DNA from: Hydrogenovibrio crunogenus
Lineage (GTDB): Bacteria; Pseudomonadota; Gammaproteobacteria; Thiomicrospirales; Thiomicrospiraceae
NCBI RefSeq assembly: GCF_004786015.1
Contig: NZ_CP032096.1
Location: forward strand, 1,674,001 to 1,738,000
Direction of reading: 5' to 3'
DNA: 64,000 nucleotides
Shown here: positions 1 through 64,000 of the stretch, one piece after another
Numbering within the stretch: position 1 is the first letter of the stretch
How the letters are laid out: each line of letters begins with the position of its first letter
Translations under genes and position numbers: made by a program
The notes under the pieces: generated by a model
The model's database searches: none
What the model saw: the letters and a program-made list of their open reading frames with translations, nothing else
Told to the model about the DNA's origin: nothing

Positions 1-1064
1 AGCAAGAAATCATGCTGGGCTACTCAGATTCTGCCAAAGATGGTGGAAACTTGTCGTCTGCCTGGACGTTATACCAAGCTCAGCAACAAATCATGAAGCT
101 TGCGGATGAATATAAAATTGACTGTCGTCTATTCCACGGTCGAGGTGGAACTGTTGGTCGTGGTGGCGGCCCAACACACAGTGCTATTTTGTCTCAACCG
201 ACAGGAACGGTTCGAGGGGAAATTAAATTTACTGAGCAAGGCGAAGTTTTATCTTACAAGTACAGTAATGCTGAAACAGCAATGTATGAACTTTCAATGG
301 GGATTACCGGCCTGATGAAAGCCAGTAAATGCCTGGTCAAACCTGCACAAGAAGATAATCCTCAGCATCTTGAAGCCATGCAAAAACTGGCAAAAGAAGG
401 TGAGCATGCATTCCGTGAACTGACAGATCATACTGAAGGCTTCTTTAAATTTTTCTATGAAGCGACACCTGTCAATGAAATCGGTCTACTGAACATTGGT
501 TCCAGACCTTCTCATCGTAAGAAAGGCAATTTATCGAAAGCCTCCATCCGAGCGATTCCATGGATCTTTGGTTGGGCGCAAGCACGTCTTACCTTCCCTG
601 CTTGGTATGGTACCGGTTCAGCACTGCACAATTGGATGAAAACTCAAAACCCAGAACAGCTCAAAGAAATGTACGAAAACTGGCCTTTCTTTAAAGGGTT
701 ATTAAGTAACATCCAAATGGCTCTATTCAAGACAGATCTGATTATTGGTAAAGACTATAGCGAACTGGGTCAGGATCAAAAGCAAGCTCAACATATTTAT
801 AATATGATTGCTGAAGAGCATGTTCGTTCTGTTGAAACTTGCCTAAAAATCAGCGGCAATGAATACCTGATGGCTGATACACCGCAAGTAGCGCTGTCTT
901 TAGGAAGAAGAACACCTTACTTAGAACCTTTGAACCATATCCAAGTTGCGGTTTTAAAGCGTTATAAAGATGAAACGCTTTCTGATGAAGAGCGTGAAGA
1001 ATGGCTAACGCCTCTACTAAACAGCATTAATGCGATTGCGGCGGGAATGCGAAACACGGGTTAA
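1..1064 (+). CDS. ppc: Phosphoenolpyruvate carboxylase, C-terminal part (5' end outside window)
   Basis: PEP carboxylase makes oxaloacetate from PEP and bicarbonate, an anaplerotic reaction important in an autotroph. Only the C-terminal ~354 residues are in the window; the frame is open from base 3 and the gene starts upstream. The segment opens with the conserved GYSDSAKDGG block, followed by the glycine-rich FHGRGGTVGRGGGP catalytic loop and SQPTGTVRG. It ends in the family's usual C-terminus, MRNTG. The ATG at base 12 is an internal methionine, not the start. A hairpin with a T-run follows the stop, so the gene appears to end its transcription unit. Confidence 0.97.
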   Translation, partial: QEIMLGYSDSAKDGGNLSSAWTLYQAQQQIMKLADEYKIDCRLFHGRGGTVGRGGGPTHSAILSQPTGTVRGEIKFTEQGEVLSYKYSNAETAMYELSMGITGLMKASKCLVKPAQEDNPQHLEAMQKLAKEGEHAFRELTDHTEGFFKFFYEATPVNEIGLLNIGSRPSHRKKGNLSKASIRAIPWIFGWAQARLTFPAWYGTGSALHNWMKTQNPEQLKEMYENWPFFKGLLSNIQMALFKTDLIIGKDYSELGQDQKQAQHIYNMIAEEHVRSVETCLKISGNEYLMADTPQVALSLGRRTPYLEPLNHIQVAVLKRYKDETLSDEEREEWLTPLLNSINAIAAGMRNTG

Positions 1065-1085
1065 ACCACCCTAAATTCATTAATT

Positions 1086-1127
1086 GCGCATGGTCTTAAC
1101 GAAAACTCGTTAACATGATGCGCTTTT
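1086..1127 (+). terminator. Intrinsic terminator after ppc
   Basis: Two-part stem: GCGCAT pairs with ATGCGC and TTAACGA with TCGTTAA, separated by a small internal loop. A TTTT run follows directly. It lies 22 bases after the ppc stop codon. Confidence 0.7.
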
Positions 1128-1150
1128 AAACACTTTTCATAAAAATAAGT

Positions 1151-1156
1151 TATAAT
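1151..1156 (+). promoter_or_regulatory. Possible -10 box for panD
   Basis: A perfect TATAAT stands 40 bases upstream of the panD start and downstream of the ppc terminator. No convincing -35 element is seen at 17 bases spacing, so this rests on the -10 match and position only. Confidence 0.35.
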
Positions 1157-1195
1157 CTGCAACTCGCAGATTTATTCACTGAAAAGGTTCATAGC

Positions 1196-1585
1196 ATGCA
1201 AATTACCTTGCTGAAATCTAAACTCCACCGTGTAACCACGACGCACTCTGAACTGGATTATGAAGGTTCTTGCGCCATTGATGGTCACCTTTTGGAGGTT
1301 GCAGGCATTCGTGAATACGAACAAATTCAAATTTACAATGTCAATAATGGTAATCGTTTTACGACTTATGCCATTCGTGCTGAAGAAAATACTGGGATTA
1401 TCTCAGTAAACGGTGCAGCAGCCCATAAGGCAGCACCAGGTGACTTGCTGATTATCGCAACCTATGCAAGCATGGACGAAAAAGAGGCTGAGGACTTCAA
1501 GCCGATTATGGTGTATTTTGATGAAAACAATCAAATTACCCATACTCGTAACACGATACCGCAACAAATGCAGCAAATGGCTTAA
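1196..1585 (+). CDS. panD: Aspartate 1-decarboxylase
   Basis: PanD decarboxylates L-aspartate to beta-alanine, which PanC joins to pantoate. The 129-residue protein has the expected length. It carries the self-cleavage site Gly24-Ser25 (in YEGSC); Ser25 becomes the pyruvoyl cofactor, and Lys9 and Tyr22 occupy the usual positions. The start matches the canonical [14 protein letters not shown]-terminus. The gene stands alone between two terminators and converges on motB. panB and panC lie 2-3 kb away on the other strand, so the pantothenate genes are neighbours but not one operon. Confidence 0.97.
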
Positions 1586-1604
1586 AACAGCTTTATCTCA
1601 TCAT

Positions 1605-1634
1605 GAAAAAAGCCCAATAATTTGGGCTTTTTTC
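1605..1634. terminator. Bidirectional terminator between panD and motB
   Basis: AGCCCAA pairs with TTGGGCT around a 4-base loop, with an A-run on the left and a T-run on the right. It can serve both convergent genes. Confidence 0.85.
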
Positions 1635-1655
1635 TTTTCTGAGCAACGCTAAATC

Positions 1656-2405
1656 TTACTCTATTTCAATTTTTTGCCTTTTAAAGTGCTCATGTGAATG
1701 TGGAATCAAAACAATCTCCACACGTCGATTTAAAGCATAAGCAGCATCATTTTCTCGTTCATCCACCGGATGCGTATCTGCTACACCAATCACTTCTGCC
1801 TGGTCAGGTGTAATGATTTCATCATCAATGAGTTGTTGAATCACGGCAGCCGCCCTCGCACTAGATAACTCCCAGTTAGACCTAAAACGATCACTGCTGA
1901 TTGGTCGCTTATCCGTATGACCGATCGCCTTCACTAAAATGGTGTTATCGATTAGATTTTTTAACTTTCGTAGTTGCAACGAAAAACCAGGCTTCAAGTC
2001 GGCCTCTCCGGTTGGAAATGAAATCCGCTCTGGAAAAGAGACTTTAACCTGTTGACGGTCTTCATCAATAGATACCTCGATATTGCTTTCCCGTTGAGAC
2101 TTTTCATACGTTTTCGCAATACTTTCATACAAAGGTTTGAGCTTTTCAGGCGTCAGGTCCGGTTTTGATGACGGCGTTGGAATAGGGTTAATTTGCTCTG
2201 TTTTTTTAAAATAGTCCAACTGGACTTGATTCATGCCCGCCCCATGCCCCAAAGTATTTGTCAGGGACTCGACAATCCCTTCATATTTCTTGGCATCCAG
2301 CGTTGACATGGCAAACAGCAAAACAAATACCGCCATCAACAACGACATCAAATCTGCAAATGTCGCTAACCAAGTAGGACAATCATCAGATTTCTTAGTC
2401 ATCAA
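1656..2405 (-). CDS. motB: Flagellar motor stator protein, MotB/PomB type
   Basis: Stator B subunit that anchors the stator to peptidoglycan and forms the ion channel with MotA/PomA. The 249-residue protein has one N-terminal membrane segment (about residues 12-34) containing the essential ion-binding Asp18 in FADLMSLL. A linker follows, then a C-terminal OmpA/MotB peptidoglycan-binding domain with GHTDKRPI and a late NRRVEI motif. Its ATG overlaps the motA stop (ATGA), so the two are translationally coupled. The family resembles PomB (sodium-driven), but coupling-ion choice cannot be proven from sequence alone. No other flagellar genes lie in this window. Confidence 0.9.
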   Translation of the reverse strand: MMTKKSDDCPTWLATFADLMSLLMAVFVLLFAMSTLDAKKYEGIVESLTNTLGHGAGMNQVQLDYFKKTEQINPIPTPSSKPDLTPEKLKPLYESIAKTYEKSQRESNIEVSIDEDRQQVKVSFPERISFPTGEADLKPGFSLQLRKLKNLIDNTILVKAIGHTDKRPISSDRFRSNWELSSARAAAVIQQLIDDEIITPDQAEVIGVADTHPVDERENDAAYALNRRVEIVLIPHSHEHFKRQKIEIE

Positions 2406-3169
2406 GCGGTTACCTCTTCTACAGAAGGTTTGTTTTCGAGGTAAGGGGATAACAGTTCACGCATCATACCAGGATTACGCCCTTCACTAATCGCCATCAA
2501 CCCTTCAATAATCATAAGCTGACGAACGGACTCTTCCTGCACCCAAGTATTAATTTTATCCGCCATCGGCAAAGCAAATAAATTGGCTATCATCGCACCA
2601 TAAAGAGTTGTCAGCATGGCCACTGCCATGGCAGGACCAATCGAACTCGGGTCTGACAAATTAGACAACATTTGAATGAGCCCAACCAAAGTACCAATCA
2701 TTCCGAAAGCAGGCGCCGCCCCTCCTATCGAAGAAAATACGCCTGCACTAGTTGTAGCGCGCTCGACAAACAGTTTATTTTCTTCCATCAAAGACTGTTT
2801 AATCACATCTTGCGAATAGCCATCCACCAGCATTCGCACGCCGTGACGATAAAAATCATGATTGACTTCCTGTTTATCTAACACCAAAAAACCATCTTTA
2901 CGCGATAGCCTTAATAAATCTTCAGTTAAGTCCACCAATTCATTTTTATCTTTAATGTCATTCGAAGGAAGGAGAATATGAAAAGACATCCCGATTGCAT
3001 GAAGTGTTTCTTTAAAAGAGTAGCGGATCATTGTTGCCGCAATCGTACCGCCTAAAACAATCATCAACCCTGGGATATTGACGAAAATAAGAATAGAAGA
3101 CCCCATCGACATAGCTGAAATGACGATGGCAATCCCAAGAAATAGTCCAATAAATGTTGAAAAGCTCAT
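2402..3169 (-). CDS. motA: Flagellar motor stator protein, MotA/PomA type
   Basis: Stator A subunit, an inner-membrane protein of 255 residues with four expected membrane segments: two near the N-terminus and two at about 148-170 and 182-202. A cytoplasmic loop between segments 2 and 3 holds the charged region that contacts the rotor (LTEDLLRLSRKDG). The third segment carries GAAPAFGMIGTLVGLI, typical of the MotA/TolQ/ExbB family. Overlap with motB by 4 bases indicates one operon. Its length and sequence style fit PomA rather than the ~295-residue enteric MotA. Confidence 0.9.
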   Translation of the reverse strand: MSFSTFIGLFLGIAIVISAMSMGSSILIFVNIPGLMIVLGGTIAATMIRYSFKETLHAIGMSFHILLPSNDIKDKNELVDLTEDLLRLSRKDGFLVLDKQEVNHDFYRHGVRMLVDGYSQDVIKQSLMEENKLFVERATTSAGVFSSIGGAAPAFGMIGTLVGLIQMLSNLSDPSSIGPAMAVAMLTTLYGAMIANLFALPMADKINTWVQEESVRQLMIIEGLMAISEGRNPGMMRELLSPYLENKPSVEEVTA

Positions 3170-3195
3170 GACGTAAAATTCATACCCGTCTCAAT

Positions 3196-3215
3196 AACAG
3201 CCAGGCCTGGCCGTT
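3196..3215. repeat. CCAGGCCTGG palindrome copy between panC and motA
   Basis: Core at 3201-3210 inside a 20-base stem with one mismatch (AACAG/CCGTT arms). It lies 3' of panC on the minus strand. The following minus-strand bases are only moderately T-rich, so its terminator activity is less certain than that of other copies. Confidence 0.7.
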
Positions 3216-3269
3216 TTCGTTTTATTTAGGCTTTAGAATACCTGAGATGAACTGGATAGCCAACCTAAA

Positions 3270-4121
3270 TCACAGATTCACTAAAATGTTGTCCAATAAT
3301 CGTGTCTGCCCCAATTTAGCTGCAGCAACAATAATCAATTCTCGGTCATTATCCTGTGCTTTTTCTAAAGATGTCGCGTTTAAAATCTCTACATAATCAA
3401 CAAAATCAAATCCGTCAGACATGATTTGCTGACTTGCAACTTGGCACAAAGCTTCATAATTTCGATTACCTGATTGAACCGCCATTTCAACTGCTTGCAA
3501 CGCCACATAAAGTTTAGGCGCGACGCGCCTTTGAACATCCGTTAGATACTGGTTTCTTGAACTCAAGGCTAAGCCAGTCTCATCGCGAATGATAGGCGCT
3601 CGAACCAACGAAACAGGGATGGCTAAATCATCTACCATTTGTTGCAACACGGCAAACTGCTGGAAGTCTTTTTGACCAAAAACAGCAATATCGGGTTGAA
3701 CGATATTAAAGAGTTTTGCGACAACGGTCGTTACACCATTAAAATGACCAGGACGTTTTTCGCCTTCTAAAATGCCGGTCATTTTTTCCGGTGCGATCAC
3801 TCGCGTCTGAGAGTGTCCATTAGGATACATTTCATCAACTGAGGGGCAAAAAATTGCATCCGCTTGTTGCTGTTGAAGCAACACCTTATCCGCATCAAAG
3901 GTTCTTGGGTAGCGATCGAAATCTTCATTAGGGCCAAACTGAAGCGGGTTCACAAAGATACTGACAATGACCTTATCGCTTTTTTGCCGAGCTTCTTCCA
4001 CCAAACTTAAGTGCCCAGCATGTAGGTTGCCCATTGTCGGTACAAACCCAATGCTTAATCCTGCTTGCCGCCATCTTTGGACAGTCTCACGCAACGCATC
4101 AACCGACTCAAAAATATCCAT
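3270..4121 (-). CDS. panC: Pantothenate synthetase
   Basis: PanC condenses pantoate and beta-alanine with ATP to give pantothenate. The 283-residue protein has the class I nucleotidyl-transferase HxGH motif (H34-A-G-H37) after PTMGNL. It also has FVNPLQFGPNEDFDRYPRT for pantoate binding, FGQKD, and a KMSKS-like LSSRNQYL. It starts 3 bases after panB stops on the same strand, placing it last in a pcnB-folK-panB-panC unit. Confidence 0.97.
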   Translation of the reverse strand: MDIFESVDALRETVQRWRQAGLSIGFVPTMGNLHAGHLSLVEEARQKSDKVIVSIFVNPLQFGPNEDFDRYPRTFDADKVLLQQQQADAIFCPSVDEMYPNGHSQTRVIAPEKMTGILEGEKRPGHFNGVTTVVAKLFNIVQPDIAVFGQKDFQQFAVLQQMVDDLAIPVSLVRAPIIRDETGLALSSRNQYLTDVQRRVAPKLYVALQAVEMAVQSGNRNYEALCQVASQQIMSDGFDFVDYVEILNATSLEKAQDNDRELIIVAAAKLGQTRLLDNILVNL

Positions 4122-4124
4122 AGC

Positions 4125-4913
4125 TTATCCTACGCAATGTTCAGAAGCTGGAAACTGGCCACTCTTCACATCTGAAACATACTGATATAAAGCAGTTTGG
4201 ATAGAACCTACTTCAGACAAAAAATTCTTTGAAAATTTTGGCGCTTTGCCAATCGTCAAACCTAATACATCGTGCAACACAAGTACCTGCCCATCTGTTT
4301 CATGCCCTGCACCGATCCCAATAACAGGGATCGATAGGCTATCTGTAATTTGTTTCGCTAACAGTGCAGGCACACATTCCAGCACCAACATATCTGCACC
4401 GGCGTTTTCTAACATCTTTGCTTCTTCCAGTAACCTTGCAGCCGATTCTGCCTCTTTTCCTGCGACTTGATACCCTTTTTTCTGAACAGATTGAGGCAAC
4501 AATCCCAAATGCCCACAAACAGGCACGCCTAAATTGGCAAGAGATTTAACCATCTCAACCACTCTTTGCCCACCTTCAAGCTTTACCATATTGGCTTGGC
4601 CTTCCTTCATCAACCGAGCAGCCGCTCCTAATACACTCGATAGATCCATATCAGACATAAAAGGAATATCGGCAATGCACCAGGCCTGGTGGTTTTTGCG
4701 CTGTACCATTTGTGTATGGTAAACCATATCGTTCAAGGTAACCGGTAAGGTGTTTTGATGCCCTTGCACCACCATGCCTAATGAGTCACCTACCAGGATA
4801 ACTTCAACGCCTGCCTCAACAGCCCAGTATGCCTGGCTGGCTTCATATGCGGTCAAACAGACAATTTTTTCACCCGCTTGTTTCATTTTATGCAGTTTTG
4901 TTAACGTCATCAT
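4125..4913 (-). CDS. panB: 3-methyl-2-oxobutanoate hydroxymethyltransferase
   Basis: PanB transfers a hydroxymethyl group from methylene-tetrahydrofolate to ketoisovalerate, giving ketopantoate. The 262-residue TIM-barrel protein shows [12 protein letters not shown] with metal-binding Asp43, the KLEGG segment, GHLGLLPQS and IGIGAG. The start overlaps the folK stop by 4 bases. One odd feature is that residues QAW in [10 protein letters not shown] are encoded by an intact CCAGGCCTGG repeat in a loop that is variable in the family. Confidence 0.97.
4678..4696. repeat. CCAGGCCTGG copy inside panB
   Basis: Core at 4680-4689. On the plus strand (antisense to panB) the stem CACCAGG/CCTGGTG is followed by GTTTTTG, which looks like a terminator. 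On the coding strand it is read as codons CAG GCC TGG. Confidence 0.8.
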
Positions 4914-5422
4914 TTCTCTCGACTCTTCTCTGCTGTTTGGTCACTCATTATAAACCCTTCCGGCAATTCTGAAATTAAATCCTTAATTTTAGAGTGATTA
5001 GGCAAGGTTAAATCAGGAGAGATTTCAGCCAAAGGTAAGAGCACGAAATCTCTTTCAGTCATAAAGGGATGGGGAATGACCAAACGCTGTGTATTTAGAG
5101 TTTCATTTCCATATAACAAAATATCCAAATCAATTAAACGTTCCCCCCAGTGGCGTTTTTTTACTTTGCCTTGAGATTGCTCCAGAGCCTGTAATTTGTC
5201 CAGTAATGCAATAGGCGAAAGTCGTGTTTTTAATAAAGCAACGGCATTCACAAAATCAGGCTGATCCTGCGGGCCTTGAGGCCGAGAAAAATATAATTTG
5301 GAATGCGTCACCCATTGACTTTCGGGCAACGTTTTTAAGGATTCTAATGCCTTTAAAACTTGCTCTTCAGGATTAGAAAGATTACTTCCTAGTCCAATAT
5401 ACACATTTTGCCAGGCAGTCAT
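4910..5422 (-). CDS. folK: 6-hydroxymethyl-7,8-dihydropterin pyrophosphokinase
   Basis: HPPK transfers pyrophosphate from ATP to hydroxymethyl-dihydropterin in folate synthesis. The 170-residue protein opens with YIGLGSNL and has [17 protein letters not shown]. It also carries the signature [16 protein letters not shown] with metal-binding Asp-Leu-Asp, then [13 protein letters not shown]. It sits 9 bases after pcnB and overlaps panB by 4 bases. PanB uses a folate cofactor, so the grouping is metabolically sensible and common in proteobacteria. Confidence 0.96.
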
Positions 5423-5431
5423 ATAAAGAAA

Positions 5432-6886
5432 CTAATCGTTAGTCGTTGAATTGGATTCTGAAGCCTTATTTGGATTTTGGTGGCTACGTTTACGATAAGG
5501 GTTTCGGTTTCGTCTCGGACGGCGACGACGTGACTGTTTCTTTTTAATATCGTTAGCAAACGCAACTTGCTGAACACTGTCAAGCGTTTGATACTCAGTC
5601 CACCAGTCAAACACTTCTTTGACCGAATCATCACCTGCTGCCACTCGAACGCCCATGAAGTCATAAGCAGCTCTAAAACGAGGATGCTCAAAAAGTTTTT
5701 GAGGACGATTTCCCTGACGGTTCAACAAACGGAACTGTAAACTCCAAATATCTTTAACCTGGGCTGTAAACCGTTTAGGAATTGATGTGGAATAAATTTG
5801 CTGCTCGATGACATCATTTGCAGCCGCAAACATTGCATCTTGGCGTGAGAAATCTTCCGCTAAATGTTGCTCCATGCGTTGCAACATCGGTTCCCAAAGC
5901 ATCGCTGCAAATAAGAACGAAGGGTTGACCCCTTTATTGGATTGTATTCTGGCGTCGGTACTTTTTAACGCTTCAATCACCAGCATTCTTGGAAAACCTT
6001 CCGACTCCATCGATAAAAGGTGATGCGTCTGTGGGAACAAAAATGTAAACAGACCGAAGTGTCTCAGTTTTTCAAACACCTCAATCGCAACGCCGCTGTG
6101 AAATAATTTCAGCACTTCTTCAAACATACGGGCATGGGATACATCTTTCAACAGGTGCGCTAACTCATAAATCGGCGCTTTGGTATTCGGTTCAATTTCA
6201 AAACCTAGCTTGGCTGCAAAACGAATGGCACGAATCATTCGAACCGGGTCTTCACGATAACGCATTTCTGGGTCACCGATTAGACGTAGCTGCCCTTTTT
6301 CAATATCTTCCATTCCACCTGTATAATCCAATACCGAAAAATCTCGAATATTGTAATACAAACTGTTAATGGTAAAGTCACGACGCCAAACATCTTCTTC
6401 AATACTGCCATAGACATTGTCACGAACCAATCGCCCCGTGTCATCAACTGCACGCGTATGATTCACTTGCTTACGATTTTTACCGGCAGTTTTTTTGCCA
6501 TCCCCATCACCGCGAAAAGTGGCCACTTCAATGACATTCCGTCCAAAATAGACATGCGCCAACCGAAAACGACGTCCAATCAAACGACAACGACTTTTAA
6601 ACACCCCTTTAATCTGCTCGGGCTCGGCATTGGTGACCACATCAAAATCTTTAGGCTCTAGGCCCAATAAGATATCTCTAACCCCCCCGCCGACTAAATA
6701 GGCATCATAACCCGCTCTTTTCAAACCATACAAAACATCCAAGGCTTCTTTATCAATTTGACGACGGGAAATACCGTGCTGTTTACGTTCAACAACTTTT
6801 AATACTGGAGGTTCTGAAAAATGTTTAGACGCGTTATTAGAATCCGAAGAGAAAAAAGATTTAACTTTATTAAAAAATCGTTGCAT
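5432..6886 (-). CDS. pcnB: Poly(A) polymerase I
   Basis: Adds 3' poly(A) tails to RNA and so promotes decay. At 484 residues it matches the bacterial enzyme closely. HGISRRQID is followed by LVGGGVRDILLG and the catalytic acids in KDFDVVTNA. RRFRLAHV and the RNA-binding head domain with REDPVRMIRAIRFAAKL come next. The C-terminus has a strongly basic tail (KKKQSRRRRPRRNRN), as in known PcnB proteins, likely for RNA contact. It is the first gene of the minus-strand pcnB-folK-panB-panC run. Confidence 0.96.
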   Translation of the reverse strand: MQRFFNKVKSFFSSDSNNASKHFSEPPVLKVVERKQHGISRRQIDKEALDVLYGLKRAGYDAYLVGGGVRDILLGLEPKDFDVVTNAEPEQIKGVFKSRCRLIGRRFRLAHVYFGRNVIEVATFRGDGDGKKTAGKNRKQVNHTRAVDDTGRLVRDNVYGSIEEDVWRRDFTINSLYYNIRDFSVLDYTGGMEDIEKGQLRLIGDPEMRYREDPVRMIRAIRFAAKLGFEIEPNTKAPIYELAHLLKDVSHARMFEEVLKLFHSGVAIEVFEKLRHFGLFTFLFPQTHHLLSMESEGFPRMLVIEALKSTDARIQSNKGVNPSFLFAAMLWEPMLQRMEQHLAEDFSRQDAMFAAANDVIEQQIYSTSIPKRFTAQVKDIWSLQFRLLNRQGNRPQKLFEHPRFRAAYDFMGVRVAAGDDSVKEVFDWWTEYQTLDSVQQVAFANDIKKKQSRRRRPRRNRNPYRKRSHQNPNKASESNSTTND

Positions 6887-7207
6887 ATATTAAGAAGGGT
6901 TCGTATGGTTAAAGCAAACATTTTAACGACTTTTCACCAGACTGCAATCAGAAGCGAACATTAAGGCCTAATATGTATGATATTTCGGCAAATATTGAAC
7001 TCAATTTTCTTCCGAATTAAGAAAACCGTCTAAAACTTCCATAAAAACAAACGTCTTTATGCTGCCTCAGCTTTATAACTTCCTTCTATACACCTTAATA
7101 AATTTTACTTATTAATTAATTTAAACTTTATATTATCACTTTCTTATAAGATAAGTTAAATTACTTAACCGTTTTTTACATCAAACTTATAACAATAGGA
7201 AACCATA
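6887..7207. other. Intergenic region between divergent pcnB and rhodanese genes
   Basis: 321 bases, very AT-rich, with no credible gene. It must hold promoters for both flanking genes. The only structure seen is a 15-base inverted repeat at 7155-7169 (GTTAA, 5-base gap, TTAAC) about 38 bases upstream of the rhodanese start, which could be an operator. The strong Shine-Dalgarno AGGAAACC lies just before 7208. Confidence 0.4.
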
Positions 7208-7792
7208 ATGAAAAAAACAATCCTGCACTCTGCAACGGCTTTAGCTCTAATCTTCTCAATGAATAGCATGGCCTCCCCTGCCCCTTCGGATCCTAAAAAA
7301 CAAACTCCGCAAGGATTGTATGCAGATTCGAAAGAAACTTATGCCATGATGAAAAAGGATCCTAGTATCATTTTGGTGGATGTACGAACACCCGCTGAAT
7401 GGCAGTTTGTCGGTTACACGCCAATGGCACAAATCATGATCCCTTCTGTCAATTTCGATTTTACGAAAATGGATGACAAAAAAGCGCGCTTCGCAGACAA
7501 AGTAAATGACAACTTTGTTGCCGAATTTGAAGCCAAGTTGTTTGATTTGGGCGCCGATAAAAACACCACCTATGTTTTAATGTGTCGCTCAGGCTCAAGC
7601 CGTGCCCAGCCGGCTGCTAAAATGCTTTATCAATATGGCTACAAAAACGTTTACATCATGACCGATGGATTTGAAGGCGGTAAACTAAAAAGTGGCGAGC
7701 ACAAAGGCTATCGTTTAAAAGCGGGTTGGAAATATAACAATCTACCTTGGAGCTGGAAAATTGACCCAAGCAAAGTTTACACATCGATGTAA
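7208..7792 (+). CDS. Periplasmic rhodanese-domain sulfurtransferase
   Basis: The 194-residue protein begins with a signal peptide (KKT, hydrophobic stretch, cleavage likely after MASA-type residues near 22). A single rhodanese domain follows, with LVDVRTPAEW and the catalytic Cys126 in the loop MCRSGSSR. Rhodaneses carry sulfane sulfur on this cysteine. Export to the periplasm in a SoxB-bearing organism suggests handling of thiosulfate- or polysulfide-derived sulfur, though the substrate is unknown. The C-terminal part (YKNVYIMTDGFEGG onward) is longer than in minimal rhodaneses. It is monocistronic, with trpS 190 bases downstream. Confidence 0.9.
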   Translation: MKKTILHSATALALIFSMNSMASPAPSDPKKQTPQGLYADSKETYAMMKKDPSIILVDVRTPAEWQFVGYTPMAQIMIPSVNFDFTKMDDKKARFADKVNDNFVAEFEAKLFDLGADKNTTYVLMCRSGSSRAQPAAKMLYQYGYKNVYIMTDGFEGGKLKSGEHKGYRLKAGWKYNNLPWSWKIDPSKVYTSM

Positions 7793-7825
7793 TTCGGTTT
7801 AGACATACAAATTCGAATCACTCAA

Positions 7826-7853
7826 GCCGCTTGTCAATTCCATAGACAGCGGC
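7826..7853 (+). terminator. Hairpin 3' of the rhodanese gene
   Basis: GCCGC..GTC pairs with GACAGCGGC. No T-run follows, so it may be a weak terminator or an mRNA-end structure. Confidence 0.35.
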
Positions 7854-7982
7854 ATCCCCCCTCTTATTCCTGTCGCTTTTTGCCTTGAAACATGCGAAAA
7901 TATCTGGCTTAAAATCAATTTAAACCGTGCGTTTTACTACGCCTGACACTCTTTAAATCTTTTTAACTTACGGAAAACAGCA

Positions 7983-8987
7983 ATGAGCAAACCGACTTTA
8001 TTCAGTGGCATTCAACCCTCTGGCGACCTAATGATTGGAAACTATATTGGATCAATCAAAAACTGGGTGAATATGCAGGATGATTACGACTGTCTATTTT
8101 CGTTGGTGAACATGCATGCCATTACGGTTGAGCAATCTCCTCAAGAGCTGGCGAAACGCAGTTTGGATTTTGTCGCCCTTTACCTGGCCAGTGGCATCGA
8201 CCCCAATAAAAGCACGGTTTTTATTCAATCGCATGTACCGGCACATTCCGAACTGGCGTGGATTTTAAACTGTTCGACTTATATGGGCGAACTGAACCGT
8301 ATGACTCAGTTTAAGGACAAGTCGCAAAAACATGCTCAGAATATCAATGTCGGGTTATTTGACTATCCTGTTTTAATGGCCGCGGACATTTTGTTATACC
8401 AAACCGAAATGGTTCCGGTTGGCGCTGATCAAAAACAGCATTTGGAGCTGGCTCGTGACATCGCAACGCGCTACAACAACCGCTTTGATCGTGAAATCTT
8501 CAAAGTGCCTGAGCCATTCATTCCACCGGCAACTTCCGGGGGGCGAATCATGAGCTTACAAGATCCGACCTCAAAAATGTCAAAATCGGATGAAAACAAA
8601 AACAACTTTATTGCGTTATTAGATGATCCCAAAACCATCATCAAGAAGTTTAAGAAAGCTCAAACCGACTCAGGTTCAGAAATTTCTTATGATGTGGAAA
8701 ATAAGCCGGGGGTTTCCAATCTGCTGACGATCTACTCTGTCATCAGTGGTCAATCGATTGAAGAAGTGGTTCGTCACTTTGAAGGCAAAATGTATGGTCA
8801 CCTCAAGGTAGAGCTAGGAGAATTGGTTGTGGAATACCTCAAACCGATTCAAGATAAATTCTATGAAATTCGCACAGATGAAACGGAATTAAAAGCCATT
8901 TTAAAGAAAGGTGCGGATCAAGCACAAGAACAGGCGGAAAAGACGCTTAGAGACGTTCAAGAATCTATTGGCTTTGTTTTACCTTAA
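7983..8987 (+). CDS. trpS: Tryptophanyl-tRNA synthetase
   Basis: Class I aminoacyl-tRNA synthetase that charges tRNA-Trp. The 334-residue protein has [18 protein letters not shown], in which MIGN replaces the HIGH motif as usual in TrpRS. It also has [29 protein letters not shown] and the KMSKS loop (SKMSKSDEN). Length and order fit bacterial TrpRS. It is followed 14 bases later by a perfect palindromic terminator of the CCAGGCCTGG family. Confidence 0.97.
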
Positions 8988-9001
8988 CCCTGTTTGAGAT
9001 T

Positions 9002-9027
9002 AAAAATGGCCAGGCCTGGCCATTTTT
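9002..9027. terminator. trpS terminator built on CCAGGCCTGG
   Basis: Perfect 26-base palindrome with A5 and T5 ends around core 9010-9019. The GGCC tip would form the RNA loop. Confidence 0.85.
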
Positions 9028-9135
9028 AAACCACTTCTCTCTTCTCTTTTCTGCTTTAATCCAAGTACTTTTACACCGTCTTTAAAAAACTTACACTTTG
9101 TAGGCTTGATTGTTCTCCCTCAAACCGTCTAAAAT

Positions 9136-9168
9136 GTTACACATTAGTAACGCATTATCAATTATAAT
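9136..9168 (+). promoter_or_regulatory. Possible promoter and operator of the RND efflux genes
   Basis: TATAAT at 9163-9168 lies about 100 bases before the chosen start. An inverted repeat GTTAC-6-GTAAC at 9136-9151 overlaps where a -35 box (TTACAC) would be, which is where a repressor could bind. No regulator gene is adjacent. Confidence 0.4.
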
Positions 9169-9270
9169 CCAATTCCAACAATCGAAATACGCGGAATGAA
9201 CTGTTATATCGATACCGTTAGGAACGAATACTCCTTCAACCACAACACTCAATTAATGGAAGGTACACAA

Positions 9271-10476
9271 ATGAAAGGCTTTCTAGCATCTCCCTTTTTA
9301 AAGACTAGCAAACTGCTTTTAACTCTTGGAATCATTTCCAGCTTAACCGCCTGCGACATGCTTGGACTTGGAGAAGACAAACCTCAACAAGCTTCGCATA
9401 AACGAGTACCGCAAGTAGGCGTTTTAGCGGTTGAAGAAACCACTGTACCTAAAACCTTTTCTATTACCGGTCGTGCGGAAGCTTATGCCGTTGCAGAAAT
9501 TCGTCCTCAGGTAGAAGGCATCATCACTGAGCGTCTATTCAAAGAAGGCTCTTTAGTTCAAAAAGGCGATGTACTTTACCAATTGGACGATGCCAGTTAC
9601 CAAGCCTTATATGAAAATGCCAAAGCTGCCATTGCACGATCAAAAGCTTTGTTAACCAATGCTCAAATCAAAGTCAGCCGTAATGAGCGCTTGGTTAAAA
9701 TCAATGCCGTCAGTGAACAAGTACTAGATGATGCCAAAGCTTCTTTAAGAGAAGCCAAAGCCAACTTGGAAGCCAATGAAGCTGCTTTAAAGACGGCTGC
9801 CATCAACCTTGAGCGCACGCAAATCAAAGCCCCTATTAGTGGTCGAATTGGTCGTTCTACCGTCACTAAAGGGGCTTTGGTCACAACCAACCAGGCTGGC
9901 TCTTTGGCAACCATTCAACAACTTGATCCAATTTACGTCGACTTTTCCGTCCCCTCAAATTACGCCATCATTTTAAGAAAAGCCATGGCAAAAAATAACG
10001 GACAAGACTTAGCACAACATGAAGCTAAAATCGTTTTTGATGACGGAACCGAATATGAACACACTGGAAAAATTCGCCTTTCTGAATTTGAAGTCAACCG
10101 TTCAACGGATGCCATTATTTTAAGAACCGAATTTCCCAACCCTAATGCGGTACTCCTTCCGGGAATGTTCTTACATGGTAAAGTCATCACAGGTTATCAG
10201 AGCGGAGTTTTCCTCATCCCTACCTTAGCGTTGCAACGTGATGCTGTCGGCAATGCCTTCGTTATGACCCTAAACTCAGAAGGCGTTGTCGGTGTTAAAC
10301 CTGTTAAGTCGCAAGGGCTTTATGAAGATAAGTGGATTATTACAGAAGGCCTCAAAGCAGGTGATCAGGTCATCACCAAAGGGCTGCAGTATATTCGTCC
10401 AGGCGTGAAAGCCAATATTATTGGCGCGCCGAAACCGAAACAAGATACCGCTTCAAATGCTAAGGAAGGACAATAA
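9271..10476 (+). CDS. RND efflux periplasmic adaptor lipoprotein (AcrA/MexA type)
   Basis: Membrane-fusion protein linking an inner-membrane RND pump to an outer-membrane channel. The start at 9271 is chosen over an upstream ATG at 9196. GGAAGG stands 7 bases before it, and the product then begins with a clean lipoprotein signal ending in LTAC, with lipidated Cys28. The 401-residue protein shows the biotinyl-lipoyl half motifs around RPQVEGIITERLFKEGS and APISGRIGRS, with a coiled-coil hairpin between them (about 115-190), then beta-barrel and proximal domains. It is 2 bases upstream of the RND gene. Confidence 0.93.
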   Translation: MKGFLASPFLKTSKLLLTLGIISSLTACDMLGLGEDKPQQASHKRVPQVGVLAVEETTVPKTFSITGRAEAYAVAEIRPQVEGIITERLFKEGSLVQKGDVLYQLDDASYQALYENAKAAIARSKALLTNAQIKVSRNERLVKINAVSEQVLDDAKASLREAKANLEANEAALKTAAINLERTQIKAPISGRIGRSTVTKGALVTTNQAGSLATIQQLDPIYVDFSVPSNYAIILRKAMAKNNGQDLAQHEAKIVFDDGTEYEHTGKIRLSEFEVNRSTDAIILRTEFPNPNAVLLPGMFLHGKVITGYQSGVFLIPTLALQRDAVGNAFVMTLNSEGVVGVKPVKSQGLYEDKWIITEGLKAGDQVITKGLQYIRPGVKANIIGAPKPKQDTASNAKEGQ

Positions 10477-10478
10477 CC

Positions 10479-13400
10479 ATGTCAGAAGAGACTTCACATA
10501 AACGTCGTCAATCTTTTGCGACCTTTTTTATCAACCGGCCTGTTTTTGCTTGGGTAATCGCATTTTTGGTAATGATTGCAGGTGCCATTTCGGTCGTCAG
10601 CTTACCGATTGCACAATTCCCTGCCATTGCACCACCTTCCATTACCATCACTGCGACCTACCCAGGGGCATCGGCAAAAACCATTGAGGACACTGTCACT
10701 CAAATTATCGAAACCAAGATGAAGGGATTAGATGGATTAATGTATATGTCGTCAACCAGTGAATCCACTGGTCAGGCTAACATCACACTGAGCTTCAAAA
10801 CCGGGACTGATCCCGACATTGCTCAAATGCAGATACAAAACAAACTGCAAACGGCCATGTCTTCTCTACCTGAAGCCGTTCAAAAACAAGGGATACAGGT
10901 CGTTAAATCCGTTAAAAACTTCTTAATGGTCATTGGGTTTATTTCTCCGGACAAAAGCTTAAATGCAATTGATTTAGGAGATTATATTGCAACCCATGTC
11001 ATCGACCAGATTAGCCGAGTTGACGGTGTCGGCGACGTAGTGCAATTCAGCTCCGAATATGCCATGCGCATTTGGGTCGACCCGTACAAACTTGCCAAAT
11101 ACAATTTAGTGCCTGCCGATGTGGTCAATGCAATTAAAGCCAATAACGCTGTAGTAACCGCGGGTCAATTAGGTGCCGTTCCAGCTGTTGAAAATCAACC
11201 CATCAATGTCACGGTCAACTTGCAAAGCCGTTTAAAAACGACCGATGAATTCAAAAATGTCGTGATTAAAACCGCTCAAGATGGCGCCACCATTAAAGTA
11301 TCAGATGTTGCGCGCGTTGAAATCGGTGCCGATACTTACACCAAACTGGCACGATACAAAGGCGCTCCCGCTGCAGGGTTTGCCGTTAAGCTAGCTTCCA
11401 ATGCCAACGCACTGGAAACCGGCGATCGGGTTATTAAACGCATGGAAGAGCTTTCTCAGTTTTTCCCCGCAGGTATGGACTATGTGAACGCTTATGACAC
11501 GACACCCTTTATCAAGCTTTCAATTGAAGGGGTAATTCAAACCTTGGTGGAAGCGATTATCCTCGTCGTCCTCATCATGTACCTATTCTTAGGAAACTTG
11601 CGTGCCACCTTAATCCCAACCATTACCGTTCCGGTTGTATTACTGGGTACATTTGGTGTTTTATCTTACTTTGGCTATTCCATCAATACCTTAACCATGT
11701 TTGCAATGGTACTGGCTATCGGGCTACTGGTCGATGACGCCATCGTGGTGGTCGAAAATGTCGAGCGGGTCATGCATGAAGAAAACCTGCCCGCAAAAGA
11801 GGCTACGCGCCGTTCCATGAATCAGATTTCCGGGGCGCTGATTGGGATTGGACTCGTGCTCAGTGCGGTCTTTTTGCCAATGGCCTTCTTCCCAGGGTCG
11901 GCCGGTGTGATTTACCAGCAATTTGCGGTGACCATTGTATCCGCGATGGTATTGTCGGTAATGGCGGCTTTTATTTTGACCCCCGCGCTCTGTGCGACGA
12001 TTTTAAAACCGGTGGACAAAGAAGCAGAGTCAAAAGGCTTTTTTGGCTGGTTCAATCGTAACTTTGACCGGGCATCCAACGGATACGGAAAAAGTGTTCG
12101 ACGTATCATCAAACACCGATTCGCTTTCTTTGGGCTCTACATTGCCATTGTGGCAGCGGTCGGTTTCTTGTATCACAAAACCCCAGCAGGCTTCTTGCCT
12201 AACGAAGACCAAGGCTTTATGTTCAGCCAGGTTATGATGCCTTCAGGTGCCACACGTGAAGACACTCTAAAAGTCGTTAAAAAACTGGAAAACCACTTCC
12301 TAAACACGGAAAAAGACAATATCGAAGGACTCTTTACCGTGTTGGGCTTCAACTTTTCAGGAACGGGTCAAAACACAGCGATCGCGTTTGTTCGCCTGAA
12401 GGACTGGTCGGAAAGAACAGATCCAAGCCAAAGTGTACAGGCGATTATCGGCCGAGCGATGGGCGCTTTCAGCCAAATCAAGGAAGCAATGGTGTTCGCT
12501 TTTGGACCGCCAGCGGTTTTGGAGTTAGGGAATGCCAGCGGTTTTGACCTGTATGTTAAAGACAACATCGGTATGGGACGTGAACAACTCTATAACGCGC
12601 GAAACCAACTCTTGGGCATGGCAAGCCAAAACCCTAACTTGGTTGCTGTTCGCCCCAATGGCCAAGAACCCGCTCCGGTACTAGGCATTACAGTCGATAA
12701 ACAAAAAGCGGAAGCGCTTGGACTTTCTATTGCCGACATTAATCAATCTCTCTCCATTGCTTGGGGAAGTGCTTATGTCGACGATTTCATCAAGCAAGGC
12801 AAAGTGAAAAAAATCTATGTTCAATCAGAAGCTGACTTCCGTTCAACACCAGAAAACTTCAATGACTGGTATGTTCGAAATCAGGAAGGTGAAATGATTC
12901 CAGCCTCTTCCTTTATCAGCACTTACTGGACAAAGGAATCTCCCAAACTGGAACGCTACAATGGGCAGCCGGCGTTGGAAGTGTTAGGCATGTCTCCGCC
13001 TTCTGTCAGCTCCGGTCAAGCCATGGAAACCGTTGAAGCTTTAAGTAAGCAACTGCCAAAAGGGGCCAGCATCGAATGGACAGGATTATCTTATGAAGAA
13101 AAAGCGGCTGGCGATAAAGCCTCCTTGCTGTATATCCTATCGATCATGGTAGTCTTTTTGGCTTTGGCGGCCTTGTATGAAAGCTGGAGCCTGCCGATTT
13201 CGGTCATGCTGATTGTACCGCTGGGTATTCTTGGAACTTTGGTCGCGGCTTTCCTAACAGGGAAACCCAGTGACATTTATTTTCAGGTTGGCCTGCTCAC
13301 CATTGTCGGCTTAGCGACCAAAAATGCCATCCTAATCGTCGAGTTTTCCAAAGAACTGGTGGAAGATGGGATGGACATTGTTGAGGCAAGTATTCGCGCC

Positions 13401-13619
13401 GCACGCATGCGTTTACGCCCTATCCTAATGACGTCTTTAGCCTTTGGGTTTGGGGTGCTACCCCTTGCGCTCAGCTCCGGCGCTGGCTCCGGCGCTCACA
13501 ACGCTATTGGAACCGGTGTATTAGGTGGAATGATCAGTGCCACCGCACTGGGCATCTTCTTTGTGCCGATGTTCTTTGTGATTGTCGAACAATGGTTTAT
13601 TAAAAAGATGAAATCCTAG
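10479..13619 (+). CDS. RND family multidrug efflux transporter (AcrB/MexB type, HAE1)
   Basis: Inner-membrane proton-driven pump, 1046 residues. The N-terminus FFINRPVFAWVIAFLVMIAG is the usual first membrane helix. A large periplasmic domain follows, then TM4 with the proton-relay pair in GLLVDDAIVVVENVERV, the second periplasmic domain, and the last helices with GLATKNAILIVEFSKEL. It is HAE1 (drug or detergent) rather than CusA-like, since no methionine copper-relay pattern was noticed. The start follows the adaptor stop by 2 bases. No outer-membrane channel gene is adjacent, so a TolC-like partner must come from elsewhere. Confidence 0.95.
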   Translation: MSEETSHKRRQSFATFFINRPVFAWVIAFLVMIAGAISVVSLPIAQFPAIAPPSITITATYPGASAKTIEDTVTQIIETKMKGLDGLMYMSSTSESTGQANITLSFKTGTDPDIAQMQIQNKLQTAMSSLPEAVQKQGIQVVKSVKNFLMVIGFISPDKSLNAIDLGDYIATHVIDQISRVDGVGDVVQFSSEYAMRIWVDPYKLAKYNLVPADVVNAIKANNAVVTAGQLGAVPAVENQPINVTVNLQSRLKTTDEFKNVVIKTAQDGATIKVSDVARVEIGADTYTKLARYKGAPAAGFAVKLASNANALETGDRVIKRMEELSQFFPAGMDYVNAYDTTPFIKLSIEGVIQTLVEAIILVVLIMYLFLGNLRATLIPTITVPVVLLGTFGVLSYFGYSINTLTMFAMVLAIGLLVDDAIVVVENVERVMHEENLPAKEATRRSMNQISGALIGIGLVLSAVFLPMAFFPGSAGVIYQQFAVTIVSAMVLSVMAAFILTPALCATILKPVDKEAESKGFFGWFNRNFDRASNGYGKSVRRIIKHRFAFFGLYIAIVAAVGFLYHKTPAGFLPNEDQGFMFSQVMMPSGATREDTLKVVKKLENHFLNTEKDNIEGLFTVLGFNFSGTGQNTAIAFVRLKDWSERTDPSQSVQAIIGRAMGAFSQIKEAMVFAFGPPAVLELGNASGFDLYVKDNIGMGREQLYNARNQLLGMASQNPNLVAVRPNGQEPAPVLGITVDKQKAEALGLSIADINQSLSIAWGSAYVDDFIKQGKVKKIYVQSEADFRSTPENFNDWYVRNQEGEMIPASSFISTYWTKESPKLERYNGQPALEVLGMSPPSVSSGQAMETVEALSKQLPKGASIEWTGLSYEEKAAGDKASLLYILSIMVVFLALAALYESWSLPISVMLIVPLGILGTLVAAFLTGKPSDIYFQVGLLTIVGLATKNAILIVEFSKELVEDGMDIVEASIRAARMRLRPILMTSLAFGFGVLPLALSSGAGSGAHNAIGTGVLGGMISATALGIFFVPMFFVIVEQWFIKKMKS

Positions 13620-13652
13620 ATCCCATAGCGTCACAAAAAGATCAAACATATA

Positions 13653-13698
13653 AGCTCTAGAAATGACCAGGCCTGGTCATCTTTCTAGGGCTTTTTTT
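13653..13698. terminator. RND operon terminator built on CCAGGCCTGG
   Basis: Inner palindrome ATGACC..GGTCAT around core 13667-13676 plus an outer stem AGCTCTAGAAA/TTTCTAGGGCT, then T7. It lies between convergent RND and sulP genes. Confidence 0.85.
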
Positions 13699-13866
13699 AT
13701 ATGCTGTTCACCTGTCTTAAATCCTTTCTTAACAATCCCAATGAATACTGAGTGGTAACAAAGCGCCGACAACATCATGCAACGTTAAGGCAATACCTTG
13801 TCATGCTCCCTTTTCTATCTATCCACTTTTATAACAGACCAACCTATCCCAACAACCTATAGGCAT

Positions 13867-13906
13867 AAAAAAACCTCGCACAGAAAGTCATCTGGCGAGG
13901 TTTTTT
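13867..13906. terminator. sulP terminator
   Basis: AAAAAACCTCGC pairs with GCGAGGTTTTTT around a loop that itself contains CAG/CTG. It sits 42 bases past the sulP stop. The bases between this and the RND terminator hold no recognisable gene. Confidence 0.8.
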
Positions 13907-13947
13907 ATTAATCACGCTGACTCAATCAAGCAACGTGAAAGGGAACC

Positions 13948-15525
13948 TTACTTCCCAAGTGAAACGTGATAATGCGGATCTTCCGATACATTCACTTCCA
14001 CCAAGTCTTTTGCATCTTTCAACAAGGCCTGACATTCTGGGCTCAAGTGTTTTAAGACCACTTTTTTACCTTCGGCTTTATACTTTTGTGTCAGATTATT
14101 AATGGCTTCCACACCGGTATGGTCGTAAACACGTGAACGCTGGAAGTCAATCTGAACACATTCCGGATCGTGTTTCGGACTAAACATTTCAATAAAGTTC
14201 TGAGACGAAGCGAAAAATAAAGGACCGTTAACCCGATAAACTTTACCTTTCTTACCGTCAATTTCCATTTCTTCGGTTTCAACCATGACTTTCTGAGCAT
14301 GTTGCCAGGCGAACACAAGTGCTGAAACAATCACCCCAGCAATTACGGCAATTGCCAAGTCGAAAATAACCGTCAACACCGTTACCAGAACCATCACAAA
14401 GGCATCCATTTTAGACATACCTCGCATGATGTTCCAACTTGACCAGTTAAAGGTTGCAATGACCACAAAAAACATCAAACCAACCAAAGCACCAATTGGA
14501 ACCATTTCAATCCAGGTAGAGGCAATCAAGACAATCACCAGTAGACCCAGCGCGGCTGAAATACCAGACAACCGCCCTGTTCCCCCCGAATTCACGTTGA
14601 TCATCGATTGGCCAATCAGAGCACAGCCGCCCATTGTACCAAACGCACCAGCAGTACAGTTTGCTGCGCCTAATGCAACACACTCACGATTACCTTGACC
14701 ACGTGTTTCCGTAATGTCATCAATTAAAGTCATGGTCAGTAATGATTCCACTGACCCGATGACTGTTAAGATAAGCGCATAAGGCAAAATAATCCAAAGT
14801 GTCTCCAAGCTGAAAAACCCTTCTGGCAAGGCTGTCAGCCAACTCAAGCCTTGGAAACCACCTTCATTGCCGTCACCAAACACTAATGATTCCAATGTGC
14901 CCGAAACAGAAGCTCTATCGCCAACAGTGACCGCATTCATATCAAAAAAGATCACAGCCAAAGTCACTAAAACAATCGCTGCTAACGCTGAAGGCACCGC
15001 TTTTGTCAAACGAGGTAACAAATAAATAATCGCCATAGTTGCGATGATAATACCAATCATAATCATCAACGCATCACCGCTCAACCAAGCCCCAGTTGAA
15101 TCTGTGAACTGAGTGAATTGCGCCATCAAAATAACCAACGCCAACCCGTTAACAAATCCGAGCATGACGGGACTGGGCACCATTCGAATAAACCGCCCCC
15201 ATTTCATCCAACCAATAAATATTTGAAAGACTCCCATCATAATAACCGCGGCAAATAGATACGAAGCGCCATGCTCCATCACCAAATGCATCATAACCAC
15301 GGCCAATGAACCGGCAGCTGCAGAAATCATCCCTGGACGCCCCCCGAAGACGGCGGTAATAAATCCGACAATAATCGCGGCATAAAGCCCAACTAAGGGG
15401 TGAACACCGGCTACAAAAGCAAATGCTACGGCTTCTGGAACAAGGGCTAATGAAACGGTGATACCGGATAAAGTATCCGCTTTATATTTACGCCAATCGA
15501 AAGCGTTGGGAGAGGCTTGATTCAT
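13948..15525 (-). CDS. SulP family anion transporter with STAS domain
   Basis: Inner-membrane carrier of 525 residues with about 11-12 hydrophobic segments from residue 18 to about 400, and a C-terminal STAS domain (about 410-515). Family signatures include SLALVPEAVAFAFVAG near the N-terminus and the GGCALIGQSMINVNSGGTGRLS block. SulP proteins move sulfate, bicarbonate or other anions; substrate cannot be read directly. In an autotroph that also secretes carbonic anhydrase, bicarbonate uptake is a plausible role, and sulfate is the alternative. It is divergent from a small membrane protein gene with a shared 121-base promoter region. Confidence 0.92.
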   Translation of the reverse strand: MNQASPNAFDWRKYKADTLSGITVSLALVPEAVAFAFVAGVHPLVGLYAAIIVGFITAVFGGRPGMISAAAGSLAVVMMHLVMEHGASYLFAAVIMMGVFQIFIGWMKWGRFIRMVPSPVMLGFVNGLALVILMAQFTQFTDSTGAWLSGDALMIMIGIIIATMAIIYLLPRLTKAVPSALAAIVLVTLAVIFFDMNAVTVGDRASVSGTLESLVFGDGNEGGFQGLSWLTALPEGFFSLETLWIILPYALILTVIGSVESLLTMTLIDDITETRGQGNRECVALGAANCTAGAFGTMGGCALIGQSMINVNSGGTGRLSGISAALGLLVIVLIASTWIEMVPIGALVGLMFFVVIATFNWSSWNIMRGMSKMDAFVMVLVTVLTVIFDLAIAVIAGVIVSALVFAWQHAQKVMVETEEMEIDGKKGKVYRVNGPLFFASSQNFIEMFSPKHDPECVQIDFQRSRVYDHTGVEAINNLTQKYKAEGKKVVLKHLSPECQALLKDAKDLVEVNVSEDPHYHVSLGK

Positions 15526-15646
15526 TTGAAATCCTTTAATATTTAAGACCGCGCAAATTTTAACAGAAAAACACGTAAAATTAAGGTTTAATCAATACAA
15601 TGAAAATACGAAAAATTAAATAACTCTATAAAATAAAAGGAAAAAT

Positions 15647-15790
15647 ATGTGGATTCATCATATCGGAGAAATCATGATTGCCGTGCTTGGCTTACTTATT
15701 TTGGCACACTTCGGATTGCATTTTTATTTTAAATACGTCAAACGTAAAAAAGAAAAAAATAAAGAGGGATCAAAAAAAGAGTCTTCTTGA
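15647..15790 (+). CDS. Small single-span membrane protein (47 residues)
   Basis: A short gene not resembling any family I know. It has an AAAAGG ribosome site 8 bases before ATG. A membrane segment runs from about residue 7 to 28 (IGEIMIAVLGLLILAHFGLHFY), followed by a strongly charged lysine/glutamate tail from residue 29. Its stop is followed 26 bases later by a perfect 32-base palindromic terminator, so it has its own ribosome site, plausible membrane topology and its own terminator. It is divergent from sulP and could be an accessory or regulatory peptide for that transporter, which is inference only. Confidence 0.65.
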   Translation: MWIHHIGEIMIAVLGLLILAHFGLHFYFKYVKRKKEKNKEGSKKESS

Positions 15791-15816
15791 AAAACCAATC
15801 AAAAAGAGAGAAACCC

Positions 15817-15848
15817 GTTAAAAATGACCAGGCCTGGTCATTTTTAAC
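15817..15848. terminator. Bidirectional terminator built on CCAGGCCTGG
   Basis: Perfect 32-base palindrome around core 15828-15837, with GTTAAAAA/TTTTTAAC ends. It separates the small membrane protein gene from convergent ppnP. Confidence 0.9.
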
Positions 15849-15868
15849 AAGGTAAAGTCATTCAGACA

Positions 15869-16183
15869 TCAATCGATATAAGAACAGCAATAATCCGTAA
15901 CTGTTTTTACTTTGATACCAAATTTTGAATTCGCTGGCACATTGAAAGATTCTCCAGCAGACACCGCTTGCCATGCTGTTTCACCGGGAAGCAATACTTC
16001 AACATCACCCGCTAACATTTCCATAATTTCTGCTGCTTCCGTACCAAATTCATATTCACCCGGTAACAATAAGCCTAAGGTTTTTTTCGAACCATCCGCA
16101 AATAAAACCGTACGGCTGCTGACTTTTCCATCATAGTATACGTTCGCTGCTTTAACGACCGTTACATTTTCAAATTGAGACAT
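15869..16183 (-). CDS. ppnP: Pyrimidine/purine nucleoside phosphorylase (DUF1255 cupin)
   Basis: PpnP phosphorolyses several nucleosides to base and ribose-1-phosphate. The 104-residue product is a small cupin with [31 protein letters not shown], a [10 protein letters not shown] block and [13 protein letters not shown], matching the YaiE/PpnP family. The start is placed at the second of two adjacent ATGs, where GAAGGA stands 6 bases upstream. An upstream in-frame extension to 16243 would add 20 residues not found in the family. It is monocistronic. Confidence 0.9.
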
Positions 16184-16268
16184 CATTTTTCCTTCATCAA
16201 ACCGATTAAAAACGCGCGCCATTATAACGGAAAGCTTTTCCAAAAATACGTTTAAAATCTATTTAGCA

Positions 16269-16718
16269 TTAATGAGAGGCGAAATAAATCTCTCTTAAAA
16301 AGAGTAACAAGCCGGCAATGAGAGATCCCATTGCAACAATGAATAATACAGCGATGGCCAAAGACCCATTAAATGCGAAAAAAGCACTTAAAAACATGAT
16401 CATAATCACCAAAGCGACAAACAGCCCGGTCATCGTACAGGCTAAAATGGCTTGATTTAACAGGTGTCGACGCTTTTCCAAAGCTTGCCTTTCCAACCTG
16501 ATTTCGCTTGAACGCTTATCGATAGGATTATCGGCTTTTTCTGTCATCAGAAGGGCATTCAGCCGTTCGGACTTTTCAACGATGCGAGACAGTCGGCTAA
16601 CCAGTACGCCCAGCAAACTACCTACACCGGCAAGTAAGAAAACCGGCGCGACCGAAAGCTGAATCAAATGAGACACCGTGTTGACCGAACTGACTTCAGA
16701 GGAAAAGAGTTCCAGCAT
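16269..16718 (-). CDS. DUF2721 family membrane protein
   Basis: A 149-residue membrane protein of unknown function. One hydrophobic segment lies at about 18-40 with SVAPVFLLAGVGSLLGVLVSRLSRIVEKSERLN, the conserved DUF2721 start. A charged stretch rich in Arg/Glu (about 60-88, LERQALEKRRHLLNQAI) follows, then two closely spaced hydrophobic segments at about 90-143. The family is widespread in proteobacteria and cyanobacteria with no known activity. It lies between ppnP and an AT-rich orphan gene and gives no operon clue. Confidence 0.8.
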   Translation of the reverse strand: MLELFSSEVSSVNTVSHLIQLSVAPVFLLAGVGSLLGVLVSRLSRIVEKSERLNALLMTEKADNPIDKRSSEIRLERQALEKRRHLLNQAILACTMTGLFVALVIMIMFLSAFFAFNGSLAIAVLFIVAMGSLIAGLLLFLREIYFASH

Positions 16719-16859
16719 CGCCGATTCCTTCTATTTAATGATCGTTTAAGTACTATATGACTTACTCTGATGAATAATAAAATATATTGACGATTTCCAT
16801 ATACTTCAAATTTAAGAACAAAAAGACATATTTAACAAACTTAATTTACACCGCTCCGA

Positions 16860-17735
16860 CTAATCTTCAGATGTCATTTGTCCACGTTTATATCGAACTT
16901 TAACAAGCTCTTCATTTTCATGAAAAATTTTTGCGAGCTTTTGGTAATTAACTTCCATACATCTTTGATATAGATAAAGAAATTCATCAGGTGGTGAACT
17001 AGCCGTAATTACATTTCCATAATGTTTTATTTTTTTAGTTTTAATTGAATTTTTAGAAATATCAGGAAATTTTTGGAGAAAGCTTGTCATTTCAATTATT
17101 AAATCATCCACCATTACTATCATCTTTTCTGTTAAGTCAATGGTCTCTTTAAGAAGATCCCATGGTATTAATTGATAGAGCTCTGTACGATTTATGTCTG
17201 TCCCATTCTGCGATGCAGCAATAATTTTCACTACCTTTTCATATGACTCACTCCGTTTGTCTAAAACTGTTTGAAGTTCATTATAATTCCCAATCATTGA
17301 AAAGATTCTTGCAATGTTTTGCCAATCAGAAAATTCTGATACTTCTTGCTCATTTTTTGCAATAAAAATAATTGATTCCGTTTTATAGTCTATTGAATTT
17401 TTGACACCAACCATTCTTGGTATGGAAAGCAATCTATATAGCGGATCAGTACTTACTGATTGATCAATATTAATAGTTTGGGCATAATTATTCTTCCAAG
17501 CAAGCAAGTTAGCCTGTGCTTGCAAAACAGTAAGCATTAAAGAGTTTACACTGTCTAATTTTTCTTTCTCTATCTGAACCCTTTCTTGGTGCTTTATAGT
17601 CCAAAACGCGATTCCTGCACCAAGCAAAGCTGAAAAAAGTCCTGTTAAAATTGGCCATAAATAATCTTTCAAAAAACTTGATTCTTGCTTTAGACCTTCG
17701 ATGGCTTCAATTAATAACCTCCAATCTTCAGACAT
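16860..17735 (-). CDS. Hypothetical membrane-anchored protein, AT-rich orphan
   Basis: A 291-residue protein I do not recognise. The N-terminus is cytoplasmic-like and acidic, then one membrane segment spans about residues 27-47 (LWPILTGLFSALLGAGIAFWTI). A long, probably helical soluble region follows, with a coiled-coil-like stretch after KHQERVQIEKEKLDSVNS. This layout occurs in many accessory-region proteins of unknown role. The DNA is visibly more AT-rich than its neighbours and the codon choice (ATT, AAA, TTA) differs, suggesting recent acquisition. It stands alone between the DUF2721 gene and gloA. Confidence 0.7.
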   Translation of the reverse strand: MSEDWRLLIEAIEGLKQESSFLKDYLWPILTGLFSALLGAGIAFWTIKHQERVQIEKEKLDSVNSLMLTVLQAQANLLAWKNNYAQTINIDQSVSTDPLYRLLSIPRMVGVKNSIDYKTESIIFIAKNEQEVSEFSDWQNIARIFSMIGNYNELQTVLDKRSESYEKVVKIIAASQNGTDINRTELYQLIPWDLLKETIDLTEKMIVMVDDLIIEMTSFLQKFPDISKNSIKTKKIKHYGNVITASSPPDEFLYLYQRCMEVNYQKLAKIFHENEELVKVRYKRGQMTSED

Positions 17736-17782
17736 TGATAACCCTTTAAGTATAGTTATGAATAAAATTCAGAAAATTTCAA

Positions 17783-18178
17783 TTAACCGCGCGTATGATC
17801 TGCGCCAATGAATTCAATCTGATACCCATCGGGATCTTCAGCAAAGGCGATGATAGTTGTGCCGGCATTCATGGGACCAGCTTCTCTAATAATCTTTCCG
17901 CCTGCTTTTTTCACTGCTTCCGCAGCCTTATAAACGTCATCTACTTCAATGGCAATATGCCCATAACCGTCGCCCAAATCGTAAGAGCTGACATCCCAGT
18001 TATAGGTTAATTCCAGTACCGTATGATCTTCCTCGCTGCCATAGCCTAAAAAAGCCAAGGTAAACTCCCCTTTTGGGTACTCTTTTTGACGCAATAACTT
18101 CATTCCAAGAACGTTGGTATAAAAATCAATCGATTTCTGTAAGTCACCCACGCGTAACATGGTATGTAAAAAACGCAT
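17783..18178 (-). CDS. gloA: Lactoylglutathione lyase (glyoxalase I)
   Basis: Isomerises the methylglyoxal-glutathione adduct to lactoylglutathione. Starting at 18178, where AGGAGAG precedes the ATG, gives 131 residues. The four nickel ligands then fall at His5, Glu56, His74 and Glu122, the same numbers as in the E. coli enzyme. An upstream start at 18208 would add 10 residues without a ribosome site. It follows the O-acetylhomoserine sulfhydrylase gene by 48 bases on the same strand. Confidence 0.95.
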
Positions 18179-18226
18179 ATACTCTCCTATTAAGTTTGAT
18201 GAGATCAATCACCATAGGGTTAAAAT

Positions 18227-19504
18227 TTAAACCTTAACGTTATCTAACGCTTGTTCAATGTCTGCCAGAATGTCATCGATATGCTCAATACCAACAGACA
18301 GTCTGACCAAATCTTCTGAAACGCCCGCTTTTTCAAGCTCTTCCGCACTTAATTGTCGATGGGTCGTTGTCGCAGGATGACAGGCTAATGACTTCGCATC
18401 ACCGATATTGACCAAACGTAAAATCATTTGTAACGCATCAATGAACTGACCGCCGGCTTCACGTCCACCTTTTATGCCAAAACTTAAAATGCCCGAAGCC
18501 AACCCTTTTGTCGTTTTTTGGCAAATACTATGGTATTTGTCATTCGGTAACGCCGCATAATTGACCCAGGATACTTTAGGATGTTGTTGTAAGTACTCTG
18601 CCACTTTTAATGCATTTTCGCAATGACGTTCCATTCGCAACCCAAGTGTTTCCAAACCTTGCATCAACAAAAATGCACTGTGAGGTGCCAATGCGGCGCC
18701 CGTATTACGCAAAGGCACGACACGACAGCGTGCAATGAAAGCCGCCGCGCCAATATCACGCGTATACACCACGCCGTGATAAGACGGATCAGGCTCGTTC
18801 AACATTGGAAAACGCTCTTTATTCTCCACCCAATCAAACTTTCCTGAATCGATCACAATGCCGCCAATGGTGGTACCGTGTCCACCAATAAATTTCGTCA
18901 AGGAATGGATCACAATATCTGCCCCCAACTCAAAAGGACGACACAAAAAAGGGGTTGCGACGGTATTATCGACCATCAAGGGGACACCGTGTTTATGACC
19001 AATCTCGGCCAACTTTGCGACATCGACCACATTACCGGCAGGATTCCCAATCGACTCACAAAAAATCGCTCGGGTATTTTCATCAATGGCGGCTTCAAAT
19101 GCGTCAAAATCGTCTGCAGGAATCATTCGAACCTCAATTCCTTGTCGCGGCAAGGTGTGCGCAAACAGGTTATAGGTCCCGCCGTATAATTGACTCGTAC
19201 TGACAATGTTATCGCCAGCTTGGGCAATCGTTTGAATGGCATAAGTAATGGCAGACATTCCCGATGCAACCGCTAATGCGGCTACGCCACCCTCCATTTC
19301 CGCCATCCGTTTTTCTAAAACATCGTTGGTCGGATTCATAATGCGACTATAAATATTACCGGGTACTTTCAAATCAAATAAGTCTGCACCGTGCTGAGTG
19401 TTATCAAACGTGTAAGAGGTGGTTTGGTAAATCGGCACTGCCGCTGCCTTGGTTGTCGCCTCAGATTCATAACCATGATGTAACGCAATTGATTCAAGTT
19501 TCAT
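18227..19504 (-). CDS. metY: O-acetylhomoserine sulfhydrylase (Cys/Met metabolism PLP enzyme)
   Basis: Uses sulfide and O-acetylhomoserine to make homocysteine, a direct sulfide-assimilating step that fits a sulfur oxidiser. The 425-residue protein belongs to the Cys/Met PLP family. It has YTFDNTQHGADLF, the phosphate-binding SGMSAITYAI, VDNTVATPFLCRP and the PLP lysine K204 in SLTKFIGGHG. The long insertion after the lysine distinguishes the sulfhydrylase from cystathionine gamma-synthase. An O-succinylhomoserine variant cannot be excluded. Confidence 0.92.
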   Translation of the reverse strand: MKLESIALHHGYESEATTKAAAVPIYQTTSYTFDNTQHGADLFDLKVPGNIYSRIMNPTNDVLEKRMAEMEGGVAALAVASGMSAITYAIQTIAQAGDNIVSTSQLYGGTYNLFAHTLPRQGIEVRMIPADDFDAFEAAIDENTRAIFCESIGNPAGNVVDVAKLAEIGHKHGVPLMVDNTVATPFLCRPFELGADIVIHSLTKFIGGHGTTIGGIVIDSGKFDWVENKERFPMLNEPDPSYHGVVYTRDIGAAAFIARCRVVPLRNTGAALAPHSAFLLMQGLETLGLRMERHCENALKVAEYLQQHPKVSWVNYAALPNDKYHSICQKTTKGLASGILSFGIKGGREAGGQFIDALQMILRLVNIGDAKSLACHPATTTHRQLSAEELEKAGVSEDLVRLSVGIEHIDDILADIEQALDNVKV

Positions 19505-19587
19505 CCATATCCTTCCTGTGTTTTATTATTTTTGAGTCGTGAATAAGAATCCTAGAATGCTTTTTAATAGCTGTCAAATGAAAGCTT

Positions 19588-20766
19588 TTAACCTGTTCTT
19601 GAAATCTTTTCATTTTGATCAGATTCAATCCATTTCTGCGCAATAAGCATTGCAAACACAATGGCAACAGCACTGATACCAAAAGCTAAATAAGCGCCAC
19701 CATCATGCCAGGCATATCCTGCAATCAACATCCCTAAAGCACCACCAACACCATGACTGGCTGAAGCATACACTGCCTGACCTCTGCTTTGGTTATCGCC
19801 TCGAAAATGATGATCAATCAAATAAATGGCGGCCGCATGAAACAATCCATAACTGGCGGCATGCAGTGTTTGTGCGAACACCAGTAAAATCAATGACTCG
19901 GGTACCAAAGGAATCATAACCCAGCGTAATAAAGTCAGAATCAAACTGAACATCAATAAGAATTTGACGGAGTAACGTTGAAAAAGCGGCACCATCCAAA
20001 AAAATACCGCAATTTCAGCAATGACCCCTACAGCCCACAGCCAAGCTATCAGCGTTTTACTGTACCCATAATCCGACAAAAAGATACTGTAAAAACTGTA
20101 ATAGGTGCCATGCGAAAATTGAATTAAGATACTCACAACCAACAAACTGGCGACCCAGGGTTGTTGCACAACTTTAAAAAAAGAAGCGCTTGATTCTTTT
20201 TTGAACGACCGCCCTTGTTCTTTCACCCAAAAAGTCGCCAACCAGATAATCAGTGCTAACAGAGATAACAACCAAGGAAAGGTTTGAATGGCAAAGACAT
20301 CGATTTGCCATCCCACCCACAATACCGCAACGATAAAGCCAACTGACCCCCACAGACGCACCAGACCATACCGCTCTTTAACACCGTACAAGTTTTTGAA
20401 AGTATAGGACTCAAACAAAGGTAAGGCAGCATGGAAGAAAAAGCTGAACCCAAAGACAGTAAGCAGCAAACCGATAAAAGAGTGGTAATACACTAATCCA
20501 AAAGAAAACAACAACGTCAGGAAGGCGGTCCATCTAAGCCAGCGAATGGTTTCGCCCGTTCGATCTGCCCACCACCCTAAAACATTCGGAGCCACGATTT
20601 TGGTGCCAATAAACACCGCCATCAGTTGGCCGATCTGAATGGCATTAAACCCTAACGATTGATAATACAAACCAATATAGGGAATTAAGGCGCCAAACAG
20701 CATGAAATAGAAAAAATAAAAACTGGAAAGTTTTGGGTAGGCAGCTCGGTAATGCTGATCAGGCAT
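19588..20766 (-). CDS. MFS transporter (HcaT/MFS_1-like)
   Basis: A 392-residue inner-membrane protein with about 12 hydrophobic segments. The N-terminal pattern SSFYFFYFMLFGALIPYIGLYYQSLGF and GWWADRTGETIRW match the HcaT/LacY-related MFS_1-like group annotated as phenylpropionate or nucleoside permeases; the real substrate is unknown. The start at 20766 has GAGG upstream; an extension to 20799 adds 11 hydrophobic residues without a ribosome site. It lies between aroC and metY on the same strand, with a strong hairpin separating it from aroC. Confidence 0.82.
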   Translation of the reverse strand: MPDQHYRAAYPKLSSFYFFYFMLFGALIPYIGLYYQSLGFNAIQIGQLMAVFIGTKIVAPNVLGWWADRTGETIRWLRWTAFLTLLFSFGLVYYHSFIGLLLTVFGFSFFFHAALPLFESYTFKNLYGVKERYGLVRLWGSVGFIVAVLWVGWQIDVFAIQTFPWLLSLLALIIWLATFWVKEQGRSFKKESSASFFKVVQQPWVASLLVVSILIQFSHGTYYSFYSIFLSDYGYSKTLIAWLWAVGVIAEIAVFFWMVPLFQRYSVKFLLMFSLILTLLRWVMIPLVPESLILLVFAQTLHAASYGLFHAAAIYLIDHHFRGDNQSRGQAVYASASHGVGGALGMLIAGYAWHDGGAYLAFGISAVAIVFAMLIAQKWIESDQNEKISRTG

Positions 20767-20810
20767 GAAAAACCTCAAAAAGGTTAAAAATAACAGCAAT
20801 CATAAAATCA

Positions 20811-20849
20811 CCCCTTTCTTGAACCCAATCGCGCGTTCAAAGAAAGGGG
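20811..20849 (-). terminator. aroC terminator
   Basis: CCCCTTTCTTTGAAC pairs with GTTCAAGAAAGGGG (one bulged base). A TGATTTTATG stretch follows on the minus strand. It lies 13 bases after the aroC stop. Confidence 0.7.
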
Positions 20850-20861
20850 AATACACCACGC

Positions 20862-21962
20862 TTAGGTTTCAGGGTGTGCCAAGTCCATGACTGGAGGAAT
20901 CACATCCCCGTTTTGAGCACGATTACGCATAAAATGATCCATCAAAACTAACGCCACTTTTGCTTCCGCAATCGGGGTGGCACGAATACCCACACAAGGG
21001 TCGTGGCGCCCTTTCGTGACCATTTCAATGGCCTCCCCTTCAGTATTAATGCTTCGACCAGGCGTCATAATACTAGAGGTTGGTTTCAAAGCAATGTGTG
21101 CCACAATATCCTGTCCGGTAGAAATGCCGCCTAAAATACCGCCGGCATGATTGGAAACGAACCCCTCCGGTGTCATTTCATCTCGATGTTCCGTCCCACG
21201 TTGTGCCGCCACGGCAAACCCGTCACCAATCTCGACCCCTTTTACCGCATTGATACTCATCAGCGCATGGGCTAAATCGGCATCTAGCCGATCAAACACC
21301 GGCTCACCCAGACCCACAGGTACATTTTTCGCAATAATAGAGATCTTAGCCCCAACAGAATCTTTCTGCTTTAGCAGGTTATCCATGTACTGGCGAATTT
21401 CTTCTTGCTTGTTTTTATCCGGACAAAAATATTCATTATCGTTATCAAATGGCCAGGAAACATGGTCGACCGTAATCGGACCCAACTGAGACAGGTAGCC
21501 TTTAATTTCAATTCCAAGGCGTTCTTTCAGGTATTTTTTCGCCACGGCACCTGCTGCAACCCGCATGGCCGTTTCGCGCGCAGAAGAGCGCCCGCCGCCA
21601 CGATAGTCTCGGATACCGTATTTTTGGGTATAGGTATAATCGGCATGCGCCGGACGAAACGTTTCCGCTACTTTTGAATAGTCTTTTGAACGTTGATCAG
21701 TATTGTGAATCATTAAACCAATCGGCGTACCGGTGGTTTTGCCTTCAAACACACCGGACAAAATCTGTACTTTATCGTCTTCACGACGGGCAGTCGCATG
21801 CTTTGAGGTACCCGGCTTGCGACGATCCAATTCAATCTGAATGTCTTCTTCCGACAGTTCCATCCCCGGCGGGCAGCCATCTATGATGGCGCCTAATGCA
21901 ATGCCATGACTTTCGCCAAACGTGGTGACACGAAAATTTTGTCCTAATGTATTACCCGACAT
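20862..21962 (-). CDS. aroC: Chorismate synthase
   Basis: Final shikimate-pathway step, turning EPSP into chorismate with reduced FMN. The 366-residue protein carries all three family signatures: [18 protein letters not shown] near residue 17, the arginine-rich [14 protein letters not shown] around 123-136, and the late [16 protein letters not shown]. It is divergent from the thioesterase gene, with overlapping TATAAT-type boxes in the 109-base gap. Confidence 0.97.
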
Positions 21963-22071
21963 AACGTATTTCTCAAATCGCTTTAATATTATAATCTGTG
22001 CATTATACTAGACCAGCCCAAGCGCACTCAAAATTATCTCTTTCAATTTACGTAAAAAACGGCTTTTATTT

Positions 22072-22494
22072 ATGAAATGGCAGCATCCCTCACCATTTAT
22101 TTTAGAACATACCGTCTCAGAAGAAGATTTGGATTTTCTTCGACACGTGAATAATAAAAAATATTTAAATTGGCTTGAGTGGGTTTCTTGGCAACACAGC
22201 CTGTCTGTTGGCATTGACCAGGCATTACAGCAGAAAGTTGGCAAAATCATGGTGGTTAAGCAGCATGAATTGAATTACCACGCGGGTTGTTTTTTAGACG
22301 ATGAGCTGCTTATTGGCACTTGGGTTGGAGAGCAAATCGGTTGTTGTCAGCGTAAGCGTTTTTATCAAATTTTTAGAAAATCAGATCAACGCTTGGTGTT
22401 CTCAGGTCACACACTATGGGCGTGCATGGACTTAAAAACCTATCGCGCCAGCGTCATTCCTGACGAGTTTATCCAACCCTATCTTAAACATTGA
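22072..22494 (+). CDS. Acyl-CoA thioesterase, 4HBT hot-dog family
   Basis: A 140-residue single hot-dog-fold protein. The region EEDLDFLRHVNNKKYLNWLEW matches the FabM/YbgC-type active-site helix with conserved HVNN and Tyr. The substrate is unknown. It has no signal peptide, so it is cytoplasmic. It ends only 4 bases before the convergent stop of the next gene, with no terminator seen between them. Confidence 0.82.
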   Translation: MKWQHPSPFILEHTVSEEDLDFLRHVNNKKYLNWLEWVSWQHSLSVGIDQALQQKVGKIMVVKQHELNYHAGCFLDDELLIGTWVGEQIGCCQRKRFYQIFRKSDQRLVFSGHTLWACMDLKTYRASVIPDEFIQPYLKH

Positions 22495-22498
22495 CGGC

Positions 22499-22885
22499 TT
22501 ATTGGTCGGACAGCGTGACAATCAGTCCTTTATTAGAAAACCAATACCCGCGCCCCATGCCGCTATTCGCCATCGTACCGGGAATATTGTGTTGCCCTCT
22601 TAGTACAGTTCCAACCGGCACGGCTTCACCTTGATGAAAGCATTTTGGCGTTTCCAAGCTGTATTCATAGCGTCGATGGTTCTTATTTAGGACTGCTTTG
22701 CCTTTAATAATGCACCCTTTCGCTTTGCCACTGATGACTTTCAATTTTACTGGCAAAGGATTTTGCTGCGTGGCTTCACCATACAGGCCATTTAAGAAAA
22801 TCGCTTCAGTATCGGAGGCTTGGGCAGACAAAATACCTCCAAACAGACTGAATACAACGCCATAACCAAGCTCTTTAATACGCAT
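22499..22885 (-). CDS. Hypothetical secreted protein
   Basis: A 128-residue protein I do not recognise. A signal peptide is clear (MRIKELGYGVVFSLFGGILSAQA, cleavage near residue 23). The mature part is mostly beta-like, with two cysteines (in KGCIIKG and PKCFHQG) that could form a disulfide in the periplasm. The text between them (VLNKNHRRYEYSLETP) and the IPGTMANSGMGRGYWFS end give no family match I can name. It is convergent with the thioesterase and preceded by a 160-base gap holding its own promoter. Confidence 0.65.
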   Translation of the reverse strand: MRIKELGYGVVFSLFGGILSAQASDTEAIFLNGLYGEATQQNPLPVKLKVISGKAKGCIIKGKAVLNKNHRRYEYSLETPKCFHQGEAVPVGTVLRGQHNIPGTMANSGMGRGYWFSNKGLIVTLSDQ

Positions 22886-23045
22886 AGCAAATCCCCTTTT
22901 GTAATACGCTTGCCTTGCTGCTGAACACCAACGTCAAAGCAGTTGTCTAAAACAGACAAAGTCTATCCTACTGTGTTTCACTCATAAAATAACAATAGAA
23001 TATTATGAGATGCTAATAAACTTAAGTAATACCTCTCACATTTAT

Positions 23046-24086
23046 TTATGGAGAAGGGATGGTGTATTGTGCGTGAATGCGTTCAATTTGATGCAATGTT
23101 TCGTCATCCAGTGTCACATTGATGGAGTCAATATTTTCCTTTAGTTGTGCCATCGTGGTTGCGCCGATGATGTTGGCTGACAAAAACGGACGGCTGTTCA
23201 CAAATGCTAAGGCCAACAGGGTTGGCGTCAACCCGTTACCATGCGCCAATGCAGCATACAACTCCGTCGCTTTCACGGCATTATTATTGGAGTAGCGATC
23301 ATAGCCCGGAAATAAATTCAAACGGGCATTTTCAGCCGCCGTTCCGTTTAAGTATTTACCACTTAGCACCCCAAACCCTAACGGTGAATAGGCTAATAAC
23401 CCCACGTCTTCACGGTGTGATACTTCTGCTAACCCGACTTCATAGCTTCGATTTAACAAACTGTATGGGTTTTGAACCGTAACGATTTTTTCCAACCCTA
23501 AACGTTCTGCCGTTTCGATGAATTTCATCGTGCCCCAAGGCGTTTCGTTCGACAAACCGATATGACGAATTTTGCCTTGCTTCACAAAATCACTCAGAAC
23601 TTCCAATGTTTCTTCAATCGGGGTAAAAACATCTTCGTCGGCAGGTGTATAACCCAGATCGCCAAAGAAATTAGTCTGTCTTTCCGGCCAATGCAATTGA
23701 TACAAATCAAGGTAATCCGTTTGAAGGCGCTTTAGAGACCCTTCCAAAGCCGCCGTAATATGCGCCCGATTGAATTTTGTTTTACCGTCACGAATATGAA
23801 GGGAAAGATCTGAAGGTCCGGCAATTTTCGAAGCCAACACGATCTCATTACGTTTTCCGGTTTTGGTCAACCAATGCCCAATGATTTCTTCAGTCTTTCC
23901 ATAAGTTTCCGCACGAGGAGGCACCGCATAAAGCTCGGCCGTATCCCAGAAATTCACTCCCTGTGACAGCGCATAATCCATTTGCTCAAACGCTTCTGCC
24001 TGGGTATTTTGTTCGCCCCATGTCATCGTGCCTAAACAAATACGGCTGACTTGGATATCAGAGTGTCCTAACGTGTTATAAATCAT
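23046..24086 (-). CDS. tas: Aldo/keto reductase, Tas family
   Basis: NADP-dependent aldo-keto reductase of 346 residues. The catalytic tetrad is visible as Asp48 and Tyr53 (in DTAELY), Lys87 (ASKIAGP) and His near 131 (LYQLHWPER). The opening GTMTWGEQNTQAEAFEQMDYAL, with a PPRAETYGKTEEIIG insert, is the Tas/NADP(H)-dependent subgroup. Its physiological substrate is unknown. It follows the C-S lyase gene on the same strand, with a terminator hairpin in between. Confidence 0.9.
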   Translation of the reverse strand: MIYNTLGHSDIQVSRICLGTMTWGEQNTQAEAFEQMDYALSQGVNFWDTAELYAVPPRAETYGKTEEIIGHWLTKTGKRNEIVLASKIAGPSDLSLHIRDGKTKFNRAHITAALEGSLKRLQTDYLDLYQLHWPERQTNFFGDLGYTPADEDVFTPIEETLEVLSDFVKQGKIRHIGLSNETPWGTMKFIETAERLGLEKIVTVQNPYSLLNRSYEVGLAEVSHREDVGLLAYSPLGFGVLSGKYLNGTAAENARLNLFPGYDRYSNNNAVKATELYAALAHGNGLTPTLLALAFVNSRPFLSANIIGATTMAQLKENIDSINVTLDDETLHQIERIHAQYTIPSP

Positions 24087-24128
24087 GCAAACTCCTTGAT
24101 GAAAATTCCATTATTAGATAAAAACCAC

Positions 24129-24155
24129 AAAAAAACGGCCAGGCCTGGCTATTTT
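24129..24155 (-). terminator. Terminator of the C-S lyase gene, overlapping its stop codon
   Basis: Core 24139-24148 forms a stem whose 5' arm contains the last coding bases and the TAG stop (24149-24151). A T7 run follows on the minus strand. Coding end and terminator are therefore the same bases. Confidence 0.85.
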
Positions 24156-25336
24156 GGCAACGTATTTGATGTAATCGCTTGTTTAAGCTGGGCAAGGGCT
24201 TGAGTCAATGTCTCTTCTGGAACGGCTAAATTCATTCGCATAAATCCTTTGCCGGCTTTGCCGAAACTTTCACCGTCATTCAACCCCAGCTTCGCATTGT
24301 AAACCAGCCAGTCTTTCAACGCCTCTTGGGACTCAAAAATGGCTGAAAAGTCCAGCCAAACCAAATAAGAAGCCTCCGGTATCATTACTTTTACCTGAGG
24401 TAAAAAACGATGAAAAAAGGTTTTCACGCGCTCAATATTTTCTAAAAAATACTGTAATAACTGATCACGATATTGACGGCCCTCGTCTGAATAAGCCGCT
24501 TGCGTTGCTAGATAACCAAACAAGTTCAAATCTTGAATGGCATTGGCTTGGCAAATTTTCAAGTAAGCCGCTTTTAACTCCGGATTGGCGATAATGGCAT
24601 AGCCGATCTGCAACCCACCCAAATTAAAGGTTTTACCGGGAGAGCTCAACGTAACGGTGTTGTTTTGACTTTCTTCTGTTATAGATGCCATCGGAATATG
24701 CTGATGCTCTGGATACGTCATATCCGCATGAATTTCATCCGACACCACAACCACGTCATGTTTTAAACAAATCGCTGCGAGTTTTTCCAGTTCCGATTTT
24801 AACCAAACCCGTCCAGAAGGGTTCTGAGGGTTACAAAACAAAAATAATTTCACTTGGTGATCGATGATTTTTTGTTCAAAAACGTCAAAATCAATTTCAT
24901 AACGATCGTTTTGCAATATCAATGGCGCTTCGACACACTGACGACTTTCAATTGCCGAAGCCGTCAAAAAAGGGGGATAAACCGGAGGCTGAACCAAAAT
25001 GGCATCGCCGGGATTCGTAAACGCAGAAACGGCCATAAAAAACCCATTCGCAACATTATGGGTAAACACAATATCAGAGGAATCAACCTCATAATAATAC
25101 TGCGCTTGCCAATCTACAATTGATTGATACAGTGAATCTGGCATATGGTTATACCCTAGAATGGGATGCTCCAGACGCTTCTTCAACACCTCTAATATGA
25201 AAGAGGGGGTAGGCAAATCCTGATCTGCCACCCACATGGGCAACACATCGTCCGTACCAAACAGTTTTTGGCGCAACTCATACTTTTCCGCATCCGTACC
25301 CAACCGGGAGATAGAATTGATAAATTCCACTTTCAT
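24149..25336 (-). CDS. PatB/MalY-type cystathionine beta-lyase or C-S lyase
   Basis: A fold-type I PLP enzyme of 395 residues. It carries MWVADQDLPTPSFI near the N-terminus, FTHNVANGFFMAVSAFT, CNPQNPSGRVW, SDEIHAD and the PLP lysine K235 in SSPGKTFNLGGL, the MalY/PatB pattern. Family members cleave C-S bonds in cystathionine or cysteine conjugates. Directly upstream on the same strand, with no gap, is ovoA, whose product (a cysteine-histidine sulfoxide conjugate) needs a PLP lyase (OvoB) to release the thiol. This enzyme is therefore a good OvoB candidate by position and family, which is inference. Confidence 0.88.
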   Translation of the reverse strand: MKVEFINSISRLGTDAEKYELRQKLFGTDDVLPMWVADQDLPTPSFILEVLKKRLEHPILGYNHMPDSLYQSIVDWQAQYYYEVDSSDIVFTHNVANGFFMAVSAFTNPGDAILVQPPVYPPFLTASAIESRQCVEAPLILQNDRYEIDFDVFEQKIIDHQVKLFLFCNPQNPSGRVWLKSELEKLAAICLKHDVVVVSDEIHADMTYPEHQHIPMASITEESQNNTVTLSSPGKTFNLGGLQIGYAIIANPELKAAYLKICQANAIQDLNLFGYLATQAAYSDEGRQYRDQLLQYFLENIERVKTFFHRFLPQVKVMIPEASYLVWLDFSAIFESQEALKDWLVYNAKLGLNDGESFGKAGKGFMRMNLAVPEETLTQALAQLKQAITSNTLPK

Positions 25337-27349
25337 TTAAGATTTCTTTTTCCAAAACGTCACTTCAGACAATGTGTGCTGGTACTTACGTTGTGTTTCT
25401 CGAATAACAAAGGGCAATTCTAGCGGCGTTTTCATTAACTCGAATTCCGCATCCAATATCTTATGCAACCCTTCTAAGGTGGTGACATTTTCACCACTGT
25501 CAGGGTCTTTATATCCCCCAATCCAATGCTCTTTGGCAGTAAATTCCTCCAACCAAGTATAAGGCGATGCCAACATCAGAATCCCGCCGGCATTCAACCG
25601 CTCATGAATCATTTTCAAGAAACGGTTCGGTTCATACAAACGATCAATCAAATTGACCGCCACAACCATATCATACCCGCTTAAATGAGGTTTCAAGTTA
25701 GCCGCATCCTGTTGTAAGAACTCACAACGCGACGTAACGGCCGCTAACCCTAAGTCCGCCAATGTTTGTTCTTTAAAATCAACAATCTCACCTTCCACGG
25801 GCAAAGTGTAAAGTACCGACCCGGTCTCTTTTAATTGATTCGCCACTTGAATGAAACGAGCCGAAAAGTCCAACCCCGTCACCTGTGCAAAATAATGCGC
25901 TAACTCAAAACTGGCTCGCCCAACTGAGCACCCCACTTCCAAAACACTTAAATCATCACGCCCGGCAAAATCACTATCCGACTGAATCATTTGAATTGCT
26001 AATTCAGCATAGGCTTGAGCAAAATTAGCAACACCAAAGTGCTCTTCTCCATAGTGAAATTCACAATATTGCGATACCAACGCATCGGTCTCATAGGTGG
26101 AAAAATGGGTTTGCACTTTCTCTGCCGACTCGATATAACGAAACCCAGCATGCTGGAAAAAATGACGACGAAATGCATAACGTGAATGTCCGTTGATTTC
26201 ATTGCCGGTCGAGATCCAGCTGCCGCCTTTAAACAAATTGTGCTGATTATCAAATGTGGGCGTCGTGAAATCATCGTATAGGGGATGCACCTTAAAGCTT
26301 TCATAAGGATAAATCGGGGTTTGCGTCCATTGCCAGACATTCCCGATTACGTCAAAAAAATCGCCCGTTTCAAATTGGTTAACAGGTATCGATGAGGCAT
26401 ATTGCTGTAAATTGATGTTCGCCTCTGACTGATAAGAAAGCGCATCAGTGTGATCACGCAACCGTAAATATTCATCTTCGCTGGGAAGCCGAATCGGGCG
26501 CCCCGTTTCATGACCTTTCCAGTTACAAAAAGCGTGCGCTTCCAGATAATTGACCTCAACCGGCCAATCCCAAGGCATTGGAATTTCTTCGGTCATACAG
26601 CGTAGCCACCAATCTTCCCCTTTCTTAACCCAAAAGGTTGGATGCTTATCAGGCGTAAATTGTCGCCAACGATTCCCCTCTTCATCCCAATATTCTGGAT
26701 TGTCATAGCCGCCGGCTTCCAAAAAGGCCAAAAACTCCTGGTTGGAAACCAAAAAGGCGGCCGCTTTAAATGTACTTACTTCCGCTTGGTGCATGCCGTA
26801 CTCATTATCCCAGCCATAAGTCTCTGCTGGATCCTGATGATTAATCTGCACTTCTCCAGCCGGCACTTCAAACAAAATATTTTCCGGAGCATCATCACTG
26901 TCCGGACAAACTGGAAATAGTGGGTGAGGCTTCACAAAGTGAATCGGCAACTGCCGAATCAGCACCGATGAGGTTTCTAAATGAATACGCTCATGTTCAA
27001 TCCCCATCATGATGGGCCACATTGGGCTTTCCCAATCAATCGGCAGACTGAAGTCAATCGTATCAATCAAGTGATTCACGGCATCCCGCACCTGATTTCG
27101 ATACTCGCGAACAGCTTCCACGCTTGGCCAGTCGTAATGTGTTTCGTCCAAATCATCCCAAGACATTTCATCCACCCCGATGGCGCACATCGACTCAATT
27201 TCAGGATTGATACGATTAGGTAGCAATTTGGCTAACAACAATTTATTTACAAAAAAAGTGGCCGTATGACCGAAATAAAAAATTAAAGGATGACGAAGTT
27301 CACAGGGTCTTTCATAAAAAGCATCCTCGGCTGTGAGGGTTTCAAACAA
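25337..27349 (-). CDS. ovoA: 5-histidylcysteine sulfoxide synthase / mercaptohistidine methyltransferase (OvoA), frame after internal TGA
   Basis: OvoA starts ovothiol A synthesis: a mononuclear iron domain couples cysteine to histidine with oxygen, and a C-terminal SAM domain methylates the mercaptohistidine. The open 670 residues hold a DinB-like part with GHTAT and IEHERIHLET (iron-binding histidines). An FGE-sulfatase-like domain with GNVWQWT and FKGGSWISTGNE follows, then a methyltransferase domain starting SVLEVGCSVGRAS. This frame begins at a TTG with no good ribosome site. Upstream, in the same frame, family-like sequence continues to an ATG at 27466 but is interrupted by TGA at 27416-27418. 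Expression may be lost, reduced or dependent on readthrough or re-initiation. The PLP lyase follows directly. Confidence 0.85.
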   Translation of the reverse strand: MFETLTAEDAFYERPCELRHPLIFYFGHTATFFVNKLLLAKLLPNRINPEIESMCAIGVDEMSWDDLDETHYDWPSVEAVREYRNQVRDAVNHLIDTIDFSLPIDWESPMWPIMMGIEHERIHLETSSVLIRQLPIHFVKPHPLFPVCPDSDDAPENILFEVPAGEVQINHQDPAETYGWDNEYGMHQAEVSTFKAAAFLVSNQEFLAFLEAGGYDNPEYWDEEGNRWRQFTPDKHPTFWVKKGEDWWLRCMTEEIPMPWDWPVEVNYLEAHAFCNWKGHETGRPIRLPSEDEYLRLRDHTDALSYQSEANINLQQYASSIPVNQFETGDFFDVIGNVWQWTQTPIYPYESFKVHPLYDDFTTPTFDNQHNLFKGGSWISTGNEINGHSRYAFRRHFFQHAGFRYIESAEKVQTHFSTYETDALVSQYCEFHYGEEHFGVANFAQAYAELAIQMIQSDSDFAGRDDLSVLEVGCSVGRASFELAHYFAQVTGLDFSARFIQVANQLKETGSVLYTLPVEGEIVDFKEQTLADLGLAAVTSRCEFLQQDAANLKPHLSGYDMVVAVNLIDRLYEPNRFLKMIHERLNAGGILMLASPYTWLEEFTAKEHWIGGYKDPDSGENVTTLEGLHKILDAEFELMKTPLELPFVIRETQRKYQHTLSEVTFWKKKS

Positions 27350-27466
27350 GGTTTCATACGCATTATAAGTCGCATTAAAATACGCTTTGATTTCAGTCCG
27401 TTTGCTACTGACCTCTCACTTATTTAAAACAATCGGTTTTGAAATTAATTCTTCTTTGCTTAACAT
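27350..27466 (-). pseudogene. ovoA: N-terminal coding segment of ovoA, interrupted by an in-frame TGA
   Basis: From ATG at 27466, preceded by a good TGGAG ribosome site, the frame reads MLSKEELISKPIVLNK. It then meets TGA (codon 17) and continues EVSSKRTEIKAYFNATYNAYE straight into the open ovoA frame. The post-stop part matches the usual OvoA opening, in which KR-EI-YF follows a glycine-containing loop. A GGA at the TGA position would restore a normal ~709-residue protein. Confidence 0.75.
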
Positions 27467-27507
27467 GAAAGCTCCACAGCTACTTTTTCATTAAAATCTT
27501 TAAAAGA

Positions 27508-30315
27508 CTACATTGACAACAAAACACCGGTCTCGGGTAAATCTTCAAAGGAAGGGTGACACGTCGTCAATCGACTGGAATGAATGCCTCCTTGCTCAAC
27601 CAACCAGTCTTTAACCTGGTTTTGACGCGTTTGAGCTAAAGAATAAAGCGTGTCTTGCAATGCTTGATCTTTCAGTCCCTTCTGAATCCAATAGTTTCGA
27701 TCTTGCTGGTTGTAGAAACCACACACTTTTAAAGTAATCTTTTTTTTATCTTCCAATAACGTCACAATTTTTTGTAAATATTGTGCCATGCCCGGTTTAA
27801 TTTTATTCTGCCCAACTTCATAAGAAATCGGTTGTAACGTCACGGTATTAGCTTGCTTAAAAGCATACTCTGCCGCCAGATAAATCGCACCATAGGGTTG
27901 AAGCGTCATGGCTAACATCGTTTTTGAACCACTTTGCAAAGCGTTAAGTACGGCTTTTTGTATCACTTGATCTAAGCGAAAACTTGGATCAGACAAGTCG
28001 CCTTCAATAGGAATATCCAGTTCTATTTTTCCTTCATTATCGCGCAATAGGTTCAATGCCAGACTCGCTGTCCCACCTGTTAATGATCCGTCTGCTTGAA
28101 TATCTTGGCTGTTGGATGCGTCGGTAGAAGTACTTTCTTCTGTACTGTTCTCTAGCTCAAACCCTTTCAAGGCCAGATGGTTTTTAGATTTGAGCATGTC
28201 CTCTTGGATTTGAATATCCGATTCCAGAGTCAGCGCTCCACTTTGAATTCGATAACCCAAAGCATCTTTAATCAAAGGCGAAAAGGCATACAAATCCAAT
28301 TCATCCACGTTAAACCTTACATCCATATTCGTTTTTTGAGTAAAAGGATGAAGACTCCCTTCTAGGCCAATTTTAGTATATTTCCCAACCGTCGCTTCCA
28401 GTTTGACAGGTGTCTTTAATAACGGTTTTTCAGAATTTAAAGAGCCCAATTCAACCCGCTTTAAATGAATATTCTGTTTCATTTTTGAATCCAGCCCGTG
28501 CGTTTCAAAAACGATGTGATTCTTCTGTCCGGTGACGGAAAATTGCTCTAATTTTATGGCTGCATTTTTTGTTTCACTGGATACAGGTTCAACCGGGTTC
28601 TGTGTCGATTCAGATTTCATTTTGCTGGATGGGGATTCACTGGTTTCACCCAAAGATTTAATCAGCGCCTGCACTTCTTCCAATTCATGCTGCGCATTTA
28701 ATGTTAAATGGGCATCGACATTGTGAACGGTCACTTTTCCTAATTCGGTTTTACTATTACCATCCATCATCAAATCTGACAGTTGTATTCCCGCCACCTG
28801 TAGAAATGGCGCAGCGGAATCAACTTTCTGACCGACCGCAATATCATCCAATGACAACTGTTTGAATTGAATGGTTTTTGGAGACTGAAACTGCACATTT
28901 GATTTCATTTGCGCTAATTGTAGAACCCTTTTGTTCAATGTTGCATTGCGAACAATCAGTTTCGAGCTCCCTAACTGCCCCGACATGTCCATAGGCTTTT
29001 CTGCATTTGGCTCTATATTTACACCGCCTTGCCATTGAAGCAAATCGTTACTGACTCGCAGATCGTCCAAAGCCACGGATGTTTTTTCTAACGCCAATTG
29101 CGTTCCTTGCAACATAATCTTGGATTTTTTCTGCGATGGGGTCGCTGTTGTTTCTTGATAGGTGAGAGGCCCTTTCCAGAACAACGTCTTAATCTTGGTA
29201 TCCAAATGATCTTGCTTAAATCCAGACTCGGATACCATTAATTGATTACGACTTTCAACTTGTAGCTTCTTTGACTGCTGTTCTATATTGACTTGCCCTA
29301 ACCACTTCAAATCCTCCAGGTGAATGAGTTGCTGTGGTTGCGTCAGAGCAAACTGATTCAATTGCCATTCGCCATTCGCCTGCAGTGTGTAACCGTCATT
29401 TTTATCAATGCTAAAAGTCAGCTGACCGTTCCAGTCAACCGCATTGGATTGGATTTGAAAATCTTGCTGTTGCAAGGTTAGATTACGTACACCAATTTGA
29501 CCACTTTGCTGAATATCAACTGCACCATAGTGGTTTTTTACCTTAACCTCCAGTTCACCGGAAGCTAATCCCGAAAACATTTCCCATGTTTTTGGCAAAT
29601 ACCCTTGGTAAGAGTGCAAATCAAAATCTGAAATTTGGATTTGACCTTTAATGACCTGAGTATCGGAGAATATCTTGGTATCTAAATTCCCCGTTAACAG
29701 TCCTTTATCATCCTGAATACGAAAACCCAGCTGTGAATACAGTTCTGGTTTCCAATTAGCTGTTCTGGACACGGAGACGTCTTCAAACTGAATAACCTTA
29801 TTCAATTCGGGTGTCTTAAGGTTTAAAGTCGCATTTTTTAAAACCAGGTTTTGAAACCCCAACCCCCAAAAGAAAGGCTTTTTTGCCGCTTCTTCAGGCG
29901 TCGTCACGGATTGTTTGGTGTTTAAAGGAAAGCTTATGCCTCCCACTCGAATGTACTCATTCGGCTGATATGTCAGAAACAATGTTGTGTCGAACAACTC
30001 TAAGGTTTGCAGATTAATATGCCTTTGCAGCAAGTCCAACCACCCCAAATTAACTTTTAAATGCCCCAGATTGAGCTGCTGTTGCTGGTTCGTTGACACG
30101 GAAAGGTTAAACAGTTCCAAGCGACCACTGAAAGGGTTAATAATCACTTTTTCGACCTGAGCCGATTCCGCTCCTTGCTGAACCAGTGCATATTCAATGG
30201 TTTTTTTAAGCATTAAGGGTAAAAAGAATAAGAAAACAGCCAGAACAAGAGCCGTAATAATAAAAGATTTATAACGTGTTTTAAGGGATTTCCAGCGTAA
30301 CAGAATGGCTTTCAT
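27508..30315 (-). CDS. DUF748 family envelope protein (AsmA-like)
   Basis: A 935-residue protein with one N-terminal membrane segment (about 19-36) and a long periplasmic beta-rich body. The opening after the anchor (VIINPFSGRLELFNLSVS, then LGWLDLLQRHINLQTLELFD) is the DUF748 pattern, distantly related to AsmA-like proteins that bridge inner and outer membranes. The C-terminal 110 residues have the family's OmpA-like ending (YEVGQNKIKPGMAQYLQKI, LKVCGFYNQQDR). A role in lipid or envelope homeostasis is inferred from the superfamily. It is downstream of alpha-carbonic anhydrase, separated by a terminator. Confidence 0.82.
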   Translation of the reverse strand: MKAILLRWKSLKTRYKSFIITALVLAVFLFFLPLMLKKTIEYALVQQGAESAQVEKVIINPFSGRLELFNLSVSTNQQQQLNLGHLKVNLGWLDLLQRHINLQTLELFDTTLFLTYQPNEYIRVGGISFPLNTKQSVTTPEEAAKKPFFWGLGFQNLVLKNATLNLKTPELNKVIQFEDVSVSRTANWKPELYSQLGFRIQDDKGLLTGNLDTKIFSDTQVIKGQIQISDFDLHSYQGYLPKTWEMFSGLASGELEVKVKNHYGAVDIQQSGQIGVRNLTLQQQDFQIQSNAVDWNGQLTFSIDKNDGYTLQANGEWQLNQFALTQPQQLIHLEDLKWLGQVNIEQQSKKLQVESRNQLMVSESGFKQDHLDTKIKTLFWKGPLTYQETTATPSQKKSKIMLQGTQLALEKTSVALDDLRVSNDLLQWQGGVNIEPNAEKPMDMSGQLGSSKLIVRNATLNKRVLQLAQMKSNVQFQSPKTIQFKQLSLDDIAVGQKVDSAAPFLQVAGIQLSDLMMDGNSKTELGKVTVHNVDAHLTLNAQHELEEVQALIKSLGETSESPSSKMKSESTQNPVEPVSSETKNAAIKLEQFSVTGQKNHIVFETHGLDSKMKQNIHLKRVELGSLNSEKPLLKTPVKLEATVGKYTKIGLEGSLHPFTQKTNMDVRFNVDELDLYAFSPLIKDALGYRIQSGALTLESDIQIQEDMLKSKNHLALKGFELENSTEESTSTDASNSQDIQADGSLTGGTASLALNLLRDNEGKIELDIPIEGDLSDPSFRLDQVIQKAVLNALQSGSKTMLAMTLQPYGAIYLAAEYAFKQANTVTLQPISYEVGQNKIKPGMAQYLQKIVTLLEDKKKITLKVCGFYNQQDRNYWIQKGLKDQALQDTLYSLAQTRQNQVKDWLVEQGGIHSSRLTTCHPSFEDLPETGVLLSM

Positions 30316-30392
30316 GCGTCTTTCAGCTCTCAGATAATGATATTAATTCATTGTAACAGAAAGATTTTAAATGCCATAGATGACAAAACCAC

Positions 30393-30428
30393 CTCCAAAA
30401 ACGGTCAGGCCTGGCCGTTTTTGGAGGT
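30393..30428. terminator. Carbonic anhydrase terminator (TCAGGCCTGG variant)
   Basis: A 36-base hairpin, CCTCCAAAAACGG arms around a core with one change (30406-30415). The change leaves a G-T/G-U type pair, so the stem is kept. T5 lies inside the arm rather than after it. Confidence 0.8.
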
Positions 30429-30467
30429 TCGAGACAACGCCTTATAAAACGGAATCCCGTTAACCGA

Positions 30468-31415
30468 TTAGTAAAATTCGTAAACCGTGTTGGCTCGATT
30501 ACGATCCGGCCAAGACTTCAAAAGGGTTCTGGCATTCTTAGGCTGCACAGGACGTGCATTGGAACCTAAATACTCATGCATTTTTTCAAGTTGCATCACA
30601 GAAGCTTGAATCGGCTGTTTGAAAACCATCCAGTAAACCCCTTCTGAGCAAGGCGGCGTGGTTAAAGAGCCACTGTATTTATAAAACTTTTTATCTGCTG
30701 GAAAAAATTTTGCCGGATGAATCTTGACCGATTCATGAATTTCTTGCTTCTTTAATGTTTGAGGTAAGAACGACATCAATTTCGCTAAGGTTTCGTTTTC
30801 TTCCCCTTCTTGGAATAAAATCGCAATCACGGCAAGATTTCCATCGCCATCTTTATGCACGAGGTGCATTTCCATCGGATAATTAAAGCCATCTCTCTGG
30901 TGCTCTGAAGGCGTATGGAAATGATATTGCAACAATTCATATCGATGACCATTGATTTTAATATAACTGCCTAATGGAATATTGACTTGCAGCGTATGTC
31001 CATTATTCACCAGTTTTAACGCCGTTTCACGATAATACACATCAAACCCTGGCAAACTGGTGGTTCCAATCGCTTCTTTAGGCTTTAAATTAATCGGTGA
31101 CTGGTTCTTGCCAGTTTTACAAGTGGCAAATTCAGGCGCAAGCTCACCCCAATATTTCGGCCCTTCTTCACCAAAGTATCCCCAATGTGGTGGTTTTTTC
31201 GGTTTTGGTTTGGATTTCTTTTGGCTTTCTTTCTGCTTTTCAGCGACTTTAGTAGCCGCTTCTTTTTCAGGCTCGGCAGGCTGAGTCGTGGTCGATTTCT
31301 GCGCTTGTTTTTTTGCTTCAGCACCTAAATCAATCAATGGTGCAGCCACATTGTTGGCTGAATAAAGAGGCAAAGCGACCAGCAAAATAACAATAAAGCT
31401 AAACCGTTTCTTCAT
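30468..31415 (-). CDS. Alpha-type carbonic anhydrase, secreted
   Basis: Interconverts CO2 and bicarbonate, probably in the periplasm. The 315-residue protein has a signal peptide (cleavage near residue 20-24). A low-complexity Lys/Glu/Pro linker runs to about residue 75, then the alpha-CA domain begins at HWGYFGEEGP. Zinc ligands His165, His167 (YHFHTPSEH) and His184 (MEMHLVH), a proton-shuttle candidate His140 (NNGHTL) and the disulfide pair Cys99/Cys256 are all present. Alpha-CAs are known from Thiomicrospira-type sulfur oxidisers, where they help inorganic carbon supply. It is monocistronic with its own terminator. Confidence 0.95.
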   Translation of the reverse strand: MKKRFSFIVILLVALPLYSANNVAAPLIDLGAEAKKQAQKSTTTQPAEPEKEAATKVAEKQKESQKKSKPKPKKPPHWGYFGEEGPKYWGELAPEFATCKTGKNQSPINLKPKEAIGTTSLPGFDVYYRETALKLVNNGHTLQVNIPLGSYIKINGHRYELLQYHFHTPSEHQRDGFNYPMEMHLVHKDGDGNLAVIAILFQEGEENETLAKLMSFLPQTLKKQEIHESVKIHPAKFFPADKKFYKYSGSLTTPPCSEGVYWMVFKQPIQASVMQLEKMHEYLGSNARPVQPKNARTLLKSWPDRNRANTVYEFY

Positions 31416-31531
31416 TTGTCTTCCTTAAAATTAGCATTTTTTTGACAGCAAGTTCCTAATGAAACTTTTTAAAGCAAATAATTAACCAATTTGCGCTATT
31501 GACCATGAGTTTAAGAAAACTTACACCCTTT

Positions 31532-32464
31532 CTAAGGATTTACACGTTGATTTAAAAGCGCTTGAAAAGCATCTAATTCAGATTTTTGAATCGCAAAAAC
31601 CCCTTCCCCACCATGCTCGAACTCAAACCAATAAAAAGGCAATTCCGGATACGCTTGCTCCAAATAAAATTGAGAGACGCCCACTTCCACAATCAATGTC
31701 CCTTCTTCGGTCAAATGCGCTGAGGCTTCGGCAAGAATACGACGAACCAAGTCCAAACCATCTTGTCCAGCTTCCAATCCCAAACGCGGTTCTTGGTGAA
31801 ATTCTTCAGGTAAAGCATCCATTTCAATCGCATCGACATAAGGAGGATTTGAAACAATCAAATCATACTTTCGACCATTCAAGGCTGAAAATAAATCAGA
31901 TTCAATCGCACTGGCCACTTCTTCCAAATGGTACATTTCAATATTCTGTTGCGCCACTTCCAATGCTTCTGGAGAGATGTCCACTAAATCAACTGTTGCA
32001 TTTGGGCAAGCTTGTAAACTGGCCAAACCAATACAACCACTTCCAGTGCATAAATCCAAAATACGATGAACTGATTCAGGCTCAACCCATGGTCGATATT
32101 CTTGGGCGATTAACTCAGCAATCGGAGAACGCGGTACCAATGTCGCTTCGGAGACTTTAAATTTAAGACCGGCAAACCAGGCCTCCCCCGTTAAGTAAGG
32201 CGTAGGTTTTCGACTTTCAATCCGTTGACGAAAAAGATCGGTGACTTCCCGTTTTTCGGTAATCGTTAAACGGGACAATAGATACGTTTCAGGGATATCC
32301 CATGGCAACCTCAAAGCATAAAACACCAACACTCGGGCATCGTCAAACGCATTGTCTGTCCCATGACCAAAAGAGAGTCCCGCTTTTTGAAACAATGTGC
32401 CTCCCCATCTGACAAAGTCACTCACCGTTTCCAAGTGTTCATATTGATAATTAAAATTAGTCAT
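31532..32464 (-). CDS. prmB: Ribosomal protein L3 N5-glutamine methyltransferase
   Basis: SAM-dependent methyltransferase of 310 residues. It has the HemK/PrmC fold: SAM motif DLCTGSGCIGLA and the catalytic NPPY (VSNPPYVDAIEMDALP). The longer post-NPPY text (EEFHQEPRLGLEAGQDGLDLVRRIL) and the N-terminal domain with FFxHGTDNAxD-type sequence point to PrmB, which modifies L3, rather than PrmC, which modifies release factors. It starts 37 bases after mog on the same strand. Confidence 0.93.
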   Translation of the reverse strand: MTNFNYQYEHLETVSDFVRWGGTLFQKAGLSFGHGTDNAFDDARVLVFYALRLPWDIPETYLLSRLTITEKREVTDLFRQRIESRKPTPYLTGEAWFAGLKFKVSEATLVPRSPIAELIAQEYRPWVEPESVHRILDLCTGSGCIGLASLQACPNATVDLVDISPEALEVAQQNIEMYHLEEVASAIESDLFSALNGRKYDLIVSNPPYVDAIEMDALPEEFHQEPRLGLEAGQDGLDLVRRILAEASAHLTEEGTLIVEVGVSQFYLEQAYPELPFYWFEFEHGGEGVFAIQKSELDAFQALLNQRVNP

Positions 32465-32501
32465 GCGGTTCTCTCTTTTTTAGACATCTCAAAAGGTCAA
32501 T

Positions 32502-33047
32502 TTAGTTTGGTTTTTTCGCGTGTTTTGGGCGGAACGCTTTAACAAAATCATCATCCGTTTCCAAATACGCCCCTTCAATCAAATCAATGCAATAAGGCAC
32601 GGCCGGAAAGACAGCCTCTAAACACTCACTGATGGCAGAAGGTTTTCCTGGTAAATTGATAATTAGGCTGGCGCCACGAGTCCCTGCGATTTGTCGAGAT
32701 AAAATCGCGGTCGGTACATACTGGAGGGAAACCGCTCGCATTTGTTCCGCAAACCCGTCCAAGATTTTATCGCACACCGCAGCAGTCGCTTCAGGCGTTA
32801 CGTCTCGTTTGGCAGGGCCTGTACCACCGGTCGTTAAAATCAAATCACAATTTTCTTCATCCGCTAGCTCTTTCAGCGTTTTTTCAATTAAACCCTGCTC
32901 ATCCTCTATCACTCTTGCAACCGGCGTCCATTCAGAAGTCAGTGCTTTTCCAATCCATTCTTGCATAGCCGGACCACCCAGGTCTTCATATTCTCCACGG
33001 CTTGCTCGGTCGGAAACGGTGACAAATCCTATTTTGATTTCTTTCAT
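32502..33047 (-). CDS. mog: Molybdopterin adenylyltransferase
   Basis: Adenylylates molybdopterin before molybdate insertion. The 181-residue protein has the MogA/MoaB signatures VSDRASRGEYEDLGGP, LTTGGTGPAKRDVTPEAT and INLPGKPSAISECL. Length and the C-terminal AYLETDDDFVKAFRPKHAKK fit Mog rather than MoaB. It is divergent from lon across 198 bases and upstream of prmB. Confidence 0.94.
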   Translation of the reverse strand: MKEIKIGFVTVSDRASRGEYEDLGGPAMQEWIGKALTSEWTPVARVIEDEQGLIEKTLKELADEENCDLILTTGGTGPAKRDVTPEATAAVCDKILDGFAEQMRAVSLQYVPTAILSRQIAGTRGASLIINLPGKPSAISECLEAVFPAVPYCIDLIEGAYLETDDDFVKAFRPKHAKKPN

Positions 33048-33245
33048 GATTCTTTTTTACCTTCTTTTCTACTATTTTTTCTTAATTGTGCATATCATAC
33101 TGCATAACCAGAAAACAAAGAACCAAAGCTGTTTTTTTACCTCGCTGAAATTTCCTACAAAATTTTCAAAAATTATCCCGATTTCCCTTGAATTTACAGC
33201 TTTTCCCCCCATAAAAAACCCATTGAAATAAAGAAGACTGTTTAC

Positions 33246-35885
33246 ATGACACACGACAATGACTCAACCGATTTAGAAACCGTAGAAATTCAAGAGCTTG
33301 AAGCAGAAATGGACGATTCTATGCATGAAGAAGAAATCGAATTTAATGAATTTGTAGACAACACTTCCGAGTTTGAAGAGACTGAGTTAAATCAGCAAAG
33401 TGAAGCAATCGACGGAGAGCACATTGCCAATGACCAATCTGACATGGATTCCACCATGACGCAATTGGTTACTGCCAATAGCTCCAAACCAGACTCGTTA
33501 TATCTATTACCGGTTAAGGAGCGTCCTTTCTTTCCGGGTCAGACATTGCCGATCATTCTGGATAAAAATTCTTGGTCTAAAACCATCCAAAAAGTAATTG
33601 ATGACAAAATTCACTATATCGGAATCATTTACGTCGAAGCAGAAGATCACCATAAAGCCAAACCGAAAGATTTTGCCAAGACTGGAACGTTGATTCGTAT
33701 CCACGAACCTAAAATCAAAGACGATTATATTCAGCTGATTGCGGAAGGGGTTTGTCGTTTTCAAATAACCGACTGGCTCAGTAGCTCTGCGCCTTTTCGC
33801 GCTCGGGTCAATTATCCAAACGATATTCGCAATGGCAGCCCGAAAGAGTTTAAGGCATATGGTCTAGCGATTATGAACGCTTTTAAAGAATTGCTTCCGC
33901 TCAACCCACTATACAGCGAAGAGTTGAAGTACTTCTTAAATCGATACAGTGCATCTGACTCTCAGCACTTAGCTGACTTCGCAGCCAGTTTGACAGCTGC
34001 CAGCAATGAAAAACTCCAAGACTTGTTAGATACATTAGATTTAAGTGAGCGCTTGGAAAAAGTACTCTCTTTATTCAAACATGAGATTGAAGTGACCAAA
34101 CTTCAATTTAATATCCGTGAGCGCGTGGAAGAAAACCTGAGTCAACAACAAAGAGAATTCTTCTTGCACCAGCAATTAAAAGAGATTCAGAAAGAACTGG
34201 GCATGGTCAAAGATGACCGTACTGCGGATGCCGATTTGTTCAAGGAGCGCTTAGACAAGCTTGAGCTGTCAGAAGAAGCAACCAAAAAAGCCGAAGAAGA
34301 GCTCGGTAAAATTAATATGCTGGATCCTCAATCACCTGAATATGGCGTGGCTCGCAACTGGTTAGACTGGTTGACACAGCTTCCTTGGGGGAAATACAGC
34401 GACGATAAACTTGACCTTGGTCGTGCCCGTAAAATCCTTAACAAAGGCCATGATGGTCTGGATGATGTTAAAGACCGTATTCTGGAATTTTTAGCAGTAG
34501 GTGCGTTAAAAGGCGAAATTTCAGGTTCGATTATCTGCTTGGTCGGTCCTCCGGGAGTAGGGAAAACGTCTATTGGGCGCTCCATCGCCGATACACTGGG
34601 ACGTAAATTTTATCGTTTTTCCGTGGGAGGCATGCGAGATGAAGCTGAAATCAAAGGGCATCGTCGTACTTATATTGGGGCAATGCCCGGTAAGTTTGTA
34701 CAGGCTTTGAAAGATTGTGAAACCGCCAACCCGGTCATTATGCTCGATGAAATCGATAAAATAGGGTCTTCTTACCAAGGCGACCCTGCTTCAGCGCTAT
34801 TGGAAGTACTGGACCCTGAACAAAACTCAGAATTTATGGATCATTATATGGATATTCGTTTCGATTTATCCAAAACCCTATTTGTTTGTACGGCGAATAC
34901 GCTAGACAGTATTCCAGGGCCATTATTGGATCGAATGGAAGTGATTCGTTTATCCGGTTACATCACCGAAGAAAAAATCCAGATTGCCAAACATCATTTA
35001 TGGCCGTCTTTGCTGGAGGATGCAGGGCTGAATAAAAAACAGATCCAGATCACACCAGCAACCATACGTCATGTCATTGAAGGCTATGCACGTGAAGCTG
35101 GTGTTCGAAACCTGAAAAAACAATTAGCCAAATTGATTCGTAAACAGGCGATTAAATTCGTCAATGGTGAAATGGAACAAACCACTTTGCACGTCAATGA
35201 TTTGGAAGAAATGCTAGGACAACCGCGCTTCACCCCTGAAAAAACCAGCCAACAAATGGGAACAGTGACCGGCTTGGCATGGACCTCAATGGGGGGCGCA
35301 ACCCTAACGATAGAAGCCAGCCGAGTTCATACGTTGAATAGAGGGTTTAAATTATCTGGTCAATTAGGTGATGTGATGCAGGAATCGGCCAGCATTGCTT
35401 ACAGTTATATCGCATCTAATCTGGATAAGTATAAAGCGGACCCGGAGTTTTTCGATAAAGCATTTGTGCACTTACACGTTCCCGATGGTGCTACGCCGAA
35501 AGATGGTCCCAGTGCAGGTGTCACTATGGCAACCGCGTTGCTCTCACTGGCACGTAATGAAGCGATTAAAAAACCACTGGCGATGACGGGTGAGCTGAGC
35601 TTAACCGGACAAGTTCTGCCTGTCGGAGGCATTCGTGAAAAGGTCATCGCTGCTCGACGTGTTGGCATCAAGGAGTTGATTTTACCGGATGAAAACCGTA
35701 AAGATTATGATGAACTGCCGGACTACTTAAAAGAAGGCATGACGTTGCACTTTGCAAAACATTTTGATGATGTAGCGAAGCTGACTTTTCATATCCGAAG
35801 TAAATCCAGTGCTTTAAAACAATATTTAAGTAAGACTGTCGATACACCGGCTGAGGAAAAGAAAACACAAGAAACAACTTCTTAA
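33246..35885 (+). CDS. lon: ATP-dependent Lon protease with acidic N-terminal extension
   Basis: Cytoplasmic AAA+ serine protease for misfolded and regulatory proteins. The 879-residue chain has an N-terminal substrate domain from YLLPVKERPFFPGQTLPI (about residue 84). Walker A GPPGVGKTS lies near 433, followed by Walker B and a protease domain with KDGPSAGV (catalytic Ser near 755) and catalytic Lys near 798 (REKVIAARR). Residues 1-80 form an extra, strikingly acidic, low-complexity extension rich in Glu/Asp/Asn, absent from the 784-residue E. coli protein. A downstream in-frame Met could in principle be used. It is monocistronic with its own terminator. Confidence 0.96.
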   Translation: MTHDNDSTDLETVEIQELEAEMDDSMHEEEIEFNEFVDNTSEFEETELNQQSEAIDGEHIANDQSDMDSTMTQLVTANSSKPDSLYLLPVKERPFFPGQTLPIILDKNSWSKTIQKVIDDKIHYIGIIYVEAEDHHKAKPKDFAKTGTLIRIHEPKIKDDYIQLIAEGVCRFQITDWLSSSAPFRARVNYPNDIRNGSPKEFKAYGLAIMNAFKELLPLNPLYSEELKYFLNRYSASDSQHLADFAASLTAASNEKLQDLLDTLDLSERLEKVLSLFKHEIEVTKLQFNIRERVEENLSQQQREFFLHQQLKEIQKELGMVKDDRTADADLFKERLDKLELSEEATKKAEEELGKINMLDPQSPEYGVARNWLDWLTQLPWGKYSDDKLDLGRARKILNKGHDGLDDVKDRILEFLAVGALKGEISGSIICLVGPPGVGKTSIGRSIADTLGRKFYRFSVGGMRDEAEIKGHRRTYIGAMPGKFVQALKDCETANPVIMLDEIDKIGSSYQGDPASALLEVLDPEQNSEFMDHYMDIRFDLSKTLFVCTANTLDSIPGPLLDRMEVIRLSGYITEEKIQIAKHHLWPSLLEDAGLNKKQIQITPATIRHVIEGYAREAGVRNLKKQLAKLIRKQAIKFVNGEMEQTTLHVNDLEEMLGQPRFTPEKTSQQMGTVTGLAWTSMGGATLTIEASRVHTLNRGFKLSGQLGDVMQESASIAYSYIASNLDKYKADPEFFDKAFVHLHVPDGATPKDGPSAGVTMATALLSLARNEAIKKPLAMTGELSLTGQVLPVGGIREKVIAARRVGIKELILPDENRKDYDELPDYLKEGMTLHFAKHFDDVAKLTFHIRSKSSALKQYLSKTVDTPAEEKKTQETTS

Positions 35886-35907
35886 GTTAATGCCCCACCA
35901 TTCCTAT

Positions 35908-35936
35908 AAAAAACCACCAGGCCTGGTGGTTTTTTT
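35908..35936. terminator. lon terminator built on CCAGGCCTGG
   Basis: AAAAAACCACCAGG pairs with CCTGGTGGTTTTTT around core 35917-35926. It is a perfect palindrome ending in T7. Confidence 0.9.
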
Positions 35937-36015
35937 ATGCCCAAAACAATAAATAGGAACAAAAAGAATTTGAACTAACCTAAGTTATTACCTTGTATCA
36001 TTACAGTAAAAATAG

Positions 36016-36324
<309 letters not shown>

Positions 36325-36457
36325 TAATGCGGAATGCAGTTTACCTATTCTTAACTATCATTAGTCGTGTAAATATTACAAAATTTATATCCTAAAAGTT
36401 ACATGAATTGGATTAAGAAATCGCATATATACACAATAAATATTTAAGAGTTTAAAT

Positions 36458-36487
36458 AAAAAAGCCCGCTCAATGGCGGGCTTTTTT
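36458..36487. terminator. soxB terminator (bidirectional)
   Basis: AGCCCGC pairs with GCGGGCT around a short loop, with A6 and T6 flanks. It also ends the GIY-YIG gene on the other strand. Confidence 0.9.
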
Positions 36488-36509
36488 ATTCATAGCTAAT
36501 CTTTAACAA

Positions 36510-38420
36510 TTAAGCCATTTCACCTGGGTAGTCTTCGATACCTGGGTTGTTTTTAACACCTTTCAGCTTAGGATGGTTTACTTTCTTAAGCTTCATGTCG
36601 TTTTTGTGGTTACGTAGGTAGTCTGCTGCAACATCCCACATTAAGCGGCCATCACCAACAGATTCAACTTGCGCCCAACCAGCAACACTATAAGTTTTGT
36701 TTGCTTCTAGTGGCGTACCGTCATCTAAACGCATGTCAGAGATACGGTTACCTAAAGTTGCATTTGGCTCACATGTGTAATCCATACCACCTAGACGAAC
36801 CATGTCCCCACCAGACTGTAGGTACGGGTCTTTTTGGAATAGGTTTTCACAGATACCTTCTAGGATATCTTTCATTTGAGCACCCGTCACTTCAGACTTA
36901 TAAGTTTCACCATAAGTCATTGACGTTTCATCCATAACACGTTCCATAGTGATCATTTCACCCGCTAGAACAGATGTCCCCCAACGTACACCAGCAGACA
37001 TCGCGATTTGTGCGTCATGCTCTTCACGTAGAGAGTTTACAATGATTTGGTCCCATGTACCCATGAAGTTACCACGACGATACAGAGTATCTTCTGCAAC
37101 CGCTAGTTCTTCATTTAGGATATCGCCATACGTTTTACCTAGACGATCTTTGTTATACGCACGAGATGGGTCACGAGATTCAACGATCGACTTGTCATAT
37201 ACTTTTGTATATAGGTGATCAATGAAAGTTTGAACCGTTTCATCGGCTGGTAAGATGTTAGAGAAAACAGGTAACAAGTTGTAGTTCACACCACGTAGCT
37301 TACCGTTTTGAATGTCTAAATCCATGCAACCAACAAACTTACCGTTAGAACCAGCATTTGTTACGTGACAAACACCGCCTTCTGGTGTTTTAACAGGTGT
37401 TGTTTTCGGAATACCATCATGTGTATGACCACCGAAGATTGCATCGATACCGTTGATACGTGAAGCCATCTTCAAATCAACGTCCATCCCGTTATGAGAG
37501 ATCATTACAATCGCTGCTACTTTTTTCGTTTCACGAATTTCGTTAACCGTTTCTTGTAGTGCATCTTCACGCAAACCGAATGACCAATCTGGGAAGTTAG
37601 ATTGTGGGTTAGCATTCGCAGTACGAGGGAACGCTTGACCTACAACAGCAATACGCTCACCGTTGATGATTTTGATTGTGTAAGGCTTAAATGCACGCCC
37701 TTCATCTTCATCATACAGACCGGTACCGTTATGACGATCAACCATATCACGGTATGCATCACCAAATAGTGAATCTTCTTTAACACGGATGTTTTGCGCT
37801 AAGAATTCACCTTTGAAGTTATTTAAGTTTGTTAAAACTTCGTTTTCTTTATAAGTGAACTCCCAGTGACCTGTCATCACATCCACCCCGATTAGGTTTG
37901 ATGCTTCAACCATGTCCGCACCACGTGTCCAAAGAGCTGTCCCTGAACCGTGCCAAAGGTCACCACCATCCATTAATAAAGTGTTCTCACGCCCACCTGC
38001 TGATTCACGCAACTTGTCTAGCAATGTTTTAAGGTGAGCAAACCCACCAACTTTACCATATTGCTCAGAAGCATCTTGGAAGTTTAGGTAAGTGAAAGCA
38101 TGCGCTAAAGGCGTGTTTTCTTTGATGTTTAATTCTTTTAATAGTTTGTGCCCTACAACATGTGGCAATTTACCAAATGCAGGTCCTGTTCCTAAGTTAA
38201 CATTAGGCTCACGGAAGTAGATAGGCTTTAACTGAGCGTGTGTGTCTGTAATATGTAATAAACGAACTTTCCCTTTCATTGGCAAGTTATACATATCCAT
38301 TGATGCTGGTGCACCTTTATAATCTGGGCTTGTAGACATAGCGCTGGCTGTACCAGGTAGCATACCGGCTGCTGCAGCCATAGACATTACATGAAGAAAT
38401 TCACGACGATTTAAAGACAT
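36510..38420 (-). CDS. soxB: Thiosulfohydrolase SoxB
   Basis: Releases sulfate from SoxY-bound thiosulfonate in the periplasmic Sox thiosulfate oxidation pathway. The 636-residue protein has a Tat signal (NRREFL, then a hydrophobic stretch ending near residue 27). The di-manganese metallophosphatase core follows: HITDTHAQL with Asp59/His61, MDGGDLWHGSG, SHNGMD and GGHTHDG. A C-terminal 5'-nucleotidase-like domain comes last. Codon choice is strongly biased (CGT arginines, for instance), hinting at high expression. No other sox gene is adjacent; scattered sox genes are known in this lineage. A terminator-like hairpin precedes its ribosome site. Confidence 0.97.
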   Translation of the reverse strand: MSLNRREFLHVMSMAAAAGMLPGTASAMSTSPDYKGAPASMDMYNLPMKGKVRLLHITDTHAQLKPIYFREPNVNLGTGPAFGKLPHVVGHKLLKELNIKENTPLAHAFTYLNFQDASEQYGKVGGFAHLKTLLDKLRESAGGRENTLLMDGGDLWHGSGTALWTRGADMVEASNLIGVDVMTGHWEFTYKENEVLTNLNNFKGEFLAQNIRVKEDSLFGDAYRDMVDRHNGTGLYDEDEGRAFKPYTIKIINGERIAVVGQAFPRTANANPQSNFPDWSFGLREDALQETVNEIRETKKVAAIVMISHNGMDVDLKMASRINGIDAIFGGHTHDGIPKTTPVKTPEGGVCHVTNAGSNGKFVGCMDLDIQNGKLRGVNYNLLPVFSNILPADETVQTFIDHLYTKVYDKSIVESRDPSRAYNKDRLGKTYGDILNEELAVAEDTLYRRGNFMGTWDQIIVNSLREEHDAQIAMSAGVRWGTSVLAGEMITMERVMDETSMTYGETYKSEVTGAQMKDILEGICENLFQKDPYLQSGGDMVRLGGMDYTCEPNATLGNRISDMRLDDGTPLEANKTYSVAGWAQVESVGDGRLMWDVAADYLRNHKNDMKLKKVNHPKLKGVKNNPGIEDYPGEMA

Positions 38421-38444
38421 AGTGCCCTACTCCGTTTGAAATTT

Positions 38445-38476
38445 AAAAAAGCCGTTTCAAGCCTCTGACTTGAAAC
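38445..38476 (-). promoter_or_regulatory. Terminator-like hairpin in the soxB leader
   Basis: Minus-strand GTTTCAAG pairs with CTTGAAAC around a 7-base loop, followed by GGC and T6. It ends 11 bases before the soxB GGAG site (38430-38433). It is either the purL terminator or an attenuator/leader structure of soxB. Confidence 0.55.
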
Positions 38477-38577
38477 AAGGTCGAAAAATAAAGTTGTATA
38501 ACATTAAAGAAAGGCCTATAAAAAGTCAAATAAACTAAAGTTATCACAAAAATAATTTTATTTATACATTATAAAAA

Positions 38578-38590
38578 TCACTTATAGTGA
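38578..38590. promoter_or_regulatory. Palindrome upstream of soxB
   Basis: A perfect TCACT-3-AGTGA palindrome about 160 bases upstream of soxB, next to TATAAT- and TTGACT-like boxes on the minus strand. It is a possible operator, by appearance only. Confidence 0.3.
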
Positions 38591-38648
38591 AATCGACTCA
38601 GCTTTGACTTTAGACAAACCTTTCACATGACATTCAATAAGTTAGAAA

Positions 38649-41600
38649 TCACCCCACCCATTTACGTGCATTACGGAACAAACGCATCCAAGGGGCATCT
38701 TCTAACCAGTCATCTGGGTGCCATGAGTTCTGAACAGTTCTAAATACGCGTTCTGGATGCGGCATCATGATGGTGACACGACCATCGGTTGTGGTTAATC
38801 CTGTCATACCCGCTTCAGATCCATTTGGGTTAAAGGGATAGGCTTCAGTAGGATTCCCTGCAGAATCCACATATCGCACGCCAACCAAACCATCGACCTC
38901 TTGCGCTGAGCGCTGACCAAAGTCCATACGACCTTCTCCATGTGCAACAGCAACGGGAATACGCGTCCCAGCCATTCCTTTTAGCAAAATAGAAGGGGAT
39001 TCTTGAATCTCCACCAAAGAAAAACGAGCTTCAAATTGTTCAGACTCATTTCGAACAAACTTCGGCCAGCTGTCCGCACCCGGAATGATCTCTTTTAGAT
39101 TTGATAGCATCTGGCAGCCGTTACAGACCCCCAGCGTAAACGTATCTTCTCGCTTAAAGAATCCTTCAAAGGTTTGGCGAGCCGTCTCGTTGAATAGAAT
39201 CGAATTTGCCCAACCGCGTCCGGCACCCAATACATCCCCATAAGAGAAACCACCACAGGCGACTAAGCCTCGATAATCTTCAAATGACACTTCTCCAGAA
39301 AGCACATCCGACATATGAACATCAATGGCTTCAAAGCCGGCACGATCAAATGCCGCCGCCATTTCTTGCTGACCATTGACGCCCTGTTCGCGTAAAATCG
39401 CAACTTTCGGACGGTTAGTTCGAGAGAACTCTGCCGTAATATCCTCATTCTGGTCGAATGTCACAACAGGCTGAATACGCGTATTGGCATCTTGCTGAAT
39501 AGCATCAAATTCCTGTTTAGCACAAGCTTCGTTATCTCTCAACGCTTGCATGCGATAGCTGGTCTCTGACCACCAGGCCTGGTAAGTTTTACGAGAACCT
39601 TTCAACAACGTTTTGCCATGCGCCGTGATTTCAATTTGATCGGAATCAGAAGGCGTTCCGACCCAATGAGCAGCATCCGATAAATTATATGAGTTGAGCA
39701 GCGCTTCAACAGCAGTCTTATCATCGGCCTTCACTTGAACCACGACCCCTACTTCCTCGGAACACAAGGCGGAAATCGCTTCCTCACCTAATGCACTCGT
39801 ATCCAAGTTCAACCCGCAATGCCCTGCAAATGCCATTTCCAATAGCGTCACAAGGAAGCCACCATCTGCACGATCATGGTAAGCTTGGATCAAATCATCG
39901 GCCATTAAAGTCTGTACGAAGTTGAAGAGGTTCAGTAAGTCTTCGGCCGAATCTAAATCGGCCGACACATCACCTACTTGGTTATAAACCTGCGCTAAAC
40001 AGCTTCCACCCAGTCGGTTTTGCCCACGACTTAAATCAATCGCTAACAGCTCGGTTTCACCCAAATCGGTTCTCAGCTGAGGTGTGACAGTCTTACGAAC
40101 ATCCTGAACCGGTGCAAACGTGGTGATATTCAAAGAAACCGGAGAAGTCACTGATTTTGATTCATCACCGTCTTGCCAAACCGTCTTCATCGACATAGAG
40201 TCTTTTCCAACCGGAACCGCAATACCTAAGGCAGGGCAAAGTTCCAATCCAACGGTTTCAACAGCATCATACAAAGCTGAATCTTCACCAGGGTGTCCGG
40301 CTGCTGCCATCCAGTTTGCCGAAATCTTAATATCACTCATCTTTTCAATTTTGGCACAAGCAATATTGGTAATGGCTTCTGCAATGGATAAACGCGCAGA
40401 AGCTTTCGGATTAATCAAAGCCACAGGAGGACGCTCGCCTGTTGCCATCGCCTCTCCCGTATACCCTTGATAATCAGAACAGGTAACCCCAGCATTCGCG
40501 ACTGGAACTTGCCATGGGCCGACCATTTGATCTCGTGTGACCATCCCAGTGATGCTACGATCTCCGATGGTAATCAAAAAGCTTTTGTTCGCAACCGTCG
40601 GCAACTTCAACAAGCGCTCAGTTACATCATTAAAATCAAGAACCGCTGGCTCAAACCCCGGCTGAGGAATCAAACGAGATTCAACGGTACGATGCATTTT
40701 AGGCGGTTTCCCTAACAAGACATTCAATGGCATATCGACCGGGTTATTATCAAACACCGTATCATTCACCACTAATTTTTGTTCTTCGGTTGCTTCACCG
40801 ACAATGGCGTATAAACATCTTTCACGCTGACAAATGGCTTCAAATTGTTCAATTTGATCCGGATAAATCGCAATAACATACCGCTCTTGTGATTCATTAC
40901 ACCAGATTTCCATTGGAGACATACCTGGCTCATCATTCGGTATATCGCGCAACTGGAATTTTCCACCCCGTCCAGCATCATTCACTAATTCAGGGAAAGC
41001 ATTCGATAGTCCACCAGCCCCAACATCATGAATAGAGGCAATAGGAGACTGATCGCCTAAATAAGTACAACGGTCGATCACTTCTTGAGCACGACGCTCC
41101 ATTTCAGGGTTTTCACGCTGAACCGAAGCAAAGTCTAATGTCTCTGAGCCTGCACCACTGTCTACCGATGACGCTGCACCACCACCTAGACCAATTAGCA
41201 TGGCAGGGCCACCTAATACGACAAGCTTCGCACCGACCGGAATGTCGTTCTTTTGAATATGTTGCTCACGAATACTGCCTAGCCCACCTGCCAGCATAAT
41301 AGGCTTGTGATACCCACGGATTTCTTCTCCATCATGCGTAATCAATGCATTTTCATAAGTACGGAAATATCCATTGATGGCCGGACGACCAAATTCGTTA
41401 TTAAATCCTGCAGCCCCAAGAGGGCCTTCAATCATAATTTCAAGCGGACTGACAATTCGTGTTGGTTTTCCATAAACCGATTCCCAAGGTTGCTTGAAAT
41501 CAGGAATATTTAGATTGGAAACCGTAAAGCCCGTTAAACCGGCTTTTGGTTTAGACCCTCGTCCAGTCGCACCTTCATCTCGAATTTCACCACCGGATCC

Positions 41601-42527
41601 TGTTGCGGCACCTGACCAAGGCGAAATCGCGGTTGGGTGATTATGCGTTTCTACTTTAATTTGGAAGTGAACATTTTCATCACTGTATTGATACTGACGA
41701 GATTCAGGGTTCGGAAAAAAACGAGTCGCTTTATACCCTTCCACCACCGCGGCATTGTCACTATAAGCCGATAATACGCCTTGCGGATTCTTTTGATACG
41801 TGTTTCGAATCATACCAAATAACGAGTTCGGTTTATCCGCGCCATCGATGGTCCAATCGGCATTAAAAATTTTATGACGACAATGCTCGGAATTGGCTTG
41901 CGCGAACATCATCAGCTCAGCATCCACCGGGTTTCGCTCCAACCCTTTAAAAGCCGAGACTAAATAATCGATTTCATCATCTGATAAAGCCAACCCCATT
42001 GCAGAGTTCGCTTGTTGAAGTGCTTCAGCACCACTATTTAACACATCAACCGTTTCATATGCTTTAGGTGACTGATGCGAGAACAGGCCTTTCAAATTTT
42101 CTAAGGAATGGAAAACCTGCTCAACCATACGATCAAACAACAAGGCTTCCATCGCAGCGCGATCTTCTGATGTTACCCCTTCCAGAAAATACACAATACC
42201 ACGTTCAACTCGATGGATAGTCTCAATACCACATGTGTGAGTAATATCAGTTGCCTTAGAAGCCCAAGGAGAAATCGTACCCAAACGCGGCGTTACAACA
42301 CAAGCCGTCTCGTTGAATTCAGACGACAGATCCTTTTCTGTATCGTTTAACAACACACCTAACTTTGTTAAGTCAGAAGCGCTCAGTTCAGAGGCATCAT
42401 CATTCAAATCAACTGCGTAAATGAATTGTGATTTTAAGCTTGAAATAGACCCTACTTTCGAGAGTTTATTTAAAAGTTGGTTTAAACGATACTCAGAATG
42501 AGCCGAATTTCCCCAGATAATTTGCAT
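38649..42527 (-). CDS. purL: Phosphoribosylformylglycinamidine synthase
   Basis: Large-type FGAR amidotransferase of purine synthesis, 1292 residues, with all domains fused. An N-terminal PurS-like part is followed by two AIR synthase-type repeats (with [18 protein letters not shown], and GKDSMSMKT in the second). A C-terminal class I glutaminase has nucleophile Cys in GVCNGCQML and His in PHPERVFR. In [13 protein letters not shown] is encoded by an intact CCAGGCCTGG repeat. It lies downstream of bamC, separated by a terminator. Confidence 0.97.
39571..39584. repeat. CCAGGCCTGG copy inside purL
   Basis: Core 39573-39582, read as CAG GCC TGG on the coding strand. The palindrome extends to ACCAGGCCTGGT. 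Confidence 0.8.
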
Positions 42528-42542
42528 AGTCTTTCCTTATAC

Positions 42543-42570
42543 AAAAAACCCTCGGTATGTAACCAAGGGT
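42543..42570 (-). terminator. bamC terminator
   Basis: ACCCTTGG pairs with CCGAGGGT (one G-T pair) around a 7-base loop. T6 follows on the minus strand. It lies between bamC and purL. Confidence 0.8.
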
Positions 42571-42600
42571 GAATAGTAAATGATTTGAAATGAATGAGTT

Positions 42601-43794
42601 TTACGGCTTCAGCAAGCCTAAGGACTCAAAAATATAACGGCGTTTCTCAGGCGTTAAAGGTTCAGATGACTCAGCCGTATCCACCTTTAACAAACTTCCG
42701 CTGGAACGATCTGGCGTTTGCTCATTAAGCGTTTCAACAGTGAACTTGATGCGCTTTGGAATATATTTTTCAGCATCATCGTCACTACGCCAAAAGGCTA
42801 ATTTTGACCCTAAACTATTTTCTTTACGCACCGATGCCGGAACAACCACCCAAACTTCCTTAGTAACTGGTTTGATATGCTCATAGAACCAGCCAGAACG
42901 ATACAACATGGCTTTTAAATAAGACCAAGTTTCCGCAGCAGAAGCATCCACTTTTAAACCATTCGTGGAATCCTCTTGTTCCGAATGCACTTGGTTTTGG
43001 GTCATTTGGATGGCTTTTAAGGACTCTCCTTGAGAGGCACCAAAGAAAATCATGGCCTGATATGTTGCTTCCGCCTCAATCAAGGGGTTGTAAGGCTTCA
43101 CCTTCCAGCCTGAATCTACAACAACTGCAGCATCTTCAGAGTCCGCCACACTTGGATCGGCTACCATATAGTGGTGGAAATAAACACGGGTAACGTCTTG
43201 ACCCGCATCATACTCCACTTGAGCAATCAAACGATCATAAAGACCATCTGCCAATTCTGGACGCCAACTGTTCAACAGTTTCGTCAAAGGCCCTTGATCA
43301 TCCAAGGGAACAAGCTCTTTACGGGGAACGAACTCTGTACGGATAAACCCGGTATCTTTGCGGGCTTCTTTAACAGGCATCCCCAACGACACTAAGAAGG
43401 ATTGAACCCCTTGCCAAACCTTTTCACTCGACATTCCTTTGATTTCAAGCCAACGTCCAGATAAGTTTGATTTAACCGCTAAATGGTCAGCACGGTACGT
43501 TGGGATATAGCGATATTCTTCTTCTAACTTACCTGTGTTTGAGATGGCAATATCAAATTCATCTTGCTTTTTAGAAGGTAAAAATAGATTAGGTGGAACC
43601 GCAAGGTCTTTTGACAGGCTTTTTTCAGTCTCCCGATAAGAAGTATCGGCATCATAGTCCAATACACTATCAGCATTTTTTTGACTTGAAGGCGTTGAAG
43701 AGCAGCCGGTTACAAGCAATGAGAAACTGATAGCGGCCGCCATAATAGACACGCTGCGAGGATTAAGAGAGGGGTTCTGAGTTAGCAGAAACAT
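42601..43794 (-). CDS. bamC: Outer membrane assembly lipoprotein BamC
   Basis: Lipoprotein subunit of the BAM complex that inserts outer-membrane beta-barrels. From the ATG at 43794, with AGGAG upstream inside dapA, the product is 397 residues. It starts with a lipoprotein signal and lipobox LVTGC (Cys31). An unstructured stretch with LAVPPNL, the BamD-binding region, is followed by two helix-grip domains. An upstream start at 43842 would put 16 non-signal residues in front. It begins 4 bases after dapA, the gene order also seen in E. coli. Confidence 0.9.
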   Translation of the reverse strand: MFLLTQNPSLNPRSVSIMAAAISFSLLVTGCSSTPSSQKNADSVLDYDADTSYRETEKSLSKDLAVPPNLFLPSKKQDEFDIAISNTGKLEEEYRYIPTYRADHLAVKSNLSGRWLEIKGMSSEKVWQGVQSFLVSLGMPVKEARKDTGFIRTEFVPRKELVPLDDQGPLTKLLNSWRPELADGLYDRLIAQVEYDAGQDVTRVYFHHYMVADPSVADSEDAAVVVDSGWKVKPYNPLIEAEATYQAMIFFGASQGESLKAIQMTQNQVHSEQEDSTNGLKVDASAAETWSYLKAMLYRSGWFYEHIKPVTKEVWVVVPASVRKENSLGSKLAFWRSDDDAEKYIPKRIKFTVETLNEQTPDRSSGSLLKVDTAESSEPLTPEKRRYIFESLGLLKP

Positions 43795-43798
43795 AAAG

Positions 43799-44674
43799 TT
43801 ATAACGCTCCTGCAGTTTGTAAAGCTTGACGCACCAAAGCATGATACTTTTCAGACAACGGTGTTAAAGGCAAACGAATTGCCCCACCCATCAATCCCAT
43901 TTCTGCCATCGCCCACTTCACAGGAATCGGGTTAGCTTCCACAAATAAATTTTTATGCAGCTCGGTTAACGGTGCATCCATCATTCTCGCTTTTTCTGCA
44001 TTACCTGCCAGAGCTTCATCATACACTTCTGACACTAATGCCGGCATCACATTCGCGGTAACCGAGATGCCTCCATGTCCACCTTCTAAAATGAAGTCAA
44101 CCGCTGTCGCATCATCTCCGGTGTATAAGTCAAAGTCTTCATCAACCAGCTCTTTAATCTGACCAACACGACTGACGTCTCCGGTGGCTTCTTTCACACC
44201 GATGATGTTGTTGATAGTGGATAATCGCCCAATGGTCTCAGGCAACAAATCACAAGCTGTTCGACCTGGCACATTATAAAGAATCTGAGGGATATCAACC
44301 GTCTGAGCAATCTTCTTATAATGAAGATACAACCCTTCTTGGGTTGGTTTGTTGTAGTAAGGCGTTACTAATAAACAGGCATCCGCCCCCACTTCTTTTG
44401 CATATTGTGTCAATTCAATCGCTTCTGTCGTTGAATTAGCACCCGTTCCTGCTATTACCGGGATGCGACCTGCTGTTTTTTCCACCACAAAACGTACCAC
44501 GTCACGATGTTCTTGGAAATCCAACGTAGCTGATTCACCTGTTGTTCCCATCGCAACGATGGCTTTAGTCTTGGATTTGATATGAAACTCGATTAATCTT
44601 TCAAGTGCATCAAAATCCACAGATTCGTCCCCCATCATGGGTGTGACCAAGGCCACCATACTCCCTCTAAACAC
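43799..44674 (-). CDS. dapA: 4-hydroxy-tetrahydrodipicolinate synthase
   Basis: Condenses pyruvate and aspartate semialdehyde in lysine and peptidoglycan precursor synthesis. With a GTG start at 44674, where GGAG stands about 9 bases upstream, the protein has 291 residues. Tyr133 and the Schiff-base Lys161 (GVKEATGD) then fall at E. coli numbers. GTTGESATL and [11 protein letters not shown] are also present. A TTG at 44692 would place the start on the ribosome site itself. It is followed by bamC. Confidence 0.95.
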
Positions 44675-44852
44675 GATGATTTTCTCCAACAAAATGAATG
44701 TAAAATAAAAGAGTAATATTACCTTTTCACCCCTTTTTCTTCAAGCGATTATTTCGCTTATTCACAGTTTCGACAGGATAATTTCTTTTTCATAAATTTT
44801 TCATTGAACAATTAATTTAAACCTTGCATACTGATTAAAAAAAGGAGTACAA

Positions 44853-45335
44853 ATGACCACAACACCTTCTCTACAAATCGGGCAAAAAGTCCCTTCATTC
44901 TCACTCGAAACCACAAACAACCAAACCGTTTCCGAAAAAGACCTAACAGGCCATTACACTGTCATTTACTTTTACCCCAAAGACAACACCCCGGGGTGCA
45001 CCACAGAAGGCCAAGACTTCACCCAGGCTTATCCGAACTTCGAAGCAGAGAATACTGTCATTTATGGCGTCTCAAAAGACTCCATCAAAAAACATGAAAA
45101 CTTTAAAAGCAAATTCGATTTCCCATTTGAGCTAATTTCAGACCCTGACGAAACCTTATGCAATATTTTCGATGTCATCAAACTTAAAAAAAATTATGGT
45201 CGTGAATACATGGGAATTGAGCGCAGCACTTTTCTAATCAACCCAGAAGGAGAACTGATTCAGGAATGGCGAAAAGTCAAAGTTCCTAACCATGTAAAAG
45301 AAGTTTTGGAAGCCGTACAAAATGTAAAGAATTAA
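44853..45335 (+). CDS. bcp: Peroxiredoxin, Bcp/PrxQ family
   Basis: Thiol peroxidase reducing hydrogen and organic peroxides. The 160-residue protein has the active-site block YPKDNTPGCTTEGQDFTQ with the peroxidatic Cys. The resolving Cys five residues later in many PrxQ proteins is absent (Gln-Asp here), so it is probably a 1-Cys form or uses the Cys in TLCNIF. A GGAG ribosome site lies upstream. It is followed by the PIN-PhoH gene after 42 bases. Confidence 0.92.
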   Translation: MTTTPSLQIGQKVPSFSLETTNNQTVSEKDLTGHYTVIYFYPKDNTPGCTTEGQDFTQAYPNFEAENTVIYGVSKDSIKKHENFKSKFDFPFELISDPDETLCNIFDVIKLKKNYGREYMGIERSTFLINPEGELIQEWRKVKVPNHVKEVLEAVQNVKN

Positions 45336-45377
45336 CCTGATTCTGGCGCAAGCCGCATTAACATAGGATGCTATTAA

Positions 45378-46787
45378 ATGACCGACAGCCCAAAAAGATT
45401 ATTCATTCTTGATACCAACGTTTTAATGCACGACCCGATGGCACTTTTCAATTTTGAAGAGCATGACGTATTCATTTCCATGACGGTACTCGAAGAGCTT
45501 GATGCCGGCAAAAAAGGGATGTCTGAAGTCTCCCGTAATGTACGTGAAACCAACCGTTTGATCGATCAGATCATTAGCAACGCCAGCTTTGAACAAATTA
45601 AGTTAGGATTGGATTTGGAGCGCATTCATCCGAATAAAGAACGCGAAAACCTGCATTTAGGCAAACTATTTTTCGAAACTGAACCAATGGTGGCTCAACT
45701 CCCTGAAACCTTGCCAAGCCACAAAGCAGACAACCACATCCTTCAAACCGGCTTAGCCCTAAAACTACAATACCCCAGTCGCAACGTCACTTTGGTGACA
45801 AAAGACATCAACATGCGCATCAAATCCTCTACAGTCGGTCTCCATTCTGAAGACTATTACAATGACCGCGTATTGGAAGATGCGGACTTATTGTTCAGCG
45901 GCTGGGAGATCTTGCCTGAACATTTTTTTGAAGAGAACTTCAGCAAAATGAAATCCTGGCAGGAAGACAACAAAACCTTCTATGAACTGGAGTTAGATGA
46001 AACGCATCATTGGTATCCAAACCAGTGTTTACTCAGTGCAAACGAATCTGGCTTCAGCGCCATTGTTCGCAAAGTGGAACATAACATTGCCACCTTGGAA
46101 TACATGCACAACTTTGAGCAATCAAAACGCAGTGTTTGGGGTATTACCGCACGTAATCAAGAACAAAACTTGGCTTTAAACTTCTTAATGGACCCTAACA
46201 TTGACTTTGTTTCATTATTGGGAACGGCTGGAACAGGGAAAACCTTGTTAGCTTTGGCCGCAGCACTCGAACAAACCCTTGATGAAGGTATCTACAACGA
46301 AATCATCATGACTCGCGCTACCATCCCCATTGGGGATGACATCGGGTTCCTACCCGGCACGGAAGAAGAAAAAATGACGCCGTGGATGGGCGCATTGATG
46401 GATAATTTGGAAGTGTTAACGCATTCAGATGGACATGTTACAGACTGGGAAAAAGAATCGACCCAGGAACTGCTCAACAAGCGTATTAAAATCAAATCTC
46501 TTAACTTTATGCGCGGGCGTACCTTCCAAAATAAATTCATCATTATTGACGAATCACAAAACCTGACACCGAAACAAATGAAAACATTAATAACACGTTC
46601 TGGTGAAGGAACTAAAATCGTCTGCCTGGGGAATATCGGGCAAATTGACTCCCCTTACTTAACCGAAACCACAACAGGGCTCACCTACATTGTAGATCGA
46701 TTCAAAAACTGGCCTCACAGTGCGCACATCACTCTTAGACAAGGAGAACGCTCCCGTTTAGCAGAGTTTGCCTCCGACTCTTTATAA
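45378..46787 (+). CDS. PIN domain-PhoH ATPase fusion (PhoH2/YlaK type)
   Basis: A 469-residue protein. The N-terminal PIN nuclease domain (about 1-150) has acidic residues in FILDTNVLMHD and VTKDINMRIK. The C-terminal PhoH-like ATPase has Walker A GTAGTGKTLLAL near 281 and IIDESQNLTPKQMK as Walker B. PhoH2 proteins are RNA helicase/ribonucleases. It is the second gene after bcp. Its end faces the LysR gene across a perfect 44-base palindrome. Confidence 0.92.
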   Translation: MTDSPKRLFILDTNVLMHDPMALFNFEEHDVFISMTVLEELDAGKKGMSEVSRNVRETNRLIDQIISNASFEQIKLGLDLERIHPNKERENLHLGKLFFETEPMVAQLPETLPSHKADNHILQTGLALKLQYPSRNVTLVTKDINMRIKSSTVGLHSEDYYNDRVLEDADLLFSGWEILPEHFFEENFSKMKSWQEDNKTFYELELDETHHWYPNQCLLSANESGFSAIVRKVEHNIATLEYMHNFEQSKRSVWGITARNQEQNLALNFLMDPNIDFVSLLGTAGTGKTLLALAAALEQTLDEGIYNEIIMTRATIPIGDDIGFLPGTEEEKMTPWMGALMDNLEVLTHSDGHVTDWEKESTQELLNKRIKIKSLNFMRGRTFQNKFIIIDESQNLTPKQMKTLITRSGEGTKIVCLGNIGQIDSPYLTETTTGLTYIVDRFKNWPHSAHITLRQGERSRLAEFASDSL

Positions 46788-46867
46788 CTTCCTTTGACAA
46801 TGGCTCTTCGTCACACTGCATTCAGACACAGAGCCATTGCTTATTCATGCCATAACGCCATAAACAA

Positions 46868-46911
46868 AAAAGCCCTAAAAACAACCAGGCCTGGTTGTTT
46901 TTAGGGCTTTT
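46868..46911. terminator. Bidirectional terminator built on CCAGGCCTGG
   Basis: Perfect 44-base palindrome around core 46885-46894, with AGCCCTAAAAACAA arms and A/T ends. It is the longest of the family here and separates convergent phoH and lysR genes. Confidence 0.92.
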
Positions 46912-46932
46912 ATCTTTCTAGCCACTTCCAAG

Positions 46933-47889
46933 TTATTTAGAAGTGTACTTCTCCATATCTTCTTCGCTCGGCAATCTAAACCCTTGCTCAACGGCTTTTT
47001 CTTTGCAGTAATCCACTGCAAAATCAAGCAACTCGCCAACGGCACGGTGACGGAACTTGTGCTTCTGTCGTACATGCGAAAATGGTCGATTCAGCGGAGG
47101 ATCAAGTGGCAACGCCTTCAGCGTTCCAAGCTTCAATTCTTTAGAAATCGTGGTTCTCGAGACAATGGCCAAACCAACATCTGATTCAACAGCCATCTTG
47201 ACGGCTTCTGGGCTTCCCAACTCCATCACAACATTCAAATCAGAGTAGCTCAAACCTTGCTCACGAATGTAATTATCAATCACGGAGCGTGAACCAGACC
47301 CTTCTTCTCGGGAGATATAGCGATACTTACGCATATCTTCGATTGAAATCTTGTCACGATTAGAAAGTGGGTGACCGTGTGGCACAATCAGAACCATCTC
47401 ATCTAGACGACACACTTCCACTTCCAGGTTTTTGTTATAAACCGGCGCTTCAACCACCCCAAGGTCAATCATATTGTTTTCGACCATGGCAACAATCGCA
47501 TCGGTGTTACCAACTTGAAGACGAATATTTACATCTTCAAACTGCTTCTTGAATGCGCCCAGTAGACTTGGCAGCATATACTCGGCAATCGTGGTGCTGG
47601 CTCCAATCAACAAGCTGCCGGTGACTTCCCCGGTCAACTCCCTGACCTCACTATTCATCTTCTCATAGTGATCCAGTATTTTTTCCGCATAATCGTAAAC
47701 AATCTTTCCCGCATCAGTCAGGGTAATCTTATTATGCGTTCGGTCAAATAGCCGAGTGTTAAAAAACTCTTCTAACTGCTTAACCTGAAAAGTCACCGCA
47801 GGTTGCGTCATGTGAAGCGTTTCAGCTGCTTTAGTAAAACTTAATACTTTTGCTACTGTGTAAAATACTTGAAGCCGTCTATCAGCCAT
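46933..47889 (-). CDS. LysR family transcriptional regulator (CysB/CbbR-like)
   Basis: A 318-residue LTTR with an N-terminal winged helix-turn-helix (LQVFYTVAKVLSFTKAAETLHMTQPAVTFQVKQLE, residues about 6-40). A linker helix and the periplasmic-binding-type effector domain from about 90 follow. The general style resembles CbbR and related carbon/sulfur regulators, but no target operon is adjacent and no cbb gene is in the window, so the regulon is open. Adjacent upstream is a K+-channel-like gene on the same strand, 141 bases away. Repeated CTATAG-type motifs (about 47920-47940) lie in front of its start and may be autoregulatory. Confidence 0.88.
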   Translation of the reverse strand: MADRRLQVFYTVAKVLSFTKAAETLHMTQPAVTFQVKQLEEFFNTRLFDRTHNKITLTDAGKIVYDYAEKILDHYEKMNSEVRELTGEVTGSLLIGASTTIAEYMLPSLLGAFKKQFEDVNIRLQVGNTDAIVAMVENNMIDLGVVEAPVYNKNLEVEVCRLDEMVLIVPHGHPLSNRDKISIEDMRKYRYISREEGSGSRSVIDNYIREQGLSYSDLNVVMELGSPEAVKMAVESDVGLAIVSRTTISKELKLGTLKALPLDPPLNRPFSHVRQKHKFRHRAVGELLDFAVDYCKEKAVEQGFRLPSEEDMEKYTSK

Positions 47890-48030
47890 TATGAAAATGC
47901 CTTTTCGTCTATAAAACTATCGTGAATAGACTATAGTTCTATCTTAAAAAAATGTCAAAATTAATTTTATGGCTACCCCCCAATAAAGCTTATATCGACA
48001 AACACTTAAGCACTTTTCTTTATGAATTTA

Positions 48031-49017
48031 TTAGGTTTTTTTATTATCTTCTTTTTTTAAAGTCGTACGTCTTAGTTCTGATAAAACAGCTTCATTCTCT
48101 TGCCGCATTTTTTGCAGAATTTCTTCTTTTTCCATACGAACTTTTTTATCCAAAAGTCCCAAGCTGCTATCAAATCTTTCCGCATGAAATGCTTGCATTC
48201 TTTTTTCCAAATCATCAACCTTGGATGACATTTCAGACAATATCTCTGCTAGTCGTTTTTCATTCAGCTCCGCCTGAACATCCAAGTGATCCTGCATTTT
48301 TTTGACATGGTTCAAGATGTCTTTTTCTCTTTCTTTTTGCTCTGATCCAATCAAAAAAGCTGAGATATTTGCCATAACCAATGAAAACAGTGCAACCCCA
48401 ATAATAATTAAAGCGCCGCCAAACAGCCGACCTTCCCCTGTCAGCGGAACCACATCACCATACCCCACAGTGGTAATCGTCACTAGGGCATACCAAACAC
48501 CATCAGTGAAGTCGACACCCTCAATTACCGAGAAAATAGCACCTGCAAGGATAATGAAAAAGAAAGCACCGGCCAGAACCAATCCAAAGCTGTTTTGTTT
48601 CAGCAAGTTGACCACATCGCCAAACACATCCAGCACCACTCTTAAAAAGAGAAGAAGTCTGAGTCCTCGCAGAATCGCGGCCCATTCACTTCCATAACTG
48701 AACCACGGAAACACAATAATAATGATTAAAACATTTAACCAATTATGTTTGAGGTAGCGCTTTCGATTATCCACCAACCATAAATTAATCACTAACTCAG
48801 TTGTGAACACCAGCCAAACCAATACGGAGACCCAGAAGCCATCCTGAATGGTATCGGAATAATCCAACACCAATTGCACGACAACAATCAATAACGCTAA
48901 AAAAACCGCGTAGGAAAGATACCCCCCTACCTTAATCGCACGGGTATTTTCAAAAGGCGACACCCCTTCAACACCCAAAAATGCTTTGATATTCACACTT
49001 CGAAAGTTAAAACTCAT
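48031..49017 (-). CDS. Voltage-gated-like potassium channel
   Basis: A 328-residue membrane protein with a six-segment voltage-channel layout. Segment 4 is arginine-bearing (RGLRLLLFLRVV near 115-126), and the pore loop has the selectivity filter TVGYGD (near 188-193). The C-terminus from about 235 is a long coiled coil rich in Lys/Glu, with no RCK domain. The ATG overlaps the stop of the Ubi hydroxylase upstream by 4 bases, so it is coupled to the ubiquinone operon. Its place there is unexpected; proton-motive force or ion balance is a possible link, but inference only. Confidence 0.9.
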   Translation of the reverse strand: MSFNFRSVNIKAFLGVEGVSPFENTRAIKVGGYLSYAVFLALLIVVVQLVLDYSDTIQDGFWVSVLVWLVFTTELVINLWLVDNRKRYLKHNWLNVLIIIIVFPWFSYGSEWAAILRGLRLLLFLRVVLDVFGDVVNLLKQNSFGLVLAGAFFFIILAGAIFSVIEGVDFTDGVWYALVTITTVGYGDVVPLTGEGRLFGGALIIIGVALFSLVMANISAFLIGSEQKEREKDILNHVKKMQDHLDVQAELNEKRLAEILSEMSSKVDDLEKRMQAFHAERFDSSLGLLDKKVRMEKEEILQKMRQENEAVLSELRRTTLKKEDNKKT

Positions 49018-50261
49018 ACTTGTGCTAACTCCGGCAACACACCCCGACCTTTTAGCGCTTGCCCCATCAACCAGTTTTTAATCGGAACAGCTTGATCAGC
49101 TAATGGCAAAACCCGTTTACGAATTTCATTTTTAAATGTATTTTCTTGTTTAAACAACCAATCAAACCCTTCCATTGAGCGCTGCACAATCGCATTATCG
49201 CCTCGACGCCAACGTTCATAACGCCGCAAAACACTTAAACGACTCCAATCTTTATCAGATTCTTGACGTGCCTGAGACAAGGTTTCGACCAAGGCAGCGG
49301 CATCCAACAAACCGAGATTCACCCCCTGCCCCGCTTGCGGGTGAATGGTATGCGCTGCGTCGCCTACCAATGCAAAATGCGGCTTCACATAATGTCCCGC
49401 ATGACGCCGAACCAATGGAAAAGCAGTACGATCAGCTACTTCTATCACATTTCCTAACTTATAAGCCGATGCTTCGGCAATGGCTTCAGCAAAAGCGTTA
49501 TCAGACAACGACAGTGCCCATTGCATTTTTTCTGTCGGTAAATACCAAGCAATCGAACTCCAGCTGTCTTGCATGGCCAAATAGGCAAAAGGCCCATCGG
49601 GTTGATAACGTTGCCAACACGTATCTTGGTTAGGCAACTCTGTTTTCACACAGCCCACCACGGCACACTGATTATAATCATGCTCTTCAATAGCGATACC
49701 AACCATATCTCGGGTTTTCGAAAATGCGCCATCAGCCCCTACAACCAACTTGGCTTTTATTTCAATAGAAGCGTCTAACTCTAAGCTCGCATGATCTAAG
49801 GACAATACCAATCCGGTTAAAGCATGTCCCACGGCAACGTGTACATTTTCATGGGAAATAATCTCTTCCCATAACGCAGCTTGAATCACCTGATTCTCAA
49901 CCACATACCCTAAGTTAGGTTCATTGATTTCTTTAGACGCGAAATGCACTTGAGCATCCGATATAGACTCCCAAACATGCATGTCTGTAAAAGCATGATA
50001 ACGACGATTTTGAATTCCCGTCCAGGCTCCCAGATTTTTTAAAATATGTTCGGAAGCCCGTGTTAAAGCACTGACTCGTGTTTGCATTGGTGCGTTTTCA
50101 TCCCAATTTAAGTCAGGCGCTTGGCGTTCCAGCATCAACACTTCAAACCCACTTTTTGCAAGCCCTAGCGCCACTGTGGCACCGACCATTCCGCCACCGA
50201 CAACCACAACATCCCAAACGCTGGACTCTAAAGTGGATTTTGAATGTGTGTTTTCAATCAT
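49014..50261 (-). CDS. FAD-dependent ubiquinone hydroxylase, UbiI/VisC-like
   Basis: A flavoprotein mono-oxygenase of 415 residues in coenzyme Q synthesis. It has the N-terminal FAD motif VVGGGMVGATVALGLA, the family RVSALTRAS region, and the second FAD motif GDAAHTIHPQAGQGVNLGLLDAA. By position, second after UbiH as in E. coli, it corresponds to UbiI/VisC (C5 hydroxylation), though UbiF-type specificity cannot be excluded. It overlaps ubiH and the channel gene by 4 bases each. Confidence 0.9.
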   Translation of the reverse strand: MIENTHSKSTLESSVWDVVVVGGGMVGATVALGLAKSGFEVLMLERQAPDLNWDENAPMQTRVSALTRASEHILKNLGAWTGIQNRRYHAFTDMHVWESISDAQVHFASKEINEPNLGYVVENQVIQAALWEEIISHENVHVAVGHALTGLVLSLDHASLELDASIEIKAKLVVGADGAFSKTRDMVGIAIEEHDYNQCAVVGCVKTELPNQDTCWQRYQPDGPFAYLAMQDSWSSIAWYLPTEKMQWALSLSDNAFAEAIAEASAYKLGNVIEVADRTAFPLVRRHAGHYVKPHFALVGDAAHTIHPQAGQGVNLGLLDAAALVETLSQARQESDKDWSRLSVLRRYERWRRGDNAIVQRSMEGFDWLFKQENTFKNEIRKRVLPLADQAVPIKNWLMGQALKGRGVLPELAQV

Positions 50262-51433
50262 TTCATGCCCATCGTCATTTTAGTAAACCGCTTTCTGAAA
50301 GATGGAATGGCATTCATCGCCATCAAACCCAAGCCTCGCATATGACCTATGGCAGGAGATTCCGTCTGAAATAACTGAATCAACCCATCAGTCAACCCCA
50401 TGATTTTTTCATGATGCTCTTTACGCTCTTCGGCATAGCTCGATAACAACGTCCATTCACCTAAATCAGTCATCTCTTGCGACTCCTCCAAGAAGGCCTG
50501 AATGTCACTGATACCCAAGTTTAATCCTTGAGCGGCAACCGGATGCTGTGTATGCGAAGCATTCCCCATCAATACTGCACGAGGCTTGATAAAGGTTGGA
50601 ACATACGTTTCCGTCAACGGATAAAACACTCGCTCACTGACTGAGACAAAGCCCCCCAAGCGTTCCCCCATTCTTTGAGAAAAGGTCTGCATAAAAGCTT
50701 TATCATCCAATGCTCTTACCTGTTCGATTTCATCGGCGGGCACCACCCAGACAGCTTTACTTTCATGACCGTGCATCGGTAACAATGCGACGGGGCCTTG
50801 CTCGGTAAAACGTTCAAACGCCCAACCATTAGGGTGCTGCTCCGTTTCGATTTTAGCAATCACACCAAACGCTTGATAATCTTTAACCTCGATGGGAAGA
50901 TCTAATACCTGTCGAACCGTTGACTGAGTGCCATCCGCCCCCACCACTAAGCTGACCTCAAAGTTTCGCTGACCACTAGGAGTATCCAGACAAACTTGCT
51001 GAAAAGAGTCTTTTTGCTGAAAATCAGCCAGGCCTGACCGGGAAAATAAAGCCACCTCTTTTAAGTCGGTCGCCAGTTGCCATAATACATTCCCTAAATC
51101 AGAGGCAGTGACACTGTACCCCAAAGCAGGTACCTTCATTTCAGCCGCATGCAGGTGTGTTAACCCCAGATACCCTTTTTGCGAGACATGAACATGCTCA
51201 ATCGGTGTAGCATATGACTTGAGCTCTTGCCAAATGCCTAACGACTCTAAAAAACAGACACTGCCATACGTTAACGCCAACACCCGCCCATCAAAGGACC
51301 CTTTTTCGCCTTGATCAAACGCATTTTTTTCAGCCAACACAACCGATTTTCCGGCACGTGCAAGCCCGATCGCCAAAATCAACCCAACCGGGCCACCGCC
51401 TGAAATAAAGACGTCTTTCTTCTCAATTGTCAT
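50258..51433 (-). CDS. ubiH: 2-octaprenyl-6-methoxyphenol hydroxylase-like (UbiH)
   Basis: A UbiH/COQ6-family FAD mono-oxygenase of 391 residues. It carries FISGGGPVGLILAIGLARAG, GRVLALTYGSV and MGNASHTQHPVAAQGLNLGI. It belongs to a compact ygfB-pepP-ubiH-ubiI run, the same order as in E. coli. A near-core repeat (CCAGGCCTGA, 51028-51037) lies in its coding sequence, in another frame than the exact coding copies. A UGA overlap couples it to ubiI. Confidence 0.92.
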   Translation of the reverse strand: MTIEKKDVFISGGGPVGLILAIGLARAGKSVVLAEKNAFDQGEKGSFDGRVLALTYGSVCFLESLGIWQELKSYATPIEHVHVSQKGYLGLTHLHAAEMKVPALGYSVTASDLGNVLWQLATDLKEVALFSRSGLADFQQKDSFQQVCLDTPSGQRNFEVSLVVGADGTQSTVRQVLDLPIEVKDYQAFGVIAKIETEQHPNGWAFERFTEQGPVALLPMHGHESKAVWVVPADEIEQVRALDDKAFMQTFSQRMGERLGGFVSVSERVFYPLTETYVPTFIKPRAVLMGNASHTQHPVAAQGLNLGISDIQAFLEESQEMTDLGEWTLLSSYAEERKEHHEKIMGLTDGLIQLFQTESPAIGHMRGLGLMAMNAIPSFRKRFTKMTMGMK

Positions 51434-51444
51434 GTAAAGCCCGC

Positions 51445-52776
51445 TTAATCACGATTTTGTGCCATCCATTGTTCAATTTCCGCCACGGTTCTTGGTAGCC
51501 CTGTCGTTAGCACATCATGCCCGGTTTCTGTCACCACCACATCATCTTCAATCCGGATTCCAATACCACGGTATTGAGCGTCTACATCTACGCAATCACT
51601 TGAAATATAGATTCCCGGTTCAACGGTGACGACCATTCCGGCCTGCAAAGTTCGCCATTCACCTTGGTGCTTATAAAGCCCCACATCATGCACATCCATT
51701 CCCAACCAATGTCCGGTGCCATGCATAAAGAAACGTTTATACGCTTCTTCTTCAACGAGTTGATCCACGTCCCCTCGCAAAATACCTAAACGAACCAACC
51801 CTTCAGTTAAAACCTTTGCGGAAGCTTGATGCATCACATCATAACGAAGGCCTGGCTGAATGACTTCAATGGCTGCTTTTTGAGCAGCCAGTACAATTTC
51901 ATACAAAGCCGCTTGAGATTCTGAAAACTGACCATTTGCAGGAAAAGTTGACGTAATGTCCCCTGCATAACCGGCAAATTCAGCGCCGGCATCAACCAAG
52001 ACAAGCGTTCCGTCTTGAATCAACGCGGTATTTTCGGTGTAATGCAGCACACACGCATTCTCTCCCCCCGCCACAATGGTGTTAAAAGCCACACGCGGGG
52101 AACCGTTTTGCTTAAAGGCATTCTCTAAATCGGACTGTACTTGATATTCATATTTCTCCGGCGCCACCGATCGCATCGCAGCTAAATGCCCTTTGACGGT
52201 TATTTGGGCAGCTTGACGCATCCAGTCGATTTCTTCTGCCGATTTAATCACCCGCATTTCATGCAAGATTGCATCTAAATCCTGTAACTGAGTTGGAGCT
52301 TGAATGCCTTTTCGAGCTTTGGCTTTTTGCGCTTGAATCCAACTTGAAGCCAGCTCTGACCATTCCGACAACTGTGCGAAGGTAAAAAAGAGGCTGCTCA
52401 TTCCCTCCATTAACTCTGGCACTTGCTCTTCAAAATCATCAATAGACCAGGCCTGGTCAATATTTAATGTTTCGGGCGCTTTATCCACACCTAAACGTCG
52501 ACCCTGCCAGATCTCCTGTTCTTCATCTTTCGGTCGTAAAAACAACATACTCTGTTGTGTCACATCAGAAGAATTTGTGCGTTTGATTAACATCAAAACC
52601 GCATCGGGTTCGGCAAATCCCGTCAGGTAATAAAAATCCGACTCGGCACGAAATTCATATTCAACATCTCGATTCCGAATTTTTTCTTCTCCGGAAGCAA
52701 TAAAAGCGACACTGTTGTCAGGTAATTTTTCCAACAAGGCCTTTCTACGGGCTTGAAATAAAGTCATTGAAATCAT
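51445..52776 (-). CDS. pepP: Xaa-Pro aminopeptidase
   Basis: Removes N-terminal residues next to proline. The 443-residue protein has a creatinase-like N-terminal domain and a C-terminal pita-bread domain. The five metal ligands are visible in VDAGAEFAGYAGDITSTFP (two Asp), GTGHWLGMDVHD (His), TVEPGIY (Glu) and RIEDDVV (Glu). QAW in NIDQAWSIDD is encoded by a CCAGGCCTGG repeat. The start at 52776 lacks a strong ribosome site; ATG at 52767 is an alternative. It follows ygfB by 2 bases. Confidence 0.94.
   Translation of the reverse strand: MISMTLFQARRKALLEKLPDNSVAFIASGEEKIRNRDVEYEFRAESDFYYLTGFAEPDAVLMLIKRTNSSDVTQQSMLFLRPKDEEQEIWQGRRLGVDKAPETLNIDQAWSIDDFEEQVPELMEGMSSLFFTFAQLSEWSELASSWIQAQKAKARKGIQAPTQLQDLDAILHEMRVIKSAEEIDWMRQAAQITVKGHLAAMRSVAPEKYEYQVQSDLENAFKQNGSPRVAFNTIVAGGENACVLHYTENTALIQDGTLVLVDAGAEFAGYAGDITSTFPANGQFSESQAALYEIVLAAQKAAIEVIQPGLRYDVMHQASAKVLTEGLVRLGILRGDVDQLVEEEAYKRFFMHGTGHWLGMDVHDVGLYKHQGEWRTLQAGMVVTVEPGIYISSDCVDVDAQYRGIGIRIEDDVVVTETGHDVLTTGLPRTVAEIEQWMAQNRD
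52444..52457. repeat. CCAGGCCTGG copy inside pepP
   Basis: Core 52446-52455 with a 14-base GACCAGGCCTGGTC palindrome. It is read as CAG GCC TGG on the coding strand. Confidence 0.8.
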
Positions 52777-52778
52777 AA

Positions 52779-53348
52779 TTAATGCAATGTATCCGTGGGC
52801 GCATCCTGCATCATGATAGGAGAGCCTTCAACAGGGTTCAGCTCTTCATTAATCGTTAAAACACCAATTTTGACAAACTCAACAAGCTGCATAAAATCTG
52901 ACTCGTCCTGATCACTGACATCGTCAAGTCCATCTACTTCAATGCGAGCAATATCACCGAAATCGCGGAATAATTCTGCCACCTCGCCCTTGAGTTTTTG
53001 CTCTGATTGACCTCCTAAGCCCATGCCATATAAAAATCCTTCACACCATTGACCCAACATAGCAGCGCGTGCAGGCAAAGGATCATTTTCATCTGGCAGA
53101 CAAAGAATCAATTCAAACCCTGATCCATTCAAAGTTTTATCGGTCTCTAAATACAGCTCGTGCAATGCGATCAGAAAACTTTCTTTCACCGACTTCACAT
53201 TCGCTTCTTCCAGAATTTTTTTAATCCAAGCGCTTTCTTTTAAATTCGCATCACCACACATCAAGCCGACCAGCATCCCTTGCAAAAACGAAGGCGATTC
53301 CAATTCGGGGTACGCTTGCAAAGCGTCATTTATTTGATCAAATTCCAT
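52779..53348 (-). CDS. ygfB: UPF0149 family protein YgfB
   Basis: A 189-residue YecA/YgfB-type protein of unclear function. It has SPSFLQGMLVGLMCG near the N-terminus, LLDD-like acidic region LCLPDENDPLPARAAMLGQWCEGFLYGMGL and a DLDDVSDQDESDFMQLVEFVKIG end. It lacks the C-terminal zinc-binding SEC-C motif of YecA. First gene of the ygfB-pepP-ubiH-ubiI run and divergent from zapA, a conserved gammaproteobacterial arrangement. Confidence 0.92.
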   Translation of the reverse strand: MEFDQINDALQAYPELESPSFLQGMLVGLMCGDANLKESAWIKKILEEANVKSVKESFLIALHELYLETDKTLNGSGFELILCLPDENDPLPARAAMLGQWCEGFLYGMGLGGQSEQKLKGEVAELFRDFGDIARIEVDGLDDVSDQDESDFMQLVEFVKIGVLTINEELNPVEGSPIMMQDAPTDTLH

Positions 53349-53641
53349 TCAAGACGAATCCATTTTATTTTATTTATTAAAATTCCAAATTCTTTTCAAA
53401 CTCTCCTCCAAACCTAAAGGAGAAGCTAATTTGCTAGAATTCATGCATTTATGAGCAAATAATACCATGAGCGTTTTGCTTAACCAAATGGACAAGGTCT
53501 TTTTAAATTTTTTCTAGGATGACAAACCCAAACGAAATGCGTAATATATAACTTAGATTAAGTTGTGTATCGACTTTGACTGGTTGATTTTGTCACAATG
53601 CTTACTGGCTTTTTATTTAACCCCTTTTACGTGAGAATTCC

Positions 53642-53911
53642 ATGCTAACGTTATCTTTAATGAACCACACTTTTGAAGTACCGTGCGAGCCTGAGGACCG
53701 TGAACGCTTGATTGAAGCGGCCACCATGTTGGAAGATAAGCTAGACCAAGTCACGACTTTAAAGGGAGAAAGCAAAGTTCTAATGGTGGCGTTAAACTTA
53801 TGTTACGACCACCTGCAAATGAAACAAGAAACCACACAATATTGCTTACGACTAGACGAACAAATTGAAGATGCCATCACGCAGGTTGCCAACACTTCAA
53901 AAGAAAACTGA
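53642..53911 (+). CDS. zapA: Cell division protein ZapA
   Basis: FtsZ-ring stabiliser. At 89 residues it is a little shorter than E. coli ZapA. It has the FEVPCEPEDRERLIEAATMLEDKL dimer head and a C-terminal coiled-coil helix (VLMVALNLCYDHLQMKQ). The product resembles ZapA by sequence and by location: divergent from ygfB and upstream of the 6S RNA gene and fau, as in E. coli and relatives. Confidence 0.92.
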   Translation: MLTLSLMNHTFEVPCEPEDRERLIEAATMLEDKLDQVTTLKGESKVLMVALNLCYDHLQMKQETTQYCLRLDEQIEDAITQVANTSKEN

Positions 53912-54061
53912 TAACTTCTTCCTTTAATTTAATATCGCTAAATCAAGCACTCCCCTGAGTTTTGCCTTTGTTTATAGAATGTTTTAATTTGTAACCGGTT
54001 TCTAATCAAAACAACTGATAAGAAAAACCGCTTTGACCCTATTAATAACTCTATAAATTGT

Positions 54062-54067
54062 TATAAT
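54062..54067 (+). promoter_or_regulatory. -10 box of the 6S RNA gene
   Basis: TATAAT placed 5-9 bases before the predicted 5' end of 6S RNA. No strong -35 at standard spacing; TTGACC at 54033 is 23 bases away, too far for certainty. Confidence 0.45.
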
Positions 54068-54071
54068 AATG

Positions 54072-54236
54072 ACTCATACGGACTAGGTTCAAATCCCCTG
54101 CCGATAGCTATGATCTCGGGGCCAGAAACTTTAGATGGTGAGAATCTCGCTTATGTCCGAGAATCCTAAGTCTTTAGTCGAGGCTGCCACCTGAACTTAA
54201 CGGTTCAGGGATTAATGGCCTAGTTCGTATTCCCAT
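54072..54236 (+). ncRNA. ssrS: 6S RNA
   Basis: A ~165-base RNA that binds sigma-70 RNA polymerase. Evidence: location between zapA and fau, the classic site; closing stem ATACGGACTAGG (54076 on) with CCTAGTTCGTAT (to 54230); and strong matches to the E. coli RNA. Those are the CCCCTG.CCGAT block, GGTGAG, GTCCGAGAA.CCT.AA, and the CCTGAAC..GGTTCAGGG hairpin. The single-stranded bubble lies between these stems. Ends are approximate. Confidence 0.9.
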
Positions 54237-54294
54237 TTCTTATTTGAGACATCAGGGTCTCATCGATTTTAGTGACCAACGAGATTCATCCCGC

Positions 54295-54873
54295 ATGAAC
54301 TTAAGAAATACGTGTCGAGAAAGACGCAACCAGCTGAGCCCTGAGCAACAATTTCATCACGCTAGACAAGCTTCCCATTTATTATTGCGATCCAATTGGC
54401 TACAACGCCCCAAACGCATTGCTGTTTATTTTTCACAAGATGGTGAACTCAATACCGACTCACTCATTGACGCACTGTGGCAACGAAATCATCAGGTTTT
54501 TTTACCCGTGCTGAAAACCTTACGAGGGCGTCATATGGCATTTGCTGAATATACCCCTGAGAGCGTCTTGGCACCAAATCGTTTTGGTATTTTAGAGCCA
54601 CAAATCCAGAACCAATATCACTTAACCGGTCAACAACTCGACCTGGTTTTAATGCCGCTGACCTGCTTTGACTTACAAGGACATCGAACAGGGATGGGGG
54701 GAGGATTTTATGATCGGACGTTTCAGTTTAAACGCTGGCAAACCCATCGTCATAATCGACCAAAACTGATTGGATGGGCACACGAGTGTCAGAAAGTGGA
54801 ACACATCCAACCCGAGCCTTGGGACATTCCTTTAGAAGGACTGGTCACTGAAAAGAATCTCTACACGTTTTGA
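54295..54873 (+). CDS. fau: 5-formyltetrahydrofolate cyclo-ligase
   Basis: Converts 5-formyl-THF to methenyl-THF. The 192-residue protein has CRERRNQLSPEQQ at its start, FSQDGELNTDSLIDALW, MPLTCFDLQGHRTGMGGGFYDRTF (substrate-binding signature) and WDIPLEGLVTE at the end. The ATG at 54295 matches family length; the open frame from 54244 would run into 6S RNA. It follows ssrS, as in E. coli where both are cotranscribed. Confidence 0.92.
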   Translation: MNLRNTCRERRNQLSPEQQFHHARQASHLLLRSNWLQRPKRIAVYFSQDGELNTDSLIDALWQRNHQVFLPVLKTLRGRHMAFAEYTPESVLAPNRFGILEPQIQNQYHLTGQQLDLVLMPLTCFDLQGHRTGMGGGFYDRTFQFKRWQTHRHNRPKLIGWAHECQKVEHIQPEPWDIPLEGLVTEKNLYTF

Positions 54874-54876
54874 ATG

Positions 54877-54902
54877 AAAAATGACCAGGCCTGGTCATTT
54901 TT
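54877..54902. terminator. Bidirectional terminator built on CCAGGCCTGG
   Basis: Perfect 26-base palindrome around core 54885-54894, with AAAAATGA/TCATTTTT arms. It separates convergent fau and ilvA. Confidence 0.9.
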
Positions 54903-54928
54903 AGAACCGGATGAATTGTGTTTAAAAC

Positions 54929-56452
54929 CTATTCAATCGGTTTTAAAAATAATTGATACCCAATATTGTCTTGTTCTGAGAAATAACGATAACCTAAGTT
55001 ATCCAAATACGCTTCAAATGCGGGCTTTTGTTCCGGAGGAACCTGCACCCCGACCAACACGCGACCATAAGCAGCGCCATGGTTTCGATAATGGAATAAA
55101 CTGATGTTCCATTCTTCACTCATTTGAATTAAAAACTGCAACAATGCGCCGGGACGTTCTGGAAACTGAAAACGATACAGCAACTCATTCTCGACCCCTT
55201 TTGCATGGCCACCGACCATAAATCGCAAGTGCAATTTAGCCATTTCATCATCACTCAGGTCTTCCAACTCATAGCCGCATTGCTTTAATTGCTTAATCAA
55301 CGATTCTTTTTCAGCCGTGCCGCCTTCGGTTCTCACGCCAACAAAAACCACCGCTTTTTGACGATCTGAATAACGATAATTGAATTCTGTAATTGCACGG
55401 CGATCTCCAAGTAACTCACAGAAGCGTTTAAAGCTTCCTGGTTTTTCATCAATGGTCACCGCAAAAATGGCTTCGCGTTTTTCACCGATTTCTGTCCGTT
55501 CGGAAATATAGCGCAAACCGTCAAAATTCATATTCGCACCACTGACGATCACTGCCATATTCAAGTCGGCCACGCCTTTTTCTTCCACGAACTTTTTCAT
55601 TCCCGCCAATGCGAGTGCGCCTGCTGGCTCGGCAATCGCACGGGTGTCTTCAAAAATATCCTTAACCGCAGCACAAATCTCATCGGTTTTAACGGTCACC
55701 ATTTCATCCACACAAGTTTGCGCAATACGAAATGGAATCTCACCGACTTGTGCTACAGCCACGCCATCTGCAAAAATACCAACCGAATTAAGTTTGACCC
55801 GCTCTTTCGCTTTAAGGGCTTCGGTCATACAAGCAGCATCTTCTGGCTCAACGCCGACAATGCGGGTTTCAGGAGACACTTGCTTAATAACCGCTGAAAT
55901 ACCTGCAATCAACCCTCCACCACCGACCGGAACGAAAATCACATCAAAAGGTTTGCTTTGGCGCAACATTTCCAATGCAATCGTGCCTTGACCAGCAATC
56001 ACATCTACATCGTCATAAGGCGGAATATAGGTATAACCATTTTCTTCGCACAATGTTTTAGCATGCGCTGCTGCTTGATCGTAGGCGTCACCGTGCAACA
56101 CGACTTCCCCACCCAAGTTTCGAACTGAATTTACCTTAATCGCCGGAGTCGTTCTTGGCATGACAATAACGGCTTTAATGCCCATTTTTGTCGCAGACAA
56201 TGCGACCCCTTGTGCATGGTTTCCCGCTGAAGCCGCAATCACACCTCGCTCTTTTTCTGCATCTGTTAAATGATAAAGGCGGTTATATGCCCCCCTTAAT
56301 TTAAATGAAAAAACCGGCTGTAAATCTTCACGTTTCAACCAAATATTATTACGAACCCGACGTGAAATCAGCGGAGCTTTTTCTAAAGGCGTTTGTTCAG
56401 CCACATCGTAAACAGGGGCTTTTAAAACTCGACGCAGAATTGTTTCAGGCAT
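54929..56452 (-). CDS. ilvA: Threonine ammonia-lyase (biosynthetic)
   Basis: First step of isoleucine synthesis, threonine to 2-oxobutanoate. The 507-residue PLP enzyme carries the lysine K51 in FSFKLRGAYNRL, the VPVGGGGLIAGIS loop, and two C-terminal regulatory ACT-like domains from about 325 (FAVTIDEKPGSFKRF and FQFPERPGALLQFL). The double regulatory part marks the biosynthetic, isoleucine-inhibited form rather than the short catabolic TdcB. Divergent from the copper receptor. Confidence 0.96.
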   Translation of the reverse strand: MPETILRRVLKAPVYDVAEQTPLEKAPLISRRVRNNIWLKREDLQPVFSFKLRGAYNRLYHLTDAEKERGVIAASAGNHAQGVALSATKMGIKAVIVMPRTTPAIKVNSVRNLGGEVVLHGDAYDQAAAHAKTLCEENGYTYIPPYDDVDVIAGQGTIALEMLRQSKPFDVIFVPVGGGGLIAGISAVIKQVSPETRIVGVEPEDAACMTEALKAKERVKLNSVGIFADGVAVAQVGEIPFRIAQTCVDEMVTVKTDEICAAVKDIFEDTRAIAEPAGALALAGMKKFVEEKGVADLNMAVIVSGANMNFDGLRYISERTEIGEKREAIFAVTIDEKPGSFKRFCELLGDRRAITEFNYRYSDRQKAVVFVGVRTEGGTAEKESLIKQLKQCGYELEDLSDDEMAKLHLRFMVGGHAKGVENELLYRFQFPERPGALLQFLIQMSEEWNISLFHYRNHGAAYGRVLVGVQVPPEQKPAFEAYLDNLGYRYFSEQDNIGYQLFLKPIE

Positions 56453-56806
56453 TCAGGATTCCTTATGGTTGAAAATCATTTAAACACATTTTAGACGGTA
56501 TTGAAGCATAACAAAACCGCCACCCAACATTATTTTAAATTGACGGTTAAATTTCCTATCATCGCCACTCGTCTTTACATATTTTTATTTCAAAACATCA
56601 CGAAAATTATTCCAGATCAAGACTTAAGATTTCCTCAATCCTGTAGCAAGTCTTTAGACAAATTCACCACACTCTCTTAAGACTTTAATTAAAATTTATT
56701 ACATACAATACCCTCAAATAATATAAGCCCTCTAAGAATGTTAGATAAAACATCATTTGGGCCATCAACCCTAGAAAAACAACCCTTTCCCTAAGGAACT
56801 TTAGAA
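56453..56806. other. Intergenic region between ilvA and the copper receptor
   Basis: 354 AT-rich bases with no credible gene. A promoter TTACAT-17-TATAAG lies at 56699-56727, facing the receptor. Upstream of it, three similar short elements (TCTTAAGTC-like) occur at 56621-56629 (reverse), 56650-56659 and 56675-56683, which could be operator repeats. The ilvA promoter must lie at the low-coordinate end. CTAAGGAAC is the receptor's ribosome site. Confidence 0.4.
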
Positions 56807-58901
56807 ATGAATCAGTCACCTCTTTATATCGCTATATTAGCAGCTTTATCCACATCAACTCTTAGCTCAACGACTTATGCCGAAACGGATAAGTTGAAAA
56901 AAATAACCGTTGCCGCAACCGCAGAGGAAGCGGCACCGCAAGAAGATACTCACACGAGTGCGGAGCTGCTGGACAATGGTAATAGTGAAACTGGAGATGT
57001 GCTTCGCCAAGTCAACGGAGTTTCTGCGGCAAGAAAAGGCGGACATGGCTTAGACCCTCAAATTAGAGGACAACAATACTCTCAACTTAACATTCTTTTA
57101 GATGGTGCCAAGATTGAAGGCGGATGCCCGAATAGAATGGATCCACCGACGTCTTACTCCGAAGTATCGTCTTATGATGAAGTCGTGGTAATCCGTGGCG
57201 TCAACAGCGTTTTAAATGGTCCGGGTGGAAGCGGCGGAACCATTTTATTTAACCGTCAAAAACCCACCTATAATCCTGAAAAAAACCACCTCAGGAGAAG
57301 TCTCTGTTGGGAAATCGAATATTTTAAATTATGAAACCAACGCTGAAGTTCAAGCGGTGGGTAAAACAGGCTATGTTGTGGTTCAAGGCTCTCGTAAAGA
57401 CGCCAACAATTACACGGACGGCAATGGCGATGTCGTTAAATCTAGCTATAACACAAACCAAAGTCATATTGATTTGGGTTGGACACCAAGCGACAACCAT
57501 CACTTAAAATTGTCTGCCGAGAAAAGTCGAACAGAAGATGCTCTATATCCGGGTGCTGCAATGGATGCCCCAGAAACAGAAGGCACCATGTTGCGCTTGA
57601 AATATGAAGGCCGTCAACTGTCCGAAGCCATTGCCGACGTAGATATAGACTTATACCGCTCTACGGTGGATCATGTCATGAATAATTTTGATCTCAGAAA
57701 CCCGCCTTCTGCCATGATGAAAAGAGAAACGCCAACCTCAACAGAATCGAATGGCGCAAAAGTTAAATTAACCAGCCATATTGGCAAAACACAGTTTGAC
57801 TACGGAATGCAATTGGAAAGCGTCAATAAAGAGGCAACGCTTTGGAATCGCTCGGTGACTCCGAACACTTCCCTAAATTATATGTGGCCAGATGTGACAA
57901 ACACGACCAAAAGTCTGTTTGCAGAGACCAATACCTTACTTTCACAACAAAGCAATTTAATTTTCGGGCTGCGTTATGACCAGATTGATGTTAAAGCGAA
58001 TGACATCAACCAAGCACCAACCGGTGCACCTGGAAACATGCCAAGCTTGGTCTATGCAAAAACCTACAGTGATTACAACGGTGAAAGCACAGCAAATGAA
58101 GATAATTTAAGTGGGTTACTTCGATTTGAGAATACGTTCGCATCAAACTATAAATGGTATTTAGGTGCTAGCCATACGAAAAGAACAGCCGATGCGACCG
58201 AAAGATTCATGTCAAAATGGGGCATGATGAGTGGTACCCAAACCAGCTGGGTTGGAAACCCGAATATCAAACCCGAACAACATAACCAAATCGATTTAGG
58301 CCTTGGGCAAAAAACGGCGCAATTGAATTGGAATATTTCGGTATGGTATGACAAGGTCAATGATTATATCTTGAGAGATTTAGCCACTAATCAATATGAC
58401 AATGGCATTAAAACAACCGCTAAAGATCAAACTGAAGTGTACGTGAATGTCGACGCTGAACTGTATGGGGCCGATCTGGAAGCAGATTATAGAATAACAT
58501 CCGCGTTTACTGCAGGAGGACAATTCAGCTTGACGAAAGGTCGTAACACGACCGACAATCGTAATATTGCAATGATTTCTGCTCCAACAGGGTCACTACA
58601 CGCAACCTATCGTCCAAGCAACTGGCACTTAGGGGGACGTTTTAACTTTGCACTAGAACAAACTGATATTGATAAGGCCTATACGCCTGAAGCAAACCAT
58701 GGCGAAACGCCAGCTTGGAGCACGTTAGACATTTACGGAGGATATCAGTTATCTAAAACCTGGCAAATTAATGCAGGAATCGACAATTTAATGGATCACG
58801 CTTATTATGATCACTTAAGCTATGATCCTGTCGACCCAACCATTTATAAAAACAATGAGCCGGGGCGCAACTACTGGGCAAAAGTGACGGCCAAGTTTTA
58901 A
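56807..58901 (+). pseudogene. TonB-dependent copper receptor (OprC/NosA type), frameshifted
   Basis: Outer-membrane copper-uptake receptor. The first frame holds a signal peptide (to about residue 25), the plug domain and the copper motif Cys107-Pro-Asn-Arg-Met111 in GGCPNRMDPPTSY, matching the CxxxM site of OprC. After FNRQKPTYNPEK the frame breaks in a run of seven A's (57279-57285). The second frame resumes with TTSGEVSVGKSNIL and continues to the terminal beta-strand aromatic (VTAKF). Six A's would give one 697-residue receptor, the family size. This may be a real mutation, a slippage-switched gene or an assembly error. It is followed by a terminator and then SCO1 and PCuAC. Confidence 0.85.
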
Positions 58902-58923
58902 TTAGCAGGTTATTAATCTATAG

Positions 58924-58947
58924 AGGGCGCTAAGCGCCCTTTTTTTG
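58924..58947 (+). terminator. Terminator after the copper receptor
   Basis: AGGGCGC pairs with GCGCCCT around a 3-base loop, followed by T7. Confidence 0.9.
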
Positions 58948-58979
58948 ACAAAAAGAGATCTCAAAGACTTCTTAATTTT

Positions 58980-59606
58980 ATGAAAAAAAGTATTTTCTTA
59001 ATCCTCATCACCCTCTTGGTTATTGGAGTGAGTGTCATTATATGGTTAACGCCTCCGATTCAGTTTCTGACGTCTGCAGACTCCAAAATAACAACGGCTT
59101 CTTTAAGCCAAGAACCCCAAGGGGGTGATTTCACGTTAACCTCTGCATCTGGTCCAGTTTCCTTGTCGGATTACAAAGGCAAACTGGTCTTGATTTATTT
59201 TGGTTATACGTTTTGCCCAGACATCTGCCCTACCAACCTAGGCAACTTAGCCATGGCGTATCAGCAGTTAACGCCCAAAGAACAAGATCAACTCCAAATC
59301 CTATTCATTTCGGTCGACCCTGATCGAGACACGCCAACCAGGCTGAAACAATATGCTGACTACTTTAACAGTGGTATGGTCGGTTTAACGGGTAAAAAAG
59401 CGATCATTGATGACATTACAGATCGTTATGGCGTGGTTTACGCGATTCATCGAGAAAAGCCAGATGATACAACTTATTCCGTTGATCACTCGGCATTTAC
59501 TTATATAATTAATTCCCAAGGCGAACTGGTGAAGCAATTGCCTCACGCCACCAGCCCGGATATTTTTACACAGCAAATCCGTCATTTCATGACACAACAT
59601 CCCTAA
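58980..59606 (+). CDS. SCO1/SenC copper chaperone
   Basis: Membrane-anchored thioredoxin-fold protein that delivers copper to cytochrome oxidase. The 208-residue protein has an N-terminal anchor (about 4-22), the copper-binding CPDIC motif (Cys79, Cys83) and the ligand His170 in VDHSAFTY. SVDPDRDTP is typical of the family. The gene follows the receptor terminator and precedes PCuAC by 16 bases, so it and PCuAC probably form one unit. Confidence 0.93.
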   Translation: MKKSIFLILITLLVIGVSVIIWLTPPIQFLTSADSKITTASLSQEPQGGDFTLTSASGPVSLSDYKGKLVLIYFGYTFCPDICPTNLGNLAMAYQQLTPKEQDQLQILFISVDPDRDTPTRLKQYADYFNSGMVGLTGKKAIIDDITDRYGVVYAIHREKPDDTTYSVDHSAFTYIINSQGELVKQLPHATSPDIFTQQIRHFMTQHP

Positions 59607-59622
59607 AACTGGAGCGATAAAA

Positions 59623-60111
59623 ATGCGTTTTCAATTCAATGTCACCTCAACTTTTATAACAGCATGTCTTTCAATATTGAGTTTCAATGCTTTCGCCAAT
59701 GATGCTTCGTCCATTGATGTAGATAATGCCTATATTCGTGAAGTGCCTCCGGGTGCCATGGCAACCGGTAGTTTTTTAACCCTTAAAAATAACAGCGACC
59801 AAGAAGTCCGCTTAGTTGGTGCGACCTCCAACGCCGCCAAAAAAGTCGAGCTTCATACGCATATCAATGATAACGGCGTTATGAAAATGCGTCAGATCAA
59901 ATACATTTCAATTGACGCACACCAAGAAACCAAACTTCAACCAGGCGGACTTCATATTATGTTCATCGGCTTACAAAAAGAATTGAAAGAAGGTCAGACC
60001 ATTCCAGTGACACTCAAATTCAAAGATGGCAGCCAAAAAGAATTAGCGGTTCCGGTTAAATCGGTCATGAATCCCATGGGTAATATGAACAATATGCACC
60101 ACCATCACTAG
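59623..60111 (+). CDS. Periplasmic copper chaperone PCuAC
   Basis: Delivers Cu(I) in the periplasm, usually to SCO or to the CuA site of oxidase. Signal peptide to about residue 26 (FNAFA). The 162-residue protein matches the PCuAC consensus H(M)X10MX21HXM exactly: His78, Met89, His111 and Met113. The C-terminal tail (NPMGNMNNMHHHH) adds a Met/His-rich metal-binding end. It lies 16 bases after the SCO gene. Confidence 0.94.
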   Translation: MRFQFNVTSTFITACLSILSFNAFANDASSIDVDNAYIREVPPGAMATGSFLTLKNNSDQEVRLVGATSNAAKKVELHTHINDNGVMKMRQIKYISIDAHQETKLQPGGLHIMFIGLQKELKEGQTIPVTLKFKDGSQKELAVPVKSVMNPMGNMNNMHHHH

Positions 60112-60122
60112 CCCCTCTATCA

Positions 60123-60151
60123 GAGTGAGTTGCCTCAACAGGCAATCACTC
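60123..60151 (+). terminator. Hairpin after PCuAC
   Basis: GAGTGA.TTGCCT pairs with AGGCAA.TCACTC with one extra base. No T-run follows, so terminator function is uncertain. Confidence 0.4.
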
Positions 60152-60242
60152 ATCCATACTCTTTTCAGACTTATCTCTTGAAAAAAAAACCTTTATCTCT
60201 ATACTCATCAGACCAAAATTAAAAAATAAAGGCCTCAAGTTC

Positions 60243-60740
60243 ATGATGAGTAAAAACTTCGCCCTTTTAGCACTGGCGGCAACAACCGCATTGTCTTTCT
60301 CTACAGCGTCTTATGCGGATGAAAAAAATCCACTGGACGACGTTAAAACACTCAAGCTATGTGTCGATTACAGCACTTTAACATCTGAGGCAGATAAAGC
60401 CTCTTACATGAAAGAACTTGATCGTCGTGGACAATTGAGCGTCCAAGATCATGACAATTTTGCAAAAAAACAAGTCGTTAACGGTTCGACCATGTGCGGC
60501 ATGTATATGACGCTTGGAAAGCCAATGGCTGAGAAAGGAAAACAACTACGCCCAATGGTGTACAAAGTGGTTCATGTCTACCCAACCCATTACTATGTGA
60601 CCCAAATGGGCATGGTGGTTGAAAAATATGAACGCAAAGAAGGCGAACTACCGCCTAAATTGATTCATGAAAAACCAAAGACTCAAGCTCCTCCAGTGAT
60701 CTACCAGTCACCTGGCGGCACACCTATGCACCACCAATAA
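60243..60740 (+). CDS. Hypothetical periplasmic Met/His-rich protein in the copper cluster
   Basis: A 165-residue protein I cannot assign. Signal peptide ending near residue 25 (TASYA-DE). The mature part has two cysteines (Cys40 in KLCVDY, Cys85 in STMCGMYMT), a methionine-dense stretch (TMCGMYM, KPMAEKG) and HxxHYY-like THYYVTQMGM. The C-terminus is proline-rich, ending PMHHQ. This composition and the place right after PCuAC suggest a metal-handling role, most likely copper; that is inference from residues and neighbours. Confidence 0.6.
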   Translation: MMSKNFALLALAATTALSFSTASYADEKNPLDDVKTLKLCVDYSTLTSEADKASYMKELDRRGQLSVQDHDNFAKKQVVNGSTMCGMYMTLGKPMAEKGKQLRPMVYKVVHVYPTHYYVTQMGMVVEKYERKEGELPPKLIHEKPKTQAPPVIYQSPGGTPMHHQ

Positions 60741-60748
60741 GCTTTTCA

Positions 60749-60786
60749 AAGTCTATTCAGGCTTTAAAACTACCCTGAATAGACTT
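60749..60786 (+). terminator. Strong hairpin between the copper cluster and rpiA
   Basis: A perfect 13-base-pair stem (AAGTCTATTCAGG with CCTGAATAGACTT) around a 12-base loop. There is no T-run after it, so it may be a 3'-end mRNA structure rather than a true terminator. Confidence 0.45.
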
Positions 60787-60911
60787 CAAACCCAACAAGA
60801 CGTCACTCAAAAAAGCTGACCGCTTCCTCGCTGCCATACTTAATCTATACTTTTTACACTAAAGTGATTAAAATATGCGCCATCATTAATAATGAATTAG
60901 AGAATAACACC

Positions 60912-61574
60912 ATGACACAAGATGAATTAAAACAACAAGTTGCTATTGCGGCAATCGAATATGTCGTTCCTGACACTTTTATTGGGGTAGGAACAGGTTC
61001 TACAGCAAACTTTTTCATTGATGAGCTTGCTAAAATCAAGGGCAAAATCAAAGGCGCTGTCGCTAGTTCTGAAGCAACCGCAGAGCGTTTGAAAGGTCAT
61101 GGCATCCCTGTAATGGAACTCAACTCTGTTGATGAGTTATCTGTTTATATTGATGGTGCCGACGAAGCGGACCCTAAATTAAATCTCATCAAAGGTGGCG
61201 GCGGCGCATTAACACGTGAAAAAATCGTGTTGGCCGTGGCGAAACAATTTGTTTGTATCGCGGACGACAGCAAGAAAGTCGATGTGCTAGGCAAATTCCC
61301 ACTTCCAATTGAAGTCATCCCGATGGCACGCAGTTATGTTGCCCGTGAAGTTGTTAAACGTTTCGGTGGTGAGCCCGTCTTGCGTGAAGGGTTTACAACC
61401 GACAATGGCAATGTCATTTTAGACATCCACGGTTTGCAGATCACAGACCCAGTTGCGATGGAAACTGAATTGAACAGCATCGTCGGCGTAGTAACAAATG
61501 GATTGTTTGCAGCACGTAACGCAGACATCTTCCTATGTGGTACTGCCAACGGCGTTGAAACCATCAAAGCTTAA
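60912..61574 (+). CDS. rpiA: Ribose-5-phosphate isomerase A
   Basis: Interconverts ribose-5-phosphate and ribulose-5-phosphate, a step shared by the pentose phosphate and Calvin cycles. Starting at 60912 ([17 protein letters not shown] upstream) the protein has 220 residues, near the E. coli length. It has [19 protein letters not shown] with catalytic Asp residues and [12 protein letters not shown] longer frame from 60864 adds 16 residues not found in the family. It follows a strong hairpin. Confidence 0.95.
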
Positions 61575-61648
61575 ACCAAGCGTCCAAGGCTTCGACGTGA
61601 CAATAAATCATGTTGAAGTCATGTTATTTCTGTAACCAGGGCATTGAA

Positions 61649-62152
61649 ATGAATAAAATCGGCAGCAAGCTATTCGGCATCCTCGTTTTAGTCTTACTCG
61701 GTACTTTACTGTATCTGACTGTTTTTTCAGATGGATTGGGAAAAGCACCTGACATCACGGTTAAGACCGCGCAAGGTGAAACCATTCAACTCAATAAACC
61801 CATGAAACCGGTTTTAGTGAACTTCTGGGCCACCACGTGTCCTGGATGTATTACAGAAATGCCTCACCTGGCACAGATGAAACAAAAGTTTGGCGATAAG
61901 TTCGAACTCGTGGCTGTATCAATGAATTATGATCCTGCCGAGCAAGTTCAAAAGTTTATCGCAAAAAACCCTTACCCGTTTTCATTTGTGAAAGACTCCG
62001 ATGGCAAGATAGCCGAAGCATTTGGTGGGGTTCTATTAACACCGACCAGTTTCTTAATTGCGCCAAATGGCAACATTGTTTATCAAAAAATCGGTGAAGT
62101 TGACTTTGATATCGTTACGGAACGTATCAAGAAAATGACACCTGATTTATAA
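61649..62152 (+). CDS. TlpA-like membrane-anchored thioredoxin
   Basis: A 167-residue protein with one N-terminal membrane segment (about 6-26) and a periplasmic thioredoxin-fold domain. The active site WATTCPGCITEMP has Cys64 and Cys67, the TlpA/ResA/DsbE group. It likely reduces disulfides in cytochrome c, SCO or copper-site assembly, and the nearby copper genes make oxidase maturation plausible. Start chosen at 61649 to remove 13 residues before the signal segment; AGGGC precedes it weakly. Confidence 0.88.
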   Translation: MNKIGSKLFGILVLVLLGTLLYLTVFSDGLGKAPDITVKTAQGETIQLNKPMKPVLVNFWATTCPGCITEMPHLAQMKQKFGDKFELVAVSMNYDPAEQVQKFIAKNPYPFSFVKDSDGKIAEAFGGVLLTPTSFLIAPNGNIVYQKIGEVDFDIVTERIKKMTPDL

Positions 62153-62225
62153 AAACCGTCATTCAACGTTATTAATTTAACGGCCATTTCAATTTATTGC
62201 ACAACACACATCAACAGGAAAAACC

Positions 62226-63506
62226 ATGTCAAATTCTCATACTTTATTTGAAGCCGCTCAAGCCCATATTCCAGGCGGAGTTAATTCACCCGTTAGAGCA
62301 TTTAAAGGCGTGGGCGGAGACCCTGTCTTTTTCGAATCGGCAAAAGGGGCTTATTTAACCGATGTGGATGGTAAACAATACATTGATTATGTGGCTTCGT
62401 GGGGGCCTGCTATTCTAGGGCATACGCATCCGGATGTGATTAAAGCTGTTCAAGCACAAGCTGAAAAAGGACTGTCTTTCGGTGCGCCGACGGAAATTGA
62501 AACCACAATGGCCGATATGGTTTGTGATTTGATTCCTTCAATGGATATGGTTCGAATGGTGAGCTCAGGCACGGAAGCGACAATGACAGCCATTCGTTTA
62601 GCTCGGGGCTATACTGGGCGTGATAAAATCGTTAAATTTGAAGGATGCTATCATGGACATTCTGATTCTTTATTGGTGAAAGCAGGTTCAGGCGCATTAA
62701 CATTAGGGGTTCCCTCTTCTCCAGGTGTGCCGGCTTGCTTAGCAGAAGAAACGTTGACACTCACGCATAATGATTCAGATGAAGTGAAAAAAGTCTTCTC
62801 TGAAATCGGTGATCAAATTGCCTGCATCATTGTCGAACCTGTTGCCGGTAACATGAACTGCATTCCACCAGAAGCAGGTTTCCTTGAAACACTTCGTGAA
62901 GTCTGTGATGAAAATGGCACCGTTTTAATTTTTGATGAAGTCATGTGTGGCTTCCGTGTTGGCTTAACAGGCGCTCAAGGCCGTTATAACGTAACACCTG
63001 ATCTAACCACTTTCGGAAAAGTCATCGGTGGCGGCATGCCAGTGGGTGCTTTTGGCGGTAAGAAAGAAGTGATGCAACATATCTCCCCTCTAGGGCCTGT
63101 TTATCAAGCAGGGACTTTATCAGGTAACCCCATCGCCATGACAGCAGGACTCAAAACACTGGAACTCATCAGTGAAAAAGGTTTTTTTGAAGCTCTGGAA
63201 GCTAAAACAACCAAGCTGGTCAACGGACTTCAACAAGCAGCAGATGACGCTGGCATTGCTTTCACAACAAACCAAGTCGGTGCGATGTTCGGTTTCTTCT
63301 TTTCAAAGGAAAAGCATATTCGACGTTTTGCACAAGTTGCGAAAGGCGATATGGATCGATTTAAAGCTTTCTATCACGGCATGCTGAATGAAGGGATCTA
63401 CTTAGCCCCTTCTGCTTTTGAAGCTGGTTTTGTTTCTTCTGCTCATACTGACCAGGATATTGATAACACCATTGCCGCTGCGAAAAAAGTCATGGCCACC
63501 CTTTAA
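62226..63506 (+). CDS. hemL: Glutamate-1-semialdehyde 2,1-aminomutase
   Basis: Makes 5-aminolevulinate for heme by the C5 pathway. The 426-residue class III aminotransferase has [15 protein letters not shown] near the start, [26 protein letters not shown] and the PLP lysine Lys265 in [11 protein letters not shown], the same number as in characterised GSAM enzymes. It is followed by a good terminator. Confidence 0.97.
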
Positions 63507-63520
63507 ACCAACATATCCAT

Positions 63521-63551
63521 ACAGTGGCTTATCTTTTGAGCCACTGTTTTC
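63521..63551 (+). terminator. hemL terminator
   Basis: ACAGTGGCT pairs with AGCCACTGT around a 9-base loop, then TTTTCT. It ends only 6 bases before the epmC start codon. Confidence 0.85.
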
Positions 63552-63556
63552 TAATC

Positions 63557-64000
63557 ATGAATACTTCTTTTGATAAAGGCACGCTAATTTCACTTTTCAA
63601 CCAAACCTTTCTACCGTTAAGAAATACACAATTGGTCTGCTGTGAAGAAGAGCCGATTTATCGTCCTGCCGACCCAGGGAACAATCATCCCCATCATCGA
63701 ATTGTTTTTGCTCATGGTTTTTTTGCTTCTGCTTTACATGAAATTGCACACTGGTGTGTCGCAGGCTCTGAAAGACGTCTATTAGAAGACTTTGGTTACT
63801 GGTATCAACCCGATGGACGCTCACCCGAACAACAAGCTGAGTTTGAAAAAGTCGAGATAAAGCCTCAAGCACTTGAATGGATCTTTTCAATGTCAGCTGG
63901 CTTTCCATTTGTGTTCAGCGCAGACAATTTAACAGGCAATGCGAGCCCCTCTAAATCCTTTCAGAAAAATGTTTTAAAACAAATAGACAGTTATCTAACC
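63557..64000 (+). CDS. epmC: Elongation factor P hydroxylase EpmC (3' end outside window)
   Basis: EpmC hydroxylates the beta-lysylated lysine of EF-P. The 148 residues in the window match the YfcM/EpmC family almost block by block: LFNQTF at the start, EEEPIYRPAD, HRIVFAHGFFASALHEIAHWC, FGYWYQPDGR, KPQALEWIF and AGFPFVFSADNL. The metal-binding His residues sit in HEIAHW. The frame is open to the last base, so the gene is truncated by the window edge. Its ATG lies 6 bases after the hemL terminator stem and no clear Shine-Dalgarno is seen, so a transcript reading through hemL would have its start close to the hairpin. Confidence 0.93.
   Translation, partial: MNTSFDKGTLISLFNQTFLPLRNTQLVCCEEEPIYRPADPGNNHPHHRIVFAHGFFASALHEIAHWCVAGSERRLLEDFGYWYQPDGRSPEQQAEFEKVEIKPQALEWIFSMSAGFPFVFSADNLTGNASPSKSFQKNVLKQIDSYLT

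Follow-up and report, generated by a model that had tools for sequence, protein, structure and literature searches.

The stretch of DNA analysed here (the window, 64,000 nucleotides) is from the deep-sea vent bacterium Hydrogenovibrio sp. SP-41, whose genome is a single contig of 2,453,259 bases, and its minus strand carries a gene, ovoA, for the bifunctional enzyme (5-histidylcysteine sulfoxide synthase / N-methyltransferase) of the synthesis of ovothiol, an antioxidant. The gene is single copy, as no second ovoA was found in the genome, and its frame is broken by a TGA shortly after the start. The relevant features, in window positions, are the following.

25337..27466, minus strand: ovoA, a frame of 709 codons and a stop, broken by the TGA of codon 17
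27472-27476: Shine-Dalgarno-like TGGAG of ovoA, 5 nt ahead of the ATG at 27466
27464..27466, minus strand: ATG start codon of ovoA, at the start position of most close relatives
27416..27418, minus strand: in-frame TGA, codon 17 of ovoA, in the loop just ahead of helix 1
27347..27349, minus strand: TTG, codon 40, the first in-frame ATG/GTG/TTG past the ovoA stop
24149..25336, minus strand: intact PatB-family C-S lyase gene, probable ovoB, beginning at the next base after the ovoA stop

From the ATG at 27466 there are 16 codons, the TGA, 692 sense codons and a terminal TAA at 25337-25339, and the translation reads MLSKEELISKPIVLNK, a stop, and then EVSSKRTEIKAYF and onward, with the TGA of codon 17 as the sole internal stop. 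The product has a DinB-like/FGE-like sulfoxide synthase domain followed by a C-terminal N-methyltransferase domain, and the part of the frame 3′ of the stop scores 678.4 bits against TIGR04344 (ovoA_Nterm; curated cut-off 400), 321.4 bits against TIGR04345 (ovoA_Cterm; curated cut-off 170) and 865 bits against the OvoA of solved structure PDB 8khq. The iron-ligand histidines of the GH...HERIH motif, H67, H158 and H162, are all present and are invariant in the 30 sequences compared. In these respects, and in adjoining a gene for a PatB-type C-S lyase (548.7 bits, cut-off 340), the window gene is like characterized OvoA; it differs in that the frame from the family start is interrupted: with codon 17 a premature TGA, no enzyme should be made from the gene in its present form. 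The lyase gene is probably ovoB, and the two genes are conserved neighbours in relatives. Upstream, a gene for a 935-amino-acid DUF748 protein (27508-30315, minus strand) ends 41 bases before the ovoA ATG.

The first-pass annotation had described the TGA as splitting a family-like N-terminus, with a well-placed ATG and TGGAG, from an OvoA that is otherwise intact down to its iron-site histidines, and comparison with relatives bears this out. There is homology on both sides of the stop, no other internal stop is present, both domains exceed their cut-offs and the downstream codons are conserved. The frames of close relatives run on upstream of codon 17 and are alignable there (for instance ISKPVFLNQGEIEAKRAEIK), and most of the family relatives share this ATG or start from one close by, which disposes of the concern that orthologues might begin beyond the stop and lack homology upstream. 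At the column of codon 17, glycine is present in all 22 family relatives compared. In the wider comparison set of 109 loci (the window ovoA and 108 others) glycine is found in 42 of the 108, with D, T, S, A, E, N, P, V, R, Q and K also occurring, and neither cysteine nor a stop is present at that column in any of the 108. A stop anywhere within the gene is confined to two of the 109 loci, the window ovoA and that of genome G002 considered below, and the window TGA itself is absent from all relatives compared. On these figures, and on those of the 800-kb comparison given below, the stop is not put down to chance. The glycine codons of the family relatives are GGN, and the proposal that a single G-to-T change from a glycine codon generated the TGA fits well with this. 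The named genome collection holds nothing closer than about 80% identity for strain comparison. In a predicted structure (mean pLDDT 81) codon 17 is in a loop before helix 1, which comprises residues 19-43. As the column is variable across OvoAs, the residue itself is not critical and an amino acid inserted there by readthrough would probably be tolerated.

Downstream of the stop there is no clear acceleration of ovoA evolution. Over 690 downstream codons, dN to G010, a near relative of the sister genome G002, is 0.10 with dS saturated, and the counts of unique amino acid changes in SP-41 and G010 are 42 versus 30 with L004 as outgroup and 31 versus 36 with L005. The branch in the OvoA tree is 0.098 for SP-41 as against 0.12 for its sister. 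Where the family is at least 80% conserved, 10 changes are private to SP-41, with the stop excluded (G390S is one), and 2 to G010, a weak hint that slight relaxation may have begun. The absence of clear acceleration suggests that the stop is probably recent; strictly it points either to a recent stop or to a gene that still works, of which recency is the simpler. A stop private to one genome, intact orthologues and little decay downstream together form the pattern of a recent nonsense pseudogene, and a single premature stop in an otherwise intact gene of one genome is also what is seen with recent pseudogenes and strain-level nonsense alleles in other bacteria.

From these comparisons, the reading favored here, with a probability of roughly 80%, is that a recent GGA-to-TGA nonsense mutation has arisen in an otherwise well-preserved SP-41 ovoA, with ovothiol synthesis lost or strongly reduced. 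This was among the options offered by the first-pass annotation, and the glycine of relatives, the downstream conservation and the lack of recoding machinery described below all support it. The ancestral codon 17, probably GGA in its exact form, would have become TGA by one G-to-T change, and ribosomes initiating at the ATG at 27466 would terminate after 16 residues. Beyond a trace due to basal UGA readthrough, which is expected to yield no useful product, full-length sulfoxide synthase/methyltransferase would not be made, and without it ovothiol synthesis in SP-41 would be lost, perhaps completely, or strongly reduced. The long untranslated remainder of ovoA may also lower expression of ovoB.

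Several alternatives need to be kept in mind, and one is that the TGA is not in the organism at all. The SP-41 genome of 2,453,259 bp was sequenced to 503x with PacBio and corrected using Pilon with Illumina reads, and these reads came from an enrichment culture rather than from the isolate (PMC6501319). A base-call error, another of the options first put forward, is unlikely because of this depth of PacBio coverage combined with Illumina polishing. While the reliance of the polishing on reads from the enrichment culture, and the presence in the same genome of a TonB receptor gene frameshifted at an A7 run that could be a homopolymer error, lend the notion of a sequencing or assembly error something, the ovoA change is a substitution, PacBio errors are mainly indels, and every other orthologue compared over 800 kb is free of genuine internal stops, all of which make such an origin very improbable. 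A start further 3′ is harder still to sustain. Re-initiation at the TTG at 27349, the only in-frame ATG/GTG/TTG between the stop and the iron site, would give an N-terminally shortened OvoA of 670 amino acids that retains all the iron-site histidines and scores 650 bits against ovoA_Nterm, and this is also where a mechanical gene call places the start. Yet the TTG is 66 nt beyond the stop and has no Shine-Dalgarno sequence (3 of 6 matches), the OvoA starts of relatives lie upstream of it, and a product beginning at residue 40 would lack nearly all of the predicted helix 1, and with it R23, Y29, F30, T33, Y37 and E38, each conserved at about 90% or more. That re-initiation here, an option raised at first, gives a working protein is thus scarcely to be expected.

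The remaining alternative is that full-length OvoA is made in sufficient amount by basal or condition-dependent readthrough, with the TGA acting as a leaky attenuator. An in-frame UGA flanked by coding sequence is what is seen in selenocysteine insertion and in programmed readthrough; however, there is no match for SelA in the genome, candidate hits for tRNA-Sec were below cut-off, with the eight loci that were read being Ser, Leu, Gly, Trp and Cys tRNAs, and the UGA is not conserved, with relatives having glycine or other residues, never cysteine, in its place. Selenocysteine was accordingly rejected. Nor was a suppressor tRNA seen: among the tRNAs read none has a UCA anticodon and all anticodons are standard, tRNA-Trp keeps the normal G24, and RF2 has RASGAGGQ, with Ala at the position at which E. 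coli K-12 has the weak Thr246. The frame cannot be rescued by a -1 slip at T TTA AAT, immediately 5′ of the stop, since this runs straight into a TAA. Of simple leakiness, UGA is the leakiest stop codon in E. coli, with leakage rising at low temperature and in minimal medium, and though its readthrough at 37 C is below 1% in most of the reporters that show any, in one context it reaches about 80% in the cold (PMC11126739), making a partly functional, leaky gene conceivable. The variability of codon 17, its position in the loop before helix 1, where an inserted Trp, Cys or Arg would probably be tolerated, and the conserved sequence 3′ of the stop would all be compatible with this. Against it, besides the normal tRNA-Trp and RF2 and the missing selenocysteine system and suppressor tRNA, the uniqueness of the stop among relatives leaves no conserved readthrough element to be argued for, and a recent mutation accounts for the downstream conservation equally well. 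Regulated readthrough, then, finds no support, and the low-level leakage first suggested is possible; that it gives enough OvoA to matter is unlikely.

A recent nonsense mutation is an ordinary kind of event, and the one notable point is a parallel in the sister genome G002. Its ovoA (L003, G002:C1:1761731-1763800) has a TAG in place of the codon for Trp648, a residue invariant in 30 OvoAs, while the near relative G010, at a dS of 0.22 from G002, is intact there with TGG (L002). The G002 stop, at a different site, is independent of that of SP-41. In G002 the sulfoxide synthase domain would remain, and the methyltransferase would be cut short by its last 62 or so residues. What sets the SP-41 case apart from other strain-level nonsense alleles is that a sister has broken this gene too, by a stop of its own. 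When 800 kb of each genome were compared (about 490 orthologues, 168,000 codons), no gene but ovoA had a genuine internal stop in SP-41 or G002, and general gene decay or a poor assembly was rejected on this ground; the remaining hits to pass the filter were frames within the rRNA genes of an rRNA operon. Since ovoA amounts to about 0.4% of the compared codons, a double hit is unlikely by chance, with the proviso that the coincidence was noticed after the fact. No ovoA match was found in the high-completeness family genomes G062 and G077 or in those of genus g7 (G017, G021, G024), and its absence from several nearly complete family genomes together with the two stops fits with repeated loss. 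That the SP-41 lineage loses ovoA repeatedly is the best reading of the pattern. A bolder view, that Hydrogenovibrio ovoA is under recurrent and possibly condition-dependent selection for inactivation, with the SP-41 UGA serving as a leaky switch that lowers rather than abolishes ovothiol, is quite unlikely. In another genus of the family, ovoA is split by a frameshift (L234, G065:C132) in a fragmented, 83%-complete genome, where it could be an assembly error.

For the published genome of this chemolithoautotroph the present reading is a correction, as a gene caller can display ovoA as an intact 670-residue gene starting at the TTG. The two independent recent stops hint that some vent Hydrogenovibrio can do without ovothiol or pay a cost for it, and a literature search linking Hydrogenovibrio with ovothiol found no paper. 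As the role of ovothiol in bacteria is poorly understood, ovoA-defective strains may be usable as natural knock-outs, and SP-41 would be one such natural strain with intact close relatives beside it. Elsewhere in the window, the TonB-dependent receptor gene mentioned above (56807-58902, plus strand; Plug domain, then beta-barrel) is split near 57283, at the A7 run, and is in one unbroken frame in relatives; the split could reflect a real frameshift, phase variation or a homopolymer error.
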